Shown here piece by piece: positions 1-64,000 of a DNA stretch of 64,000 nt (the stretch's first letter is position 1; every line of letters starts with the position of its first letter). The DNA comes from Caulobacter soli (GTDB lineage: Bacteria; Pseudomonadota; Alphaproteobacteria; Caulobacterales; Caulobacteraceae). A program made the position numbers and the translations under genes. The DNA lies in NCBI RefSeq assembly GCF_011045195.1, contig NZ_CP049199.1, positions 558,001 to 622,000 on the forward strand, given 5' to 3'. The notes below the pieces were generated by a model that worked only from the letters and a program-made list of their open reading frames with translations, ran no database searches and was not told the DNA's origin.

Positions 1-374
1 AAAGCGCCGTCTTGCACGCCCAGTCGCGCTACCGAGGCCGGCGACAGATGGAGCACGCTGGCCGACCCGAAGGCCACGGCGTCGTGGGGGCGCGGCCCGC
101 CGTCCAGGGTCGAGAGCTCGCCGAACCAGACGCCGGGCCCCAGGATCCGCACCAGGATCTCCATGCCGCTGGCCGGATAGCCGATCAGCCGCACCTGGCC
201 CTCGAGCACCGCCCAAAGGCCGTTGGGCGGATCGCCGGCGCCATAGAGGCGCGCGCCATCCGGAACCGCCGAGACGCTGGCCTCGCCGAGAATCAACTCG
301 CGGCGCTCGACGGGGAGGGCGGCGAACCAGTCTCCGGCCTCAAGGGTGCGGCGGTCGTCGGCGGTGGGACGCAC
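1..374 (-). CDS. Crp/Fnr-family regulator, N-terminal cNMP-binding domain (3' end beyond the window)
   Basis: Reading the minus strand from about 440 down to base 1 gives one open frame with a cyclic-nucleotide-binding fold: an ERLFVR helix, the turn AGDPPNGLWAVLEGQVRL, then GPGVWFGELSTLDGGPRPHDA, which is the usual gly-rich jelly-roll pattern of Crp/Fnr proteins. The C-terminal helix-turn-helix lies outside the window. The frame is closed by a TGA at 443-441 and has no ATG; I use the GTG at 374-372, but a start up to about 435 at a rarer codon is possible. An ATG at about 419 is in another frame. The gene diverges from the aldolase at 466. The ligand and targets are unknown. Confidence 0.7.
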   Translation of the reverse strand, partial: MRPTADDRRTLEAGDWFAALPVERRELILGEASVSAVPDGARLYGAGDPPNGLWAVLEGQVRLIGYPASGMEILVRILGPGVWFGELSTLDGGPRPHDAVAFGSASVLHLSPASVARLGVQDGA

Positions 375-465
375 GAAGAGCCTTTCGATGAGATTGTCGC
401 GGGCGCGACAATCCTCATTTCGACCCGGTGTTAGCGTCCGTCAAACCATAATGGAGGAAGCAAGT

Positions 466-1233
466 ATGACAGCGGCTTTGAAAGCGGTTCCTGGCGTGCG
501 CGAACGCGTGTCGCCCGAGGAATGGGCCCTGCGGGTTGACCTGGCGGCGGCGTTTCGCCTGGCGGCGCTGAACGGCTGGGATGACCTGATCTTCACCCAC
601 ATGTCGGTGCGAATCCCGGGACCCGAGCACCATTTCCTGATCAACTCCTACACCAACATGTTCGAGGAGGTGACCGCCTCGAACCTGGTGAAGATCGACC
701 TCAACGGCGACAAGGTCATGGACTGCGCCGGCCAGGTGATCCGTGCTGGCTTCGTGATTCATTCGGCGATCCACAGCGCCCGCGAGAACGCCAATGCGGT
801 GATCCATCTGCATACCCCGCAGGGCCAGGCGGTGTCGGCCTCGGCCGACGGCCTGCTGCCGGTGACCCAGACGGCGATGATCGTCTGTCACGACGTCGCC
901 TACCACGAGTCCGAAGGCATCGCCGAGGACATGGGCGAGCAGGAGCGCATCGTCGCCGATCTGGGCGAGAAGAACACGATGATCCTGCGCAACCACGGCA
1001 CCATGGCCGTGGGCGAGACGATCCAGCAGGCGTATCTGCGCATGTATTTCCTGGAACGGGCCTGCCAGGCCCAGGTGCTGATCCCGGGCAAGGTCCACCG
1101 TCCGCAACAGGGCGTGGCCGAGGTGATCAAGGGCCAGGTGACCGGCCCGGCCACCAAGATGATCGCCGAGCACTTCGCCTGGCCGGCTCTGCTGCGCAAG
1201 CTGGACCGGATCGACTCCAGCTTCCGCGACTAG
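466..1233 (+). CDS. Class II aldolase/adducin family protein
   Basis: A 255-residue protein of the class II aldolase/adducin fold. Expected metal ligands are visible: His114 and His116 in VIHLHTPQG and His177 in ILRNHGTMAVG. The segment FTHMSVRIPG near residue 45 is the usual N-terminal substrate loop. The ATG at 466 is preceded by GGAGGAAG, which decides the start over a longer open frame that begins at 346. Family members are cytosolic Zn/Mn aldolases or decarboxylases acting on sugar phosphates, but this subgroup (long VIxxGFVIHSAIH segment) is mostly uncharacterised, so the substrate cannot be stated. It stands alone, divergent from the Crp/Fnr gene and followed by a hairpin terminator. 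Confidence 0.85.
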   Translation: MTAALKAVPGVRERVSPEEWALRVDLAAAFRLAALNGWDDLIFTHMSVRIPGPEHHFLINSYTNMFEEVTASNLVKIDLNGDKVMDCAGQVIRAGFVIHSAIHSARENANAVIHLHTPQGQAVSASADGLLPVTQTAMIVCHDVAYHESEGIAEDMGEQERIVADLGEKNTMILRNHGTMAVGETIQQAYLRMYFLERACQAQVLIPGKVHRPQQGVAEVIKGQVTGPATKMIAEHFAWPALLRKLDRIDSSFRD

Positions 1234-1533
1234 GCCTCGGCGACATGCGGTGGTTGAAGGCCGACGGCGTGGCGATCGAAAAGCCGCATCGAACGATGCG
1301 TGTTCAAGCGCCTGAAAAACGCCTGCCGGACAAGGCCTTGGGTTAAGCTTCGGCGTCTCCTCGAGACACCCGCGCCGACCTCCTCGTCGCGAACTCGTCG
1401 ATAGCCCGTGGCGGCCGAGGCCGCCGCGCTCCCGCGTCATCCTCTTGCACGTCGATGGATGGCGCGCCGGACGCAGGACGGCTCGGCCCGGGCGCACCGA
1501 CACCCTGTGGTGCGCCCGGTCCTCTTTTGAAGC
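1234..1533. other. 300-base interval without a supported gene
   Basis: Between the aldolase and the converging LysR gene. It contains a 33-codon ORF (1245-1346, plus) without a ribosome-binding site, which I do not call, and the terminator at 1489-1527. Nothing else is recognisable. Confidence 0.5.
1489..1527 (+). terminator. Rho-independent terminator candidate
   Basis: A 10-bp perfect stem (CGGGCGCACC at 1489-1498 with GGTGCGCCCG at 1509-1518), a 10-base loop, then GTCCTCTTTT. It ends just before the stop of the opposing LysR gene, so it probably serves the aldolase transcript, 250 bases upstream. Confidence 0.55.
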
Positions 1534-2472
1534 TCAGAGCGTGTCGACCGGCGGACCCGGCTCGGCGCGCTGCTTCAGGCGAGTCCAGAAGGCCTCCGCC
1601 GCCACGGTCTGGCGGGCGCGGGGGCGAAACAGCCGGATATCGATCGGCACGTCCCAGGTCTCGTCGCCGGCCCGAACCAGGCTGCCTTCCTCCAGGTCGC
1701 GCGAGATCAGGCTCATGGGTAGCCAAGCCAGACCCCGTCCCGCCCGAGCCATGGCCGCCAGCACTGTCGCCACATGGGCGGTGAAGCTGGGCGACAGCCA
1801 CATCGAGGGGCCCTCCAGGGCATGGGCCGAGGCCAAGATCCGCCCCATGCCCGACACCTCGCTGAACGCCAGATAGGGCACGGGCGCGCCCAGGCGACCG
1901 GGCAGGGCGAAGCGTGGTTGGTCCGGGACGCCCGCCATGGTGGCGCTGACGGGGATCAGCACGTCGCGCCCGACGTCAATCGAGGTGAAGTAGTTGGGTC
2001 TGAACGACACCGGCGTCGACGGGTGGTGATGGCACAACAGAAACTGAGCCTGTCCTTGCATCATCAGCCGTTCGCAACCGGCCATGTTGTCGGTCACCAG
2101 ACTGACCGTCGAACTGAGCGGCTCCTCGGCCTCGATCTCTTCCAGCCATCGCGGGAAGAAGGTGATCGACAGGGCGTGGGTGGAGGCGAAGCGCAGGGTC
2201 GAGACGAAGCCCTCGGCCACCGCCCGGGTCTGTTCGCGTCCCAGATACAGCCGTCGCAGCAGATCCTCAGCCGCGGGTCGCCACTGCTCGCCGGCCGGGG
2301 TCAGGGCGACGCGGTGGGTGTCTCGGTTGAACAGGGGGGCGCCGAGCCAGGCCTCCAGCAGGCGCACGCGGCGGCTGAAAGCCGGCTGCGAGACATTGCG
2401 CGCCTCGGCGGCGCGTCCGAAATGCTGGTGCTCGACCAGGGCCAGGAAGTCTTCGAGCCAGTCCAGCTCCAT
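1534..2472 (-). CDS. LysR-family transcriptional regulator
   Basis: A 312-residue LysR-type regulator. The N-terminal winged helix-turn-helix is clear: ELDWLEDFLALVEHQHFGRA, then NVSQPAFSRRVRLLEAWLG, followed by the linker helix. The remainder forms the usual two-lobed effector-binding domain (LPMSLI near the C-terminus). The ATG at 2472 begins exactly at the conserved helix; upstream codons of the frame add a low-complexity tail. It lies 26 bases downstream of the hydroxyacid dehydrogenase on the same strand and is likely co-transcribed with it. That arrangement differs from the classic divergent LysR layout, so the regulated gene is an inference. Confidence 0.85.
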   Translation of the reverse strand: MELDWLEDFLALVEHQHFGRAAEARNVSQPAFSRRVRLLEAWLGAPLFNRDTHRVALTPAGEQWRPAAEDLLRRLYLGREQTRAVAEGFVSTLRFASTHALSITFFPRWLEEIEAEEPLSSTVSLVTDNMAGCERLMMQGQAQFLLCHHHPSTPVSFRPNYFTSIDVGRDVLIPVSATMAGVPDQPRFALPGRLGAPVPYLAFSEVSGMGRILASAHALEGPSMWLSPSFTAHVATVLAAMARAGRGLAWLPMSLISRDLEEGSLVRAGDETWDVPIDIRLFRPRARQTVAAEAFWTRLKQRAEPGPPVDTL

Positions 2473-2498
2473 TAACGCGGGTTCTTTCCTCGCCGGAC

Positions 2499-3503
2499 TC
2501 AGCGGCCGGGACGACCGTCGGCGACCACACACTCCGGCGGGGGATCGCCACCGTCAAGGACAGCGACGACCGAGCGGGCCGCCACCATGTTGGTTCGATC
2601 CAGGCCCTCGCGCGACGAGGCGCCCGAGTGCGGCGCGCCGACCACGTTGGGCAGGGCCAGCAAGGCCTGGGAAACCGGCTTGTAACTGGGATCACTCTCG
2701 CTGACATAGACATCCAGACCCGCACCGGCCAGCCGTCCGGCGCGCAGGGCCTGCAGCAGGTGGGCGTCCTCGACCAGGCCGCCGCGCGCCGTATTGATCA
2801 GGATTGCTCCCGGCTTCATCGTCTCAATGGCTGTCGCGTCGATCAGGAACCTGGTCTGGGGTGTCAGCGGCGCGTGCAGAGTGACGTAGTCGCTGCGTCG
2901 GAGCAGGTCGGGCAGGTCGACATAGTCCACGCCCGTGGCGCGCGCGTAGTCGGGGTCCGGCCGCGTGGTGTGAACCAGCACGTTGCAGTCGAAGCCCGAC
3001 AGGCGCTTGACGACGCTCTTGCCGATCCGACCCAGGCCGACGACGCCGACGGTCTTCTCGCAAAGGTCCGAACCCATTAGAATCGACCAGTCGCCTTCCA
3101 GCATCCGCTGTTGGGATTCGCGGAAGCGGCGGGCGACCGCCAGCATCAGGCCGATCACGTGGTCGGCGACCGACGCGTCGTTGCCGCCCGCGGCGATGGC
3201 GACCACCCGGCCAAGATCCCGCGCCGCCTCCAAGTCGACACGTTCGTAGCCAACGCCGCGCCGCGAGACAATTTGAAGATCGGGCAACGCCTCCAGGAGG
3301 GCCCGCGTCACGCGTGCATGGCCGACGATCCAGCCCGCCGCTCCCGCCAACAGCGCGACCAGGGCGTCATGGTCCAGATCGCCGTCGGCCTTGCCTGGCG
3401 GCAGCGAAGCGATCTCCACCACGCAATCCCGGTCCCGCAGATAGGCCAGAGCTTGATCGTCGAAGAAGCGTTGAGTGACGACGACCTTGCGGGACGGGGA
3501 CAT
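2499..3503 (-). CDS. D-isomer-specific 2-hydroxyacid dehydrogenase
   Basis: A 334-residue cytosolic NAD-dependent dehydrogenase of the SerA/FDH superfamily. The dinucleotide motif GLGRIG is at about residues 156-161. Catalytic Arg lies in LINTARGGLVED, Glu in YVSESDPS and His in VVGAPHSGAS near residue 300. The lid-domain start RRGVGYERVD is typical of phosphoglycerate-dehydrogenase-like enzymes, but the C-terminal ACT domain of SerA is absent, so this is a stand-alone 2-hydroxyacid dehydrogenase of unknown substrate (glyoxylate/hydroxypyruvate-type reduction is possible). First gene of a probable two-gene unit with the LysR regulator; an imperfect palindrome lies about 120 bases upstream. 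Confidence 0.85.
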   Translation of the reverse strand: MSPSRKVVVTQRFFDDQALAYLRDRDCVVEIASLPPGKADGDLDHDALVALLAGAAGWIVGHARVTRALLEALPDLQIVSRRGVGYERVDLEAARDLGRVVAIAAGGNDASVADHVIGLMLAVARRFRESQQRMLEGDWSILMGSDLCEKTVGVVGLGRIGKSVVKRLSGFDCNVLVHTTRPDPDYARATGVDYVDLPDLLRRSDYVTLHAPLTPQTRFLIDATAIETMKPGAILINTARGGLVEDAHLLQALRAGRLAGAGLDVYVSESDPSYKPVSQALLALPNVVGAPHSGASSREGLDRTNMVAARSVVAVLDGGDPPPECVVADGRPGR

Positions 3504-3912
3504 GCGATTACGACCTCCAGCTCTGGGTTTGCGGCAGGAAGGCGATCGCCGGGCGCGAGCGCCAGACCGAAACGCGCATCGTTTGATCGAAAATTCGGTG
3601 GAAGGCGCGGTTGCAAGCTATACCTTCGCGAAAGTATCCAATTCAGGCTTCTGGTCTTTCTCTATCAATGGGCCTTCGCACCTCGACGTGTCGTAGCGGT
3701 TCAGGCTCAGCGCCCGTTCGACTCCGGCCCCAAGCGCCGCCCGATCGAACCTTAACCATTTCCAGTTCCGCATCCCAATTCGCTGAAACTCTGAACCAAT
3801 TCAGATGACTACGAAGCTAAATGCCGGGCGTTCTCGGCGTTCCGGGCGCGCCATTTCTCCAAGACAATCCAATCGGTGAAAACGGCCTCGCGGCTGTGGC
3901 CGCACTGCGCGC
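3504..3912. other. 409-base intergenic interval, relatively AT-rich
   Basis: Holds the promoter region of the dehydrogenase and the 3' side of the pentapeptide gene. Bases about 3610-3830 are noticeably more AT-rich than the surroundings. Apart from the palindrome at 3620-3637 I see no gene; a 24-codon ORF at about 3805 has no ribosome-binding site. Confidence 0.5.
3620..3637. promoter_or_regulatory. Candidate operator palindrome upstream of the 2-hydroxyacid dehydrogenase
   Basis: ATACCTTCGCGAAAGTAT reads the same on both strands except for one base pair in each arm; the core TTCGCGAA is a perfect palindrome. It lies in the AT-richer stretch 117 bases upstream of the dehydrogenase start, a plausible place for the neighbouring LysR protein to bind. 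Function is inferred from position and symmetry only. Confidence 0.35.
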
Positions 3913-4587
3913 CTAGCGGACGTTCAGGCCCATTTCGGCCAGCAGGGCGCTGGCTTGGGCGCGGGAAATGAAGGCGCCTTTGAACTTGCGGGCGTCGTTC
4001 AGGCGCACGCCGCCGAGGTCGGCGCCGCGCAGGTCGGCGCCTTCGAAGCGGGCGTTCAGCAGGTGAGTGTCGCGCAAGCTGCAGTCCTCGAACACCGCGT
4101 CGCGGAAATCGCAGGCCGAGAGGTCGGCCAAGCTGAAATCGATCCGCTCCAGTGTCTGCTTGCGAAACGACATGCCCGCCAGGTGCGCGGAGCCGAGATT
4201 GGTCTCCAGGAACACCAGGCCGACATTGCGCGAGCGCGAGAAGTCCGCGCCCATCAGCTTGCAGCCCACGAACTGGCATTCCGCCAGGCTGGTTCCGATG
4301 AAGCGGCCGTTGTGCAGGTCGCTGGACCGGAAGACCGCCGAGGCCAGCTTGGCGGCGGTGAAGTTCGCGCCGCCGCCCTTGCAGTGGCTGAAGCTGGCAT
4401 ATTCGAGCTGGCATCCGGTGAAGTCGGTGTTCCTGAAGGTGCAGCGCTCGAAACGAAAGCCGCCGAGATCCAGGTTCGACAGGTCCAGCGCGTCGAGATC
4501 ACGCTCCACCAGCACGACGTCGGCCTGGCCGCGCAGGCCGGCGATGTCTTCCCGCGTCATCGTCTGATCGGGCGTCTGCTCGTTCAC
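3913..4587 (-). CDS. Qnr/MfpA-like pentapeptide-repeat protein
   Basis: A 224-residue protein that is almost wholly tandem A(D/N)LXX-type pentapeptides (LDLSNLDLGGFRFERCTFRN, then GADFSRSRNVGLVFLETNL, and ADLRGADLGGVRL), which predicts a right-handed quadrilateral beta-helix. Length, the break near the middle (about residues 115-135) and the C-terminal capping helix (ISRAQASALLAEMGLNV) resemble plasmid Qnr and MfpA proteins, which mimic DNA and bind DNA gyrase. I start it at GTG 4587, which has GGAG 11 bases upstream; ATG 4560 is an alternative. Gyrase binding or quinolone protection is inference from architecture; other pentapeptide proteins have no known role. Confidence 0.75.
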   Translation of the reverse strand: MNEQTPDQTMTREDIAGLRGQADVVLVERDLDALDLSNLDLGGFRFERCTFRNTDFTGCQLEYASFSHCKGGGANFTAAKLASAVFRSSDLHNGRFIGTSLAECQFVGCKLMGADFSRSRNVGLVFLETNLGSAHLAGMSFRKQTLERIDFSLADLSACDFRDAVFEDCSLRDTHLLNARFEGADLRGADLGGVRLNDARKFKGAFISRAQASALLAEMGLNVR

Positions 4588-4685
4588 GCGTGAAGTCTCC
4601 GTGGCCAACAGGGCTGGCTATCCAACGCACGCGGGCGTGTCGATGCTTTCGTGCGTCCTGGCCAGGCCCGACGCTGGAGCGGCGT

Positions 4686-5801
4686 TCACGCGATGGCCAG
4701 CACGCTGCGGTGGACGAAGCGGACCAGGTCGGCCTGGCCGCGCGCGCCGGTCTTGGCGTAGATGCGCTTGGAATAGGTGCGGGCGGACTCCACGCTCAGG
4801 CCCAGTTCGGCGGCCGCTTCGGCGATCGACATGCCTCGGCTGAGGGCCAGGGCGAGGCCGGCCTGGCGGGGCGTCAGGTCGAACAGCTGGCCCAGCTGTT
4901 CGCAGCGGTCGGCGGACGACCATTGGTCGGAATGGACGTAGGCCACCAGCGTCGGGGCGGGGCGGGTCGCGCCGGCGGCGACCTTGGCGGCCTTGACCAG
5001 CAGCATGTCGAGCCAGGGTTCGCGGCTGAGCACGATGGCGCGGGGGCGCGATTGGCGGTCGGCGCCCAGAGCCTTGAGGGCGGCGGCGATGTCGCGGCCC
5101 ACGGCGGCGTCGCGGGCGGCCAGCTTGTCGCCGCGACCACGGGTCAGGACGGTCCCGTCCGCCAGCAGGGCCTGGCCGTGGGCGTCGACGTCGAGGATAC
5201 GGCCCTCGGCGTCCAGGGTCAGCCAGCCGAAGTTCATGCGGCGCACGGCCTCGTTGGCGACCGAGGCGGTCATCCGTTCGCGCTCCAGGGCGACATAGCT
5301 GGCCAGGGCCGCGCGCAGATAGGGCGCCAGGGCGGCCATCAGGGCGTCGTCCTCGGGGGCGAACTCGCGCTTGCGGCGCGACAGGGTCAGCCAGGCGCCG
5401 ACGCCGCTGGCCTCGACCACGCGCATGATGCGCAGGACGTTCATGCCGCTGGGCGACAGCAGCTGCGCGCGATAGGCGTCGTGGCGCGGATCGCCCTCGC
5501 GCAGCAGCTCGGCCAGCGCGTAGACCCGCCCGTCGGCCATGTCGTGATAGGGCAGGGGGTCGCTCTTGTAGAGGCTGTCGCGATAGAGCTGGGCGATGAT
5601 CGGCGGCGACTGGCGGCCCGAGGCCAGGTGCACGACGCGGTTATGCGGCGCGCCGTCCCTCAGCGGCCGGAACGTCAGGCTGGCGTAGTCAGCCCCCACG
5701 CGCCGCCGCAGCCGCAGGATGAAGGTGGACCACGGAGGGTCTTCCACCATGCCCGCGATCAGCGGTTCGATCAGATTGGCCGCGTCGTCGCCGCTCAGCA
5801 C
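4686..5801 (-). CDS. LuxR-family (helix-turn-helix) transcriptional regulator
   Basis: About 371 residues with a C-terminal GerE/LuxR helix-turn-helix: FDLTPRQAGLALALSRGMSI, then AEAAAELGLSVESARTYSKR and IYAKTGARGQADLVRFV. The first 300 residues have no receiver domain and resemble a PAS/GAF-like sensor region found in related Caulobacter and sphingomonad regulators. The ligand is unknown. The start is uncertain: GTG 5801 has GGGGA seven bases upstream, whereas a TTG at 5864 would add 21 residues and no good ribosome-binding site. It is the last gene of a probable DapB-like/SDR/LuxR set on the minus strand and may control that set. Confidence 0.75.
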   Translation of the reverse strand: MLSGDDAANLIEPLIAGMVEDPPWSTFILRLRRRVGADYASLTFRPLRDGAPHNRVVHLASGRQSPPIIAQLYRDSLYKSDPLPYHDMADGRVYALAELLREGDPRHDAYRAQLLSPSGMNVLRIMRVVEASGVGAWLTLSRRKREFAPEDDALMAALAPYLRAALASYVALERERMTASVANEAVRRMNFGWLTLDAEGRILDVDAHGQALLADGTVLTRGRGDKLAARDAAVGRDIAAALKALGADRQSRPRAIVLSREPWLDMLLVKAAKVAAGATRPAPTLVAYVHSDQWSSADRCEQLGQLFDLTPRQAGLALALSRGMSIAEAAAELGLSVESARTYSKRIYAKTGARGQADLVRFVHRSVLAIA

Positions 5802-5876
5802 GTCGATATCCCCAAACGGGAACTCCCGAGGGGCTAGGCTTAGCGCTGATTTCCGCCCGCTCAAATCGGGACGGCG

Positions 5877-6941
5877 CTATCCGCGCACCAGGCCGTGCGG
5901 CTGGACGACGCCCAGATCGATATGGGTGACGAAGCCGGGTTTGGCCTCGCAGACCGCGGGCAGGGCGGTGGCGCCCAGCAGGCCCGTCCAGGGCAGGCCC
6001 AGGAACGGCCGCACGCCGTCGGGGCCGGGCCGCGCCATCAGCCGCACCTCCAGCGCCGGATCGCCCTCGATCACCACCTGGTAGCGGCTGTCGATGTCCC
6101 ACTGGGGTTCGATGTCGGGGCCCATCGACCAGTAGAAGTGGTAGGTGATCAGGGGCTTGCCCTCGCACCAGGCTGTCCATTCGTAGTGCTGGCCGCCGAC
6201 CGTGCCCTGGCGGATCACGCCGCCGCCCTCGCGGCCCTCGCCCAGGGTGTAGGGGATGTCCTTGGTGGCCTTGGCGACCTCGAGCCTGGTGGTGACCTTC
6301 TCGATCGTCTTGCCCAGGCCCTCGGCGACCATGGCCATGGACTGGGCGAAGGCGTAGGGGGCCTCGGGCGAGCGGCTGGGCTTGGCCAGCAGGGCTTCGG
6401 GATCGCGTCCGAACCCCATCATCTCGGTGTAGATCATCGGGTTCTGGACCTTGTCGATGAACTCGTAGACCTGGATGTGGTCGATGCGGTTCATCAGTCG
6501 GGTCAGGGTCAGCGGCAGGATGTCGCCGGAGAAGCCGGGGTGCACGCCGCAGGCGTGGTACGAGACCCCGCCCGCGCGGCAGGCCGCCTCGATCTTCTCG
6601 AAATGGGCCGGATAGTGCTGGGGCGAGAACGGGCCGCCCACCGAGGCGACGTTCTTGCCGGAGGCCAGCAGGCGGCAGATCGTGTCGACGTCGGCCACCA
6701 GCGGCGCGTAGTGCACGCAGTCGGCGTCCAGCGCGATGATGGCTTCGACGTCGTCGGTGGCCAGCACGCCCGTGGTCGGCGGCAGGCCGGCCAATTCGCC
6801 GGCGTCCTTGCCGACCTTGCCTGGATTGGTGACCAGCACGCCGACCAGATCGAACACCGGGTTCTCGATGAAGTGCTTGAGCGCGGCCTTGCCGACCACG
6901 CCGGTGGCCCACTGGATGACGCGGTACGTCTTCTCGGTCAT
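5877..6941 (-). CDS. NAD(P)-dependent DapB-like oxidoreductase
   Basis: A 354-residue protein with an N-terminal Rossmann segment (YRVIQWATGVVGKAALKHFI) and the fold of dihydrodipicolinate-reductase-like proteins. Members of this long subgroup are not DapB: they include 2,4-diaminopentanoate dehydrogenase-like enzymes and many undefined oxidoreductases in degradative clusters. True DapB is about 270 residues and carries a K-x-x-K/H-H motif that I do not find. I choose ATG 6941 because GAGGAA lies nine bases upstream. It follows the SDR gene by 23 bases, so the two are very probably co-transcribed. The substrate is unknown. Confidence 0.7.
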   Translation of the reverse strand: MTEKTYRVIQWATGVVGKAALKHFIENPVFDLVGVLVTNPGKVGKDAGELAGLPPTTGVLATDDVEAIIALDADCVHYAPLVADVDTICRLLASGKNVASVGGPFSPQHYPAHFEKIEAACRAGGVSYHACGVHPGFSGDILPLTLTRLMNRIDHIQVYEFIDKVQNPMIYTEMMGFGRDPEALLAKPSRSPEAPYAFAQSMAMVAEGLGKTIEKVTTRLEVAKATKDIPYTLGEGREGGGVIRQGTVGGQHYEWTAWCEGKPLITYHFYWSMGPDIEPQWDIDSRYQVVIEGDPALEVRLMARPGPDGVRPFLGLPWTGLLGATALPAVCEAKPGFVTHIDLGVVQPHGLVRG

Positions 6942-6964
6942 GGGGAGCATTTCCTCGTTCTGGC

Positions 6965-7771
6965 TCAAACGACCGAGCGGACCTGGCCGCCGTCGACGCG
7001 ATAGTTCGAGCCGGTGACGTAGCCCAGCGCCGGGCTGGCCAGGGTGCAGGCGACCAGGGCCACTTCCTCGGGCGCGCCCAGCCGGCCGACCGGCGGCAGG
7101 TCGAAGACCTTCTCGCCGGCCAGGCGCTGGGTCAGCTCCTCGATCGTCATGTCCGGATCGTTGTAGCGATGGCGGCCGTAGCGGATCAGGCCGTCCACCA
7201 TGATCACCCCGGGGGTGACGGTGTTGACGGTGACGCCGACGCCCTTCAGCGACCCGGCCAGGCTGACGGTGAAGTTGTTCAGCGCCGCCTTCGCCGCCGA
7301 ATAGTCCGTACCAAGATTGTTGGGCTGGATGGCCACGGCGCTCGACACCTGGATGACCCGTCCGAACCGGGCGGTCACCATGTCGGGCACGGCCAGCAGC
7401 ACCAGGCGCACGGAGGCCAGGGCGTTGGCGTTGTAGTTGGAAATCCAGTCGGCCACGCCGATGTCGAGCGGCGGCTTGGAGGTGTTGCCCGTCGAACTGC
7501 CGCCGGCGTTGTTGATCAGGATCTCGATATTGCCGCCCAGGGCCGCGCGGGCCTGCTCGTGGACGGCGGCGGCGCCCTCGTCGGTCGACAGGTCGCCGAT
7601 CGCCACGCCCGCGGCCTTGATCTCGGCGGTGACCTTTTCGGCGCGTTCGCGGTTGCGGCCATGGACCACCACGGCCGCGCCTTCCTGGGCCAGCAGGCGG
7701 GCGATGGCCTCGCCGATCCCGCTGCTGCTGCCGGTGACGAGCGCGCGCCGGTCCTTGAGCTTGAGATCCAT
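6965..7771 (-). CDS. Short-chain dehydrogenase/reductase (SDR)
   Basis: A 268-residue classical SDR. Visible motifs: cofactor loop TGSSSGIG near residue 14, NNAG near residue 88, catalytic Ser in QVSSAVA and the YSAAK active-site pair (Tyr and Lys), and a C-terminal YVTGSNYRVDGGQ. HGRNRE after the second strand suggests NADP preference. The ATG at 7771 immediately precedes the conserved LKLKDRRALVTG. It is the leading gene of the minus-strand unit with the DapB-like protein and LuxR regulator. Its substrate is probably a hydroxyl or keto compound but cannot be named. Confidence 0.85.
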   Translation of the reverse strand: MDLKLKDRRALVTGSSSGIGEAIARLLAQEGAAVVVHGRNRERAEKVTAEIKAAGVAIGDLSTDEGAAAVHEQARAALGGNIEILINNAGGSSTGNTSKPPLDIGVADWISNYNANALASVRLVLLAVPDMVTARFGRVIQVSSAVAIQPNNLGTDYSAAKAALNNFTVSLAGSLKGVGVTVNTVTPGVIMVDGLIRYGRHRYNDPDMTIEELTQRLAGEKVFDLPPVGRLGAPEEVALVACTLASPALGYVTGSNYRVDGGQVRSVV

Positions 7772-7925
7772 CCTGTCCTCCCCTGCGTGTCTCGCCGTCG
7801 AGCGGCGTTTGGGCTCACAGACCATGGGCGGGGTGGCTCGGCATATTCCCATTTGGGAAGGGGTAGGTCGCGGTGTTGCCGATCAGCGCGCCAAGCGCCA
7901 AATGGAGGGTACGACAACCGAGTGA

Positions 7926-9151
<1,226 letters not shown>

Positions 9152-9267
9152 GGCTTTTTCTCCGCGTGCAGCCGTCAAGCTGAGCGTGGAAAGACCGCGA
9201 ACCAATCGGGGGAATTCTCACTTCGCCCGAGGATTTTGCACTACGGCGGGCCCGGGTTGTCCGGGGG

Positions 9268-9906
9268 TCAGATCTCGATGACGCCGCGCCTGGCCGCCAC
9301 GGTGACCGCGTGGGTGCGATCGGCGACGTCCAGCTTGGCGAAGATGCTCTTCAGGTGGGCCTTCACGGTGTCTTCCGACAGCGACAGGTCCCAGGCGATC
9401 TGCTTGTTGGCGCGTCCGGCGGCGACCAGGCGCAGCACGTGGATCTCGCGCTCGCTCAGGGCTTCGTCGATGGCGTGGACGGCGATCTCGTGGGCGATCT
9501 CGGGGTGCAGGTGGCGGCGGCCGGCATGGACGTTGCGGATCGTGTCGAGCAGTTCGCGACGCAGGGTGCTCTTGAGCAGATAGCCGGTCGCGCCGGCCTT
9601 CAGGGCGCGCAGGGCCTGCACGTCGCCGGCATAGGTGGTCAGCACCACGATCCGGGCGGCCGGAAACTCGGCGCGGATCGCCTCGATCGCCTCCAGGCCG
9701 CTCATGCCGGGCATCTGCAGGTCCATCAGGGTGACGTCGGGCCGCAGCTCGCGATGGCGGGCCACCGCTTCGGCGCCATTCTCGGCCTCGCCGATCAGCA
9801 CCATGTCCGGCTGCAGCGCCAGGACCGCGGCCACGCCTTCGCGCAGCATCGGATGGTCGTCGACGACCAGGACGCGGATCTCCTGACTGCTCGGGCCGAT
9901 CGCCAT
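9268..9906 (-). CDS. NarL/FixJ-family response regulator
   Basis: A 212-residue response regulator. The receiver domain has the acidic pair Asp16/Asp17, phospho-acceptor Asp62 in LMDLQMPG, Thr90/Thr91 and Lys112. The LuxR-type helix-turn-helix is LSEREIHVLRLVAAGRANKQ, then IAWDLSLSEDTVKAHLKSIF. It is the partner of the kinase immediately upstream, whose stop is one base before this ATG, so the two are translationally coupled. Targets are unknown; it could act on the outer-membrane protein gene downstream. Confidence 0.9.
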   Translation of the reverse strand: MAIGPSSQEIRVLVVDDHPMLREGVAAVLALQPDMVLIGEAENGAEAVARHRELRPDVTLMDLQMPGMSGLEAIEAIRAEFPAARIVVLTTYAGDVQALRALKAGATGYLLKSTLRRELLDTIRNVHAGRRHLHPEIAHEIAVHAIDEALSEREIHVLRLVAAGRANKQIAWDLSLSEDTVKAHLKSIFAKLDVADRTHAVTVAARRGVIEI

Positions 9907-9907
9907 G

Positions 9908-10693
9908 TCAGATCTCCGTCGACGGGGCGCGGCGCTGGGCGAAGAGCCAGGCGCGCTTGCCGGGATCGAGGTAGGCGACCGAACCGGGCACGGTCAACGC
10001 GATCTCGGTTCCGGCCCCGGGGCGGCTGCGAATTTCGAACGCGCCGTGGATCTTGCGCGCCCGCTCGTTCATGCCGGTCAAGCCCTGGTGGCCGCCGTCG
10101 AGCACGGTCTGGTCCAGGCCCACGCCGTCGTCGAGGACTCTCAGGTCCAAGGCGTTCCGGCCATAGCTGAGGTCGATCTCGAGATGGCGCGCTCCAGCGT
10201 GGCGCCGGGTATTGCACAGGGCCTCGGACGCGATCCGCTCGATCGCCTCGCGGACCGGCGCGTGCAGACGCCAGGGCGTTCCCTCGACCACCATCCGCGC
10301 CTTGACGGTCGAGGTCAGGTCAAGCCGCTCGACGAGGTCGGCGAGGGTCTCGTTCATGTCGCCGGGCCCGTCGGCGCGCAGGCTCCTGGCCCGGTCGCGG
10401 CCCTCGACGATGACGTCGTCGGCGCGATCCAGCGCGCTTTCCAGGGCCTGGCGGGCCGGCAGGTCGGTGGGGATCTGCTCGACCACCGACTGCAGGCGCA
10501 GGGTCAGGCCCTGAACATCCTGCAGCAGGATGTCGTGCGACTCGCGCGCGACCTGTTCGCGGCGCGCCATGCGGTCCTGGACACGGCTCGACAGGTGGCG
10601 GGCTCGCAGGGCGTGAAGACCCCAGAACAGGCCAGCCAGCGCCAGGACGCCCAGCGCCCAAAACAGATCGGTCTGGAAAAGGGCCGTCTTCAT
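9908..10693 (-). CDS. Small NarX/DegS-type sensor histidine kinase without a sensor domain
   Basis: A 261-residue HisKA_3 kinase. One transmembrane helix (about residues 11-30) is followed directly by the dimerisation box RREQVARESHDILLQDVQGL with phospho-acceptor His53. The ATPase domain shows Asn161 in EALCNTRRHA, DDGVG at 188-192 and GLTGMNER at 204-211. The H-box and following sequence resemble the C-terminus of beta-propeller (Reg_prop/Y_Y_Y) kinases, which are normally about 1000 residues, so this looks like a shortened version. GAGG lies eight bases before ATG 10693. Signal sensing must occur through the membrane helix or a partner protein. Confidence 0.85.
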   Translation of the reverse strand: MKTALFQTDLFWALGVLALAGLFWGLHALRARHLSSRVQDRMARREQVARESHDILLQDVQGLTLRLQSVVEQIPTDLPARQALESALDRADDVIVEGRDRARSLRADGPGDMNETLADLVERLDLTSTVKARMVVEGTPWRLHAPVREAIERIASEALCNTRRHAGARHLEIDLSYGRNALDLRVLDDGVGLDQTVLDGGHQGLTGMNERARKIHGAFEIRSRPGAGTEIALTVPGSVAYLDPGKRAWLFAQRRAPSTEI

Positions 10694-10850
10694 GCTCGAT
10701 GGCCCTCGTCGGCCGCAATGCTCACAGCCTTGCTTTCATGAGCCAGTCCCACGCGAAATCTCGAAAGGGTGACGCGCGCCCCCCCCGTTGGGAGCTTAAC
10801 GAAGGGGCGTCGGGCGCGATAGCGGTGTAGCCTTCAACAGGAGGCGTCCC

Positions 10851-11207
10851 ATGTTTCTCGGCGCCATGTTTCCGGGCGGCCTGATCGGCGTGGCGCTCCT
10901 GATCGGGCGCCTGGCCGCCGCGGCCGTGCTGATGTTCGTCTTGAACGACACCGCGCGACAGGCTCTTTGGTTGGCCTTGCCCCTGGTGGTGGTCGCCGCG
11001 GGCCTGGTCGCGGGGCTGTTGACGCGGTTCGCGGCGGCGGCCTGCGTGGCCTTGGTGGTGTTCGGCGCGGCGAGGGCCGACGGCGCGCTTTGTGTCGTTC
11101 TGGCGCTTAACGCCCTGCAGGTGGTGGGGATCGTGTTGGCCGGCGCCGGCGCCTATTCGCTGGATGCGCGGCTGTTCGGCCGGCGCGTAATCCGGTTGGA
11201 CGACTAG
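10851..11207 (+). CDS. Small integral membrane protein (DoxX-like size), function unknown
   Basis: A 118-residue very hydrophobic protein with four probable transmembrane helices (about residues 10-32, 38-56, 60-80 and 82-104) and a charged C-terminal tail GRRVIRLDD. ATG 10851 is preceded by AGGAGG, which strongly supports translation. It resembles DoxX-type four-helix proteins in size and topology, but I see no diagnostic motif. It diverges from the histidine-kinase pair across 157 bases, so shared regulation is possible. Confidence 0.65.
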   Translation: MFLGAMFPGGLIGVALLIGRLAAAAVLMFVLNDTARQALWLALPLVVVAAGLVAGLLTRFAAAACVALVVFGAARADGALCVVLALNALQVVGIVLAGAGAYSLDARLFGRRVIRLDD

Positions 11208-11323
11208 ATTAACCACCCGATCGGGCGTCGCCCGCCTACCCGTTTGGGATTTACCGGCAAGGCCCGCGAGCGGATCGTCAGGCAACGTCAAAGCGGACTT
11301 TGGGCAGACTTGGGGAGCGCGTC

Positions 11324-12223
11324 ATGATCGTTCGTAGCGTTGCGGAAAAGGATGTGGCCGAGCTGGCGAGCCTCTTCATCGCCCCTCCCAATCCGGGCAA
11401 GTGGAAGGTCGCCGCCGCCGAGATCCGGTTGCCCGAGCCGCTGCTCGACGTCACCCCCGTCGCGCCCCGCGCCGACGTCCTGATCGTCCGGATGCAGCTG
11501 AACGACTATCCCCGGCACCGCTACTGGGAAGATGGCATGACGACGCCGGTTCGCGACGTGGCGGCCGGCGAGATTCTGTTTCACGACCTGCGGCGCGGCC
11601 CGCGCATGGTGCTGGACCAGCCCTATCACGCGCTGCACGTCCACATTCCGCGCGCCGCCTTCGACGCGATCGCCGCCGATTCCAACGCCGCCCCGATCCG
11701 GGATTTCGACTACGCGCCGGGCGTCGGCTTCGACGATCCGACGATCGCGGGCCTGGGGACGTCGATCCTTGCCGGCCTGGGGGACAGCGCTGTCCGCAAC
11801 CAGCCGTTGGTCGACCACCTGATCCTGGCCATGGCCGCCCATGTGGCGACCCGCTATGGCGGCATGGCGCCGATGTCGCGGGGCGCGCGCGGCGGCTTGG
11901 CCCCGTGGCAGACCCGGCGGGCCAAGGAGATCCTCAGCGCCAATCTCGACGGGGCGGTGCCGCTGACCGAGGTGGCGCGCCAGTGCGGCCTGTCGGTGGG
12001 TCACTTCTCGCGGTCGTTCCGCCAGTCGTTCGGCACCACGCCGCACCAGTGGCTGGTCCAGCGACGCCTCGACGCGGCCAAGGACCTGATCCGCTCGTGC
12101 CGGATGCCGCTGTCGAACGTGGCGCTGAGCTGCGGCTTCGCCGACCAGAGCCACCTGACCCGGGTCTTCACCCGCGAGGTCGGCGCCAGCCCCGCGGCCT
12201 GGCGCCGCGAGGTCCAGCAGTAA
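11324..12223 (+). CDS. AraC-family transcriptional regulator
   Basis: A 299-residue regulator with the standard C-terminal AraC/XylS domain: LTEVARQCGLSVGHFSRSFR, QSFGTTPHQWLVQRRLDAAK, then LSNVALSCGFADQSHLTRVF and GASPAAWRREV. The N-terminal half is a cupin-like effector region without recognised specificity. ATG 11324 has GGGGAG eight bases upstream. It converges on the SMP-30 gene, ending 18 bases from its stop. Target genes are unknown. Confidence 0.85.
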   Translation: MIVRSVAEKDVAELASLFIAPPNPGKWKVAAAEIRLPEPLLDVTPVAPRADVLIVRMQLNDYPRHRYWEDGMTTPVRDVAAGEILFHDLRRGPRMVLDQPYHALHVHIPRAAFDAIAADSNAAPIRDFDYAPGVGFDDPTIAGLGTSILAGLGDSAVRNQPLVDHLILAMAAHVATRYGGMAPMSRGARGGLAPWQTRRAKEILSANLDGAVPLTEVARQCGLSVGHFSRSFRQSFGTTPHQWLVQRRLDAAKDLIRSCRMPLSNVALSCGFADQSHLTRVFTREVGASPAAWRREVQQ

Positions 12224-12241
12224 GGGTTCAGACGGTAGGAC

Positions 12242-13252
12242 TCAGGCCGCCAGCTTGCGGGCCTTCACCTTCACCCGCAGCACGCGGTGGTTGGACGACA
12301 TGTAGAGATGGCCGTCGGCGGCCAGCTCGCAGTTGGAGATCACGTCGTCGGCCCGGATGATCCCGATCCGCTGGCCGGCCGGGGTGAAGATCGAAATGCC
12401 GTCCTGGCTCGAGGCCCACAGGTTGCCGCCCCGGTCGACCTTCAGGCCGTCGCCGCCGTCGATGCCGGTCGTGGCGCGGTCGACGAACGACCGGCGGGCG
12501 GTCGGCGCGCCCTTGGCGTCCAGGTCCCAGGCGACCCAGCCGGTTTTGCGATCGGTGCCGTAGAGGGTCTTGCCGTCGGGCGACAGGCCGATGCCGTTGG
12601 GCTCGATGGTCTTGTCGATCAGGGTCACGACATTGTCGGCCCCCAGGCGATAGACGCCCGAATAGTCGGTCTGGCGATAGGGCGAGCTCCAGTCGCCCTT
12701 CAAGCCCCACGGGGGATCGGTGAAATAGATCGCGCCGTCGCGGGCCAGGACCAGGTCGTTGGGGCTGTTGAGGCGCTTGCCCTCGAAGCTGGCGGCCAGC
12801 ACCGTCTTCTTCCTGGTCTTCAGGTCGATGAACGAGACGCAGCGGTTGCCGCTGTCGCCGATCACCAAACCGCCGCGCGCCACGATCAGGCCGTTCGAGC
12901 CGGCCTCGCGCAGGCTGCCCGTCTCCGGCCCGGCATAGCCCGAGGGCGCCAGCCAGATCTCGTCGCCCCGCGCCGGCGACCAGCGATGGATCCTGTTGCC
13001 CGGCACGTCGGAGACCAGCAGGTAGCCGTCCTTGCCGCCCACCCAGACAGGGCCCTCGCTCCAGGTGAAGCCGTCCATCACCTGCTCGACCGGCGCGTCG
13101 GCGTCGACCAGGGCGTCCAGGGCCGGGTCGAGGCGCTCGACCTTGCCGACCACGGGGTAGGGCGTCGCCGCCTTGGACAGGGCCGGCGCGGCGGCCAGGG
13201 CCAGGATCGCGGCGGCCGCGCCGCGACGCGTCATTGGCAGGGTTGAGGTCAT
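12242..13252 (-). CDS. SMP-30/gluconolactonase-family protein, exported
   Basis: A 336-residue six-bladed beta-propeller of the SMP-30/Gnl/LRE type. Family motifs: FTWSEGPVWVG (metal ligand Glu), SNGLIVARGG, LNSPNDLVLARDGAIYFTDP (Asn and Asp ligands) and EPNGIGLSPDGKTLYGTD, then DGLKVDRGGNLW. These enzymes hydrolyse aldonolactones or related lactones. The N-terminus MTRRGAAAAILALAAAPALS is a signal peptide with twin arginines and could use the Tat route. ATG 13252 has CAGGAG nine bases upstream. It diverges from the MarR efflux operon; a link with sugar-acid metabolism is inference. Confidence 0.85.
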   Translation of the reverse strand: MTSTLPMTRRGAAAAILALAAAPALSKAATPYPVVGKVERLDPALDALVDADAPVEQVMDGFTWSEGPVWVGGKDGYLLVSDVPGNRIHRWSPARGDEIWLAPSGYAGPETGSLREAGSNGLIVARGGLVIGDSGNRCVSFIDLKTRKKTVLAASFEGKRLNSPNDLVLARDGAIYFTDPPWGLKGDWSSPYRQTDYSGVYRLGADNVVTLIDKTIEPNGIGLSPDGKTLYGTDRKTGWVAWDLDAKGAPTARRSFVDRATTGIDGGDGLKVDRGGNLWASSQDGISIFTPAGQRIGIIRADDVISNCELAADGHLYMSSNHRVLRVKVKARKLAA

Positions 13253-13344
13253 GGCGGCGGCTCCTGGCTTTCGTTTCTTCCCGGCCTGTTGTGCCTCGCG
13301 TTTCGCCGCAGCGCCACCGTTCACTGACAGCCTTGTCATAATCT

Positions 13345-13384
13345 AGATAGGATGCTATCTAATATCGATAGCAAGCTACCTATC
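13345..13384. promoter_or_regulatory. Operator region upstream of the MarR-efflux operon
   Basis: AGATAGGATGCTATCT (13345-13360) is an inverted repeat with perfect 6-base arms. It is followed by GATAG (13367-13371) and CTATC (13380-13384) as a second, wider pair, with TAGCAAGCTA between. The cluster ends eight bases before the MarR start codon and lies about 93 bases from the divergent SMP-30 gene. MarR proteins typically bind such repeats in their own promoters, so autoregulation is likely. Confidence 0.65.
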
Positions 13385-13392
13385 TGGTTCCC

Positions 13393-13863
13393 ATGACCCT
13401 GCCGCCCCGCCTCCTCGACGAACGCACCTTCGCAGGTTCGCTGCTGCGCCTGGCCCGGATCTACCGGCGCGAGGTCAACCGCATCCTGGTCGAGCACCAT
13501 CTGTCGGACGCCCGGGCCCTGCCGGTTCTGTATATCGCCCGCTCGGGCGGCGGCATGCGTCAGGGTCACCTGGCCGAGGAGCTGGGCGTGGAGGGCCCGT
13601 CCCTGGTTCGCGTCCTGGACCAGTTGTGCGCCGCCGGCCTGGTCGAGCGCCGCGACGATCCCAAGGACGGTCGCGCCAAGACCTTGCATCTGACGCCCGA
13701 GGGCGACGCGCTGGCGGTGATTATCGAGGACGCCATCCAGGATCTGCGCACGCGGTTCCTGGCGGATGTCAGCACCGAGGATCTCGCCGCCGCCGTCCGT
13801 GTCTTCACCGTATTCGAAGCGGCGCTCGAAGCCGCCGCCTCCGCCAGCGGCCAGGAGGGCTGA
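13393..13863 (+). CDS. MarR-family transcriptional regulator of the efflux operon
   Basis: A 156-residue MarR-type winged-helix protein: MRQGHLAEELGVEGPSLVRV, then LDQLCAAGLVERRDDPKDGR with the beta-wing Asp-Arg pair, and AKTLHLTPEGDAL. It starts just after a palindromic operator and stops nine bases before the FUSC gene, so it is the first gene of the efflux operon and very likely its repressor. The organisation parallels aae-type aromatic-acid efflux operons, where a small aromatic compound releases the regulator. The ligand here is not known. Confidence 0.85.
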   Translation: MTLPPRLLDERTFAGSLLRLARIYRREVNRILVEHHLSDARALPVLYIARSGGGMRQGHLAEELGVEGPSLVRVLDQLCAAGLVERRDDPKDGRAKTLHLTPEGDALAVIIEDAIQDLRTRFLADVSTEDLAAAVRVFTVFEAALEAAASASGQEG

Positions 13864-13872
13864 CGCAGCCCC

Positions 13873-15888
13873 ATGCCAAAGCTCGACAGATGGACGCTGC
13901 TGTTCTCGGTGAACAGTTTCGCGGCGGCCATGCTCGCCCTCTATATCGGTTTCGCCCTGGGCCTTCCCCGGCCGTACTGGGCGATGACGACCGCCTATAT
14001 CGTCAGCCAGCCGCTGGCCGGGGCCGTGCGCTCCAAGGCTGTCTATCGCCTGCTGGGCACCCTGCTGGGCGCCGCCGCCGCCGTGGCCATGGTCCCCAAC
14101 CTGGTCAACGCCCCGGTGCTGCTGTGCCTGGCCATGGCCCTGTGGGTCGGGGGCTGCCTGACCATCTCGCTGCTGGACCGCACGCCGCGCTCCTACATCC
14201 TGATGCTGGCCGGCTACACCGCCGCCATCATCGGCTTCCCGGCCGTCAACCAGCCCGGCGGCATCTTCGAGATCGCGGTCTCGCGGGTGATCGAGATCGG
14301 CCTGGGCATCCTCTGCGCCACCCTGGTCCATAGCTTGGTCTTCCCGCGCCCGGTCGGGACCGTGCTGCGCCAGCGTCTGGCCGCCTGGCTGGGCGAGGCC
14401 GACCGCTGGGCGCTGGACGTGCTGAAGGGCCGGGGCGCCGAGGCCCTGGACCGCGACCGCCGCCATCTGGCCGCCGCCGCCAGCGAGATCCACCTGCTGG
14501 CCGTGCACCTGCCGTTCGACACCTCGCGACTGCGCGAGACCACCGGTGCGGTGCGCGCCTTCCACGACCGCATGCTGCTGCTGATCCCGCTGCTGTCGGG
14601 CCTGGCCGACCGCATGGCGGCGTTGAAGGACGTATCCGATCCAGCCGTCCGCGAGGTTTTGGACGCCGTCGCCGCCTGGATCGAGGCCGGCGCCGCGCGC
14701 GAGCCGGGCCTGGCCCTCGTCGAACGCCTGCGCAACCTGGCTGGCGCTCGCCGTGACGCCGACTGGTCGGGCCTGCTGATCGAAAGCCTGCTGGCGCGCC
14801 TGGCCGAGGCCGTCCAGGCCTTGAACGAGGCCCACGCCCTGATGGTCCGGCTGTGCGATCCCGACGCGCCGCTGTCGCCCGCCCTGGAGACCGCCGCCGC
14901 CACGGCCGGCCGTCGCAAGCTGCACGCCGACCTGCCCCTGGCCCTGCTGTCGGGCGGCGCGGCGGTGATCGCTATCCTGCTGTCATGCGTGGCCTGGATC
15001 GGCTTCGGCTGGGGCGACGGCGCGGCGGCTCCGGTGATGGGCGCGGTGTTCTGCTGCTTCTTCGCGGCGATGGACGACCCCGTGCCGGCCATCAAGAATT
15101 TCGGCCTCTATTCGCTGCTCTCCCTGCCGCTGGCCGCGTTCTACATGTTCGCGATCCTGCCGGCGATCGACGGCTTCCCGCTGCTGGTGGCCGTGATGGC
15201 CCCGCCGCTGATCGTGCTGGGCCTGTTCATTCCCAACCCCAAGACCATGGGCGCGGCCCTGGCGGTGATCATGGGCTTCGCCAACGCCATGGCCCTGCAG
15301 GAGAGTTTCAGCGCCGACTTCGCCAGCTTCCTCAATGGCAACCTCGGACAGTTTGTCGGCCTGCTGGCGGCGATCATGGTCACGGCCGGCCTGCGCTCGA
15401 TGGGCGCCGACGCCAGCGCCCGGCGCCTGCTGGGCCGCACCTGGACGGGCCTGGCCCGCCTGGCCCGCGCCAAGGCCGCGCCGGAGCCGACCGCCTTCGC
15501 CGGCTTGCTGGTCGATCGCCTGGGCCTGCTGACCCCCAAGCTGGCCGAGACCAACGCGCGCGGCGATCTCATCGGCGTCGACGCCCTGCGCGATCTGCGG
15601 GTCGGCATGAACCTCGTCGCCGTCCAGGCCGCGCGGCCCGCGCTTTTCCCGCGCACGAGTATCGACGCCGCCCTCGACGGGGTGGGGCAGCGCTTCGCCG
15701 CCCTGGCCGCCGGGCGCGCGCCCCCGGCGGACGCCGACCTGCTGGACCGCCTGGACGCCGCCCTGCGCGACACGGTCGGAACCTCGTCCGCCGCGACCGT
15801 TCAAGGCCTGACCGGACTGGTCGGTCTGCGCCGCAACCTGTTCCCCGACGCCCCCGCGCCAGACCTCATTCCGGAGCCCGCCCGATGA
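13873..15888 (+). CDS. FUSC-family (AaeB/FusB-like) inner-membrane efflux protein
   Basis: A 671-residue membrane protein with two blocks of hydrophobic helices (about residues 10-165 and 355-505) separated by and followed by soluble regions, the layout of FUSC-domain transporters such as AaeB. The start MPKLDRWTLLFSVNSFAAAM and the motif PYWAMTTAYIVSQPLAG are typical of the family. It forms a tripartite pump with the HlyD and NodT proteins downstream; known relatives export aromatic acids or fusaric acid. Its stop overlaps the DUF1656 start (ATGA), so the two are coupled. Confidence 0.85.
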   Translation: MPKLDRWTLLFSVNSFAAAMLALYIGFALGLPRPYWAMTTAYIVSQPLAGAVRSKAVYRLLGTLLGAAAAVAMVPNLVNAPVLLCLAMALWVGGCLTISLLDRTPRSYILMLAGYTAAIIGFPAVNQPGGIFEIAVSRVIEIGLGILCATLVHSLVFPRPVGTVLRQRLAAWLGEADRWALDVLKGRGAEALDRDRRHLAAAASEIHLLAVHLPFDTSRLRETTGAVRAFHDRMLLLIPLLSGLADRMAALKDVSDPAVREVLDAVAAWIEAGAAREPGLALVERLRNLAGARRDADWSGLLIESLLARLAEAVQALNEAHALMVRLCDPDAPLSPALETAAATAGRRKLHADLPLALLSGGAAVIAILLSCVAWIGFGWGDGAAAPVMGAVFCCFFAAMDDPVPAIKNFGLYSLLSLPLAAFYMFAILPAIDGFPLLVAVMAPPLIVLGLFIPNPKTMGAALAVIMGFANAMALQESFSADFASFLNGNLGQFVGLLAAIMVTAGLRSMGADASARRLLGRTWTGLARLARAKAAPEPTAFAGLLVDRLGLLTPKLAETNARGDLIGVDALRDLRVGMNLVAVQAARPALFPRTSIDAALDGVGQRFAALAAGRAPPADADLLDRLDAALRDTVGTSSAATVQGLTGLVGLRRNLFPDAPAPDLIPEPAR

Positions 15889-16094
15889 TCGGCGAGATCA
15901 ACCTCGACGGCGTCCTGCTGTCCTCCGTCCTCGTCTCGGCCCTGATCGCCCTGGTCGCCGCCTTCGTGCTGCGCCGGCTGCTGTCGTGGGCCGGCGCCTA
16001 TCGCTTCGTCTGGCACCCGGCGCTGTTCGACACCGCCCTGTTCGTCATCCTCTGGGCCGCGGTCATCGCGGTCCCCCTGCCGATCGATCTGTAA
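15885..16094 (+). CDS. DUF1656 family small membrane protein (AaeX-like)
   Basis: A 69-residue protein beginning MIGEINLDGVLLSSVLVSAL, with two transmembrane helices (about residues 10-30 and 45-65) and the family pair RFVWHPALFD between them. DUF1656/AaeX proteins are almost always encoded between an FUSC permease and an HlyD-type protein and are thought to be pump accessories; no mechanism is established. Start overlaps the FUSC stop by four bases and the HlyD gene begins four bases after it. Confidence 0.85.
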   Translation: MIGEINLDGVLLSSVLVSALIALVAAFVLRRLLSWAGAYRFVWHPALFDTALFVILWAAVIAVPLPIDL

Positions 16095-16098
16095 GACC

Positions 16099-17031
16099 AT
16101 GCCCACGCTCAAAACCGTCCTTCTGAACAGCGGCCGCTTCGCCGTCACCGCCGCCGTCGTGGCCGCCGCCGTGGTCGGCGGGCGCGCCCTGTGGACCCAC
16201 TATCAAGTCGACCCCTGGACTCGTGACGGCCGGGTCCGTGCCGACGTCGTCCAGGTCGCCCCCGACGTCTCGGGCCTGGTGACCAAGGTCGAGGCCGTCA
16301 ACGACCAGACCGTCAAGGCCGGCCAGCCGCTGTTCTATGTCGACCGCGAGCGCTACGCCCTGGCCCTGCGCCAGGCCGATGCGAACGTCGCCGCCGCCAA
16401 GGCCACCCTGTCCCAGGCCCGTCGCGAGCTGGTCCGTAACCGCACCCTGGGCGAACTAGTCGCCGCCGAGAGCACCGAGCAGAGCGCGTCCAAGGTCGAG
16501 CAGGCCGACGCGGCGCTCGCCCAGGCCGACGCGACGCGCGACGTCGCCCGGCTGAACCTGGAGCGCACCGTGGTCTACGCCCCCACCGACGGTTTCCTGT
16601 CGGACCTGACCTTGCGCACCGGCGACTATGTGACGGCCGGCAAGCCCGTCCTGGCCCTGATCGACAGCCGCTCGTTCCGGGTCGAGGGCTATTTCGAAGA
16701 GACGAAGCTGTCGGGCCTGAAGATCGGCATGCCGGTCAGCGTGCGGGTGATGGGCGAGCCAGGGGCCTTGAAAGGCCACATCCAGTCGATCGCCGCCGGC
16801 ATCGAGGACCGTGACCGCGTCGCCGGGGCCAACCTGCTGCCCAACGTCAACCCGACCTTCAGCTGGGTGCGCCTGGCCCAGCGGGTGCCGGTGCGGGTGG
16901 CCCTGGACCAGACGCCGGGCGACCTGCGGATGATCGCCGGCCGCACGGCGACGGTCGCCGTGCTCGGCCTGGACGGTAAGGCCAGGAAACGTGGGGATGG
17001 GCGCGGCCTGACGACGGGAGCTGGCCGATGA
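16099..17031 (+). CDS. HlyD/AaeA-family membrane-fusion protein
   Basis: A 310-residue periplasmic adaptor. One N-terminal helix (about residues 13-31) anchors it. The biotinyl-lipoyl-like halves are RVRADVVQVAPDVSGLVTKV and LERTVVYAPTDGFLSDLTLR, flanking an alpha-helical hairpin (residues 90-150, rich in Ala, Gln and Arg). FRVEGYFEETKLSGLKIGMP is the usual beta-barrel strand of AaeA/EmrA proteins. It bridges the FUSC permease and the NodT outer-membrane channel. Its stop overlaps the next start (ATGA). Confidence 0.88.
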   Translation: MPTLKTVLLNSGRFAVTAAVVAAAVVGGRALWTHYQVDPWTRDGRVRADVVQVAPDVSGLVTKVEAVNDQTVKAGQPLFYVDRERYALALRQADANVAAAKATLSQARRELVRNRTLGELVAAESTEQSASKVEQADAALAQADATRDVARLNLERTVVYAPTDGFLSDLTLRTGDYVTAGKPVLALIDSRSFRVEGYFEETKLSGLKIGMPVSVRVMGEPGALKGHIQSIAAGIEDRDRVAGANLLPNVNPTFSWVRLAQRVPVRVALDQTPGDLRMIAGRTATVAVLGLDGKARKRGDGRGLTTGAGR

Positions 17032-18479
17032 GCCCGCTTCGTCTGCTACTGACAGCCGCCTCGCTGTCGGCTTTGGCCGCCTGCGCGACGGTCGGTCCCG
17101 ACTACAAGGTTCCCGAGGCCGCCAAGGTCAACGCCCCCGCCGCTCAAGGCGCGTTCTTCGAGAGCAAGACGCCTGCCGTCAGCCAGGCGCCCGTGCCCGA
17201 GGGCTGGTGGAAGCTCTATGACGACCCGGTGCTGAACGGCCTGGTGCAGCAGGCCCTGACCGCCAACACCGACCTTCGGATCGCCGCCGCCAACCTGGCC
17301 CGCGCCCACGCCGTGGCCGCCGAGGCCGACGACGCCGGCGGCTTCACGACCTCGGCCTCGGCCGCCGCCCTCCATTCGCGGGAGTCGGGCGAGCAATATC
17401 TGCTGTCCGAACAGTTGCCGGTCGAGAACCTGGCCGATGTCGGGGTGAAGGTCTCCTACCAGGTCGATCTGGTGGGCCGCATCAAGCGCGCCGCCGAGGC
17501 GGCCCATGCCGACGCCGAGGCCGGCCAGGCGGCGCTGGACCTGGCGCGGGTCAGCGTCGCCGCCGACGTCGCCCGGGCCTATGTCGAGGCCTGCGCCAGC
17601 GGTCACGAGTTGGCCGTCGCTCAGCATACGGTCGATCTGCAGACGCGTAGCCTGCAGGTCACTGACAAGCTCGTCTCGGCCGGTCGCGGGACCAGCCTGG
17701 ACGTCACCCGCGCCAAGGCCCAGCTGGACCTGTCGCGCGCCGCCCTGCCCACCTTCGAGAGCCGTCGCCGCGCGGCGCTCTATCGCCTGGCGACCCTGAC
17801 CGGCAAGACGCCGGCCGAGTTCCCGCGCGAGGTCGAGGCCTGCGTCGCCCCGCCGAAACTGTCGCAACCCCTGCCGGTTGGCGATGGCGCGGCCCTGCTG
17901 AAGCGTCGGCCCGACGTGCGCGCCGCCGAGCGCGGCCTGGCCGGGGCGACGGCCCGGATCGGCGTAGCGACGGCGGCGCTCTATCCGAACGTTTCGTTCG
18001 GCCTGGGCGCCGGTTCGACCGGCTTGCTGGCCGACATCGGCACGGCGCCCGCCAACCGTTGGGGCTTGTCGTCGCTGATCAGCTGGACCCTGCCGGGCGA
18101 GGGCGAGCACGCCCGCATCCGCGCCACCGAAGCCGGCGCCGACGCGGCCCTGGCGCGGTTCGACGGCACGGTGCTGAATGCCCTGCGCGAGACCGAGACC
18201 AGCTTGGCCGTCTACGCCCACGAGCTGGACCGTAACGCGGCGCTGCGTTCGGCGCGGGATGAAGCCGCGACGGCCGAGGGGCAAGCCCAGACGCTGTATC
18301 GCGCCGGCAAGAGCCCGTATCTCACGGGCCTGGACGCCCAGCGCACCCTGGCTTCGGCGGAGGCGGCGCTGGCGGCGTCGGACGGAGCCCTGGCGGCGGA
18401 TCAGGTGAACCTGTTCCTGGCGCTGGGCGGGGGCTGGGAGAACGCGCCAGCGGTGAAGGTGGTGCAGGCGGCGCGATAG
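17028..18479 (+). CDS. NodT-family outer-membrane efflux lipoprotein
   Basis: A 483-residue TolC-like channel. The N-terminus has a lipobox (ALAAC, Cys19) followed by the family start ATVGPDYKVPE. Two OEP repeats follow, with the typical segments WWKLYDDPVLNGLVQQALTA, then LKRRPDVRAAERGLAGATAR and ALYPNVSFGLG. Lipid-anchored NodT/OprM proteins provide the outer-membrane exit of RND and FUSC pumps. Last gene of the MarR operon; a multi-hairpin repeat element follows 15 bases after its stop and probably ends the transcript. Confidence 0.9.
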   Translation: MSPLRLLLTAASLSALAACATVGPDYKVPEAAKVNAPAAQGAFFESKTPAVSQAPVPEGWWKLYDDPVLNGLVQQALTANTDLRIAAANLARAHAVAAEADDAGGFTTSASAAALHSRESGEQYLLSEQLPVENLADVGVKVSYQVDLVGRIKRAAEAAHADAEAGQAALDLARVSVAADVARAYVEACASGHELAVAQHTVDLQTRSLQVTDKLVSAGRGTSLDVTRAKAQLDLSRAALPTFESRRRAALYRLATLTGKTPAEFPREVEACVAPPKLSQPLPVGDGAALLKRRPDVRAAERGLAGATARIGVATAALYPNVSFGLGAGSTGLLADIGTAPANRWGLSSLISWTLPGEGEHARIRATEAGADAALARFDGTVLNALRETETSLAVYAHELDRNAALRSARDEAATAEGQAQTLYRAGKSPYLTGLDAQRTLASAEAALAASDGALAADQVNLFLALGGGWENAPAVKVVQAAR

Positions 18480-18494
18480 GCGCCCGGCGCCGAA

Positions 18495-18603
18495 CACTTG
18501 CCCCCTACGGATCGCTTCGCGATCGTCTTCCCCCAGAGGGGGAAGAGCGCTCCGCCCCCTATGGGGGCGGACAGACGGCGAAGCCGTCAGGTGGGGGCAA
18601 GTG
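18495..18603. repeat. Dispersed palindromic repeat (CACTTGCCCCC family), copy 1
   Basis: A 109-base element bounded by an 11-base terminal inverted repeat (CACTTGCCCCC at 18495-18505, GGGGGCAAGTG at 18593-18603). Inside are successive perfect hairpins: GATCGCTTCGCGATC, CTTCCCCC-AGA-GGGGGAAG, CCGCCCCC-TAT-GGGGGCGG and GACGGC-GAA-GCCGTC. It fills the gap between two convergent genes. Related copies are at 43223-43344 and 34609-34689. Confidence 0.85.
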
Positions 18604-18618
18604 GCTGAGCCACGGCGG

Positions 18619-19731
18619 CTAGTCTCGTCGCCACCCCTCTCCAGCATGCTCGTCCAACCCCGGCGCCTTCGGCACCACGCGCCCCGGCTCCTCGCGAAAC
18701 TGGATCGGCGTTCCGACCACGGCGTTGCCTTCGGCGTCCCGCGAGATCATCCCCCGCGCCGCCACGGCCGGATCGTCGAAGGCGTCCTTCAAGCTCCGCA
18801 CCGGCGCGAAACAGACGTCACGGCCTTCGAACCAGGTTTCCCACTCGCCCTGAGTCCGTGTCCGGAACGTCTCCCGAAAGAACGCCTGCAACGGCTCCTG
18901 CCCGGGCCCCGGCGGCAGCTTCGCATAGTCCAGCAGGTCGCTCCGCCCCAGCGCCTCCAGCAGATTGGCCGCGAACTTCACTTCCGAACCGCCCAGCACG
19001 ATCCATCGGCCGTCGCCGCACTCATAGAGATTGAACATCGCCGCCCCGCCCCACGAGCGCTCGGCCTTGGGGACGTTGGCGCGGGTCTCGGCGAACACCG
19101 GGCCGGTGGCGTTGGGCGTCCACGCCATCAGGCTGTCGAGCATGGCGACGTCCAGATAGTCGCCCTGGCCGGTCTTCTCCCGCCGCAGCAGCGCCATCAG
19201 CACCCCCGACAACGCCGTCAGCGAGGCCAGGGCGTCGGCGGCCATCAGGCCCGGCATGGCTGGCTTGCCGTCCTGGCCCTCGTTCAGCGCCACCAGCCCC
19301 GCCAGGGCCTCGACGGCCAGATCGTGGGCCGGGCGGTCGCGATAGGGACCCGTCTGGCCAAAGGCGCTGATCGCGCAATAGACGATCCCCGGATTGACCG
19401 CCTTCACGGCCTCATAGCCGACGCCCAGCCGGTCGACCACGCCGGGCCGGAAGGCCTCGATCAGCACATCGGCCTCGCTCGCCAGAGCCCAGAACGCCGC
19501 CTGGCCTTCCGCCGACTTCAAGTCCAGCCGCACCGAGCGCTTGCCGCGATGGGTGTTGCGAAACCACACCGTCTGGCCGTTGGTGGAGAGCCCGATATGG
19601 CGGCTGGGCTCGCCCTCGCCGACCGGCTCGACCTTGATCACGTCGGCCCCGTGATCGGCCATCATCAGGGTCAGCATCGGCCCGGGCAGGAACAGGGACA
19701 GGTCCAGCACCTTGACGCCGTCGAGCTTCAT
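18619..19731 (-). CDS. CaiB/BaiF (class III) CoA transferase family protein
   Basis: A 370-residue family III CoA transferase. Motifs: VKVLDLSLFLPGPMLTLMMA and DHGADVIKVEPVGEGEPSR at the N-terminus, FWNTHRGKRSVRLDLKS-like RNTHRGKRSVRLDLKSAEG, AFRPGVVDRLGVGYE, and the catalytic Asp in RPAHDLAVEALAGL. Such enzymes move CoA between carboxylic acids in carnitine, bile-acid, oxalate or aromatic-acid catabolism; the substrate here cannot be read from sequence. ATG 19731 has GGAGG five bases upstream. It stands alone, converging on the efflux operon. Confidence 0.85.
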   Translation of the reverse strand: MKLDGVKVLDLSLFLPGPMLTLMMADHGADVIKVEPVGEGEPSRHIGLSTNGQTVWFRNTHRGKRSVRLDLKSAEGQAAFWALASEADVLIEAFRPGVVDRLGVGYEAVKAVNPGIVYCAISAFGQTGPYRDRPAHDLAVEALAGLVALNEGQDGKPAMPGLMAADALASLTALSGVLMALLRREKTGQGDYLDVAMLDSLMAWTPNATGPVFAETRANVPKAERSWGGAAMFNLYECGDGRWIVLGGSEVKFAANLLEALGRSDLLDYAKLPPGPGQEPLQAFFRETFRTRTQGEWETWFEGRDVCFAPVRSLKDAFDDPAVAARGMISRDAEGNAVVGTPIQFREEPGRVVPKAPGLDEHAGEGWRRD

Positions 19732-19867
19732 GTCGCCTCCCGCCTTCGTTTCCAGGATCATGCGACGGGCGCCGGTCCGGGCCTAGGGCGACGTTGGGGA
19801 AGGGCGCTTGTTTCAGCGAGGTGATGGCCGTAGGCAGGCCGCGTTACCGCCATCCATGAGGCCGCCC

Positions 19868-20713
19868 ATGACCGTCGTCCTGCAGACCGCCCGCGCCCAC
19901 GTCGAACTGTTGCCCGCCCTGGGCGGTTCGGTCGGCCGGTTCACCTGGGACGGTCGCGACGTGCTGCGGCCCGCGCCCGCCGACGCAACCGTGCTCGACA
20001 CCGGCAATTTCGCGCTCGTTCCGTTCTGCAACCGCATCCGCGACGGCCGCTTCAGCTTCGGCGGCCATGACGTGGCGCTGGCGCCGAACCTGGGCGATCA
20101 TCCGCACACCCTGCACGGCCAGGGCTGGCGCGGGGCCTGGAGCGTGGTCTCGGCCGGCGAGACCGAGGCGGTGTTGATCTTCGATCACCCGCCCGGCGAA
20201 TGGCCCTGGGCCTATCGCGCCGAGCAACGCTTCACCCTGGGCGAAGGCGGCCTGCGCCAAGAGCTGTCGGTGACCAACACCGGCCCCGAGCCGATGCCCG
20301 CCGGCCTGGGCTTTCACCCCTATTTCCCGGCCCGCGACGGCGAGCGCTTGCAGGCCGGCGTGACCGGCGTCTGGATGATCGATGGCGACTGCCTGCCCAC
20401 CACCCATGTCGACGGCGTCTGGCGCTCGGACTGGGCGGCCGGCGCGCCGACGGCGGTCAGCGAACTGATCGACAACTGCTACACGGGCTGGAACGGCGTC
20501 GCGACCCTGTCGGCGCCGGGCGGAGCCAGCACCATCCTGACCGCTTCGCCGGAATGCCGCTGGCTGCACGTCTTCTCGCCGCCGGGCGCCGACTTCGTCT
20601 GCGCCGAGCCGGTCGCCAATCGTCCGGACCCGTTCAACGGCGAGGACAGTGGGATCAAGGTGCTGGCGCCGGGCGAGACGGCGTCGGTGTGGATGAACCT
20701 GGCTTCGGCCTAG
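19868..20713 (+). CDS. Aldose 1-epimerase (galactose mutarotase-like)
   Basis: A 281-residue mutarotase-fold protein. Typical segments: ALVPFCNRIRDGRFSFGG, LGDHPHTLHGQGWRGAWSV (catalytic His pair region), GLGFHPYFPAR (second conserved His) and a C-terminal SPPGADFVCAEPVANRPDPF, where Glu is the expected catalytic base. It interconverts anomers of hexoses in the cytosol, although this subgroup (YeaD/GalM-like) is sometimes a sugar-phosphate mutarotase. ATG 19868 has GAGG six bases upstream. It ends with a four-base overlap with the converging fixK stop. Confidence 0.85.
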   Translation: MTVVLQTARAHVELLPALGGSVGRFTWDGRDVLRPAPADATVLDTGNFALVPFCNRIRDGRFSFGGHDVALAPNLGDHPHTLHGQGWRGAWSVVSAGETEAVLIFDHPPGEWPWAYRAEQRFTLGEGGLRQELSVTNTGPEPMPAGLGFHPYFPARDGERLQAGVTGVWMIDGDCLPTTHVDGVWRSDWAAGAPTAVSELIDNCYTGWNGVATLSAPGGASTILTASPECRWLHVFSPPGADFVCAEPVANRPDPFNGEDSGIKVLAPGETASVWMNLASA

Positions 20714-21357
20714 TCCACCATCGCTTCGAGCGCCGCGCGATCCCGCAGTAGCACCTTGCGCGTGGTCGGCAGGGCGATCAGGCCGTCGTGCTGGAACTGG
20801 GTGAAGGTGCGCGACACGGTCTCGATGGTCAGGCCCAGATAGTCGGCCATGTCCTGGCGAGTCATGGGCACGTCCAGCAGGGCCTGGGCGCCGGTGCGCT
20901 CGGCCAGGTCCAGCAGCAGGGCGGCGAGGCGCTCGCAGGCGGTGCGGCGGCCCAGCATCAGCACATGATCCTGGCAGCGGCGCAGGCTGTCGGTGGTCAG
21001 TTCCAGCAGCCGCCGGGCCACGTCGCCGCGCTCGCAGGCCAGGGCCTCCAGGGCCGGGCGCGGCATCACCCGCACCAGGGTCGGGCTGAGGGTCTGGGCG
21101 GCCACGCGATAGGCCTCGCCGCTTTCCAGGCCGAACACGTCGCCGGCGAAATGGAAGGCCTCGATCTGCCGCCGGCCGTCACGCAGGATACGGCAGGTGC
21201 GCAGGGAGCCCGAGATCAGTTGGTAGATCCGCTCGGCCGGCTGCCCCTCGTCGAAGATCGTCTCGTCTCGGCCGTAGCTCTGATGAAGACCGTCCAGGAC
21301 GATCGCCACCGGCTGGTGGGTGACGAAGGGGGCGGGGTTCTGGATCACGGACAGCAT
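20710..21357 (-). CDS. fixK: FixK, Crp/Fnr-family low-oxygen regulator
   Basis: A 215-residue Crp/Fnr protein with a cNMP-like sensor domain (ERIYQLISGSLRTCRILRDG, then FHFAGDVFGLESG) and a C-terminal helix-turn-helix, MTRQDMADYLGLTIETVSRT, whose E-SR recognition residues match Fnr/FixK binding to TTGAT-N4-ATCAA. The N-terminal cysteine cluster of Fnr is absent, which fits FixK, a regulator whose own synthesis is controlled by FixLJ. ATG 21357 is preceded by GGGAG. It is adjacent to fixJ, with a candidate FixJ box 73 bases upstream, and a perfect FixK box lies between cydD and cydA. Confidence 0.88.
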   Translation of the reverse strand: MLSVIQNPAPFVTHQPVAIVLDGLHQSYGRDETIFDEGQPAERIYQLISGSLRTCRILRDGRRQIEAFHFAGDVFGLESGEAYRVAAQTLSPTLVRVMPRPALEALACERGDVARRLLELTTDSLRRCQDHVLMLGRRTACERLAALLLDLAERTGAQALLDVPMTRQDMADYLGLTIETVSRTFTQFQHDGLIALPTTRKVLLRDRAALEAMVD

Positions 21358-21429
21358 GGCGATCTCCCGATCTCGTAGCCGGCTCAATCTCCGCCTTCGG
21401 AGCCAAGCGGTACAGTCGGGACCTACGCC

Positions 21430-21445
21430 TAAGGAGGACTACCTA
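21430..21445 (-). promoter_or_regulatory. Candidate FixJ-binding site upstream of fixK
   Basis: On the minus strand, TAGGTAGTCCTCCTTA agrees at 11 of 16 positions with the Sinorhizobium fixK-promoter FixJ site as I recall it (TAAGTAATTTCCCTTA). Its distance from the fixK start (73-88 bases) allows a transcription start about 40-55 bases downstream, as in known FixJ promoters. The match was made by eye. Confidence 0.45.
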
Positions 21446-21479
21446 GGCTGTATTGTACGAAGCCATCGCGTCTCGCGTT

Positions 21480-22094
21480 CTAAGCGCGCCGCGACGACAG
21501 GGTCATGCGCACCAGGGCGGCCAGGTTGTCGGCGTGCATCTTGGCCATCAGCTTGGCGCGATAGATCTCGACCGTGCGGGGGCTGATCCCCAGCTCGCGG
21601 GCGATGACCTTGTTGGGCTGGCCGTCGACGACGCCGTCCAGCACCTGGCGTTCGCGTTCCGACAGGGTCTCCAGCCGCTGGCGCACCAGGGTCGCCTCGT
21701 CGGAAACGGCGGCGCTCGCCGGCGGCGGGCCGGCCTCCAGGGCGCGGTTCAGGGCGTCGATCATCCGGCTCTCGCCGAACGGCTTTTCGATGAAGTCGGC
21801 CACGCCGGCCCGCATGGCCTCGACCGCCAGAGGGATGTCGCCATGGCCGGTGATCATGATGATCGGCACGCGGCAGCCCCGGGCGTTCAGCTCGCGCACC
21901 AGCTCCAGGCCCGTCATGTCGGGCATGCGCATGTCGGTGATCACGCACCCGGCCCCGTCCAGCGGCAGGGCGTCCAGCAGGGCCAGGGCGGAGGCATGGC
22001 TGACCACCTCGAAGTCGGCCGCTTCCAGCAGAAAGGCCAGGGACTCGCGGGCGCTCTCGTCGTCGTCGACCACATGGACCACGGCTTCACTCAT
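21480..22094 (-). CDS. fixJ: FixJ oxygen-responsive response regulator
   Basis: A 204-residue regulator with receiver residues Asp10-Asp12, phospho-acceptor Asp54 in [12 protein letters not shown], Thr near 83 (IMITGHGD) and Lys104 in IEKPF, followed by a LuxR-type helix-turn-helix ([20 protein letters not shown], then [20 protein letters not shown]). This [17 protein letters not shown] / FIEKPF pattern is characteristic of FixJ. Its start overlaps the end of fixL by eight bases, so kinase and regulator are translationally coupled. Phosphorylated under low oxygen, it activates fixK, located 122 bases downstream. Confidence 0.92.
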
Positions 22095-23556
22095 CGATCG
22101 GTCCCTCTTCGTCGTCTCGTCTGGGGGGCAGGATGAAATGGAACACCGTGCCGCCCTTGGGGTTCGGGTCGGCCCAGATACGCCCGCCGTGCGCCTCGAT
22201 GATCGAGCGCGAGATCGACAGGCCCACCCCCATGCCTTCGGCCTTGGTGGTCATGAACGGCTGGAACAGCCGCTCGCGAAAATCGTCGCTGATGCCCGAG
22301 CCGGTGTCGGTGACGCTGACTTGCACCGAACCGTTGTCGAGCCGCTGGCTGGCGATGATCAGTTCGCGGCGCTGGGAGTCGGCCATGGCGTCCACGGCGT
22401 TGCGGATCAGATTGACCAGCACCTGCTGGATCTGGACCCGGTCGGCATAGACGGCGTCGGCGGCGGGATCCAGTTGCAGGCGGGTGGCGACCAGATGCTC
22501 GCGCGCGCCGATCAGGGCCAGGGCGGCGGCGTCCTCGACCACCTTGGACAGGCTCTCGGGCGCGCGCTCGCTGGCCCCGCGCCGCACGAATTCGCGCATG
22601 CGGTGGATCACGTCGCCGGCCCGCAGGGCCTGGGCCGAAGCCTTGTCGACGGCGTCGCGGACCTTGGCCTGGTCCTCGGGGCGGCCGCGATCGAGCAGGC
22701 GGCGCGAGCCGGTCAGCAGGTTGGCGATCGCCGACAGCGGCTGGTTCAGCTCGTGGGCCAGGGTCGAGGCCATCTCGCCCATGGCGGTCAGGCGCGAGAC
22801 GTGGACCAGCTCGGTCTGCAGGTCGCGCAGCCGGGCCTCGGTGTGCTGGCGCTCGGTCAGGTCGCGGATGAAGCCGGTGTAGAACGGCCGCAGGCCCCGG
22901 GTCTCGCCGACGGCCAGCTCCATCGGGAAGGTCGAGCCGTCCTTGCGCTTGCCCACCACCACGCGGCCGGCGCCGATGATGCGAGGCTCGCGGGTCTGGC
23001 TATAACGGGCCAGGAAGCCGTCGTGGCCGGCGCGGTCGGGCTCGGGCATCAGCAGGCTGACGTTCTGGCCGATGGCCTCGGACGAGGTCCAGCCGAACAG
23101 GCGCTCGGCGGCGGGGCTGAACGAGGTCATCACGCCGGCCGGGTCGATGACGATCACCGCGTCGGGAGCCGAATCCAGGATCGACTGCAGGTGATGGGTC
23201 ATGGCCGCGGCGCGCGAGCGGGCGGCGTGGAACCAGCCGCCGCCGACCGACATGCCAAAGCCGATCATCACGAACACCAGGCTCGACAGCGCCGTGGCCT
23301 GGTCGGGCTGTCCCTGGACCTTCAGCAGCCAAACCGCCCCGGCCGCCAGCACGGTGGCGAACAGGCCCGGCGCCAGGCCGCCGACCGCCGCGCTGATCAG
23401 CACGGCCGGCACGAACAGCAGGAAGGCCGAGGGGGCGGTGAAGCCGGGGGGCAGGGCCAGCTGGATCAGGGCGCAGGCCAGCACCGTGGCCAGGGCGGCC
23501 AGATAGGCCCGGGGCCGCAGGTCGCTATGCAGCGTCCCGGCCGAAACCGTGGTCAT
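22087..23556 (-). CDS. fixL: FixL heme-PAS oxygen sensor histidine kinase
   Basis: A 489-residue membrane kinase. Several transmembrane helices occupy about residues 17-111, then a PAS domain with the FixL heme signature: proximal His178 in GHDGFLARY and the distal Arg198 in [20 protein letters not shown]. The kinase core has [15 protein letters not shown] (His268), [16 protein letters not shown] and [10 protein letters not shown]. Oxygen bound to heme inhibits the kinase; low oxygen releases it to phosphorylate FixJ. ATG 23556 is adjacent to an in-frame GTG, and TTG 23583 is also possible. It begins 33 bases after cydC, in the same operon. Confidence 0.92.
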
Positions 23557-23589
23557 CACGTGATAGCGGTCTCCGCTGCGCAAGGTCGG

Positions 23590-25317
23590 CTACCCTATAG
23601 CCCCTGGCGGAGAGATTGGCAGTTCCTGATCGCACAAGGCGCGTGGGGCGGGGCGGTGGCTGACCAGGATCAGGCCCTGGCCGGTGCGCTTGAGTCTGGC
23701 GTCCAGCCGCTCGACGACCAGGGCTTCGGTGGCGGGATCCAGGCCCTCGGTGGGCTCGTCCAGCAGCAGCCAGGGCGCGTCGCGCAGCAGGGCGCGGGCC
23801 AGGGACAGGCGCCGCCGCTCGCCGCCCGACAGCCGCTCGCCGTTCTCGCCGATCCAGGTGTCCAGCCCTTGGGGCAAAACGCGGACCCGGGCCTCCAGCG
23901 CGGCGTCGGCCAGGGCGTTCCACAGGGCGTCGTCTGCGTGGGCGCCGGCCAAGGCGAGGTTGGCGCGGACGGTCCCGGCGATCATGCCGGCGTCCTGCGG
24001 GGCGTGGGCGAAGGCGCGGCGGACGACGCTGGGGTCGAGCTGCGTGATATCCAGACCGGAGAGGGCCAGATAGTTATTCCGCTCATCCCGGCGAATGCCG
24101 GGACCCAGATCCGATGGCTGAGTGGATGATTGGAGGGGCTCAGCGCGCTTTGGAGCCAGCTCCAACGTTATTCCATCTGGGTCCTGGCATTCGCCGGGAT
24201 GAGCGGCTTTTTTTGAGCGCAGCCCGAGCAGGCGCTCCAGGATCGTGGTCTTTCCGCAGCCCGACGGACCGGTCAGGACCAAGCGGTCGCCAGGCTTCAA
24301 TTCGACGTCGCCAAGCGACAGGCGCGGGTGCATCAGGGCCAGGTTCGACGGCGGACCAGGCGCGTGGACGAGCACCGCGTCCAGCCGTTCCGCCGCCGCG
24401 TCGGCGCCGGCCTCCTGCTCGAACGCCTTGCCGATGCCCACCAGTCCCTCCAGCGCCATGGCGGCGGCGAGGCCGGCCATGGCCGCCAGGGGCGTGGCGG
24501 CGTCGTGGGCGAAGGCCAGGACCAGGGCGACGGCCAGGCCCAGGATCGCGCCCTGCAGCACGGCCACCCAACCGCTGGCGGCGACGGCGTCTCGCTTGAG
24601 GGCGTCGAGCCGCGCGCCCTTGGCGGCGATCTCGGCGGCGGCGCGGTCCTGCACGCCATAGACCCGTAGCTCGGACGCGGCGGCGGCGTAGGCGGCCAGG
24701 GTGTCCTTCAATTCCCCGGCGGCTTGCTGGATCGCTTGTGCGGTACGGGCGGTCAGGCGGTGGGCCAGGGCACGGACGCCAACTACGCTCGCGGCCACGG
24801 CCAGGGCGACGACCAGGGCGCTGGCCCAGCCGGCGGGGGCGGCCATGGCCAGGCCCGCCGCGACGGCGGCTCCGGCCCCCCAGGGGGCGGAGAGGCGGAT
24901 CAGCCGGGTCTCGACCGCGTCGACGTCCTGCACCAGCCGGGCCGAGGCCTCGCCGCGCGACAGGGCCAGGGCCTGTGCGGGTGGCGCGGCTGCCAGGGAC
25001 GCGTAGAGCCTCGGCCGGATGACGGCCAGGGCCTTCAGCGCGGCGGCGTGGCCGCTTAGGCGTTCCAGATAACGGAACGCGGTGCGCAGGATGGCCAGCA
25101 GGCGGATGCCGGCGCTGGGCAGCAGCACGTTGAAGATCTGTGCCGAAGCCACGCCCGCCAGGCCGGCGATCGCCGCCCCGGTCAGGAACCAGCCGGACAG
25201 GCCCAGCAACAGCACCGAGGCGGCGCCGACGATCGCGGCCGAGACGGAGGCCAGGCGCAGGCCGTCGGCGTGGCGCTTGCGCTGCTCGCGGACCAGGGCG
25301 GCGAGGGGACCGCTCAT
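23590..25317 (-). CDS. cydC: CydC, ABC exporter subunit for cytochrome bd assembly, with an in-frame repeat insertion
   Basis: A 575-residue half-transporter that with CydD exports glutathione/cysteine to the periplasm, needed for cytochrome bd assembly. The membrane domain (six helices, residues about 20-290) precedes an ATPase domain with Walker A GPSGCGKT (350-357), LSGGE (496-500), Walker B WLLLDEP (516-522) and H-loop His554. Between Walker A and the LSGLDITQLDP segment, residues 371-413 are encoded by a palindromic repeat (PGECQDPDG, DLGPGIRRDE) that has no counterpart in normal CydC. The frame is intact. The start overlaps cydD (ATGA). Whether the pump still functions is open. Confidence 0.9.
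   Translation of the reverse strand: MSGPLAALVREQRKRHADGLRLASVSAAIVGAASVLLLGLSGWFLTGAAIAGLAGVASAQIFNVLLPSAGIRLLAILRTAFRYLERLSGHAAALKALAVIRPRLYASLAAAPPAQALALSRGEASARLVQDVDAVETRLIRLSAPWGAGAAVAAGLAMAAPAGWASALVVALAVAASVVGVRALAHRLTARTAQAIQQAAGELKDTLAAYAAAASELRVYGVQDRAAAEIAAKGARLDALKRDAVAASGWVAVLQGAILGLAVALVLAFAHDAATPLAAMAGLAAAMALEGLVGIGKAFEQEAGADAAAERLDAVLVHAPGPPSNLALMHPRLSLGDVELKPGDRLVLTGPSGCGKTTILERLLGLRSKKAAHPGECQDPDGITLELAPKRAEPLQSSTQPSDLGPGIRRDERNNYLALSGLDITQLDPSVVRRAFAHAPQDAGMIAGTVRANLALAGAHADDALWNALADAALEARVRVLPQGLDTWIGENGERLSGGERRRLSLARALLRDAPWLLLDEPTEGLDPATEALVVERLDARLKRTGQGLILVSHRPAPRALCDQELPISPPGAIG
24079..24206. repeat. Palindromic repeat inside cydC (32-bp inverted arms)
   Basis: Left arm 24079-24110 begins CCGCTCATCCCGGCGAATGC; right arm 24175-24206 is its reverse complement with a single mismatch in 32. 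The 64-base centre contains a second inverted pair (TTGGAG near 24130 with CTCCAA near 24160, plus GGCTC/GAGCC), so the whole could fold into one long branched hairpin. Arms of this sequence type are familiar as dispersed intergenic repeats in Caulobacter and Brevundimonas genomes; here it is entirely coding. Confidence 0.9.
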
Positions 25318-26948
25318 AGTCGCACCACGCGATCGGCGAGGGCGGCGACGGCCTCGGAATGGGTGGCGATCAGAGTGGTTCGGCCCTGGGCGGCGGCGCG
25401 GAGGATCGGCAGCAGGGCAAGCTCTGACGTCGCGTCCAGATCGGCGGTCGGTTCGTCCAGCAGCAGGATCGGCGCGGGCTTGAGCATGGCGCGGGCCAGG
25501 CCCAGCCGCCGCCGCTCGCCGCCGGACAGGCCCGCGCCGCGCTCGTCCAGCGGCGCGTCCAGGCCGTCTCGACCGTCAAGCACGGCGCCGAGGCCGACCG
25601 CGCGGGCGACGTGCTCCAGCGCCTCGCGCGTCGCGTCCGGGTGAGCCAGGGCCAGGTTGTCGGCCAGGGTTCCGGGCAGGACGACGGGCGACTGTCCGGC
25701 CCAGGCGACCGACGCGGCGATCGAGCCCAGGTGCGACAGGCGCCGGTCGCCGACCAGCACCTCGCCGCCGCTCAGGGGCGCCAGGCCTAGCAGCAGGTTC
25801 AGCAGGGTGGTCTTGCCGCTGCCGCTGGGACCCAGCAGGGCGACGACCTCGCCGGGGGCGATGTCGAGGTCAAAGCCGTCGAACACCGCGGCTTCGCCCG
25901 CGTCGTAGGCCACGGTCACCGCCTGGAAGCGGAGAGCCGGCGTGGCGTCGAAGGTCACGATCGGCGGAGGCGGCGAGGGCGCGGGCAGGGCGGCCAGGGT
26001 CAGGGCGGCGGCCTCGGCGGCCTGGCGGTCGTGATAGGCGGCGGCCAGGCGGCGCAGCGGGGCGTAGACCTCCGGCGCCAGGGCCAGGGCGAAGAAGGCG
26101 CGCTTCAGGTCCAGCTGTTCGGGAACCGGGAAGGGCAGCAGCCGCAGCAGGTTGAAGCCGCAATAGACCGCGACCAGCGCCACCGACAGGGCGGCGAAGA
26201 ACTCCAGGGCGCCCGACGACAGGAAGGCGACCCTCAGCACGCGGATGGTCCGCCGCGCCAGGTCGTCGGCGGCGCCGGACAGGTCGCGGGTCACCGCGCC
26301 CTCGGCCTGGAAGGCCAGCACCACGGGCAGGGCGCGAACCCGGTCGAGGAACAGGCCCGACAGCCGCTCCAGGGCCAGAAACTGCCGCCGCGACTCCTCG
26401 GCCGCCGCGCCTCCGGCCAGGGCCATAACCAGGCCGAACGGGATCAGGGTCAGCAGCAGGATGGCGGCAGCGACCGGCGTGGCCACGGCGATGGCCGCGA
26501 TGATCAGGATCGGCGCGACGGCCGAGGCCAGCTTGGCTGGCTCGAAACGCGAAACATGGCCGTCCAGGGCCTCGACCCCCTCGACCACGGCCGACAGCGC
26601 CTCGCCGCCGGTGACTCGGCCGCTCAGCACCGAGGCGACGGCGTCGCGGCGCGCCTTGTCCTTCACCCCGGCGGCGGCCAGAGCTCCCGCCTCGGCGGCG
26701 CGCTTGGCCAGCACACCACGCGCGGCGGCGGCCAGGGCGATCAGGACCAGCCACGGCGCGGCGGCGAGAAGACCGCGCGGCAGGGCGTCGATGGCCAGGG
26801 CCAGGCCGGCGGCGAAGGCGATCGCGGCGGGAACGTCGGCCAGCAGCCACAGCGGCGCGGCCTTGGCGGCGCGTCCGCCGGCCTTGCCAAGCGCCTTCAG
26901 CCAGGGCCGCGCGACGGCGTCGAGGTCGGCGGTGAAACTGGCGGACAT
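25314..26948 (-). CDS. cydD: CydD, ABC exporter subunit for cytochrome bd assembly
   Basis: A 544-residue ABC half-transporter. The N-terminal membrane domain has about six helices and motifs of CydD (TRDLSGAADDLARRTIRVLR, YAPLRRLAAAYHDRQAA). The ATPase domain has Walker A GPSGSGKT near residue 373, signature LSGGERRRLGLARAML near 473, Walker B ILLLDEPTADLD and a final ATHSEAVAALADRVVRL. It pairs with CydC to export reduced thiols. Length agrees with the family, with no insertion, in contrast to cydC. It is first in the cydD-cydC-fixL-fixJ unit and starts 35 bases from the FixK box shared with cydA. Confidence 0.92.
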   Translation of the reverse strand: MSASFTADLDAVARPWLKALGKAGGRAAKAAPLWLLADVPAAIAFAAGLALAIDALPRGLLAAAPWLVLIALAAAARGVLAKRAAEAGALAAAGVKDKARRDAVASVLSGRVTGGEALSAVVEGVEALDGHVSRFEPAKLASAVAPILIIAAIAVATPVAAAILLLTLIPFGLVMALAGGAAAEESRRQFLALERLSGLFLDRVRALPVVLAFQAEGAVTRDLSGAADDLARRTIRVLRVAFLSSGALEFFAALSVALVAVYCGFNLLRLLPFPVPEQLDLKRAFFALALAPEVYAPLRRLAAAYHDRQAAEAAALTLAALPAPSPPPPIVTFDATPALRFQAVTVAYDAGEAAVFDGFDLDIAPGEVVALLGPSGSGKTTLLNLLLGLAPLSGGEVLVGDRRLSHLGSIAASVAWAGQSPVVLPGTLADNLALAHPDATREALEHVARAVGLGAVLDGRDGLDAPLDERGAGLSGGERRRLGLARAMLKPAPILLLDEPTADLDATSELALLPILRAAAQGRTTLIATHSEAVAALADRVVRL

Positions 26949-26982
26949 GGACCGTTGTTAGGGACTGGGAACGGGAGCGTCC

Positions 26983-26996
26983 TTGATCCGGATCAA
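26983..26996. promoter_or_regulatory. Perfect FixK/Fnr box between cydD and cydA
   Basis: TTGATCCGGATCAA is the exact Fnr/FixK consensus (TTGAT-N4-ATCAA) and fully symmetric. It lies 75 bases before the cydA start and 34 bases before the divergent cydD start, so one site could activate both transcripts, most simply cydABX, when FixLJ-FixK is on. Confidence 0.85.
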
Positions 26997-27071
26997 AGCG
27001 CCCTAGCCAGGATGCGTCTAGGGGTGGAAAGTCCTTGGTGGACCGATCGCCAACGACAACCGGAGCAATTC

Positions 27072-28637
27072 ATGGATCCCGCCGTCGTCGACCTCTCCCG
27101 GCTGCAGTTCGCCCTGACGGCGCTGTACCACTTCCTGTTCGTGCCCCTGACCCTGGGCCTCTCCTTCATGCTGGTGATCATGGAGAGCGTCTATGTGATG
27201 ACCAAGCGGCCGATCTGGCGCACCACGACCCGTTTCTGGGGCACGCTGTTCGGCATCAATTTCGTGCTCGGCGTCGCCACCGGCCTGACCATGGAATTCC
27301 AGTTCGGCATGAACTGGTCCTACTATTCGCACTATGTCGGCGACATCTTCGGGGCTCCGTTGGCCATCGAGGGGCTGATGGCCTTCTTCCTCGAGGCCAC
27401 CTTCGTGGGCCTGATGTTCTTCGGCTGGGACAAGCTGAAGCCCGTCGCCCACCTGTTCGTGACCTTCATGGTCGCCCTGGGCACCAACCTGTCGGCCCTG
27501 TGGATCCTGATCGCCAACGGCTGGATGCAGAACCCGGTCGGCGCGGCCTTCAATCCCGACACGATGCGGATGGAGGTGGTCGACTTCAAGGCGGTGGTCT
27601 TCAACCCGGTGGCCCAGGCCAAGTTCGTGCACACGGTCAGCGCCGGCTACACCATCGCCGCCGTCTTCGTGCTGGGCATCAGCGCCTTCTACCTGCTGAA
27701 GGGCCGCTATGTCAGCGTCGCCAAGCGCTCGCTGACCGTCGCCGCCGCCTTCGGCCTAGCCTCGTCGCTGTCGGTGGTCGTGCTGGGCGACGAGAGCGGC
27801 TACGCCCTGACCGACAACCAGAAAATGAAGCTCGCCGCGCTCGAGGCCATGTGGGAGACCGAGCCCGCGCCCGCCGGCCTGACCGCCTTCGGCATTCCGG
27901 ACCTGAAGGAGCGCAAGACCCACGCCGAGATCAAGATTCCCTATGTGCTGGGCCTGATCTCGACTCGCAGCCTGGACCGTCCCGTGGCCGGCATCTTCGA
28001 GCTGGTGGCCCAGGCCGAGACCCGGATCGAGAGCGGCCTGGTGGCCTACAACGCGCTGGAAACCCTGAAGGCCACGCCCACCGACCTGGCGGCGCGCGGC
28101 GTGTTCGAGACTCATCGCCGCGACCTTGGCTACGCCCTGCTGCTCAAGCGCTACGTCGCCGACCCGCGAACGGCCGACAAGGCCCTGATCGCCAAGACCG
28201 CCTGGGACACCGTACCCAACGTGCCGGTGATGTTCTGGGCGTTCCGGATCATGGCCGGGATCGGCTTCCTGATGATCGCCCTGTTCGCCACGGCCTTCGT
28301 GCTGGTCACCCTGCGCAAGCAGAACACCCGCTGGTTCCTGATGATCGCCGTGGCCGCCATCCCGCTGCCGTGGATCTCGACGGAGCTGGGCTGGGTGCTG
28401 GCCGAGGTCGGACGCCAGCCTTGGGCAGTGGAGGGCGTGCTGCCGACCTTCCTCGCGCCCTCGACGCTGAGCGTGGCCCAGATCCTGACCAGCATCGTGG
28501 TCTTCACCCTGCTGTATGGCGCCCTGGCGGTGGTCGAGGTCGGACTGATCCTCAAGACCATCAAGAAGGGCCCATTCGCCGAGCAGGAAACCTTCCCGTC
28601 CTTCAGCGGCCCACAGGCCGGCGAAGCCGTCGCCTAA
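27072..28637 (+). CDS. cydA: Cytochrome bd ubiquinol oxidase subunit I
   Basis: A 521-residue membrane subunit carrying the three hemes of the bd oxidase. Family signatures: RLQFALTALYHFLFVPLTLG with heme ligand His20, FQFGMNWSYYSHYVGDIFGA, FVHTVSAGYTIAAVFVLGIS with the second His ligand, FRIMAGIGFLMIAL with the Met ligand of heme b558, and ELGWVLAEVGRQPWAVEGVL. The quinol-binding Q-loop is of ordinary short type. It oxidises ubiquinol and reduces oxygen with high affinity. First gene of cydABX, downstream of the FixK box, divergent from its assembly factors cydDC. Confidence 0.96.
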   Translation: MDPAVVDLSRLQFALTALYHFLFVPLTLGLSFMLVIMESVYVMTKRPIWRTTTRFWGTLFGINFVLGVATGLTMEFQFGMNWSYYSHYVGDIFGAPLAIEGLMAFFLEATFVGLMFFGWDKLKPVAHLFVTFMVALGTNLSALWILIANGWMQNPVGAAFNPDTMRMEVVDFKAVVFNPVAQAKFVHTVSAGYTIAAVFVLGISAFYLLKGRYVSVAKRSLTVAAAFGLASSLSVVVLGDESGYALTDNQKMKLAALEAMWETEPAPAGLTAFGIPDLKERKTHAEIKIPYVLGLISTRSLDRPVAGIFELVAQAETRIESGLVAYNALETLKATPTDLAARGVFETHRRDLGYALLLKRYVADPRTADKALIAKTAWDTVPNVPVMFWAFRIMAGIGFLMIALFATAFVLVTLRKQNTRWFLMIAVAAIPLPWISTELGWVLAEVGRQPWAVEGVLPTFLAPSTLSVAQILTSIVVFTLLYGALAVVEVGLILKTIKKGPFAEQETFPSFSGPQAGEAVA

Positions 28638-28650
28638 GGAGATCGGATCC

Positions 28651-29793
28651 ATGGAACTCCCCCTCGACTATCCGACTCTGCGCATCATCTGGTGGGGCCT
28701 GCTGGGCGTCATCCTGATCGGCTTCGCCCTGACCGACGGCTTCGACATGGGCGTGGGCGCGCTGCTGCCCTTTGTCGCCCGCACCGACGAGGAACGCCGC
28801 ATGGTGATCAACACCGTCGGCGCCACCTGGGAAGGCAACCAGGTGTGGTTCATCACCGGCGGGGCCTCGATCTTCGCGGCCTGGCCGCTGGTCTACGGCG
28901 TCAGCTTCTCGGGCTTTTACCTCGCCATCTTCCTGGTGCTGGTGGCGATGATCCTGCGGCCAGTGGGCTTCAAGTACCGGTCCAAGCGGCCGGACAAGCG
29001 CTGGCGGACCTTCTGGGACTGGGCGCTGTTCACCGGCAGCTTCGTGCCGGTCCTGGTGTTCGGCGTGGCGGTCGGCAACGTGCTGCAGGGCGCGCCGTTC
29101 AAGCTGGATGGCGATCTGCGCAGCTCGTATCACGGCGCCTTCTTTGGCCTGTTCACGCCGTTCACCCTGGTCTGCGGCCTGCTGTCGGTGGCCATGCTGG
29201 TGCTGCACGGCGCGGCCTGGCTGGGCGTGAAGGGCGAGGCGGGCGTGGTCCAGGACCGGGCCCGCAAGTTTGGCACGGCGGCGGGGATCGCCAGCCTGCT
29301 GCTGTTCCTGGTCGGCGGTCTCCTGGCCACGCGCCTGGGCTTCCGCGTCGAGGGCGCGTTCGATCCGGCCGGGCCGTCCAACCCGCTGCGGATGACGACC
29401 GTCGCCGCCCCCGGCGCCTGGTTCGACAATTTCGGCCGCCATCCCTGGATGCTGATCGCCCCGGTGCTGGGCTTTGGCGGCGCGCTGCTGGGCCTGCTGG
29501 GCCTGTGGCGGCGCTCGGCGCCCCTGGCGTTCGGCGGCTCGTCGGCCTCGGCGGCGGGGATCATCGCCACCGTTGGATTGTCGATGTTCCCGTTCATCCT
29601 GCCCAGCACGATCGATGGCCATTCCAGTCTGACGGTCTGGAACGCCTCGTCCAGCCACACCACCCTGTTCATCATGCTGATCGTCGTGGTGGTGCTGCTG
29701 CCGCTGGTGCTGCTCTACACCGCCTGGGTCTACAAGGTGCTGTGGGGGCGCACGAGCACCGAAGCCCTGAAGACCGACCCGGCCCTGTACTAA
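28651..29793 (+). CDS. cydB: Cytochrome bd ubiquinol oxidase subunit II
   Basis: A 380-residue membrane protein with about eight to nine transmembrane helices. Conserved segments: IIWWGLLGVILIGFALTDGF, DMGVGALLPFV, GATWEGNQVWFITGGASIFA, and LPSTIDGHSSLTVWNASSSH. Subunit II supports the heme subunit and shapes the oxygen channel. An AAGGAG lies 13 bases after cydA ends, and cydX begins 12 bases after its stop, so the three are one operon. Confidence 0.96.
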   Translation: MELPLDYPTLRIIWWGLLGVILIGFALTDGFDMGVGALLPFVARTDEERRMVINTVGATWEGNQVWFITGGASIFAAWPLVYGVSFSGFYLAIFLVLVAMILRPVGFKYRSKRPDKRWRTFWDWALFTGSFVPVLVFGVAVGNVLQGAPFKLDGDLRSSYHGAFFGLFTPFTLVCGLLSVAMLVLHGAAWLGVKGEAGVVQDRARKFGTAAGIASLLLFLVGGLLATRLGFRVEGAFDPAGPSNPLRMTTVAAPGAWFDNFGRHPWMLIAPVLGFGGALLGLLGLWRRSAPLAFGGSSASAAGIIATVGLSMFPFILPSTIDGHSSLTVWNASSSHTTLFIMLIVVVVLLPLVLLYTAWVYKVLWGRTSTEALKTDPALY

Positions 29794-29805
29794 GGAGATC
29801 TAGCG

Positions 29806-29928
29806 ATGTGGTATTTCACCTGGATCCTGGGCCTGGGCCTGGCCGTCGCCTTCGGCGTGCTGAACGGCGTCTGGTACGAGTTCAACCTGACGGATGACGG
29901 CGATCTGGGCGCTTCGGAGGACATCTGA
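29806..29928 (+). CDS. cydX: CydX, small subunit of cytochrome bd oxidase
   Basis: A 40-residue single-helix protein starting MWYFTWILGLGLAVAFGVLN and ending LGASEDI. The MWYFxWILGxxLA start is diagnostic for CydX/YbgT, which binds CydA and stabilises the hemes. AAGGAG lies 12 bases before ATG 29806. It is the last gene of cydABX, and a hairpin (29936-29970) follows. Confidence 0.92.
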   Translation: MWYFTWILGLGLAVAFGVLNGVWYEFNLTDDGDLGASEDI

Positions 29929-29935
29929 AGCGCGC

Positions 29936-29970
29936 CCCACGCGCTGAACCGCGACAATTCGGCGCGTGGG
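29936..29970 (+). terminator. Hairpin after cydX
   Basis: CCCACGCGC (29936-29944) pairs with GCGCGTGGG (29962-29970) across a 17-base loop. No T-run follows, so it may stabilise or slow rather than terminate by itself. Confidence 0.4.
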
Positions 29971-30081
29971 TATGACCCGGCCATTAACCGTTATTAAACG
30001 GCGCTCGGGCTCTTCTGGCAAACGACGCGAAACCGGCTTTCGGCCTTCGCCGGACGACCTTTGAGCCTCGGGATCCAGACC

Positions 30082-30534
30082 ATGACCGACCACGCCGAAC
30101 CCGCCCTGGAGCTGATCTCGTTCTGCATCGGCGAGCAGGAATTCTGCATCGACGTGAAGACGGTCCGCGAAATCCGCGGCTGGACCCCGGCCACCCCGAT
30201 CCCGCACGCCCCGGCCTTCCTGAAGGGCGTGATCAACCTGCGCGGCGCGATCATGCCGGTCATCGACCTGCGCAACCGCCTGGGCCTGGGCGTCACCGTC
30301 CCGGAAACCCGCCACGTCATCGTCGTGGTCGAGTGCCAGGACCGCCTGGCCGGCATCCTGGTCGACGCGGTCAGCGAAACCTTCACCGTGTCGCGCGAGC
30401 ACCTGCAGCCGACCCCGGACCTGGGCGCCGACGAACTGCGCTTCATTCAGGCGATCATCTCGTTGGACAGCCGCCTGATCACCTATCTGCGCATGGACGA
30501 CGTCTTCCCGGCCCAGGTCAGCCAGGCGGCGTAA
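30082..30534 (+). CDS. CheW-type chemotaxis coupling protein
   Basis: A 150-residue CheW-domain protein: ELISFCIGEQEFCIDVKTVR, EIRGWTPATPIPHAPAFLKG, VINLRGAIMPVIDLRNRLGL, then the TRHVIVVVE and GILVDAVSETFTV strands. CheW links chemoreceptors to CheA. It is isolated from other che genes here, so it may be a second or auxiliary CheW. ATG 30082 is favoured over TTG 30061 because it leaves the usual short N-terminus. A strong terminator follows. Confidence 0.9.
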   Translation: MTDHAEPALELISFCIGEQEFCIDVKTVREIRGWTPATPIPHAPAFLKGVINLRGAIMPVIDLRNRLGLGVTVPETRHVIVVVECQDRLAGILVDAVSETFTVSREHLQPTPDLGADELRFIQAIISLDSRLITYLRMDDVFPAQVSQAA

Positions 30535-30562
30535 TTCCGGTCTTAGGGCTGGAACGACAAAA

Positions 30563-30591
30563 GGGGCGGACCGCATGGTCCGCCCCTTTTT
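30563..30591 (+). terminator. Strong rho-independent terminator after cheW
   Basis: GGGGCGGACC (30563-30572), loop GCAT, GGTCCGCCCC (30577-30586), then TTTTT. On the minus strand four T's follow as well, so it may also end the DUF3850 transcript. Confidence 0.9.
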
Positions 30592-30609
30592 GATTCAGAG
30601 CTCCGGATT

Positions 30610-30634
30610 GGGGACAGCCACATGGGACTGTCCC
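30610..30634. repeat. Short GGGACA...TGTCCC palindrome
   Basis: GGGACAG (30611-30617) and CTGTCCC (30628-30634) are inverted around CCACATGGGA. It resembles the 26-base palindromes at 44770 and 46556 in its GGGGACA/TGTCCCC ends. Confidence 0.5.
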
Positions 30635-30642
30635 GACCGTGA

Positions 30643-31140
30643 CTATCGCCCGCGAACGATCTTCGCCGCGGCGGCGTGGAAGGCGGCTTCGGTCTCGGCG
30701 GCGGCGGCCACGGCGTTGTGGCGGTCGGCGGCGACCGGCATGGCCGCGCGGCCGGTGTTCGGGGCGGCGTAGCTCTGGGCCACCTTGCGGGAATCCTGGG
30801 CGCGCAGGGCGGCGTTGTTCGAGGTGGTCTCGTGCCAGTGAGCCAGCTGTTCGGCCGTCAGGGCGCCGTCGGCCGGCAGGTCGCCATGGTGGACCACCTC
30901 GCCAAAGCCGATGGCCACGAAGCCGTGGATGACGCCGTAGTCCTCTTCCGACAGCAGGAAGGTGATCTGCCGCTCCTCGATCTGGCCCGTATAGACGTCC
31001 TGCTCCGGATCGAACTCGCGCAGCACCAAGACGTCGCCCACCGCGAACTCGCGGTCGTTGCGGCGGATCTCGAAGCGCTTCTTGCCCGAGCGCACGGCGG
31101 CGAAATACTGGGGCCAGGTCTTCAGTTCGTGACGGGTCAT
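30643..31140 (-). CDS. DUF3850 (ASCH/PUA-like) domain protein
   Basis: A 165-residue protein. Residues 1-80 match DUF3850: HELKTWPQYFAAVRSGKKRF, EIRRNDREFAVGDVLVLREF, then VIHGFVAIGFG. This fold belongs to the ASCH/PUA superfamily and is thought to bind RNA or a modified nucleotide. Residues 85-165 are an Ala-rich extension without a recognised domain, which is unusual because DUF3850 proteins are commonly stand-alone. Function unknown. Confidence 0.75.
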   Translation of the reverse strand: MTRHELKTWPQYFAAVRSGKKRFEIRRNDREFAVGDVLVLREFDPEQDVYTGQIEERQITFLLSEEDYGVIHGFVAIGFGEVVHHGDLPADGALTAEQLAHWHETTSNNAALRAQDSRKVAQSYAAPNTGRAAMPVAADRHNAVAAAAETEAAFHAAAAKIVRGR

Positions 31141-31247
31141 TGGAGGATTCTTCAGGTCTTTGGAAAACGGGGACGCGTGCCTTAACGGCCGGATCTGGCC
31201 GTAAGGTTAAGGCGGCTAAGCGGTGTTGTGGACTCTTTGATGTCCGT

Positions 31248-31271
31248 CCGCTCCAGCCTCGGCTGGAGCGG
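31248..31271. terminator. Hairpin downstream of engB
   Basis: CCGCTCCAGCC (31248-31258) and GGCTGGAGCGG (31261-31271) form an 11-bp perfect stem with a two-base gap. It begins seven bases after the engB stop on the minus strand. There is no T-run, so termination is probable but not certain. Confidence 0.5.
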
Positions 31272-31277
31272 TGGACT

Positions 31278-31919
31278 CTAGGACAAACAGGTGCGGGCGA
31301 TCTCGGCGCGCAGTTCGGGCAGGCCGTAGCCTTTCTCCGACGAGGTGGCCAGGACCTTGGGGAAGGCGGCCGGGCGCTTGGCGATGGCCTTCAGGGTCTT
31401 GTCGATCGTGACGTCGAGCTCGGCCTGCTTGATCTTGTCGGCCTTGGTCAGGACGATCTGGTAGGAGACCGCCGCGATGTCGAGCGCGTCCAGGGCCTCG
31501 GCGTCCACCGACTTCAGCCCGTGGCGGGCGTCGATCAGCAGGTAGACGCGCTTGAGGTTCACCCGGCCGCGCAGATAGGCGCGGCCCAGGTCCTGGAACT
31601 TGTCGGCGATGGTCTTGGACACCCGGGCGAAGCCATAGCCCGGCAGGTCGACCAGCCGCAGCTGCTCGGCCAGCACGAAGAAGTTGACCTCGCGCGTGCG
31701 GCCCGGCGAGTTCGAGGCCCGCGCCAGGTGGTTCTGGTTCACCAGGCCGTTGATCAGGCTGGACTTGCCGACGTTGGAGCGGCCGGCGAAGGCCACTTCC
31801 GGCAGGCTGGGCGCCGGCATGCCGTCCATCTTGACCGCGCCCATCATGAAGGTCGCCGGTTGGGCGAACAGCACGCGGGCCGCTTCGATCTCTTCGTCGC
31901 TGTAGGACAGTTCGTCCAT
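31278..31919 (-). CDS. engB: Ribosome biogenesis GTP-binding protein EngB (YihA/YsxC)
   Basis: A 213-residue GTPase with all G motifs: G1 [10 protein letters not shown]2 region [12 protein letters not shown]3 DLPGYGFA, G4 LTKADK and G5 TSSEK. It assists assembly of the large ribosomal subunit. Its ATG overlaps the yidC stop by one base (TGATG), so it is coupled to yidC. This order (rpmH, rnpA, yidC, engB) is standard in alphaproteobacteria. Confidence 0.95.
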
Positions 31920-33811
31920 CAGGTGGCCTCGACGGTCTTGCCGCGCAGCCTGGCGATGAACTTGTCGATCGGGTTCTCGACCTTGTAGCGGTGCATGATG
32001 ATGTACTGCTGGATGATCGTCAGCACGTTGCTCCAGCACCAATAGATCACCAGGCCCACGGCCATGCCCGACAGGGTGAAGGTGAACACGATCGGGAACA
32101 GCTGGAAGATCTTCTGCTGCATCGGGTCGCCGGCCGGTGGGTTCATCGACGTGGTCAGCCACATGGTGAAGCCGTAGAGCAGCGGCCAGATGCCGATGTG
32201 CACGGTGGTGGCCAGGAAGGCGCCGATGAACGGGGCGTGGGCGGGATCCCAGGGGATCAGGCCGAACAGGTTCAGGAAGGTGGTCGGGTCCTTGGCCGAC
32301 AGGTCGGTGATCCAGCCGAAGAACGGCGCGTGCCGCATCTCGATGGTCACCGTCAGCACCTTGTACAGCGAGTAGAAGATCGGGATCTGCACCAGCATCG
32401 GGATGCAGCCCATCATCGGGTTGATCTTCTCCTTGGCGTACAGCGCCATCATTTCCTGCTGCTGCTTGGCCGGATCGTCCTTGTGCTTGGCCTTCAGCTT
32501 TTCGACGTCGGGGGCGATCTTCTTCATCTTCGCCATCGACTCGTAGCTCTTGTCGGCCAACGGGAAGAGGATCAGCTTCAGCAGGACGGTCAGCAGCATG
32601 ATGGCCAGGCCGAAGTTGCCGACCAGCTTGTAGAAGATCTCCAGGATGTTGAAGATCGGGCGCGTGAAGAACGAGAACATGCCCCAGTCGACGGCCTTGT
32701 CGAAGTTGGGGATGACGCTGGTCGGACGGTTCCAGAACTCCCACCAGACCACCGGCTTGCCGCCGTACTCGTAGCGGGTCAGCAGCGGCACGGTCTTGGC
32801 GCCGGCGAACAGGCGGGTGGTGTTGGTGATCGTGGCGCCGGCCGCCAGCGAGCGCGGCGCGCCCGTGAAGGCCGATTCATAGACGTCGACGCCGCTGACC
32901 GGTTTGACCTGGAAGCGGCCCTTGATCATCTCGGACTGCTGGGGAACCAGGGCCGCCAGCCAGTACTTGTCGGTCATGCCGATCCAGCCGCCCTTGGAGT
33001 CCAGGTTGTCCTGGAGCGGCTTGTCCTTCTTCCACTTCGGGTACTTGGCCTTGTCCTGCAGCAGGTACTTGCCGTCGTTGACGCCATCGATGCCGCCCAG
33101 CACGCCGATGCCGCCTTCGTAGACGATCTGGGTCTTGCCCAGGCCGTGCGGGCCGTCGGTCGGAATGCCCTGGCGCTGGACCGAGGCGTAGGGGGCCAGG
33201 GCCACGGCCGCGCCGCCCTGGTTGCGGACGGTGTCGGCGACCGTGAACATGGCGTCGGCGTCGACCGAGATGGTGCGGGTGAACACCAGGCCCTGGCCGT
33301 TGTCATAGGTCAGGACGACCGGCGTGTTCGGACGCAGCACCTGGCCGGGCGCGGCGGTCCACACGGTGTTGGGCGTGGGCAGGCCGGTCATGCCGGCGAT
33401 CCCGGCCCAGCCGAAGTCGGCGAACCAGGCGTGCTCGGCGCCCTCGGGGCGGAACAGCTCGACCGGCGGCGAATTCTTGTCGGCCGTCTGGGTGAAGCGC
33501 TTGAGCCACAGGTCGTCGATCCGCGCGCCCTTCAGGGCGATCGAGCCCGACAGGGCCGGGGTGTCGACGGCGACGCGCGGGCTCTGGGCCTTGGCGGCGT
33601 CGCGCGACAGCTTCAGCGGCTGGGGCAGTCCGTCGGCGCCGATGGTCATGCCCGGCTGGGCGGCGACCTGCGCCTCGGCGATCTTCTTGGCGCGAAGCTC
33701 GGCCTCGCGCGCCTTCTGCTGCGGACCCAGCACCAGGAACTGGTAGCCGATCAGGATCGCAAACGCGCAGACGAGGAACATCAGCGTGTTTTTGTTGGAG
33801 TCGTTCTGCAT
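31919..33811 (-). CDS. yidC: Membrane protein insertase YidC
   Basis: A 630-residue YidC/Oxa1 protein. The N-terminal signal-anchor is [20 protein letters not shown], then a large periplasmic domain (residues about 60-370). The conserved five-helix insertase core follows: [20 protein letters not shown], then [40 protein letters not shown] and the final [20 protein letters not shown]. It inserts and folds inner-membrane proteins with SecYEG or alone. Located nine bases after rnpA and coupled to engB. Confidence 0.96.
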
Positions 33812-33820
33812 GGGTTGGAC

Positions 33821-34252
33821 TTAACCAGAAACGGAGGAATCGGACGCGGCGGGGGCGTGCGGTACGGGCGTCGCGCCCGGGCCCGCGCGATCGAGGTCGG
33901 CGGCGAGGCTTATCAGCGCGGTTTTAACATCGTCAAGCAAACGCCCCCATGCCCGCTGGCCAGTTCCGCCGCGGGCGATGAACACATAGTCGCAAGAAGG
34001 GCGGCCATGAAGGGGGAGAAGCAGCCTGGCGGCCTCGCGCAGGCGTCTTTTGGCGCGATTTCGCTCGACCGAGCCGCCGATCTTCTTGGTGGCGGTGAAT
34101 CCGACCCGGATCAGCGGGTCGTCGTCGTGGCGCGGGCGCATCTGCATGAACACCGCCCCGCGCGCCAGATTGGGCGCCTTGGCGGCCTTCAGGAAGTCGG
34201 GGCGCTTCTTGAGGCGCTCGATCTTCACCGGCTTAACCGGGGCTTCGGTCAT
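33821..34252 (-). CDS. rnpA: Ribonuclease P protein component
   Basis: A 143-residue RNase P protein; the subunit supports the catalytic RNA in tRNA 5' maturation. The conserved basic core is VGFTATKKIGGSVERNRAKR, then RLREAARLLL, with the RNR motif. The N-terminus is short (LKKRPDFLKAAKA) and the C-terminal 25 residues are a variable Ala/Pro tail. The ATG at 34252 directly follows the T-tract of a hairpin terminator, and the only Shine-Dalgarno-like sequence (GGGGCGG) lies in that hairpin's stem, so translation probably depends on melting it. Confidence 0.95.
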   Translation of the reverse strand: MTEAPVKPVKIERLKKRPDFLKAAKAPNLARGAVFMQMRPRHDDDPLIRVGFTATKKIGGSVERNRAKRRLREAARLLLPLHGRPSCDYVFIARGGTGQRAWGRLLDDVKTALISLAADLDRAGPGATPVPHAPAASDSSVSG

Positions 34253-34317
34253 GAAAAAAGCCGCCCCTTCCGGCGCAGGCCAGAGGCCTGGTTCGAGGAA
34301 AGGGCGGCTTTCATCAT
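34249..34317 (-). CDS. Putative 22-codon leader ORF overlapping the rnpA start
   Basis: ATG at 34317 opens a frame of 22 codons (MMKAALSSNQASGLRRKGRL, then FS) whose TGA overlaps the rnpA ATG as ATGA. It runs through the whole terminator hairpin between rpmH and rnpA. A weak GGGA lies about ten bases upstream. The peptide is unlikely to have a function of its own; its translation would melt the hairpin and hand ribosomes to rnpA. Expression is not shown. Confidence 0.4.
   Translation of the reverse strand: MMKAALSSNQASGLRRKGRLFS
34254..34310 (-). terminator. Terminator/attenuator between rpmH and rnpA
   Basis: On the minus strand AAGCCGCCCTTTCC pairs with GGAAGGGGCGGCTT (one bulged G), enclosing an inner pair CCAGGCC/GGCCTG, and is followed by TTTTTT ending two bases before the rnpA ATG. 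It has the full form of a rho-independent terminator but sits inside a normally co-transcribed operon. Confidence 0.75.
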
Positions 34318-34357
34318 GGTCTAGTTTCCCGCCAAAAAAGAGACGGGAGAAAGGCTG

Positions 34358-34492
34358 TTAGGCCGTCAGGCGCTTACGGCCCTTGGCGCGGCGACGCGCG
34401 ACGATCTTTTGGCCGTTCTTGGTGGCCATACGCGCGCGGTAGCCGTGACGGCGGGCTCGCACGAGCTTCGACGGCTGGAATGTCCGCTTCAC
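34358..34492 (-). CDS. rpmH: 50S ribosomal protein L34
   Basis: A 44-residue basic protein with the universal L34 sequence: [20 protein letters not shown], then [20 protein letters not shown] and RLTA. The start is GTG, not ATG; L34 always begins MKRTF/Y at this point, so the start is certain. First gene of the rpmH-rnpA-yidC-engB block. It is below the size often screened for ORFs. Confidence 0.97.
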
Positions 34493-34608
34493 GAGGTGGC
34501 TCCGATAATAATGGGACGCGAAGGCCGTAGGGCCGCCGCGAGTGAGGGGCGGTGGATAAGGGAACGGGCGGCGGCTGTCAACATGAGTCGAACCAAGGGG
34601 TTGGACGA

Positions 34609-34689
34609 ACTTGCCTCCGCCTGGCGCCGCTTAAGCCTCTTGCCCCTGTGGGGGAAGACGACCGCGAAGCGGTCCGTAGGGGGCAGGTG
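34609..34689. repeat. Dispersed palindromic repeat (CACTTGCCCCC family), degenerate copy
   Basis: Starts ACTTGCCTCCGC and ends GTAGGGGGCAGGTGG, with the internal hairpins TGCCCCTGTGGGGGAAGA and GACCGCGAAGCGGTC shared with the copies at 18495 and 43223, but lacking their middle part. It ends seven bases from the stop of the quinone-oxidoreductase gene. The rest of 34493-34696 is promoter region for rpmH. Confidence 0.7.
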
Positions 34690-34696
34690 GTCGCCG

Positions 34697-35679
34697 CTAG
34701 AGATCCGGCCGGATAATCGCCTTGCCAACGACCTGTCGGCTCGCCAGCAGATCGAACGCCTCGCGCCAGCGATCCAACGGCAGCTCGGCGTGCACGTGCG
34801 GCCGGATCACGCCCTGGTCCGCCATCCTCCACACCGCCTCGGCGTTCTCGCGACCCCTCTCCGGAAATCGCCGGCTATACTCGCCGGCCCGCACGCCCAT
34901 CACCGAGAAGCCCTTGATCAGCGGCATGTTGACCGAGACGGTCGGGATGCGTCCCGAGGTGAAGCCGATCACCAGCAGCCGCCCGTCGAAGGCGATGCAG
35001 CGCACGCTCTCGTCGAAGACGTCGCCGCCCACGGGGTCGTAGATCACGTCGACGCCGTGGCCGCCGGTGATCGCCTTGATCTTGTCCTTGAAGCCGCCGG
35101 TGACGTTGACCACGGCGTCTGGGGCGTAGAGGCGCTGGATCTGCGCGAGTTTCTCGTCCGAGGCCGAGGCGGCGATCACCCGCGCGCCCAGGACCTTGGC
35201 CAGGTCGACGGCCGCCAGTCCCACCCCGCCGGCCGCGCCTTGGACCAGCACCCACTCGCCAGGCTCCAGCCGCGCCCGGCGGACCAGGGCGACATAGGCG
35301 GTAAGGTAGGCCGCGCCATAGGCGGCGGCTTCCGCGAACGATAGTCGGGCGGGCTTGGGCTTCAGGGCGTCGGCCGACAGCACCGCATATTCGGCGAACC
35401 CGCCCAGCCGCGCCCCGCCGACCACGGCGTCGCCAAGGCTCCATCCCGTGACGCCCTCGCCCAGAGCCGCGACCTCGCCGGCCAGGTCCAGGCCGAGGGT
35501 GAAGGGCGGGGGCGGTTTGAACTGGTATTCGCCCCGGGTCATCAGCAGGTCGGGGAAGTTGACGCTGGCGGCGCGGACGCGGACCAGGACCTCGCCCGGG
35601 CCGGGCGTCGGCGTGGGGATGTCGTGGATCGCGCAGCCGGCGAAGTCGGGGGCCAAGGCCTCGACGACCAGGGCGCGCA

Positions 35680-35680
<1 letters not shown>
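34697..35680 (-). CDS. NADPH:quinone oxidoreductase-like zinc-free alcohol dehydrogenase family protein
   Basis: A 327-residue MDR protein. The N-terminal GroES-like part (GEVLVRVRAASVNFPDLLMT, RGEYQFKPPPPFTLGLDLAG) lacks the catalytic and structural zinc cysteines, as in quinone oxidoreductases. The Rossmann motif is VLVQGAAGGVGLAAVDLAKV near residue 145, followed by GARVIAASASDEKL. Such enzymes reduce quinones or enones using NADPH. It overlaps the upstream hydrolase by one base (TGATG), so the two enzymes are coupled and may act on one substrate. Confidence 0.85.
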
Positions 35681-36726
<1,046 letters not shown>

Positions 36727-36754
36727 TCGGGCTCTTTCTGGAGGCGAGGGATCT

Positions 36755-37396
36755 CTAGAGGCGGGGCAGGGCCGGCAGGCCGCCCAGGATCATCCGGACG
36801 GCGAAGTCGGCCGCGCCGTCCACGTCGACCGGGCGACGCTCCAGCATCTTGTCGCCGACCTCGCGCGCCACGGCGATGCAGGCGGCGGCGAAATAGTCCA
36901 GGTCGACGGCCGGAGCGTGGTCGTGCTCCAGCACCTTGGCGAAGGCGGCGTGGACCTCGTCGAACACCGCCTGGATCTCGGGCGTGGCGCGGGCGTGGGG
37001 AAAGACCTCGCCGGCCGGCCGGTTGATCCGCCAGCTTTCGTGCTCGGCCGCCAGGAAGTCGAAATAGGCCCGGATCGCGCCGCGCAGGAAGCTCTCGAAA
37101 TCGACCGCCCGCTCGGACTCGGCCCGCAGGATCGGCCGGAAGCGCCGCGCGCCGTCGTCGGCCAGGGCGTCGAACACTTCTTCCTTGGACTTGTAGTAGT
37201 TGTAGAAGGTGCCCGAGGCCAAACCCGTGCGGCGGATGATGTCGCGCACCGTGGCCGCCTCGTAGCCCAGCTCGCCGAACACCGCCCGCGCCGCGTCCAG
37301 GATGGCCTGGCGGTTGGCGACCTTGGTGCGTTCGCGCTTGCCGGGGCGGTTATCTTCCGGGGGCGGACGGGCGGGGAAGTAGGCGATGTTCGACAT
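36755..37396 (-). CDS. TetR-family transcriptional regulator
   Basis: A 213-residue TetR protein. The helix-turn-helix is NRQAILDAARAVFGELGYEA, then ATVRDIIRRTGLASGTFYNY and YKSKEEVFDALA. The C-terminal ligand domain is typical and not diagnostic. It lies between the flavin monooxygenase (upstream, 51 bases) and the hydrolase/oxidoreductase pair (downstream, 28 bases), all on the minus strand, so it is likely to control this catabolic or detoxifying set. Confidence 0.85.
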   Translation of the reverse strand: MSNIAYFPARPPPEDNRPGKRERTKVANRQAILDAARAVFGELGYEAATVRDIIRRTGLASGTFYNYYKSKEEVFDALADDGARRFRPILRAESERAVDFESFLRGAIRAYFDFLAAEHESWRINRPAGEVFPHARATPEIQAVFDEVHAAFAKVLEHDHAPAVDLDYFAAACIAVAREVGDKMLERRPVDVDGAADFAVRMILGGLPALPRL

Positions 37397-37447
37397 CGGA
37401 CGCGACTCGTGGCGAGGCCCAGATGACGCCCCGTCACGATTTCAGCC

Positions 37448-38842
37448 TCATTCCGCCGCCAGTGGCAAGGATTCCGACGCGCGCGCCAAAACCGGCAGGG
37501 CGCCGCCGGCGGCCCGCGCCCGTTTCTCACCGGCCGCGATCTCCTTCTTCAGGTCGGCGCAATAGACCCCGAAGTCGACCTGGATGGTGTGGCGGGCCGA
37601 GGCGTAGAACTGGCCGGTGTGGCGCTCCTCATCCTTGGCGGTGATCTTCTCCATCTCGGCGCGCGAGGGCGGAGCGTAACGGCCGGTCAGATAGCCGGCG
37701 ACCAGCTTGGACTGCTGCTCGGCGAAATTGACCAGGGTCGGCAGGGCCTGGGCCAGGCCCATGTAGAAGAGGTCGGGCACGCCGGGCTTCATCATCCGCT
37801 TGAACAGCGGCAGGCGGTGGTCGGCGTCGGGGACCAGGGCGGGGTCGTCCAGGAACGGGAAGCTGATCTTGTAGCCGGTGGCGAAGACGATCACGTCCAC
37901 GGGCTCGACGCTGTCGTCGGCGAAGCGGACGTTCCGCCCCTCCAGCGCCTTGATCGCCGGCTTGAAGGTGATGTCGCCGCAGCCGGCCCGGGTCAGGAAC
38001 TCGCCGCTGACGGAAGGGTGGGCTTCCAGCGGCTCGTGGTCGGGCTTGGGCAGGCCGTAGTCTTCCATCCTGCCGACGTGCTTGCGGATCAGCGAGCGGA
38101 CGATCTTCAGCCCCAGCTTGCGCGGCATCCACGGCGGCATGGCCGACTTGTCCGACGGTTTGCCGTTCAGATATTTCGGGAACACCCAGACTCCGCGCCG
38201 GGCCGAGACGATCAGCTTGCCGGCGATCGGGCGCTGGGCCAGTTCGCTGGCGATATCCATGGCCGAATTGCCCATGCCGACCACCACCACGGTCTTGCCG
38301 CGCATGTCGACCGGATCGAACGGGTCGCTGTAGGCGTGGGCGTGGAAGGCGGGGCCGTCGAAGGTTCCCGGATACTCCGGCACGCGCGGGTCCCAGTGGT
38401 GGCCGTTGGCGACGATCAGCACGTCGTAGAGCCGGGTCTCGCCGGTCGACAAGGTCACCGACCACAGGCCGTCGTGCGTGCGCTCGGCGCGGGTCACCTT
38501 GGTGTTGAAGGTGATGGTCTCGCGCAGGCCGAAATGGGCGACATAGTCCTTGAAGTATCGCAGGACCTGGCTGTGATGCGGGAAGTCGGGCCAGTCGGCC
38601 GGAACCGGGAAATCCTCGAAGGCCAGGCGCCATTTCGAGGTGTCGATGTGCAGGCTCTCGTAGCAGGCCGACAGTCCGTTGGGGTTCTTGTAGTACCAGT
38701 TGCCGCCGATGTCGTCGGAGGCCTCGAAGCAGTCATAGGGGACGCCGGCGTCCTTCAGCCGCTTGGCGGTGGTGAAGCCGCTGCAGCCCGCGCCGATGAT
38801 GCAGGCCTTGGGCAGCCTGTTGGGCGGTAGCTTGGCGCTCAT
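37448..38842 (-). CDS. Flavin-containing (Baeyer-Villiger/FMO-type) monooxygenase
   Basis: A 464-residue class B flavin monooxygenase. FAD motif GAGCSG (17-22) in PKACIIGAGCSG, NADPH motif in VVVVGMGNSAMDIASEL, and the FMO fingerprint between them FDGPAFHAHAYSDP, with a following ATGYKISFPF segment. The length and YYKNPNGLSACYESLHIDTS are closer to eukaryote-type FMO than to long BVMOs. It could oxygenate a ketone, amine or sulfide; with the downstream esterase and reductase, conversion of a ketone to an ester that is then hydrolysed is a reasonable inference. Confidence 0.85.
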   Translation of the reverse strand: MSAKLPPNRLPKACIIGAGCSGFTTAKRLKDAGVPYDCFEASDDIGGNWYYKNPNGLSACYESLHIDTSKWRLAFEDFPVPADWPDFPHHSQVLRYFKDYVAHFGLRETITFNTKVTRAERTHDGLWSVTLSTGETRLYDVLIVANGHHWDPRVPEYPGTFDGPAFHAHAYSDPFDPVDMRGKTVVVVGMGNSAMDIASELAQRPIAGKLIVSARRGVWVFPKYLNGKPSDKSAMPPWMPRKLGLKIVRSLIRKHVGRMEDYGLPKPDHEPLEAHPSVSGEFLTRAGCGDITFKPAIKALEGRNVRFADDSVEPVDVIVFATGYKISFPFLDDPALVPDADHRLPLFKRMMKPGVPDLFYMGLAQALPTLVNFAEQQSKLVAGYLTGRYAPPSRAEMEKITAKDEERHTGQFYASARHTIQVDFGVYCADLKKEIAAGEKRARAAGGALPVLARASESLPLAAE

Positions 38843-38929
38843 CGCGCGCCTCCCTGACTTATCGTTGTTCAGGTGAGCGTATCGGCGTTATGCGAGGCGT
38901 CAAGCTGCCCCTAGGTCAAAGGTGGACGA

Positions 38930-39253
38930 TCAGTTGCCCAGGGCGCGCGGCGAATAGGTCGCCGTGCAGCGCGACTTGCACTGCATCCAGCTGGTCGCGC
39001 AGCTGTCGTCGTCGCTGTTGGCGCGGCAGAAATAGTAGGTGCGGGCGCAGGACGACCGGCACTGGTTGGAATCCACGCCCTGGGCGGGCGCGCCGGTCAG
39101 CGGGACCAGCGGCGGCGGCAGGGCGGGCGTGGCGGCTGGCGCGGGCGCGGCCCTCGGCGTCGCGGGGATCACGCGCGTCGGCTTGGCCGTCTGGGCGGCG
39201 GCCGAGCCGGTCACGGCGGCGAGGATCAGCAGACAGGCGAGAACGCGGCGCAT
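38930..39253 (-). CDS. Secreted Cys-rich small protein of unknown function
   Basis: A 107-residue protein with a signal peptide (MRRVLACLLILAAVTGSAAA, cleavage before Q), a Pro/Ala-rich linker (residues 25-60) and a C-terminal Cys-rich module of about 40 residues (CRSSCARTYYFCRANSDDDS, CATSWMQCKSRC) with six cysteines, probably three disulfides in the periplasm. The spacing C-x3-C-x6-C-x8-C-x6-C-x3-C is symmetric. I do not recognise the family. Confidence 0.65.
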   Translation of the reverse strand: MRRVLACLLILAAVTGSAAAQTAKPTRVIPATPRAAPAPAATPALPPPLVPLTGAPAQGVDSNQCRSSCARTYYFCRANSDDDSCATSWMQCKSRCTATYSPRALGN

Positions 39254-39287
39254 GGAAGGGTTCTAGCGCGCGCCCGTTGAGGTCTGG

Positions 39288-39827
39288 TTAACCACGTTCT
39301 CCGGCCGAGGGGCACGTTGCGCGCGTGGCCTCGTAGTGAGCGAAGGCCTGTTCCTTGTCGCCGTCGCGGGCGGTGATCCGCCAGTCCAGCTTGTCGCCCG
39401 TCAGGGTCCAGCGGTTCAGGAAGCTGGACGGCGGATAGCTGTAGGCGATCTCGAAGCCGTCCTCGCGGACCGCGCCCGCGCCGGTGGTCGTGTAGTCGCC
39501 GCCGAAGCTATCAGCCCAATAGCCCGTCAGCGTCGCGGGAATCTCGCCCTTGGGCGCGCGGGCGCCGATCACCAGGTGGGCGGCGTAGCGGTCGGCGGGA
39601 TCGGCCTTGGCCTGGCTTTCCGTCTCGATCACGAACATGGCGCCCAAGGCGACCGACTTGGCCGACAGGGACAGGGTCACGGGCTTGCCCATGACCTCGC
39701 CGGCGCCCTGCCAGCAGCCTTCCAACGCCTTCACCTGGTCGGGCAGCGGAGCGGACGGCGCGTCCTGCGCCAAGGCCGGCCCGGCCGCCAGCGACAGCAA
39801 CGCGATCAGCGCGCTCGAAACCTTCAT
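39288..39827 (-). CDS. Exported protein, lipocalin-like DUF1579-type fold suspected
   Basis: A 179-residue exported protein with a signal peptide (MKVSSALIALLSLAAGPALA). The mature part starts LPDQVKALEGCWQGAGEVMG and alternates beta-strands with GYWADSFGGDYTTTGAGAV, suggesting a small beta-barrel that could bind a lipophilic ligand. Two Cys (ALEGCW and RATCPS) could form a disulfide. ATG 39827 follows GGGGAA. Function unknown; the fold suggestion is weak. Confidence 0.6.
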   Translation of the reverse strand: MKVSSALIALLSLAAGPALAQDAPSAPLPDQVKALEGCWQGAGEVMGKPVTLSLSAKSVALGAMFVIETESQAKADPADRYAAHLVIGARAPKGEIPATLTGYWADSFGGDYTTTGAGAVREDGFEIAYSYPPSSFLNRWTLTGDKLDWRITARDGDKEQAFAHYEATRATCPSAGERG

Positions 39828-39909
39828 CCGCGTTCCCCTCGACACTTCACGCCTCAGCCTAGTGGCGCGATCCGGCCCCCGGCGTCCAGCCTCGACGCGC
39901 GCGGCGGGC

Positions 39910-40803
39910 TCAAGGCTGCGAGGTCGCCAGGAACGCGCTCAGTCCCTCGGCCAGATGGTCGAACATCGCGCGCATCCGCAGGGTGGCCCGCAGGTCCTCG
40001 TGCATGACCAGCCAGACGGGCAGGTCGAAGCCGATCTGGCCGGGGCAGATCGGAACCAGGTCGGGATCGCGGCGGGCCACGCCGTGCTGGATGAAGCCCA
40101 GGCCGAAGCCGGCGCGGACGGCGGCCAGCTGGGCCAGGTCGCTATCGGCGCGGAAAGCGAAGCCCTGCGGCGGAAGCGGTACGCGCTGGACCAGGCCGCG
40201 CAGGAACGGCGTGCCCTTGTCGAAGCCGACCACGGCGTGGTCGCGAAGCTGCTCCAGGTTCGTGGGGACGCCTTCGGTCTCCAGATAGTTTCGGTGCGCG
40301 TAGAGGCCCAGGTGGGTGTCGGCCAGGCGGCGGGCGACCAGGGCGTCCTGGGTGGGGCGGACCATGCGCACGGCGATATCGGCCGCGCCGCGCAACAGGT
40401 CCTGCTGCTGGTTGTCCAGCGAGACCTCGACCGCCACGCCGGGATGCCGCGGGCGGAAGTCGGCCAGGATCCGGGGCAGCACCTCGGCGCCGATGATCTC
40501 GCTGGCGGTCAGGCGGACCACGCCGCGCGCGGTGTTGCCGGCTCCGGACGCCGCCCGGATCAGGGCGCTGGCCGCCCCGGCCATGGCCTGGGCGTGCGGC
40601 GCCAGGTCCAGCGCCGCATCGGTGGGTTTCAAGCCTTGGGGCGAGCGGGTGAACAAGGCCACGCCGAGGCCGCGCTCCAGCTCGGCGACCTGGCGGCCGA
40701 GGGTGGGCTGGGTCAGGCCCAGGGCCCGGGCGGCGGCCGACAGGCTGCCCTCGGTCATCACCGCCAGGAAGGCGCGGTACAGGCTCCAGTCGGGCTCATC
40801 CAT
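39910..40803 (-). CDS. LysR-family transcriptional regulator
   Basis: A 297-residue LysR protein: WSLYRAFLAVMTEGSLSAAA, RALGLTQPTLGRQVAELERG, then a substrate-binding domain of normal length. It is divergent from the epimerase gene at 40898 across 94 bases, which is the classic LysR arrangement, so it probably regulates that gene. ATG 40803 and an in-frame ATG at 40815 are both possible starts. Confidence 0.85.
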   Translation of the reverse strand: MDEPDWSLYRAFLAVMTEGSLSAAARALGLTQPTLGRQVAELERGLGVALFTRSPQGLKPTDAALDLAPHAQAMAGAASALIRAASGAGNTARGVVRLTASEIIGAEVLPRILADFRPRHPGVAVEVSLDNQQQDLLRGAADIAVRMVRPTQDALVARRLADTHLGLYAHRNYLETEGVPTNLEQLRDHAVVGFDKGTPFLRGLVQRVPLPPQGFAFRADSDLAQLAAVRAGFGLGFIQHGVARRDPDLVPICPGQIGFDLPVWLVMHEDLRATLRMRAMFDHLAEGLSAFLATSQP

Positions 40804-40897
40804 GCATTCGTGCATAGCAGATCAACGGTGTTCGCCAATTCTCGTTTATCGGGCGAGGGCGCAAATTCCGGTCATCAGCTTCTCACGGAGACCGAAC

Positions 40898-41911
40898 ATG
40901 ACCTCGACCCAAACCCGCACCGCCCTGGTGATCGGCGCGACCGGCGGCATCGGCGGCGAGGCCGCCTCGGCCCTGGTCCGCCACGGCTGGACCGTCCGCG
41001 CCCTGACCCGCCGCGCCCAGCCGGCCCGCGACGGGATCGACTGGATCGAGGGCGACGCCATGGTCGCCGCCGACGTGGCCCGCGCCGCCCAGAGCGTCCA
41101 CCTGATCGTCCACGCCGCCAATCCGCCCGGCTATCGCAACTGGGGCAAGCTCGTCCTGCCGATGATCGACAACACCATCGCCGCGGCCAAGGCGCAGGGG
41201 GCGCGGATCCTGCTGCCGGGCACGGTCTACAACTTTGGCCTGGAGACCTTCCCGCTGATCGACGAGACCGCGCCCCAAGCCCCGACCACCCGCAAGGGTA
41301 GGATCCGGGTCGAGATGGAGCGGCGGCTGAAGGCGGCCTCGGCGCAAGGGGTGTCGGTGCTGATCGTCCGGGCCGGCGACTTCTTCGGACCCCACGCCGG
41401 CAACAACTGGTTCGGCCAGGCGGTGATCAAGCCGGGCGCGCCGGTGAAGTCGGTGACCGAGCCTTCGACCAAGAACGTGGCCCACGCCTGGGCCTATCTG
41501 CCCGACCTGGCCGAGACCATGGCCCGGCTGCTGGATCGCGCCGATCGCCTGGGGGCCTTCGAGGTCTTCCACTTCGGCGGCCACCTGCTGGCCTGGGGCG
41601 AGATGGCGGCCTCGGTGCGGCGCGTGACCGGCCAGCCGAAGCTGCCGGTGATGGGCTTCCCCTGGTGGCTGATCGTCGGCCTGTCGCCGGTCGTGCCGTT
41701 GTTCCGCGAGATGGCCGAGATGCGCTACCTGTGGCGCGAGCCGCTGGTCCTCGACGACCGCAAGCTCCGGGCCTTCCTGGGGGCGGACCTGCCGGCCACG
41801 TCGCTGGACGCGGCGGTGGCGACGAGCCTGAGGGGACTGGGGTGTCTGGAAGTTTCGCACCCTCTCCCAGCGGGAGAGGGCGGTGCCCGCCGCGCAGCGG
41901 TGGGAGGGTGA
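40898..41911 (+). CDS. NAD(P)-dependent epimerase/dehydratase with a repeat-derived C-terminus
   Basis: A 337-residue extended-SDR-like protein. The NAD motif is ALVIGATGGIGGEAASALVR; the active-site region is LPGTVYNFG, and IVRAGDFFGPHAGNNWF is typical of the NmrA/epimerase branch. The normal fold ends near LDAAVATSLRGLG. The last 18 residues (about 320-337, VSHPLPAGEGGARRAAVGG) and the stop codon are translated from a palindromic repeat. Divergent from the LysR gene, which is likely its regulator. Substrate unknown. Confidence 0.8.
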   Translation: MTSTQTRTALVIGATGGIGGEAASALVRHGWTVRALTRRAQPARDGIDWIEGDAMVAADVARAAQSVHLIVHAANPPGYRNWGKLVLPMIDNTIAAAKAQGARILLPGTVYNFGLETFPLIDETAPQAPTTRKGRIRVEMERRLKAASAQGVSVLIVRAGDFFGPHAGNNWFGQAVIKPGAPVKSVTEPSTKNVAHAWAYLPDLAETMARLLDRADRLGAFEVFHFGGHLLAWGEMAASVRRVTGQPKLPVMGFPWWLIVGLSPVVPLFREMAEMRYLWREPLVLDDRKLRAFLGADLPATSLDAAVATSLRGLGCLEVSHPLPAGEGGARRAAVGG

Positions 41912-42028
41912 GGAGTTACGCCCTCACCGATTTCACTCAGACTCCCTGCCGGCACGCCGGCTGACGTTTTACGCCCTCACCCTCCCAACGCTTCGCGTCG
42001 AGTCCCTCCCTCTCCCCACGGGAGAGGG
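41860..42028. repeat. Palindromic repeat element (CCCTCTCCC family) at the 3' end of the epimerase
   Basis: Begins with the perfect hairpin CCCTCTCCC-AGC-GGGAGAGGG (41860-41880) and ends with CCCTCTCCC-CAC-GGGAGAGGG (42008-42028). Between are GGTGCCCGCCGCGCAGCGGT and GCCGGCACGCCGGC-type small inverted repeats. The first 52 bases are coding for the epimerase; the remainder fills the gap to the convergent DUF72 gene. Confidence 0.8.
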
Positions 42029-42039
42029 TTTCGGTGAGA

Positions 42040-42792
42040 CTACTTCTTCAGCTTCTCGATCAGCGCCATCGCCGCCGCCGGGTTCCTGACCTTGGCGCCG
42101 GCGATGAAGTAGGCGAACACGTCGCCGCGCTGAGCCCAGCCCTGGGTCTGCTTGGCGATCCCGTCCAGTTCGTCCGAGCTCATGCCGGTCGGTTCGTCCG
42201 GCTTGCTCGACATCAGCCGCGCATAGGTGAAGTCGGCGGTCGGCTGGTCGATGCAGGGCCAGGTCGGCTCCTCGTCGACGGCGTAGACGATGGCCGCGCC
42301 GTACTTGGCGGCCAGGTCGTAGAATTGCTGATCTGCGAAGGTGGGGCTGCGGACCTCGAGCGCGTGACGCGCCGGCCGGCCGCCGATCTCCTTGGGCAGC
42401 AGCTTCAGGAAACCCTCGAAATCGACGGGGTCGAACTTCTTGGTCGCCATGAACTGCCAGTTGATGGGCCCCAGCTTGGGTCCCAATTCCTCCAGCCCCT
42501 GGCCCAGGAACTTCTCCAGGGAGTCGTTGTTCTCCGACAGCACCCGGCGGTTGGTGCAGAAGCGGCTGGCCTTGACCGCGAACACGAAGTCGTCGGGCGT
42601 CTCGTCGCGCCACTTCTGCCAGCTGTTGGGCTTGAAGGTGGAGTAGTAGGTGCCGTTGATCTCGATGCTGGTCAGCTTGGACGCGGCGTATTTCAGCTCG
42701 TCCTTCTGCTTGAGATCGTCGGGATAGAAGGGACCGCCCCGCCAGGGCTCGAACGTCCAGCCGCCGATGCCGCAGCGAATGGTTCCGGTCAT
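42040..42792 (-). CDS. DUF72 family protein (YecE-like)
   Basis: A 250-residue TIM-barrel-like protein. Typical segments: IRCGIGGWTFEPWRGGPFYP, LTSIEINGTYYSTFKPNSWQ, WRDETPDDFVFAVKASRFCT and HALEVRSPTF. DUF72/YecE proteins are widespread with no proven enzymatic role; the Glu/Asn in IEINGTYY resembles glycoside- or endonuclease-type TIM barrels. ATG 42792 is preceded by GGGAA at seven bases. It converges on the epimerase. Confidence 0.85.
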   Translation of the reverse strand: MTGTIRCGIGGWTFEPWRGGPFYPDDLKQKDELKYAASKLTSIEINGTYYSTFKPNSWQKWRDETPDDFVFAVKASRFCTNRRVLSENNDSLEKFLGQGLEELGPKLGPINWQFMATKKFDPVDFEGFLKLLPKEIGGRPARHALEVRSPTFADQQFYDLAAKYGAAIVYAVDEEPTWPCIDQPTADFTYARLMSSKPDEPTGMSSDELDGIAKQTQGWAQRGDVFAYFIAGAKVRNPAAAMALIEKLKK

Positions 42793-42859
42793 GACTGTTC
42801 CCTTCCTGTTCTCGCGGCGCACCCTAGCAGCGGCCGCGAAAACCGGAAGCGGAAAAAGC

Positions 42860-43162
42860 CTAGCGGCGAACCTGCAGTTCCTGCACCTCGGCCCGGCCGC
42901 TGCGCTTGCCGAACACGCAGGTGGCTTTGCCGCGCGCGCCCTTCATGTGCTTGGGCTTGTAGACGCCCTCCAGGGTCGAGACCGTGACGTCCTGAAAGGT
43001 GTCGCCATAGGCGGTGACGCGGACGTTGCGCAGCTCCTCGGCGGCGGCGATGCAGGCCTTGTCCGAGCGGGCGCGCAGGTCGTTCCAGGCGCCGGGCGTG
43101 GAGGCATGGGCGGAGCAGGCGGTCAGGGCCAGCAGGGCGGCGGCGGTCAGGGCGAGGCGCAT
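42860..43162 (-). CDS. Small putative lipoprotein
   Basis: A 100-residue exported protein. MRLALTAAALLALTACSAHA carries a lipobox (LTAC, Cys16). The mature part has WNDLRARSDKACIAAAEELR and ATCVFGKRSGRAEVQELQVR, with two further cysteines that could pair. No family recognised. A ribosome-binding site (GGAA) precedes the ATG. Followed on the minus strand by the DUF72 gene, 67 bases away. Confidence 0.6.
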   Translation of the reverse strand: MRLALTAAALLALTACSAHASTPGAWNDLRARSDKACIAAAEELRNVRVTAYGDTFQDVTVSTLEGVYKPKHMKGARGKATCVFGKRSGRAEVQELQVRR

Positions 43163-43222
43163 GGGGAACTCCGACGGTAGGGATGGCGAGGCTTAACGTG
43201 TCGGTGTGACGAGCGGTTGCCG

Positions 43223-43344
43223 ACTTGCCCCCACCGGACCGCTACGCGGTCTGTCCGCCCCCATAGGGGGGCGGAGGACGCGCGCACGGCGCCTCTTCCC
43301 TCTCCGGGGGAAGACGATCGCGAAGCGATCCGTAGGGGGCAAGT
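43223..43344. repeat. Dispersed palindromic repeat (CACTTGCCCCC family), copy 2
   Basis: A 122-base element with terminal inverted repeat ACTTGCCCCC (43223-43232) / GGGGGCAAGT (43335-43344). It contains GACCGCTACGCGGTC, CCGCCCCCATAGGGGGGCGG, CTTCCCTCTCCGGGGGAAG and GATCGCGAAGCGATC hairpins, the same order as the copy at 18495 read on the other strand. It ends two bases before the sdaA stop codon. Confidence 0.85.
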
Positions 43345-43346
43345 GA

Positions 43347-44735
<1,389 letters not shown>

Positions 44736-44769
44736 TCAGGTTTTCACGCGTTACGCCGTGAACGCGATC

Positions 44770-44795
44770 GGGGACATGCACATGTGCATGTCCCC
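44770..44795. repeat. Perfect 26-base palindrome GGGGACATGCACA...
   Basis: GGGGACATGCACA (44770-44782) is followed directly by its exact reverse complement. It sits between the sdaA start and the M28 peptidase stop, 24 bases from the latter. An imperfect copy lies at the other end of the peptidase gene (46556-46581). Confidence 0.85.
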
Positions 44796-44819
44796 GTCCG
44801 CATCTCGAGCGATGCTAAG

Positions 44820-46475
<1,656 letters not shown>

Positions 46476-46555
46476 CGGGTCTCTCTTTTGGAGCAGATCT
46501 TGATCGTTGGCCCGGACCCTAGCCTTAGCCGGAGCGGACGGGAAGGCGCGCCGAC

Positions 46556-46581
46556 GGGGACACGCACAAGTGCATGTCCCC
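46556..46581. repeat. Imperfect 26-base palindrome, second copy
   Basis: GGGGACACGCACA (46556-46568) faces AGTGCATGTCCCC (46569-46581), two mismatched pairs relative to the perfect copy at 44770. It lies six bases from the stop of the dehydratase gene and 81 bases upstream of the peptidase start. Confidence 0.8.
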
Positions 46582-46587
46582 GGTCCG

Positions 46588-47565
46588 TTACAGCTCGCCT
46601 GCCAGCACGCGCGCATACAGCGCCGGATCCACGTTGCCGCCGGAACAGACGATCGCCGCTGTCTGGCTCTTCAGGTCGATCTTGCCGGTCAGGGCCGCCG
46701 TCAAGGCCACGCAGCCGCCGGGCTCGATCACCAGCTTCAGCACGCCGAAGGCGTAGCGCATCGCCTCGGCCACCTCGGCGTCGGTGACGGCGACGATCCC
46801 GGAGAGGGTCTTGCTGTTGATCGGCCAGGTTAGCTCGCCGGGGATCGGGGTCAGCAGGGCGTCGCAGATCGAGCGGGCGTCCGGATCGATGGTCTCGCGC
46901 TGGCCCGAGGCCAGCGAGCGGCGGGTCTCGTCGAAGCCGGCCGGCTCGGCGCCCCAGACCTCGGTGGCGGGCGACAGCGCCTTGACCGCCGTGGAGACGC
47001 CGGCGATCAGCCCGCCGCCGCCGACGGGGCTGATCACCTTGTCCAGGTCCACGCCCAGCGCCCGGGCCTGCTCGACGATCTCCAGCCCGGCCGTGCCCTG
47101 GCCCGCGATGATGTGCGGGTCGTCATAGGACGGCACGACCACGCACCCGCGCTCGGCGGCGATCTGGTCGGCGATGGCGACGCGGTCCTCGGTGAAGCGG
47201 TCGTAGAAGCGAATCTCGGCCCCGAAGCCGCGCGTGCCCCCGACCTTCACGGCCGGCGAGTCGGACGGCATGACGATCAGGGCCGGGCAGCCGAGAAGCT
47301 GGGCCGCCAGGGCCACGCCCTGGGCGTGGTTGCCCGACGAGAAGGCCACGACGCCCCGCCGGCGCTCGTCGTCGGTCAGCTGGGACAGGCGGTTGTAGGC
47401 GCCGCGGAACTTGAAAGCCCCGGCCCGTTGCAGGGTCTCGGGCTTGATCAGCACCCGGCCGCCGAGGCGTTCGTTGAGCGCGGGGCTCTCGATCAGCGGG
47501 GTGCGAACGGCCTGGCCTTCGAGCCGGGCGGCGGCGGCTTGGATGTCGGAAAGGGCGATGGTCAT
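46588..47565 (-). CDS. Threonine/serine dehydratase-type PLP enzyme
   Basis: A 325-residue fold-type II PLP enzyme. Schiff-base Lys52 in AFKFRGAYN, SGNHAQG phosphate loop near residue 76, and GGGGLIAG near 182. The lack of a C-terminal ACT-like regulatory domain matches catabolic threonine dehydratase (TdcB) or serine racemase/dehydratase rather than biosynthetic IlvA. It yields 2-oxobutyrate or pyruvate. ATG 47565 chosen because it begins MTIALSDIQAA; a longer form to 47586 is possible. The neighbouring sdaA (serine dehydratase) suggests amino-acid breakdown, though a peptidase lies between. Confidence 0.85.
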   Translation of the reverse strand: MTIALSDIQAAAARLEGQAVRTPLIESPALNERLGGRVLIKPETLQRAGAFKFRGAYNRLSQLTDDERRRGVVAFSSGNHAQGVALAAQLLGCPALIVMPSDSPAVKVGGTRGFGAEIRFYDRFTEDRVAIADQIAAERGCVVVPSYDDPHIIAGQGTAGLEIVEQARALGVDLDKVISPVGGGGLIAGVSTAVKALSPATEVWGAEPAGFDETRRSLASGQRETIDPDARSICDALLTPIPGELTWPINSKTLSGIVAVTDAEVAEAMRYAFGVLKLVIEPGGCVALTAALTGKIDLKSQTAAIVCSGGNVDPALYARVLAGEL

Positions 47566-47663
47566 GACCGTCAGGTTTATCGCCATGAAAGCTGCGCTGA
47601 AACCCTTTGCGAGCTGCGCCGTTCAAGCCATAAGAGAAGCGTCGAGACCGCTGGGGATATACC

Positions 47664-48272
47664 GTGAAGAAAGCTCTGTTCGCCGCCGCGGCCTGCGCCG
47701 CCGTGGCCGTAGCCGCGCCCGCGTTCGCCGGCGAAGTCTTCGTCGGCGCGTACAAGCATGACGTCACCTTCGTCGGAAACCTGGTCGGCCTGGGCGCCGC
47801 CGGTCGCGAGGACGGCGTCGACGTCCACCTGGGCTATCGCACCGACAAGATCGAAAGCCTGCGCTGGCTGGGCAAGCCCCAGGTCCACGCCATGATCTCG
47901 ATCAACAGCGAGAACACCTCCAACTTCGTGGCCGCCGGCTTCGACTGGAAGATCAACCTGGGCAAGCCGGGCGGCTTCTACCTGCGTCCGGGCATGGGCC
48001 TGGCCTATACCGACGGCGAGACCGGCCTGCCGCCGGCCAACGCCCCGGGCCTCAGCCAGGCCGAGATCGATCGCCGCACCAAGCTCTACTACACGCGCAT
48101 CGACTTCGGTTCGAAGGTGCTGTTCGAGCCGGAACTGGCCCTGGGCTACGAGTTCAACGACAAATGGTCGGGCGAACTCAGCTACGTCCACCTGTCGAAC
48201 GGCCAGATCTTCCACCATGGCAAGAACCAGGGGCTTGACGACGCCGGGGTCCGGCTGGTCTACAAGTTCTGA
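47664..48272 (+). CDS. PagL-like lipid A 3-O-deacylase (acyloxyacyl hydrolase family)
   Basis: A 202-residue outer-membrane barrel. Signal peptide MKKALFAAAACAAVAVAAPA (cleavage after AFA). The C-terminal strand pair carries the PagL His-x-Ser-Asn motif in LSYVHLSNGQIFHH and ends VYKF with a terminal Phe. In PagL the catalytic triad is His-Ser-Glu; here the expected Glu position (NQGLDD) appears to hold Asp. The start is GTG 47664 after GGGGATAT. If active it would remove an acyl chain from lipid A. It precedes purA but is not obviously in one operon with it. Confidence 0.7.
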   Translation: MKKALFAAAACAAVAVAAPAFAGEVFVGAYKHDVTFVGNLVGLGAAGREDGVDVHLGYRTDKIESLRWLGKPQVHAMISINSENTSNFVAAGFDWKINLGKPGGFYLRPGMGLAYTDGETGLPPANAPGLSQAEIDRRTKLYYTRIDFGSKVLFEPELALGYEFNDKWSGELSYVHLSNGQIFHHGKNQGLDDAGVRLVYKF

Positions 48273-48392
48273 ACCGGGCGGCCTCCTTTCCAGTGAGGCC
48301 GCTACGCCGATCACAAGAGATGAAACGTCCGCCGCCGAGTCCTGTCGAAGGGCCGCGGGCGCCTTTCGGCAGGTGATAAGGCATATCTGAAC

Positions 48393-49679
<1,287 letters not shown>

Positions 49680-49768
49680 GACTGCAACGGATTTTCCAAG
49701 GCTAAGTTAGCGATTGCTTAGCAGGCAAGGCCTTATGACGGTGGCCTCTCTGGGGAGGTTCGCCGTCT

Positions 49769-50914
49769 TTGGTCGCTGCGCGTCGTTTAATGAAGTCCGC
49801 AAACAAGGCGGATCGTCTGACGCGCAGCCTCCGAGCGCTTGATCGGGAGGCGTCGACCAGTCGCGTCCTGAACCTGCTGGCCATCGAGGCCCGCAGCGGC
49901 CACAGGCCCGAACACGGCGAGGCGCCGTTGTTCCGCAATCGCATCCTCAACACCGCCCTGGTGGTCAAGCACCGCCTGCGGGCCGACGATATCTTCCTGT
50001 TCGACGAGATCCGGCCCAACGCCACCAAGATCATCATTCCGTTCGAGCGTAGCGACCTGGGCCTGGGCGGCCAGTCGTTCTTCGTGGGTCAGCGCGGCTG
50101 GGTGGACCTGCTGCGCGAGGCCTGCAACGAACACACCGACATGGCGCGCGACCTGGCGACCCTGCGGCTGATCGATCAGTTGCCGTCGCTGGATCCGTTC
50201 CTGCTGCGCGAGCATCTGCGCCGCCACGGCCTGTCGGTGGCCTCCAGCTATTTCGCGCTGTCGGGCGCCGACATGGAGCAGATGCAGAGCTTCGTGTCGG
50301 TCCAGATCTCGCAGCTGATCAATCTGGCCTATCGCGACGCCGGCCGCATCGTGCCCGGCGCGCACGCCGCGCGCCTGGTCGAGGCCTTGCTGTCCACCGA
50401 CGTCGACGAGCGGCTGGAGCCGCTGCGCGAGACCCTGGTCATGGACGGCGACAGCTTCAAGGAAGGCGTCTTCAGCTGGAAGGGCTTCCTCTATTACAAG
50501 TGGATGCTGAACCGGCTGTGGGCCGATCTGGACACCGTCGGCGGCGAGATCGCGCGGCTGACGATCACCGGCAATCGCGACGTGGCCATGCAGCGGTTCG
50601 TCGACGACACCCGCAAGCGCCTGCGTCGCGGCATCCTGATCGAGCGCAAGTCGATCCTGCGGGCGCTGGACGTCTATGACCGCGCGTTCGACGACCTGAT
50701 CGAAAACGGCAAGCCCCAGGCGTTCCGCGAATTCCTGCTGCGCGCGCCCGACATGTTCCTGTCGCTGGGCGAGAAGGTCGGGGTCATCGCCCACATCGCC
50801 AGCTTCTGGCGCTACCGCTTCCCGATCGGCACGCCCCTGGTGGCCGACATCGAGGACGCCATCGACATCCTCCAGGATTTCGACGCAGGATTGACCGCAA
50901 GCCTGGCCGCCTGA
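49769..50914 (+). CDS. Conserved hypothetical protein
   Basis: A 381-residue soluble protein that I do not recognise. Mostly helical by composition; it begins with a basic stretch (ARRLMKSANKADRLTRSLRA) and contains EIRPNATKIIIPFERSDLGL, then GGQSFFVGQRGWVDLL and RFVDDTRKRLRRGILIERKS. No signal peptide, membrane helix or nucleotide motif. GGGGAGG at 49752-49758 favours TTG 49769; ATG 49790 is the alternative. It lies between purA and the receiver protein at 51008, all plus strand but with gaps of 90-95 bases. Confidence 0.65.
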   Translation: MVAARRLMKSANKADRLTRSLRALDREASTSRVLNLLAIEARSGHRPEHGEAPLFRNRILNTALVVKHRLRADDIFLFDEIRPNATKIIIPFERSDLGLGGQSFFVGQRGWVDLLREACNEHTDMARDLATLRLIDQLPSLDPFLLREHLRRHGLSVASSYFALSGADMEQMQSFVSVQISQLINLAYRDAGRIVPGAHAARLVEALLSTDVDERLEPLRETLVMDGDSFKEGVFSWKGFLYYKWMLNRLWADLDTVGGEIARLTITGNRDVAMQRFVDDTRKRLRRGILIERKSILRALDVYDRAFDDLIENGKPQAFREFLLRAPDMFLSLGEKVGVIAHIASFWRYRFPIGTPLVADIEDAIDILQDFDAGLTASLAA

Positions 50915-51007
50915 AGGACGTTCTGCCGCAACCGGCGACTAATAAGCGGATTTTTACCATCGACCGCCTAGTGTGCGGGCTAGTCATCTTTGGAGCACCT
51001 GGGTCCC

Positions 51008-51805
51008 GTGTTCGACGGCAATATCCGCACCTTGCAGCGTATCGCGGCGAAGATGCAGCGCGTGCTGATCGTCGACCCGAACACCGCCGCCGTGCGCCTG
51101 CTCGCCGACCAGCTGCGCCATGTGGGCAATGTCCAGGTCTTCCACGCCGCCTCGATCGAGGCCGGCTGGGGCATGGCCCGCACGGTCGACCCGATGCTGA
51201 TCTTCGTCGAGCACGCCTCCAGCGGCTGCGACGGCCTGGCCCTGGCCAAGAAGATCCGCCGCAGCGACCTGGCCTGCCGCGAGAACCCGATCATCATGTG
51301 CACGTCGGAAGCGACGGCCGAGGCGATCTTCGGCGCCCGCGACGCCGGCATCCACGAGTTCATGCGCAAGCCGTTCACGATCAAGGATCTGGAACGGCGG
51401 CTTGAAGCGGTGACGCTGAAGCCCCGCGACTGGGTCGAGGCCGTGCAATATGTCGGGCCCGACCGCCGCCGCTTCAACTCGGCCGAATACAAGGGCCCGC
51501 GCAAGCGCAAGGCCGACGCCGGCGGCACGCCCGCCGCCCGCCTGTCCCAGGCCCTGCGCATCGTCAAGTCGGCCGCCCAGGCCCTGGACAGCGATCCGAA
51601 CCAGGCCCGCCGCGCCCTGGCCGCCCAGGCGGTCGAGCTGAAGAAGGTCGGCGAGGCCGTCAAGGACAACCGGCTGGTCGAGGCCGCCGCCGCCCTGGAG
51701 GCCGTCACCGCCGGCGGCATGGGCCGCGCCGAACTGCTCAAGCGCATCGACGGCCTGATGGGCTTCATGACCGAGGGCGACAACAACGGCCGCGGCGCGG
51801 CCTGA
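51008..51805 (+). CDS. Atypical receiver-domain protein (Glu at the phospho-acceptor position)
   Basis: A 265-residue protein with an N-terminal CheY-like domain: RVLIVDPNTAAVRLLADQLR, then DPMLIFVEHASSGCDGLALA, IIMCTSEAT and GIHEFMRKPF. Thr99 and Lys121 are in place, but the acceptor Asp is Glu68 (FVEHAS), and only one of the acidic pair remains (Asp23). The C-terminal 130 residues are Ala-rich helices, with GPDRRRFNSAEYKGPRKRKA as a basic linker. No DNA-binding domain is seen. The start is GTG 51008 (GGAG 11 bases upstream); TTG 50990 is an alternative. Probably a phosphorylation-independent or locked receiver; partner unknown. Confidence 0.75.
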   Translation: MFDGNIRTLQRIAAKMQRVLIVDPNTAAVRLLADQLRHVGNVQVFHAASIEAGWGMARTVDPMLIFVEHASSGCDGLALAKKIRRSDLACRENPIIMCTSEATAEAIFGARDAGIHEFMRKPFTIKDLERRLEAVTLKPRDWVEAVQYVGPDRRRFNSAEYKGPRKRKADAGGTPAARLSQALRIVKSAAQALDSDPNQARRALAAQAVELKKVGEAVKDNRLVEAAAALEAVTAGGMGRAELLKRIDGLMGFMTEGDNNGRGAA

Positions 51806-51939
51806 CGCTTTGCGCGTCATTTCCACGACTTAAAACCTACACGGGTCCGTCGTGACGCTGTCGCGGGACGGCAACACGGCCGGTCTACAGCCCGCCCGAT
51901 AGTCCGCGCTGTCTCGCGCGGCGACTCGGGGGCACTTCC

Positions 51940-54684
51940 ATGATCCGCATCAACAAGGGCGCCTTGCTGCGCCGCGTCAGCGCCTTGGCGCTGGCTTCGC
52001 TGGCCGTTTCGGCGCCGGCCCTGGCCGCCGACCTGCGTGGCCGGGTCGTGGACGCCGCCGGCGCGCCGCTGCCGGGCGCCTGGGTCGAGGCGGGCGGGCG
52101 CTCGACCACGGCCGGTCCCGACGGTCGCTTCGTGCTGAGCAATGTGGTCCCGGGCGCGACCGACGTGACCGTGGCCTATGTCGGCTACAGCGCCTCGACC
52201 CTGCCGGTCACCGTGGCCGACGCCGGGAACGAGGTTCTCCTGACCCTCAAGCCCACCGACGAGGTCTCCGAAGTGGTGGTCAGCAGCGCCCGCGCCGCCG
52301 AGCGCCGCTCGCTGCAGGTCAAGAAGGTGGCCGACAACTTCGTCGAGGCCCTCTACGCCAATGACGTGGGCAAGCTGCCCGACCAGAACGTCGCCGAGGC
52401 CGTGCGCCGCCTGCCGGGCGTGTCGGTGGCCAACGACCAGGGCGAAGGCCGCTATGTGATCATCCGCGGCGTGGATCCGCGCTACGTCAATGTCACGGTC
52501 AATGGCCAGACCGCCGCCGCGCCCGAGCCCGACAGCCGCCAGGTCAAGCTGGACGACATCCCCTCGGCGATGATCGGCTCGGTCAAGGTGATCAAGAGCC
52601 TGACCGCCGACCTCGACGCCAGCGCCATCGCCGGCCAGGTCGACATCGTCACCCTCAGCGCCTTCGACCGTCATGGGATCTTCGGCAGCCTGCGCGGCGA
52701 CTACGGTCAGTTCGACCTCAACGACAAGAACCCCTATCAGGTCGACGCCCAACTGGGCGGCACGTTCGGCCCGGACGGCCAGTTCGGGGCAGTGGTCTCG
52801 GCCAACTATTCCAAGCGCCCGGTCGAGTCGCAGAACGTGGCCGGCGCCTCGTGGGCCAACGGCCTGCCGACCGACTTCGACACCCGCGACTACAACCTGG
52901 TGCGCGAACGCACGGGCTTCGTCGGCAATTTCGACTGGCGTCCGACCGACGACGTCCAGCTGTACCTGCGCAGCGCGTACTCGAAGTTCACCGACCACGA
53001 GACCCGCGACCGCTTCCGCCTGCCGATCGCCGGGACCATCGTCTCGAGCTCGGCGACCACCGGTTCGTTCACCAAGGCCACGGGCACGCGTTACGTCCGA
53101 CGTCGCGACGAGGACGACAATACCAAGACCGTCTCGGTCGGCGGCCGCTTCAACCTGCCGGTCGGCCACCTGGACGTCGACGCCGCCTATAGCCGCGCCG
53201 AGAAGACCGACCCGCTGCGCAGCGAATTCCAGTTCGCCACCGGCAAGACCATGGCCGGGACCTACGACACCTCGGACGTGCTGTTCCTGGTGACCCCGAC
53301 GGCGACGGCCTATGACCCGGCCCAGTACACGTTCAAGAGCACCAACTACGATCGCCGCGAGGCCGTCGAGGAGCTGAAACAGGCCCGCGCCGACTACAGC
53401 TATCCGCTGGCGATGGTCGGCGAAGGCAGCGAGCTGAAGGTCGGCGCCAAGCTGATCGACCGCTCCAAGACCAACGACCGCGACTATACGACCTACGACC
53501 CGGGCGCGACGGCCTTCACCCTGGCGGCCCTGAACCCACCGACCTTGGATTCGACCTATGACGGTCGTTACAAGTTCGGTCCGATGGTCAATTACGAGGC
53601 CGCCCAGGCCTACGTCACCGCCCACCCCGCGACCCTGAAGCTGAACGTCGCCAAGTCGCTGAGCACCGCCCTGCTCAGCGACTACGACGTGTCGGAAAAG
53701 ATCTATGCCGGCTACGCCATGGCGACCCTGAAGCTGGGTCGAGTGACCTTGGTTCCCGGCCTGCGCGTCGAGACCACCGACGGCGACTACACCGCCAAGA
53801 CCTTCAACAACGTCACGTCCAAGCAAGGTCCGGACACCACGGGCTCGAACAAGTACACCAACTGGTTCCCCAGCCTGAACGCCAAGATGGACGTCACCGA
53901 TCGCCTGGTGCTGCGCGCCGCGGCGACCACGGCGATCGGCCGTCCGGACTACGTGTCGCTGGCCCCGGCCATCACCGTCGACGCCACGGCCGACACGGTC
54001 ACCCAGGGCAATCCGGGCCTTAAGCCGCTGCTGTCGGCCAATCTGGACGCCGGCCTCGAATATTACCTGCCGGGCCAGGGCGTGCTGTCGGTCGCCGCCT
54101 TCTTCAAGGACATCCAGGATCCGATCTTCACCCAGACCCTGCTGAACCAGAGCGGCACCTACGGCGGCGTGGCCCTGACCGGCGCGGCGGTGACCACCCC
54201 GCTGAACGCCAGCAAGGCCAGCATCGCCGGCATCGAGTTCAACGCCCAATCGCAGCTGACCTTCCTGCCGGGCGCCCTGGACGGCTTCGGCGTGGGGGCG
54301 AACCTCGCCCTGATCGACTCGACCCTGCGCGGCGTGCCCGGCCGGGGCGTCGACAGCCTGCCGCTGGCCCAGCAGTCCAAGACCGTCGCCACCGCCCAGC
54401 TGTTCTATGAGAAGTACGGCTTCTCGGCCCGGGTGGCCTATTCCTACCGCTCCAAGTTCCTCTACACGATCGGCGCCGACCAGGGCTCGGACGTTTGGTG
54501 GGACGACCACGGCCAGCTGGACGCCCGCGCCGCCTACGCCTTCGGCAAGACGGCCAGCATCTTCATCGAGGGCAGCAACCTCAATGACGAGCCGTGGCGC
54601 ACCTTCGTCGGCAGCGACCATCACCTGGGCGAGAACGAGCGCTACGGCCGGACCTTCCGGACGGGCGTCCAGCTCAGCTTCTAG
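51940..54684 (+). CDS. TonB-dependent receptor with N-terminal carboxypeptidase-like domain
   Basis: A 914-residue outer-membrane transporter. Signal peptide to ALA (residue 30), then a carboxypeptidase-regulatory-like domain (LRGRVVDAAGAPLPGAWVEA, residues 31-105), plug (VGKLPDQNVAEAVRRLPGVS, then VANDQGEGRYVIIRGVDPRY) and a 22-strand-type barrel ending TGVQLSF with terminal Phe. The plug pattern is that of the Caulobacter/Xanthomonas receptor subfamily (TIGR01782-like), many of which import sugars. No adjacent transporter or sugar enzyme hints at the substrate, and no Fur box is evident. A terminator follows. Confidence 0.9.
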   Translation: MIRINKGALLRRVSALALASLAVSAPALAADLRGRVVDAAGAPLPGAWVEAGGRSTTAGPDGRFVLSNVVPGATDVTVAYVGYSASTLPVTVADAGNEVLLTLKPTDEVSEVVVSSARAAERRSLQVKKVADNFVEALYANDVGKLPDQNVAEAVRRLPGVSVANDQGEGRYVIIRGVDPRYVNVTVNGQTAAAPEPDSRQVKLDDIPSAMIGSVKVIKSLTADLDASAIAGQVDIVTLSAFDRHGIFGSLRGDYGQFDLNDKNPYQVDAQLGGTFGPDGQFGAVVSANYSKRPVESQNVAGASWANGLPTDFDTRDYNLVRERTGFVGNFDWRPTDDVQLYLRSAYSKFTDHETRDRFRLPIAGTIVSSSATTGSFTKATGTRYVRRRDEDDNTKTVSVGGRFNLPVGHLDVDAAYSRAEKTDPLRSEFQFATGKTMAGTYDTSDVLFLVTPTATAYDPAQYTFKSTNYDRREAVEELKQARADYSYPLAMVGEGSELKVGAKLIDRSKTNDRDYTTYDPGATAFTLAALNPPTLDSTYDGRYKFGPMVNYEAAQAYVTAHPATLKLNVAKSLSTALLSDYDVSEKIYAGYAMATLKLGRVTLVPGLRVETTDGDYTAKTFNNVTSKQGPDTTGSNKYTNWFPSLNAKMDVTDRLVLRAAATTAIGRPDYVSLAPAITVDATADTVTQGNPGLKPLLSANLDAGLEYYLPGQGVLSVAAFFKDIQDPIFTQTLLNQSGTYGGVALTGAAVTTPLNASKASIAGIEFNAQSQLTFLPGALDGFGVGANLALIDSTLRGVPGRGVDSLPLAQQSKTVATAQLFYEKYGFSARVAYSYRSKFLYTIGADQGSDVWWDDHGQLDARAAYAFGKTASIFIEGSNLNDEPWRTFVGSDHHLGENERYGRTFRTGVQLSF

Positions 54685-54709
54685 AACCCGACCCCATTCC
54701 TGCCCCTGG

Positions 54710-54737
54710 ACGCCCCGCGAAAGTGGGGCGTTTCTTT
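54710..54737 (+). terminator. Rho-independent terminator after the TonB-dependent receptor
   Basis: ACGCCCCGC (54710-54718), tetraloop GAAA, GTGGGGCGT (54723-54731), followed by TTCTTTCT. Also downstream of the convergent hydrolase stop (54746), so it may serve both. Confidence 0.85.
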
Positions 54738-54745
54738 CTAAAGGA

Positions 54746-55459
54746 CTAGCGCGCCAGCCAGCGGCGCAGGGCGGCGTTGACCGCGTCGGGCGCTTCCATC
54801 GGCGTCATGTGGCCGGAGTCAGGGATCACCACCATGTGCGTGCAGCCGATGGCGTGGGCCATCTCGTGCTGGCCGGCCAACGGGGTGATGGCGTCGTGTT
54901 CGCCGCAGATGATGACGATCGGGCGGCGCAGGGCCTTCAGCGCGGCTTCGCCGTCTTCGCGCGGCAGTCCGTTCTGGCGCAGGAACACCTCGCGGCCCAG
55001 GCGCTGGGTCATGGCCTGGATGCGGCCGGTCAGGTCCTTGTCGTCGAGCCGCGAGGCGTCGACATAGCTGGCCATCAGCCGGTCGGCGACGCCCAGGAAG
55101 GCGCCCTCGTGGCTGGCGGCGGCGTTGACGGCGCGGCGCTGGGCGGCGCGTTCTGGGCTGTCGGCGCGGATGGCGGTGTCGATCAAGGCCAGGCGCGCGA
55201 TCCGCTCGGGCGCGATCCGGGCGATCTCCTGGGCGACGTAGCCGCCCATGGAAAAGCCGGCCAGGGCGAAGGTCGGCTCGGCGTTCGCCAGCACCTGCTG
55301 CGCCAGTTCTCGCAAACTCTCGCCGTGCGTCAGGTCGGGGACCTGGCAGCGGGCCACGTCGGCCAGGCCGGCGATCTGGTCGCGCCACAGCTCGGCGTCG
55401 TTCAGCAGGCCAGGCAGGAGCAGGAGTTGGGGGAGGGTGCCGGGAATGGGATTGCTCAT
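54746..55459 (-). CDS. Alpha/beta hydrolase
   Basis: A 237-residue alpha/beta hydrolase. Nucleophile elbow GFSMGG (Ser in FALAGFSMGGYVAQEIARIA), acid Asp in IICGEHDAITPLAGQ and His in IPDSGHMTPMEAPDAV near the end. Closest by eye to BioH/3-oxoadipate-enol-lactonase-like hydrolases. The ATG at 55459 sits two bases after the T-tract of the rpoH terminator, whose stem (GGGGCG) is the only candidate ribosome-binding site. Read-through from rpoH is therefore likely. Substrate unknown. Confidence 0.8.
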   Translation of the reverse strand: MSNPIPGTLPQLLLLPGLLNDAELWRDQIAGLADVARCQVPDLTHGESLRELAQQVLANAEPTFALAGFSMGGYVAQEIARIAPERIARLALIDTAIRADSPERAAQRRAVNAAASHEGAFLGVADRLMASYVDASRLDDKDLTGRIQAMTQRLGREVFLRQNGLPREDGEAALKALRRPIVIICGEHDAITPLAGQHEMAHAIGCTHMVVIPDSGHMTPMEAPDAVNAALRRWLAR

Positions 55460-55461
55460 CG

Positions 55462-55492
55462 AAAAACGCCCCGGACCTTTCGATCCGGGGCG
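55462..55492 (-). terminator. Terminator after rpoH, abutting the hydrolase start
   Basis: On the minus strand CGCCCCGGA, an eight-base loop, TCCGGGGCG (55492-55467), then TTTTT (55466-55462). The next base pair leads into the hydrolase ATG at 55459, so terminator and translation-initiation region overlap. Confidence 0.85.
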
Positions 55493-55517
55493 CTCCACGC
55501 GTTCAGGTCTTGGCGGA

Positions 55518-56405
55518 CTAGGCTTCGACCATGTTCTTGGCGATGGCGGCTTCGCGCATCGACTTCTGCAGCTTCTCGAACGCCCGGACCTCGATCTGGC
55601 GGACCCGCTCGCGGCTGACGCCATATTGCGAGGCCAGGTCTTCCAGGGTGGTCGGGTCGTCCTTCAGGCGCCGCTCGGTGAGGATGTGGCGCTCACGGTC
55701 GGTGAGTTCGACCATGGCCTCCTCGAGCAGGCTCATCCGCATGGACTTTTCCTGGTTGTCGGCGACGACGGTCTCTTGCGAAACCTGATCGTCGTCCGCC
55801 AGCCAGTCCTGCCACTCGCTCTCGCCGTCAGCGCGCAGCGGCGCGTTCAGCGAAGCGTCCGGACCGCCCAGACGGCGGTTCATCGAGATGACCTCGCTAT
55901 CCAGCACGCCCAGCTTGGTGGCGATGGCGCTGACCTGGTCGGGGCGCAGATCACCGTCCTGGAAGGCCTCGATCTGGCTCTTGGCCTTGCGCAGGTTGAA
56001 GAACAGTTTCTTCTGCGCGGCGGTCGTGCCCATCTTCACCAGCGACCACGAGCGCAGGATGTATTCCTGGATCGAGGCGCGGATCCACCACATGGCGTAG
56101 GTGGCCAGGCGGAAGCCCTTGTCGGGCTCGAACTTCTTGACGGCCTGCATCAGGCCCACATTGCCTTCGGAGATCACCTCGCCGATCGGCAGGCCGTAGC
56201 CGCGATAGCCCATGGCGATCTTGGCGACGAGACGCAGGTGGCTGGTGACCATCTTGTGGGCGGCTTCGCTGTCCTGATGCTCTTTCCAGCGTTGGGCGAG
56301 CATGAACTCCTCGTCCTTCGGCAGCATCGGGAACTTGCGGATTTCGGTGAGATAACGCGACAGGCCGCCGTCCGGCGACATCACCGATAGTGAATTCACG
56401 GCCAT
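55518..56405 (-). CDS. rpoH: Heat-shock RNA polymerase sigma factor RpoH (sigma-32)
   Basis: A 295-residue sigma-70 family factor. Region 2 core: LVAKIAMGYRGYGLPIGEVI, then SEGNVGLMQAVKKFEPDKGF, RLATYAMWWIRASIQEYI. The diagnostic RpoH box QKKLFFNLRK is at 131-140. Region 4.2: LEDLASQYGVSRERVRQIEV. It directs heat-shock gene transcription and is essential-like in Caulobacter. AAGGGG lies ten bases before the ATG. Followed by a strong terminator. The upstream 290 bases contain the 30-base palindrome. Confidence 0.97.
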   Translation of the reverse strand: MAVNSLSVMSPDGGLSRYLTEIRKFPMLPKDEEFMLAQRWKEHQDSEAAHKMVTSHLRLVAKIAMGYRGYGLPIGEVISEGNVGLMQAVKKFEPDKGFRLATYAMWWIRASIQEYILRSWSLVKMGTTAAQKKLFFNLRKAKSQIEAFQDGDLRPDQVSAIATKLGVLDSEVISMNRRLGGPDASLNAPLRADGESEWQDWLADDDQVSQETVVADNQEKSMRMSLLEEAMVELTDRERHILTERRLKDDPTTLEDLASQYGVSRERVRQIEVRAFEKLQKSMREAAIAKNMVEA

Positions 56406-56553
56406 AGATAACTACCCCTTGGTGCGGATCCGCACGCGGACCGCGCGCCATCATCCCCTCAACGGAGGTTCAGATAGGTACGCGTCGTGGCGAAGGTAAG
56501 GTCGATAACGTATTTGTAATGTCCGACACCCGGACTCGGGTATTGGCGCTACG

Positions 56554-56583
56554 AAAGTGAGAATGAACGTTCATTCTCACTTT
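56554..56583. promoter_or_regulatory. Perfect 30-base palindrome between rpoH and the DUF360-like gene
   Basis: AAAGTGAGAATGAAC (56554-56568) is followed directly by its exact reverse complement (56569-56583). The core GAATGAAC-GTTCATTC is of the kind bound by TetR/AcrR-family repressors. It lies about 150 bases upstream of rpoH and 115 bases upstream of the GTG at 56698. A run of T's follows on the plus strand, so a transcriptional hairpin is an alternative reading. The rest of 56406-56697 is the rpoH leader/promoter region. Confidence 0.8.
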
Positions 56584-56697
56584 TTCAAGTGCAAAATGCC
56601 GCGCGACGCGACGTCACTCTGCGGGGCCGCATCCGCGCTTGCCCGAACGGGCCAAGTCCACATCTAATAGCCGAGCTTGACGCCAAGGAGGCTTCCC

Positions 56698-57057
56698 GTG
56701 ACGCGCTTCGTTATCCGTGCCTTGATCGCCGCCCTGGGCCTGTGGCTGGCGTCCGAGGTCGTGCCGGGCATCGCCGTGCCGGGCGGCTGGACCAGCCTGC
56801 TGGTCGCCGCCATCCTGCTGGGCGTCGTCAACGCCATCGTCCGGCCGGTGGTCTTCGTGCTGACCCTGCCGATCACGGTGGTGACGCTGGGTCTGTTCCT
56901 GCTGGTCGTCAACGCCGCCATGCTGGGCCTGGTCGGCCTGCTGCTGCAGGGCTTCGTCGTCGACGGCCTGTGGGCCGGGATCTTCGGCTCGCTGGTGGTC
57001 GGCGCGGTCAGCTGGCTGGGCCACCTGCTGATCGGCGACGGGCGCGAGCGGGGCTAG
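56698..57057 (+). CDS. Phage-holin-family/DUF360 (YvlD-like) membrane protein
   Basis: A 119-residue inner-membrane protein with four helices. Family pattern: RFVIRALIAALGLWLASEVV, PGIAVPGGWTSLLVAAILLG, VVNAIVRPVVFVLTLPITVV, then TLGLFLLVVNAAML. Such YvlD-type proteins are widespread and of unknown function; the holin name is from a database grouping, not a demonstrated role. GTG 56698 has AAGGAGG upstream, which settles the start. It ends in a four-base overlap with the convergent TPR gene. Confidence 0.85.
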   Translation: MTRFVIRALIAALGLWLASEVVPGIAVPGGWTSLLVAAILLGVVNAIVRPVVFVLTLPITVVTLGLFLLVVNAAMLGLVGLLLQGFVVDGLWAGIFGSLVVGAVSWLGHLLIGDGRERG

Positions 57058-57812
57058 GTTCCCACCGCGCTGGCCGCCAGGTCGCGCCAGCCGCGCGCTT
57101 CCTTGCGGAAGTGGGCGTGGGTCTTGGCCAGGCGCTTGTCGATCTCGGCCAGGGTCTCGCGCGCCTCGTCCTTGCGGCCGGTCTGGGCCAGGAACACCGC
57201 GTAGCGCGCCATGCCCTCGAAGCCCGGCAATTGGTCGGCGGCCAGGCGCAGCAAGGGCTCGGCCTCGGCTTGACGGCCCAGCTGGGCGTAGGCGCGGCCC
57301 AGGGCCATGGCCGCCTGGGGCGTGCGGGTCTTTGACTGAGCGTCCAGCGTCGTCAGCAGCGGCAGAGCCTCGGCCGCGCGGTTCAGCTCGACCAGGGCGT
57401 TGGCCCGACCCAGCAACAGTTGCGGGTCGTCGGCGTACATGCCCTGCAGCGCCTCGGCATAGAGGCGCTCGGCTTCGGCGTGACGACCCAGGCCCACGGC
57501 GGCGGCGGCCAGTCGCGCGCGGTTGGCCACGGTGGGGGCGTCCTCGACCGCCTTGCCGGCGTCCCGGTATTCGCGCTGCGGGTCCAGCGTCTCGCGCGCG
57601 GCCTTGCGCATCTTCTGGGCCGTGCCGCCGCGCGTGAATTCGGGCAGGAAGATCGCCAGGAAATAGATCAGCGCGCCGATCGGCTGGACGATCAGGATGA
57701 TGAACACCCAGTAGAGCTCGCGGTGGCTACGCACCACGTGCACGCACATGGCGATCGAAAAGGCCAGCAGAGCGAGCCCGAGAAGAGGGGAAAGGCCGAG
57801 CAGGAACGACAT
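57054..57812 (-). CDS. TPR-repeat protein with N-terminal membrane anchor
   Basis: A 252-residue protein. Two helices at residues 5-25 and 33-55 (YWVFIILIVQPIGALIYFLA, the pattern of PLDc_N-type membrane segments) are followed by about four tetratricopeptide repeats (AAAAVGLGRHAEAERLYAEA, LGRANALVELNRAAEALPLL, MALGRAYAQLGRQAEAEPLL). TPRs mediate protein interactions; here they face the cytosol or periplasm depending on topology. Partners unknown. Confidence 0.75.
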   Translation of the reverse strand: MSFLLGLSPLLGLALLAFSIAMCVHVVRSHRELYWVFIILIVQPIGALIYFLAIFLPEFTRGGTAQKMRKAARETLDPQREYRDAGKAVEDAPTVANRARLAAAAVGLGRHAEAERLYAEALQGMYADDPQLLLGRANALVELNRAAEALPLLTTLDAQSKTRTPQAAMALGRAYAQLGRQAEAEPLLRLAADQLPGFEGMARYAVFLAQTGRKDEARETLAEIDKRLAKTHAHFRKEARGWRDLAASAVGT

Positions 57813-57889
57813 GGACGACTCCGAACGTGCGGACGGTGTCTCTCGCGTCGTCGCGGCGGCGTCAATCGGTCAAGCTGAACCGTTGGGGC

Positions 57890-58510
57890 CTACTCGCCCT
57901 GACGCGCGGCCTTCTTGGGATCGGCCTTCGGCGCGGGGGCCAGGCGCAGCACCTCGGCCTGGTAGCGCTCGTCATCGCCGGCCGCCGCGAAGGGCAGGGC
58001 GTCGCACAGGGCGTCCAGCATCGGGTCCAGCCACTGGTGCTCGACCTTGTGGAAGTCGCCCAGCACGTAGTGCATGACCGCGTCCTTGTGGCCCGGATGG
58101 CCCACGCCGATCCGGCCGCGCCGAAACGTGTCGCCGATCTGGCTGGTGATCGAGCGCACGCCGTTGTTGCCCGCCGCCCCGCCGCCGGCCTTCATCCGGA
58201 AGCGGCCGGGGGCCATGTCGATCTCGTCGTGGAAGACGATCACGTCGGTCGGGGCCAGCTTGAAGAACTTCATCGCCTCGCCGACGGCGCGGCCGCTCTC
58301 GTTGTAGAAGGTCTTGGGCTTGAGCAGCAGCAGCTTGACCGGGCCGTTCGGGGTCGAGACCTGCCCCTCGCAGGCCAGGCCCTGGAAGCGCGACCGCCAC
58401 GGCGCGGTCCCCCATTTGCGGGCCAGGGCGTCGACCGCCATGAACCCGACATTGTGCCGGTTCTTCTCGTATTTCGGCTCGGGATTGCCGAGGCCGGCGA
58501 GGATCAGCAT
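57890..58510 (-). CDS. pth: Peptidyl-tRNA hydrolase
   Basis: A 206-residue enzyme that releases tRNA from peptidyl-tRNA dropped by ribosomes. Motifs: LAGLGNPEPKYEKNRHNVGF with catalytic His, FYNESGRAVGEAMKFF, DVIVFHDEIDMAPGRFRMKA and GGGAAGNNGVRSI. ATG 58510 with an adjacent GTG at 58513. The C-terminal 15 residues are a Lys/Ala-rich tail. It follows rplY by about 108 bases; the rplY-pth order is common in bacteria. Confidence 0.96.
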   Translation of the reverse strand: MLILAGLGNPEPKYEKNRHNVGFMAVDALARKWGTAPWRSRFQGLACEGQVSTPNGPVKLLLLKPKTFYNESGRAVGEAMKFFKLAPTDVIVFHDEIDMAPGRFRMKAGGGAAGNNGVRSITSQIGDTFRRGRIGVGHPGHKDAVMHYVLGDFHKVEHQWLDPMLDALCDALPFAAAGDDERYQAEVLRLAPAPKADPKKAARQGE

Positions 58511-58554
58511 CACAAAAACCTAAGGCTGGGAGCTCAAGGCGAGGGGGCAAACGC

Positions 58555-58583
58555 AAAACGGGCGGGCCGTGAAGCCCGCCCGT
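58555..58583 (-). terminator. Rho-independent terminator after rplY
   Basis: ACGGGCGGGC (58583-58574), six-base loop, GCCCGCCCGT (58567-58558), then TTT. Stem of ten G-C-rich pairs. It lies between rplY and pth. Confidence 0.8.
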
Positions 58584-58618
58584 CTCGATAACTCGGATCG
58601 GAACTCCGATCGAAGGGC

Positions 58619-59218
58619 TTAGCCTTCGGTCGAGGTGTCGCCTTCGCCCGATTGCGAAGCGGCCGAGGCCTTCAGGTTGGCGATCACGAAGTCGCGGTCC
58701 TGGGCCGGACGCACGCCTTCCGGCAGCTTCACTTCCGAGATGCGGATGACGTCGCCGATGTCGTGCGAGGCCAGGTCGATGACCAGCTCTTCGGGGATCT
58801 TGTCGGCCGGGCAGGCCAGCTCGACGGTGTGACGGATGACTTCCAGCGTGCCGCCCTTCTTCAGGCCGACCGAGGTTTCATGGTTCTTGAAGTGCACCGG
58901 CACTTCGATCTTGATCAGCTGGTGCTCGTCGACGCGGTACAGGTCGAAGTGCAGCGGCACGTCGGTGACGGGGTGGAATTGCACGGCCTTGGCGATGACC
59001 GATTGCTTCTGGTCACCGTGTTGCAGGGTCACCAGGTGGCCCAGCAGCTTGCCGGTGTAGAGCGCCTTGCGGAATTCGTTGACCTTGACGGCGATGTTCA
59101 CCGGGGCCTGCGGGCCGCCGTACAGAACGCCAGGGACGAAGCCTTGGCGGCGGGTTTCGCGCGAGCCGCCGGTGCCGGCGCGATCGCGGATTTCGACGTT
59201 GAGAATGATCTCAGCCAT
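58619..59218 (-). CDS. rplY: 50S ribosomal protein L25/general stress protein Ctc
   Basis: A 199-residue protein of the long L25 (TL5/Ctc) type that binds 5S rRNA. N-terminal domain EIILNVEIRDRAGTGGSRET, then RRQGFVPGVLYGGPQAPVNI; C-terminal beta-domain FKNHETSVGLKKGGTLEVIR and ELACPADKIPEELVIDLASH. ATG 59218 is the only start giving the conserved MAEI beginning. Confidence 0.96.
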   Translation of the reverse strand: MAEIILNVEIRDRAGTGGSRETRRQGFVPGVLYGGPQAPVNIAVKVNEFRKALYTGKLLGHLVTLQHGDQKQSVIAKAVQFHPVTDVPLHFDLYRVDEHQLIKIEVPVHFKNHETSVGLKKGGTLEVIRHTVELACPADKIPEELVIDLASHDIGDVIRISEVKLPEGVRPAQDRDFVIANLKASAASQSGEGDTSTEG

Positions 59219-59323
59219 GTCTGTCTCTCTGGAGAGCCCCATGCTCTCGAAATGCGAAGCCGCCGCACAAGACTGAATTGTCCCGCCCGGTCGACGTTTT
59301 TGGGTCGCGCCTCATACACAGAA

Positions 59324-59349
59324 CGGCCGCCCGATGCAACGGGCGGCCG
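59324..59349. terminator. Hairpin downstream of the lipoprotein gene
   Basis: CGGCCGCCCG (59324-59333) and CGGGCGGCCG (59340-59349) form a ten-base perfect stem with a six-base loop, 33 bases after the lipoprotein stop on the minus strand. No T-run; termination is probable. Confidence 0.5.
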
Positions 59350-59381
59350 CCTGAGGTGCGTCTATAAAGTCTTGAAGTCGC

Positions 59382-60458
59382 CTAGCTCTTCTTCTTGGCG
59401 GCGGGCTTGGCGGCGGCGGCCTTGGCCTTCTTGGAGTTGCTGCCCGCGCCCTTGACCGAGATCGATTCCTTGACGGGCAGCAGACGCGGGGCCTCGTAGG
59501 GAAGCTCGGCGCCGGACGCCTTCATGACGCACATGCCGGTGTCCATCATGATGTGCTGGCCCAGGCAGAACACGTCCTCGTAGTGCGGCTTGGCCACGGC
59601 CAGGCACTGGTAGAGGTTCAGCTTGCCCATGTTCAGGCACATGGCGCTGGCCGGCTCGGCCATCACCGCGTCGATCAGGGTCAGCTTGTCGTCGCCGGCG
59701 TAGCCGAGGGCGGCCAGGGCGGCCACGGCCATGCCGCGGATCACCAGGGGCTTGTAGGGCGGCGGGGCTGAACGCACCGTGATGGTCGGGGGCACGGCGC
59801 CGATCGAGGCCTGCTGCAGGGCGGCCATGTCGACGCTGTCGGCCAGGCCGGGCGTCGCCGACATGGTCTTGGCGTAGGCCAGGCGGCCGTCGCGGTCGAG
59901 CACGGACTGGGTCGACCACTTCGAGCGCTGGATGTCGTAGGCCGACTGCTTCACGGCCTTGCCGGCGGTGTAGAGCTTCAAGCCGTCGGCGCCGAGCGTG
60001 TCGATGATCAGGCCGGCGGCGGTGTCGCTGCCCTTGAAGCCGACGGCGTAGGCCGGGTCGGCGATCAGTTGGTTGACGACCTGCTGACGTTGGGCGGGAT
60101 CAGCGGCGAACGCGCGCACCGAGGCCACGAAGGTCGGGTCCTGCAGGGCCAGGACGGCGGCGTAGGCCGTGGCGCCCGCCAGGAACTGCTTGGGCTCGTA
60201 GGCGACGGCGACCTTCAGCGAGGACTGGATCTGGTCGCCATTCTCGAAGGTCGGGCTGATGGCTTCGGCGCGCTGCATGTAGCCGCGGAAGGCGCTGGCC
60301 TTCTCGACGATGCTCGAGGACAGGGTGATCGGCGGCGGGGCGGCGGGGGCCGCGACCACGGGCGGCGGCGGCGGCGGCGTTTCGCAGCTGGCCAGCAAGG
60401 TGGCTGCGACCACGGCGATGGCCGTCAGCGCGGCGCGCGTGCGCGTGGTGGAAAGCAT
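59382..60458 (-). CDS. Putative lipoprotein of unknown function
   Basis: A 358-residue exported protein. TRAALTAIAVVAATLLASCE has a lipobox (LASC, Cys24), then a Pro-rich segment (ETPPPPPPVV). The rest is helical; near the C-terminus CLNMGKLNLYQCLAVAKPHY and FCLGQHIMMDTGMCV hold four cysteines, suggesting periplasmic disulfides. It ends with a Lys/Ala tail (KKAKAAAAKPAAKKKS). I do not recognise the family. ATG 60458 gives a normal signal; the longer frame to 60500 does not. Confidence 0.7.
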   Translation of the reverse strand: MLSTTRTRAALTAIAVVAATLLASCETPPPPPPVVAAPAAPPPITLSSSIVEKASAFRGYMQRAEAISPTFENGDQIQSSLKVAVAYEPKQFLAGATAYAAVLALQDPTFVASVRAFAADPAQRQQVVNQLIADPAYAVGFKGSDTAAGLIIDTLGADGLKLYTAGKAVKQSAYDIQRSKWSTQSVLDRDGRLAYAKTMSATPGLADSVDMAALQQASIGAVPPTITVRSAPPPYKPLVIRGMAVAALAALGYAGDDKLTLIDAVMAEPASAMCLNMGKLNLYQCLAVAKPHYEDVFCLGQHIMMDTGMCVMKASGAELPYEAPRLLPVKESISVKGAGSNSKKAKAAAAKPAAKKKS

Positions 60459-60615
60459 TCCCAGAACATCCCCAATGACATAGAGCGCCCGCCATACCAT
60501 TGGCGCGCGGGCGAGATTGTGACAGTCAGCCCGTTAACCACCTGTTGACAAGCGTAGCCGTCGAAAAGGTGTTCCGGCGCGCGCGACTTTCGCCTGAGAG
60601 GCGTCTTGTCGGGGT

Positions 60616-61554
60616 TTAGTCGAACAGCTTGGAGACCGATTCCTCGTTAGCGATCCGGCGGATGGCCTCGCCGATCAGCGGCGCGCAGGAAACGTAGCGG
60701 ATCTTCTTGCAGGCCTTCACGGTGTCGGAGGCCTCGATCGAGTCGGTGACCACCAGTTCGGTCAGCACCGAATTGGCCACGCGCTCGGCGGCCGCGCCCG
60801 ACAGCACCCCGTGGGTGACATAGGCCGAGACCGACTTGGCGCCTTGGGCCATCAGGGCGGCGGCGGCGTTGCACAGGGTGCCGGCCGAATCGACGATGTC
60901 GTCGAACAGGATGCAGCGACGGTCCTTCACGTCGCCGATGATGTTCATGACCTCGCTCTCGCCCGGGGCCGAGCGGCGCTTGTCGACGATGGCCAGGTCG
61001 GCGTCGTCCAGGCGCTTGGCCAGGGCGCGGGCGCGAACCACGCCGCCGACGTCCGGCGAGACGACCATCAGGTCGTCGCCCAGCTTGTAGGTCTTGTGGA
61101 TGTCGTCGGCGAGCAGGCGCGAGGGCAGCAGGTTGTCGGTCGGGATATCGAAGAAGCCCTGGATCTGCCCGGCGTGCAGATCCATCGTCAGGACGCGATC
61201 GGCGCCCGAGCGGGTGATAAGGTTGGCCACCAGCTTGGCCGAGATCGGCGTGCGGCCGCCGGTCTTCCGATCCTGGCGGGCGTAGCCGAAGTAGGGCAGC
61301 ACGGCCGTGATCCGCTTGCCCGACGCGCGCTTCAGGGCGTCGATGCAGATCAGCAACTCCATCAGGTTGTCGTTGGCGGGATAGCTGGTCGACTGGATGA
61401 CGAAGACGTCTTCCCCCCGCACGTTCTCGTCGATGGTCACGAAGACCTCGAGGTCGGCGAACCGGCGCACCTGGGCGCGGGTCAGCGGCATGTCGAGATA
61501 TTCCGCGATGGCCTGGGCCAGGGTGCGGTTCGAGTTACCGGACAGCAGCTTCAT
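60616..61554 (-). CDS. prs: Ribose-phosphate pyrophosphokinase
   Basis: A 312-residue enzyme making PRPP from ribose 5-phosphate and ATP. Motifs: [20 protein letters not shown] at the start, [20 protein letters not shown] (ATP/flexible region), [31 protein letters not shown] and the PRPP loop [19 protein letters not shown]. Length agrees with bacterial Prs. ATG 61554 is fixed by the conserved N-terminus. Confidence 0.97.
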
Positions 61555-61667
61555 GGTTTTATCTCGGGAGGGGGTGTCGCCATTGCGGGGGCTTCTAGCA
61601 GTCTCGGGCGCGGGAACAACCCCGAGTCTCGCCTGATCGTGGTTATTCGCCCCATCGTTTTCGGGAC

Positions 61668-62459
61668 TCATGCTTCCAACGCGATCGCCGAGAGAAGTCG
61701 TCCGTAGTCGGACTCCCCAGCCAGGAAGGCCCTGCGGTTGGAAAAGAACAGATCCGGCTCGGTTCGCGTGTCGCGGCCGACCCATTCGCTTTGTCCCACG
61801 CCCGCCGTGTTCAGACGGTCCAGAACGAAGGCCGGCAGGTCGAACAGGCGCTTGTCGTCGGTTTCGCCCGGCGCGAAGAATCGGCCCGAGCCGGGGCTGT
61901 CGGCCTCGAAGCGGTGCAGGAAATCCCGCCCGACCTCGTAGGATTTCGGCCCAATGCAGGGGCCGACGGCGGCGACCATGCGCGCGGGCTCGGCGCCCAG
62001 CACCACCATCTGGTCGACGGCGGCCTGGACCACGCCGTCCAGCGCGCCGCGCCAGCCGGCATGGGCGGCCGCGACGATGCGGGCGACCGGATCGGCGATC
62101 AGCACCGGGGCGCAGTCGGCGTGCAGGGCCCCGCAGACCACGCCCGGCGTCTTGGTGACGACCGCGTCGCCCTCGGGCCGCACGTCGCCCCACGAGCCGT
62201 CGGCGACGATGGCGATGGTCGAGTGGATCTGGAAGCAGGTGTTGAGGTCTTCCGGCGCGGCCCCGAACCAGGCGGCGGCCCGGGCGCGGTTCTCGGCCAC
62301 GTCGGCCGGCTCGTCCTTGCTGCCCCGACCGACGTTGAGGCTGGAATAGAGCCCGGTCGACACCCCGCCCTGGCGCGTGAAGAACGCATGCTTCACCCCG
62401 GCGACGGCGGCCAGCAGCGGCGACTGGACGGTGGGAAGCTCGGGGGGCAGGTCGGTCAT
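61668..62459 (-). CDS. pgeF: YfiH/PgeF-type laccase-domain protein (purine nucleoside phosphorylase-like)
   Basis: A 263-residue protein of the YfiH family, which has adenosine/inosine phosphorylase-deaminase activity and, in E. coli, corrects misincorporated L-Ser in peptidoglycan. Motifs: [34 protein letters not shown] (metal-binding Cys), [12 protein letters not shown] (His) and [13 protein letters not shown]. It starts two bases after the methyltransferase stop, so the two are coupled. Confidence 0.88.
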
Positions 62460-62461
62460 GG

Positions 62462-63634
62462 TCAGAGGTCCTCGAAGAGCGGAGGAGACAGGTCGGGGGC
62501 GGACAGGCAGGCGACCTTGAACAGTTCGCCCATCTGCGCCGCTCCGGTCAGGCGATCAAGCTGTCTGGCCAGCTTTTCGGCGTGGTCAGGGCGTGAAGCG
62601 GCCAGGGCCTGGGCGCGGGCCTCGATCCCCAGGCCTTGCAGGAACGCGCCCTGGGTCAGGATGGGTCCCACGCGGGCGCCGGCCTCGGCGGCCGCGGCGG
62701 CCACGGCGGGAAAGTCGGCCCAGACGGTCAGGTCGGCCTGGCCCGGCTCGGCCAGGGGCGAGACCTTGGCGTGAGCCTTGAGCGCTTGCAGGGTGTCGCC
62801 CGGTCCGGGCGCGTCGCGGCCGTAGTCGATCAGCAGAGCGGCGCCGCCGTCACGGGCGACACGGTGGCCGATCTCCGCACCTAGGGCGGCCTGGGCGGGG
62901 GAGGATTCCACGAGCATTCCGGGCTCCAAAGCCTCCCCCTGTGGGGGAGGTGTCGCCAAAGGCGACGGAGGGGGGAGTTGGCCAAGGTGGGTCTGCTCCC
63001 CCCACCGGCCCATTCGGGCCGCCTCCCCCACGGGGGGAGGGGCTAGGGCTTTGAGACCGAACGCCAGGTTCCCGCTGTCATCCAGTCCCACCATCCGTTC
63101 CGCCCAGCCGTTCTCCGTCCGCACGAACTGGTGCGCCGGCAGGCAGTCCAGGACCTCGTTGGCGACCAGGATCAGCGGCGCGCCGGCCGGCACGGCGTCC
63201 AGGCGGTCGGCCCAGCTCGGCGTCAGCGGCGCGCCCTCCAGCCTGGCGGCCTGGGCCGAGCGCAGCGGCGGCGACACCTCGACCAGCCACAGGTCGGCGG
63301 CGGCCAGGAAGCCGGGCAGCAACCGCGCCGCGCGCAGGATGTCGGAGATCAGCGTCCCGTCGCCGGGTCCCATCTCGACCAGCCGCACCGGCGAGGGGCG
63401 GCCCATGCGGGTCCAGGTCTCCAGGATCCACAGGCCGATCAGTTCGCCGAACATCTGGCTGACGCCGGGGGCGGTCAGGAAGTCGCCGCCTTCTCCCCCA
63501 TTCATGCCCGCGAGAGCAGGTCGGGTGGCGTAGTAGCCGTCGCGCGGGTCGTGCAGGCAGCGGGTGAAGTACTCGGCGACGCTGATCGGGCCATCCTGGG
63601 CGATCTGCGCCTTCAGGCGATCAAGCAGGCTCAT
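62462..63634 (-). CDS. MidA/NDUFAF7-type SAM-dependent methyltransferase with an in-frame repeat insertion
   Basis: A 390-residue protein of the MidA (COG1565) family; eukaryotic NDUFAF7 methylates complex I subunit NDUFS2. N-terminus: [23 protein letters not shown] loop [20 protein letters not shown] (about residues 85-103), [15 protein letters not shown]. Residues about 198-235 ([20 protein letters not shown], then [20 protein letters not shown]) are translated from a multi-hairpin repeat and lie where the family normally has a short loop. The frame is intact. It overlaps lgt by 14 bases and abuts pgeF by two. Confidence 0.85.
62931..63042. repeat. Palindromic repeat (CCTCCCCC family) inside the MidA-type gene
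   Basis: Hairpins in series: CCTCCCCC-TGT-GGGGGAGG (62932-62950), GTCGCC-AAA-GGCGAC (about 62952-62966), CGGCCCATTCGGGCCG (about 63006-63021) and CCTCCCCCACGGGGGGAGG (about 63022-63040). Total about 112 bases, all within the coding frame. The outer arms are again inverted copies of each other. Confidence 0.88.
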
Positions 63635-64000
63635 GGGTTTCCGTGGCGACCGGCTCGCGCAGGGCGCGCCACAGCAGCCAGATGCCGACCAGCAGCATCG
63701 GGATCGACAGGATCATCCCCATGGTCAGGCCGAACGGGAAGTCGGGCATGCCGTGGTCGGGATTGCGCACGTTCTCGAGCGAGGCGCGGAACAGGCCGTA
63801 GCAGATCAGGAAGGTCGCCACGAGCGCGCCCCGGCGTTGCAGCCATTTGAACTGGTGGGTGGCCAGACGCAGGATCAGGAACAGCACCACGCCCTCCAGC
63901 GCCGCCTCGTACAGCTGGCTGGGATGGCGCGGGTCCGGGCCGGCGGGGCAGGAGCCGCCGTTCGCGGCCTGGATCGTGCGGTTGCAGAAGATCATGCCGA
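63621..64000 (-). CDS. lgt: Prolipoprotein diacylglyceryl transferase, C-terminal part (5' end beyond the window)
   Basis: The visible 126 residues are the C-terminal part of Lgt: RHPSQLYEAALEGVVLFLIL has the conserved HPSQLYEA, LICYGLFRASLENVRNPDHG holds the conserved Arg and Glu region, and two transmembrane helices follow (GMILSIPMLLVGIWLLW). Lgt attaches diacylglycerol to the lipobox Cys of prolipoproteins. The frame runs off the end of the window. It is the upstream member of an lgt-methyltransferase-pgeF unit, a common alphaproteobacterial order. Confidence 0.93.
   Translation of the reverse strand, partial: GMIFCNRTIQAANGGSCPAGPDPRHPSQLYEAALEGVVLFLILRLATHQFKWLQRRGALVATFLICYGLFRASLENVRNPDHGMPDFPFGLTMGMILSIPMLLVGIWLLWRALREPVATETHEPA

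Follow-up and report, generated by a model that had tools for sequence, protein, structure and literature searches.

The window, a stretch of 64,000 nucleotides from the genome of Caulobacter soli, a member of a free-living genus, carries on its minus strand cydC, which encodes an ABC exporter subunit, and cydD, which encodes its partner (Table 1). The NCBIfam CydC model is the best match for window cydC, though under its cut-off. Six Caulobacter CydC proteins tested (window cydC and those at loci L092, L094, L096, L099 and L102) score 254–293 bits against a cut-off of 329, and the model is the best or second match for all six. The insert described below was rejected as the cause of these low scores, because CydC proteins with the insert, with a solo repeat or with none (BIN4 and T5M6) are all under the cut-off. 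Adjoining cydDC, at 20710–23583, are genes for oxygen regulators resembling FixK, FixJ and FixL. The NCBIfam models of FixK and FixJ match above their cut-offs, and that of FixL is the best match of the kinase, below the cut-off.

Table 1 Features of the cydDC locus and of the repeat within cydC (window coordinates)
Feature	Position	Strand	Remarks
cydC, ABC exporter subunit, 575 aa	23590..25317	-	open through the element
CydC ABC signature and Walker B, residues 496-522	23752..23832	-	intact
A/T-rich flank, one side	24070..24078		
Head-to-head REP dimer, 128-nt palindrome	24079..24206		read as CydC residues 371-413, minus strand
Inverted arm 1	24079..24110		tag GCTC, stem ATCCCGGC/GCCGGGAC, loop GAAT, tail CCA
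Element centre	24111..24174		conserved in dispersed copies; oriented alike in UNC358 cydC, flipped in BK020 cydC
CAGCGCGCTTTGG, extra-base site	24141..24153	+	common to the three 128-nt cydC copies (128 versus 127 nt)
Inverted arm 2	24175..24206		pairs with arm 1 except for one pair
A/T-rich flank, other side	24208..24214		seven T on the plus strand
CydC Walker A, residues 350-357 (GPSGCGKT)	24247..24270	-	
cydD, partner subunit	25314..26948	-	without insert

The original prediction placed a palindrome with a single arm mismatch in frame within the ATPase domain of CydC. Our repeat search gives the same arms and spacing (32-nt arms, 97% complementary with one mismatch, and a 64-nt spacer), and the cydC open reading frame places the element on the proposed codons. 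The encoded 43-residue insert, AHPGECQDPDG...DLGPGIRRDER, separates Walker A from the rest of the ATPase domain. The prediction is of one long hairpin: the 146-nt stretch around the element folds with −90.3 kcal/mol (z −9.07), and 0 of 200 shuffles is as good. The centre had been proposed to pair as well; it is predicted to do so only in part. The arm core has two matches in the window against 0.09 expected, and, with up to three mismatches allowed, a 28-nt arm matches the genome 62 times forward and 61 times in reverse, whereas its reversed control matches 0 times in either direction, so that a chance occurrence is ruled out. A known Rfam family was rejected for 23900–24400, where the best match reaches 15.8 bits and the gathering score is 162. 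A protein search with the insert peptide gave one candidate and no matches, and looks insensitive.

Walker A, Walker B, the signature and the open frame of CydC are all intact, and CydD has no such insert, both as originally described. Among 15 pairs from nine carriers (BIN40 left out), dN/dS is 0.18–0.36 before the insert and 0.14–0.23 after it; both flanking parts of CydC are thus under purifying selection. These values and the intact ATPase motifs suggest that the gene is functional and that the protein tolerates the repeat, as had been proposed. The AlphaFold model of CydC (50 sequences) has a mean pLDDT of 87.4, and only at residues 372–410 does pLDDT fall below 50 over a segment of at least three residues; the insert is thus modelled with very low confidence, as would be expected for a disordered loop. 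The closest fold matches of the model are E. coli CydDC chains (CydC), and sequence comparison finds no counterpart of the insert in E. coli CydC. In the model, the insert site follows the Walker A helix and precedes the next strand, and the loop at this site varies in length among Caulobacter CydC proteins.

The window copy is without a frameshift, and the same site is filled in independent assemblies (UNC358, BK020, Root655, AP07 and Caulobacter sp. K31), which argues against an assembly or sequencing artefact. A frameshift in the BIN40 metagenome-assembled genome (MAG) and three truncated database proteins, all described below, would fit an artefact or a pseudogene; purifying selection on both sides of the insert and the intact ATPase motifs speak against a pseudogene, and we regard this explanation as highly improbable.

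The element belongs to a dispersed family. A covariance model was built from 30 copies, and 150 of 5,332 first-look candidates in C. soli were scored with it, making the resulting census a lower bound: at least 79 distinct places, of which 70 are of 88–144 nt and nine are solo 32-nt hairpins. The commonest length is 127 nt (41 of 78 places), with outer ends CCGCTC...GAGCGG. The flanks of the copies differ in sequence, but their first bases are A/T-rich (an A/T fraction of 0.68–0.84 across copies in the first six flanking bases versus about 0.35 further out), and runs of four or more T are present in 39 of 274 flanks. By a simple codon-usage gene finder, 38 of the 79 C. soli places found are convergent, 36 tandem, 4 divergent and 1 intragenic, the last being cydC. 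The census of UNC358 (G033), a lower bound that likewise scored 150 candidates, gives at least 75 places (33 convergent, 37 tandem, 4 divergent and 1 intragenic, again cydC). Convergent places look enriched, because neighbouring gene pairs in the window are only 9 convergent against 46 tandem (and 9 divergent). At tandem places in C. soli, the element begins 3–45 nt past the upstream stop; at 37 convergent places, the distance to the stop is at most 20 nt in 66 of 74 cases (median 11, range −38 to 563).

The expectation that such a repeat is normally intergenic, and is here translated, agrees with the 78 of 79 C. soli and 74 of 75 UNC358 places outside gene models, cydC being the one exception in either genome. 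A stricter read-through test gives 2 of 78 places as intragenic, namely cydC and a weak-scoring 32-nt solo at contig positions 2853175–2853206 that the gene models did not keep as such; at ten further places just one of the two sides is open into a gene, and these were counted as intergenic. A second dimer class of 88–89 nt, mostly with canonical CGTC tags, coexists in C. soli (L181, L186, L187 and L195–L198).

The available part of PMC3733652 describes CGTC REPs as mostly alphaproteobacterial, mainly head-to-head dimers, near gene 3′ ends and sometimes intragenic; they include Rickettsia RPE-4 and RPE-6, and two Xanthomonas recB genes carry different REPs at about the same site. Our family resembles these, as described there, in its alphaproteobacterial host, 4-nt loop, stem of about 8 bp and CCA tail, and in forming head-to-head dimers that lie beside gene 3′ ends, sometimes in genes, with no linked transposase. 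Head-to-head dimers dominate (70 of the 79 places found fit the whole dimer model at 88–144 nt), and 74 of the 79 lie between convergent or tandem genes. The CCA tail is present in 121 of 142 pattern-fitting arms (156 arms in total), the pattern itself having fixed the loop at 4 nt. The tag differs: it is GCTC in 88 of 110 arms of the 120–144-nt copies, with a first stem pair that is usually A/C, and not CGTC, TGTC or CCTC as given for the CGTC REPs in that part of the source; in the 88–89-nt class, 9 of 14 arms have CGTC. As the main class does not pass the tag test, strict membership is withheld, and the cydC element is a REP dimer akin to the CGTC superfamily. The main text of PMC3733652 makes no mention of Caulobacter, and no clade-wide same-site series was found in the part available.

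The original prediction likened the element to the Rickettsia palindromic element (RPE), a repeat turned into protein. The likeness lies in a palindromic repeat read in frame within a protein gene, and in cydC a dispersed palindrome does form part of the reading frame of a gene that is under purifying selection. RPEs, as far as the available parts of reviews describe them, sit in many genes of obligate intracellular bacteria, unlike the present family, with 1 of 79 and 1 of 75 places intragenic, both cydC. By analogy, the cydC element, if expressed as predicted, would work like an RPE-type coding insertion; the comparison stands for the in-frame repeat and is refined as to kinship, the nearest relative being the CGTC-type head-to-head REP dimer. 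As in REPINs (available part of PMC3116915), two inverted REPs form one hairpin and solo REPs occur as remnants. REPINs are tied there to a nearby RAYT gene, unlike the C. soli family: no match to PF01797 (RAYT) was found in the C. soli genome, whereas control genomes do give matches. Five of the 11 genomes searched have one Y1 transposase (PF01797) match each. No REP-like palindrome of the patterns tried was found within 1.5 kb of four of these loci (L313–L316, in UNC358, LF-bin-218, AP07 and BK020), and a RAYT-linked REPIN was rejected. The CIR, the Caulobacter CcrM-associated intergenic repeat, has a GANTC site and two separate arms in its fold (available part of PMC2229807), and is termed intergenic only in what is available of two reviews (PMC10969869, PMC2229807). 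It is likewise a Caulobacter repeat with inverted repeats and intergenic placement, of about 110 bp according to the parts available, but 29 of 30 copies of our family are without GANTC and one long hairpin is predicted; with GANTC in only 1 of 30 copies, CIR membership was rejected.

Residues 371–413 are not unique to this strain, a point the original prediction had singled out for checking: ten genomes, all of one Caulobacter clade, have the element or a remnant at the same CydC codon (C. soli, UNC358, BK020, AP07, Root655, Root1455, UNC279, LF-bin-218, BIN40 and G006). Same-genus outgroups are without the element at this site, and the segment, whose presence in distant genera would have counted against the original prediction, is absent from all other-genus loci listed. 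No close empty allele of the site was found. In a CydC tree of 26 rows, computed with the insert excluded, the ten carriers and the element-free BIN4 MAG form a clade of 11 with 100/100 support. The best tree needs two label changes, and only 30% of 200 bootstrap trees need a single one, which speaks against a single entry; the well-supported branches force only one.

A CydC protein search gave 788 matches. Among the best 120, outgroup-like proteins (P0083 and P0086–P0120) have a 24–25-residue segment at the site in 36 of 36 cases, and clade proteins have 7 to 67 residues there. An 89-row tree includes rows from the same best 120 of 788, with presence and type judged from peptides. In it, the element or a remnant is present in 71 of 78 clade rows and in 0 of the 11 rows outside the clade; 7 clade rows, BIN4 among them, are element-free, and in 29 of the 89 rows a remnant is all that is left. 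The best tree has 33 type changes and 7 presence/absence changes, and is a quick one with 37 of 86 inner branches weak; its starred branches alone force fewer type changes (7 for the solo, and 8 and 4, respectively, for the main two forms). Labels of type were assigned manually, some of them unchanged, for P0016, P0017, P0051, P0067, P0071, P0073, P0076, P0100 and T5M6. The tree left out six near-duplicates (P0006, P0034, P0057, P0058, P0059 and P0062), the partial or truncated P0081, P0082, P0084 and P0085, row T5M6, and all but three of P0091–P0120. In P0081, P0084 and P0085, CydC terminates within the element or shortly past it, through a stop or a reading in another frame; these are possibly broken alleles, cut contigs or errors. 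The BIN40 MAG (L098) has a one-base frameshift in cydC downstream of its solo remnant, either real or an assembly error.

The cydC site holds 32-nt solos and three size forms, of which two occur in either orientation. Besides the 128-nt form, a 104-nt form in G006 and Root655 cydC is related to dispersed copies in G006, Root655 and C. soli, and its other strand, translated in the same phase, gives a peptide that P0033 and P0039 match. The 89-nt form in AP07 cydC may or may not belong to the dispersed 88–89-nt class. The 32-nt solos, in cydC of UNC279, LF-bin-218 and BIN40, are as expected from deletion between short repeats common to the arms. The BK020 centre has an identity of 0.80 and 0.84 to those of C. 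soli and UNC358 cydC when flipped, and of 0.50 and 0.44 when not. It is nearest to dispersed copies (up to 0.91), above the cydC copies of C. soli and UNC358, a result that replacement, too, would explain. The forms may be swapped through conversion by dispersed copies, through new insertions or through alleles exchanged between species.

Each of the nine measurable cydC copies has a length of 2 mod 3 (128, 128, 128, 104, 104, 89, 32, 32 and 32 nt), whereas full copies of 120–130 nt are mostly 1 mod 3 (41 of 54 and 56 of 66 in two genomes, each including its cydC copy). The exact motif CAGCGCnCTTTGG is present in 2 of 153 copies, both in cydC, and also in BK020 cydC with the centre inverted. 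By alignment, an extra base at consensus position 67–68 is present in 3 of 3 128-nt cydC copies and in 1 of 118 other full copies, an intergenic one at contig positions 2317137–2317264 with a diverged centre (identity 0.58–0.66). The extra base was therefore rejected as unique to cydC, which lowers the odds of our main explanation a little. The shared base favours, without proving, one ancestral copy that would have been brought into frame and later inverted.

If the codon were instead a hot spot at which each lineage acquired its own element, one would expect the variety seen in size and orientation, the 33 type changes of the 89-row tree and a BK020 centre nearest to dispersed copies. Every carrier found belongs to one clade, however; the extra-base spot is common to three cydC copies, one of them inverted, against 1 of 118 other full copies; and the bases adjoining the element are alike in several carriers. 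Repeated independent insertion is thus unlikely in our assessment.

Less probable still, in our estimate, is that the element is kept for a function, with its hairpin acting in cydDC mRNA or its loop modulating CydC. Most clade rows (71 of 78) do retain it or a remnant, and in six full copies 27–29 of 29 outer arm pairs are kept, some with changes on both sides of a pair. Such paired changes would be expected anyway if the types come from the dispersed pool; moreover, 29 of 89 rows hold only a remnant and seven clade rows none, the loop varies in sequence and has very low model confidence, and a scan that allows loops of 3–8 nt only called no intrinsic terminator at the locus. Given their A/T-rich flanks and T runs, the intergenic copies may have a terminator-like role.

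The explanation we prefer, and consider probable, is that one REP dimer entered cydC in the ancestor of the clade, was held in frame and has been turning over since. A mobile or formerly mobile head-to-head dimer, of a kind usually found just behind stop codons, would have landed in the surface loop that joins the Walker A helix to the next strand, where natural length variation points to tolerance; no transposase tied to the element was found. The inserted copy would have come into frame (2 mod 3) and presumably been read as a disordered loop since, with selection for a working CydC demanding only that changes to the element be in frame and free of stops. Within these bounds, the element may collapse to a 32-nt solo REP via the short repeats that its arms share, its centre may invert between the arms, and other REP subfamilies may replace it at the site. 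The position and frame are the same throughout the series of types, and the element is most likely a tolerated passenger held in frame. Against the evidence for frame preservation stand the bias of the protein database towards intact genes, the truncated P0081, P0084 and P0085, and the frameshifted BIN40.

A stronger version of this preferred explanation, to which we give slightly less than an even chance, is that cydC contains a coding slot in which, after a single ancestral insertion, dispersed REPs have been replacing one another alongside in-place inversion, the same phase always being regained, since the phase is set by the arms and the element reads open either way round. If true, this would mean that intergenic repeats and a conserved ATPase gene are still exchanging sequence.

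No report of the element in CydC was found in the open-licence literature searched; intragenic REPs are already known, and a same-site series like that of cydC was not found in print in that literature. Repeats in proteins are usually seen as isolated cases, and here many members of a clade can be compared at one insertion point in a conserved gene: the outgroups are free of the element, and the clade shows several size forms, inverted forms, solos and a few possibly broken copies. The series allows direct tests of how a repeat enters a protein, regains frame and decays from dimer to solo, and of whether its loop ever comes to have a function. The cydC slot thus provides a natural series in which the passage of repeat DNA into protein can be followed.
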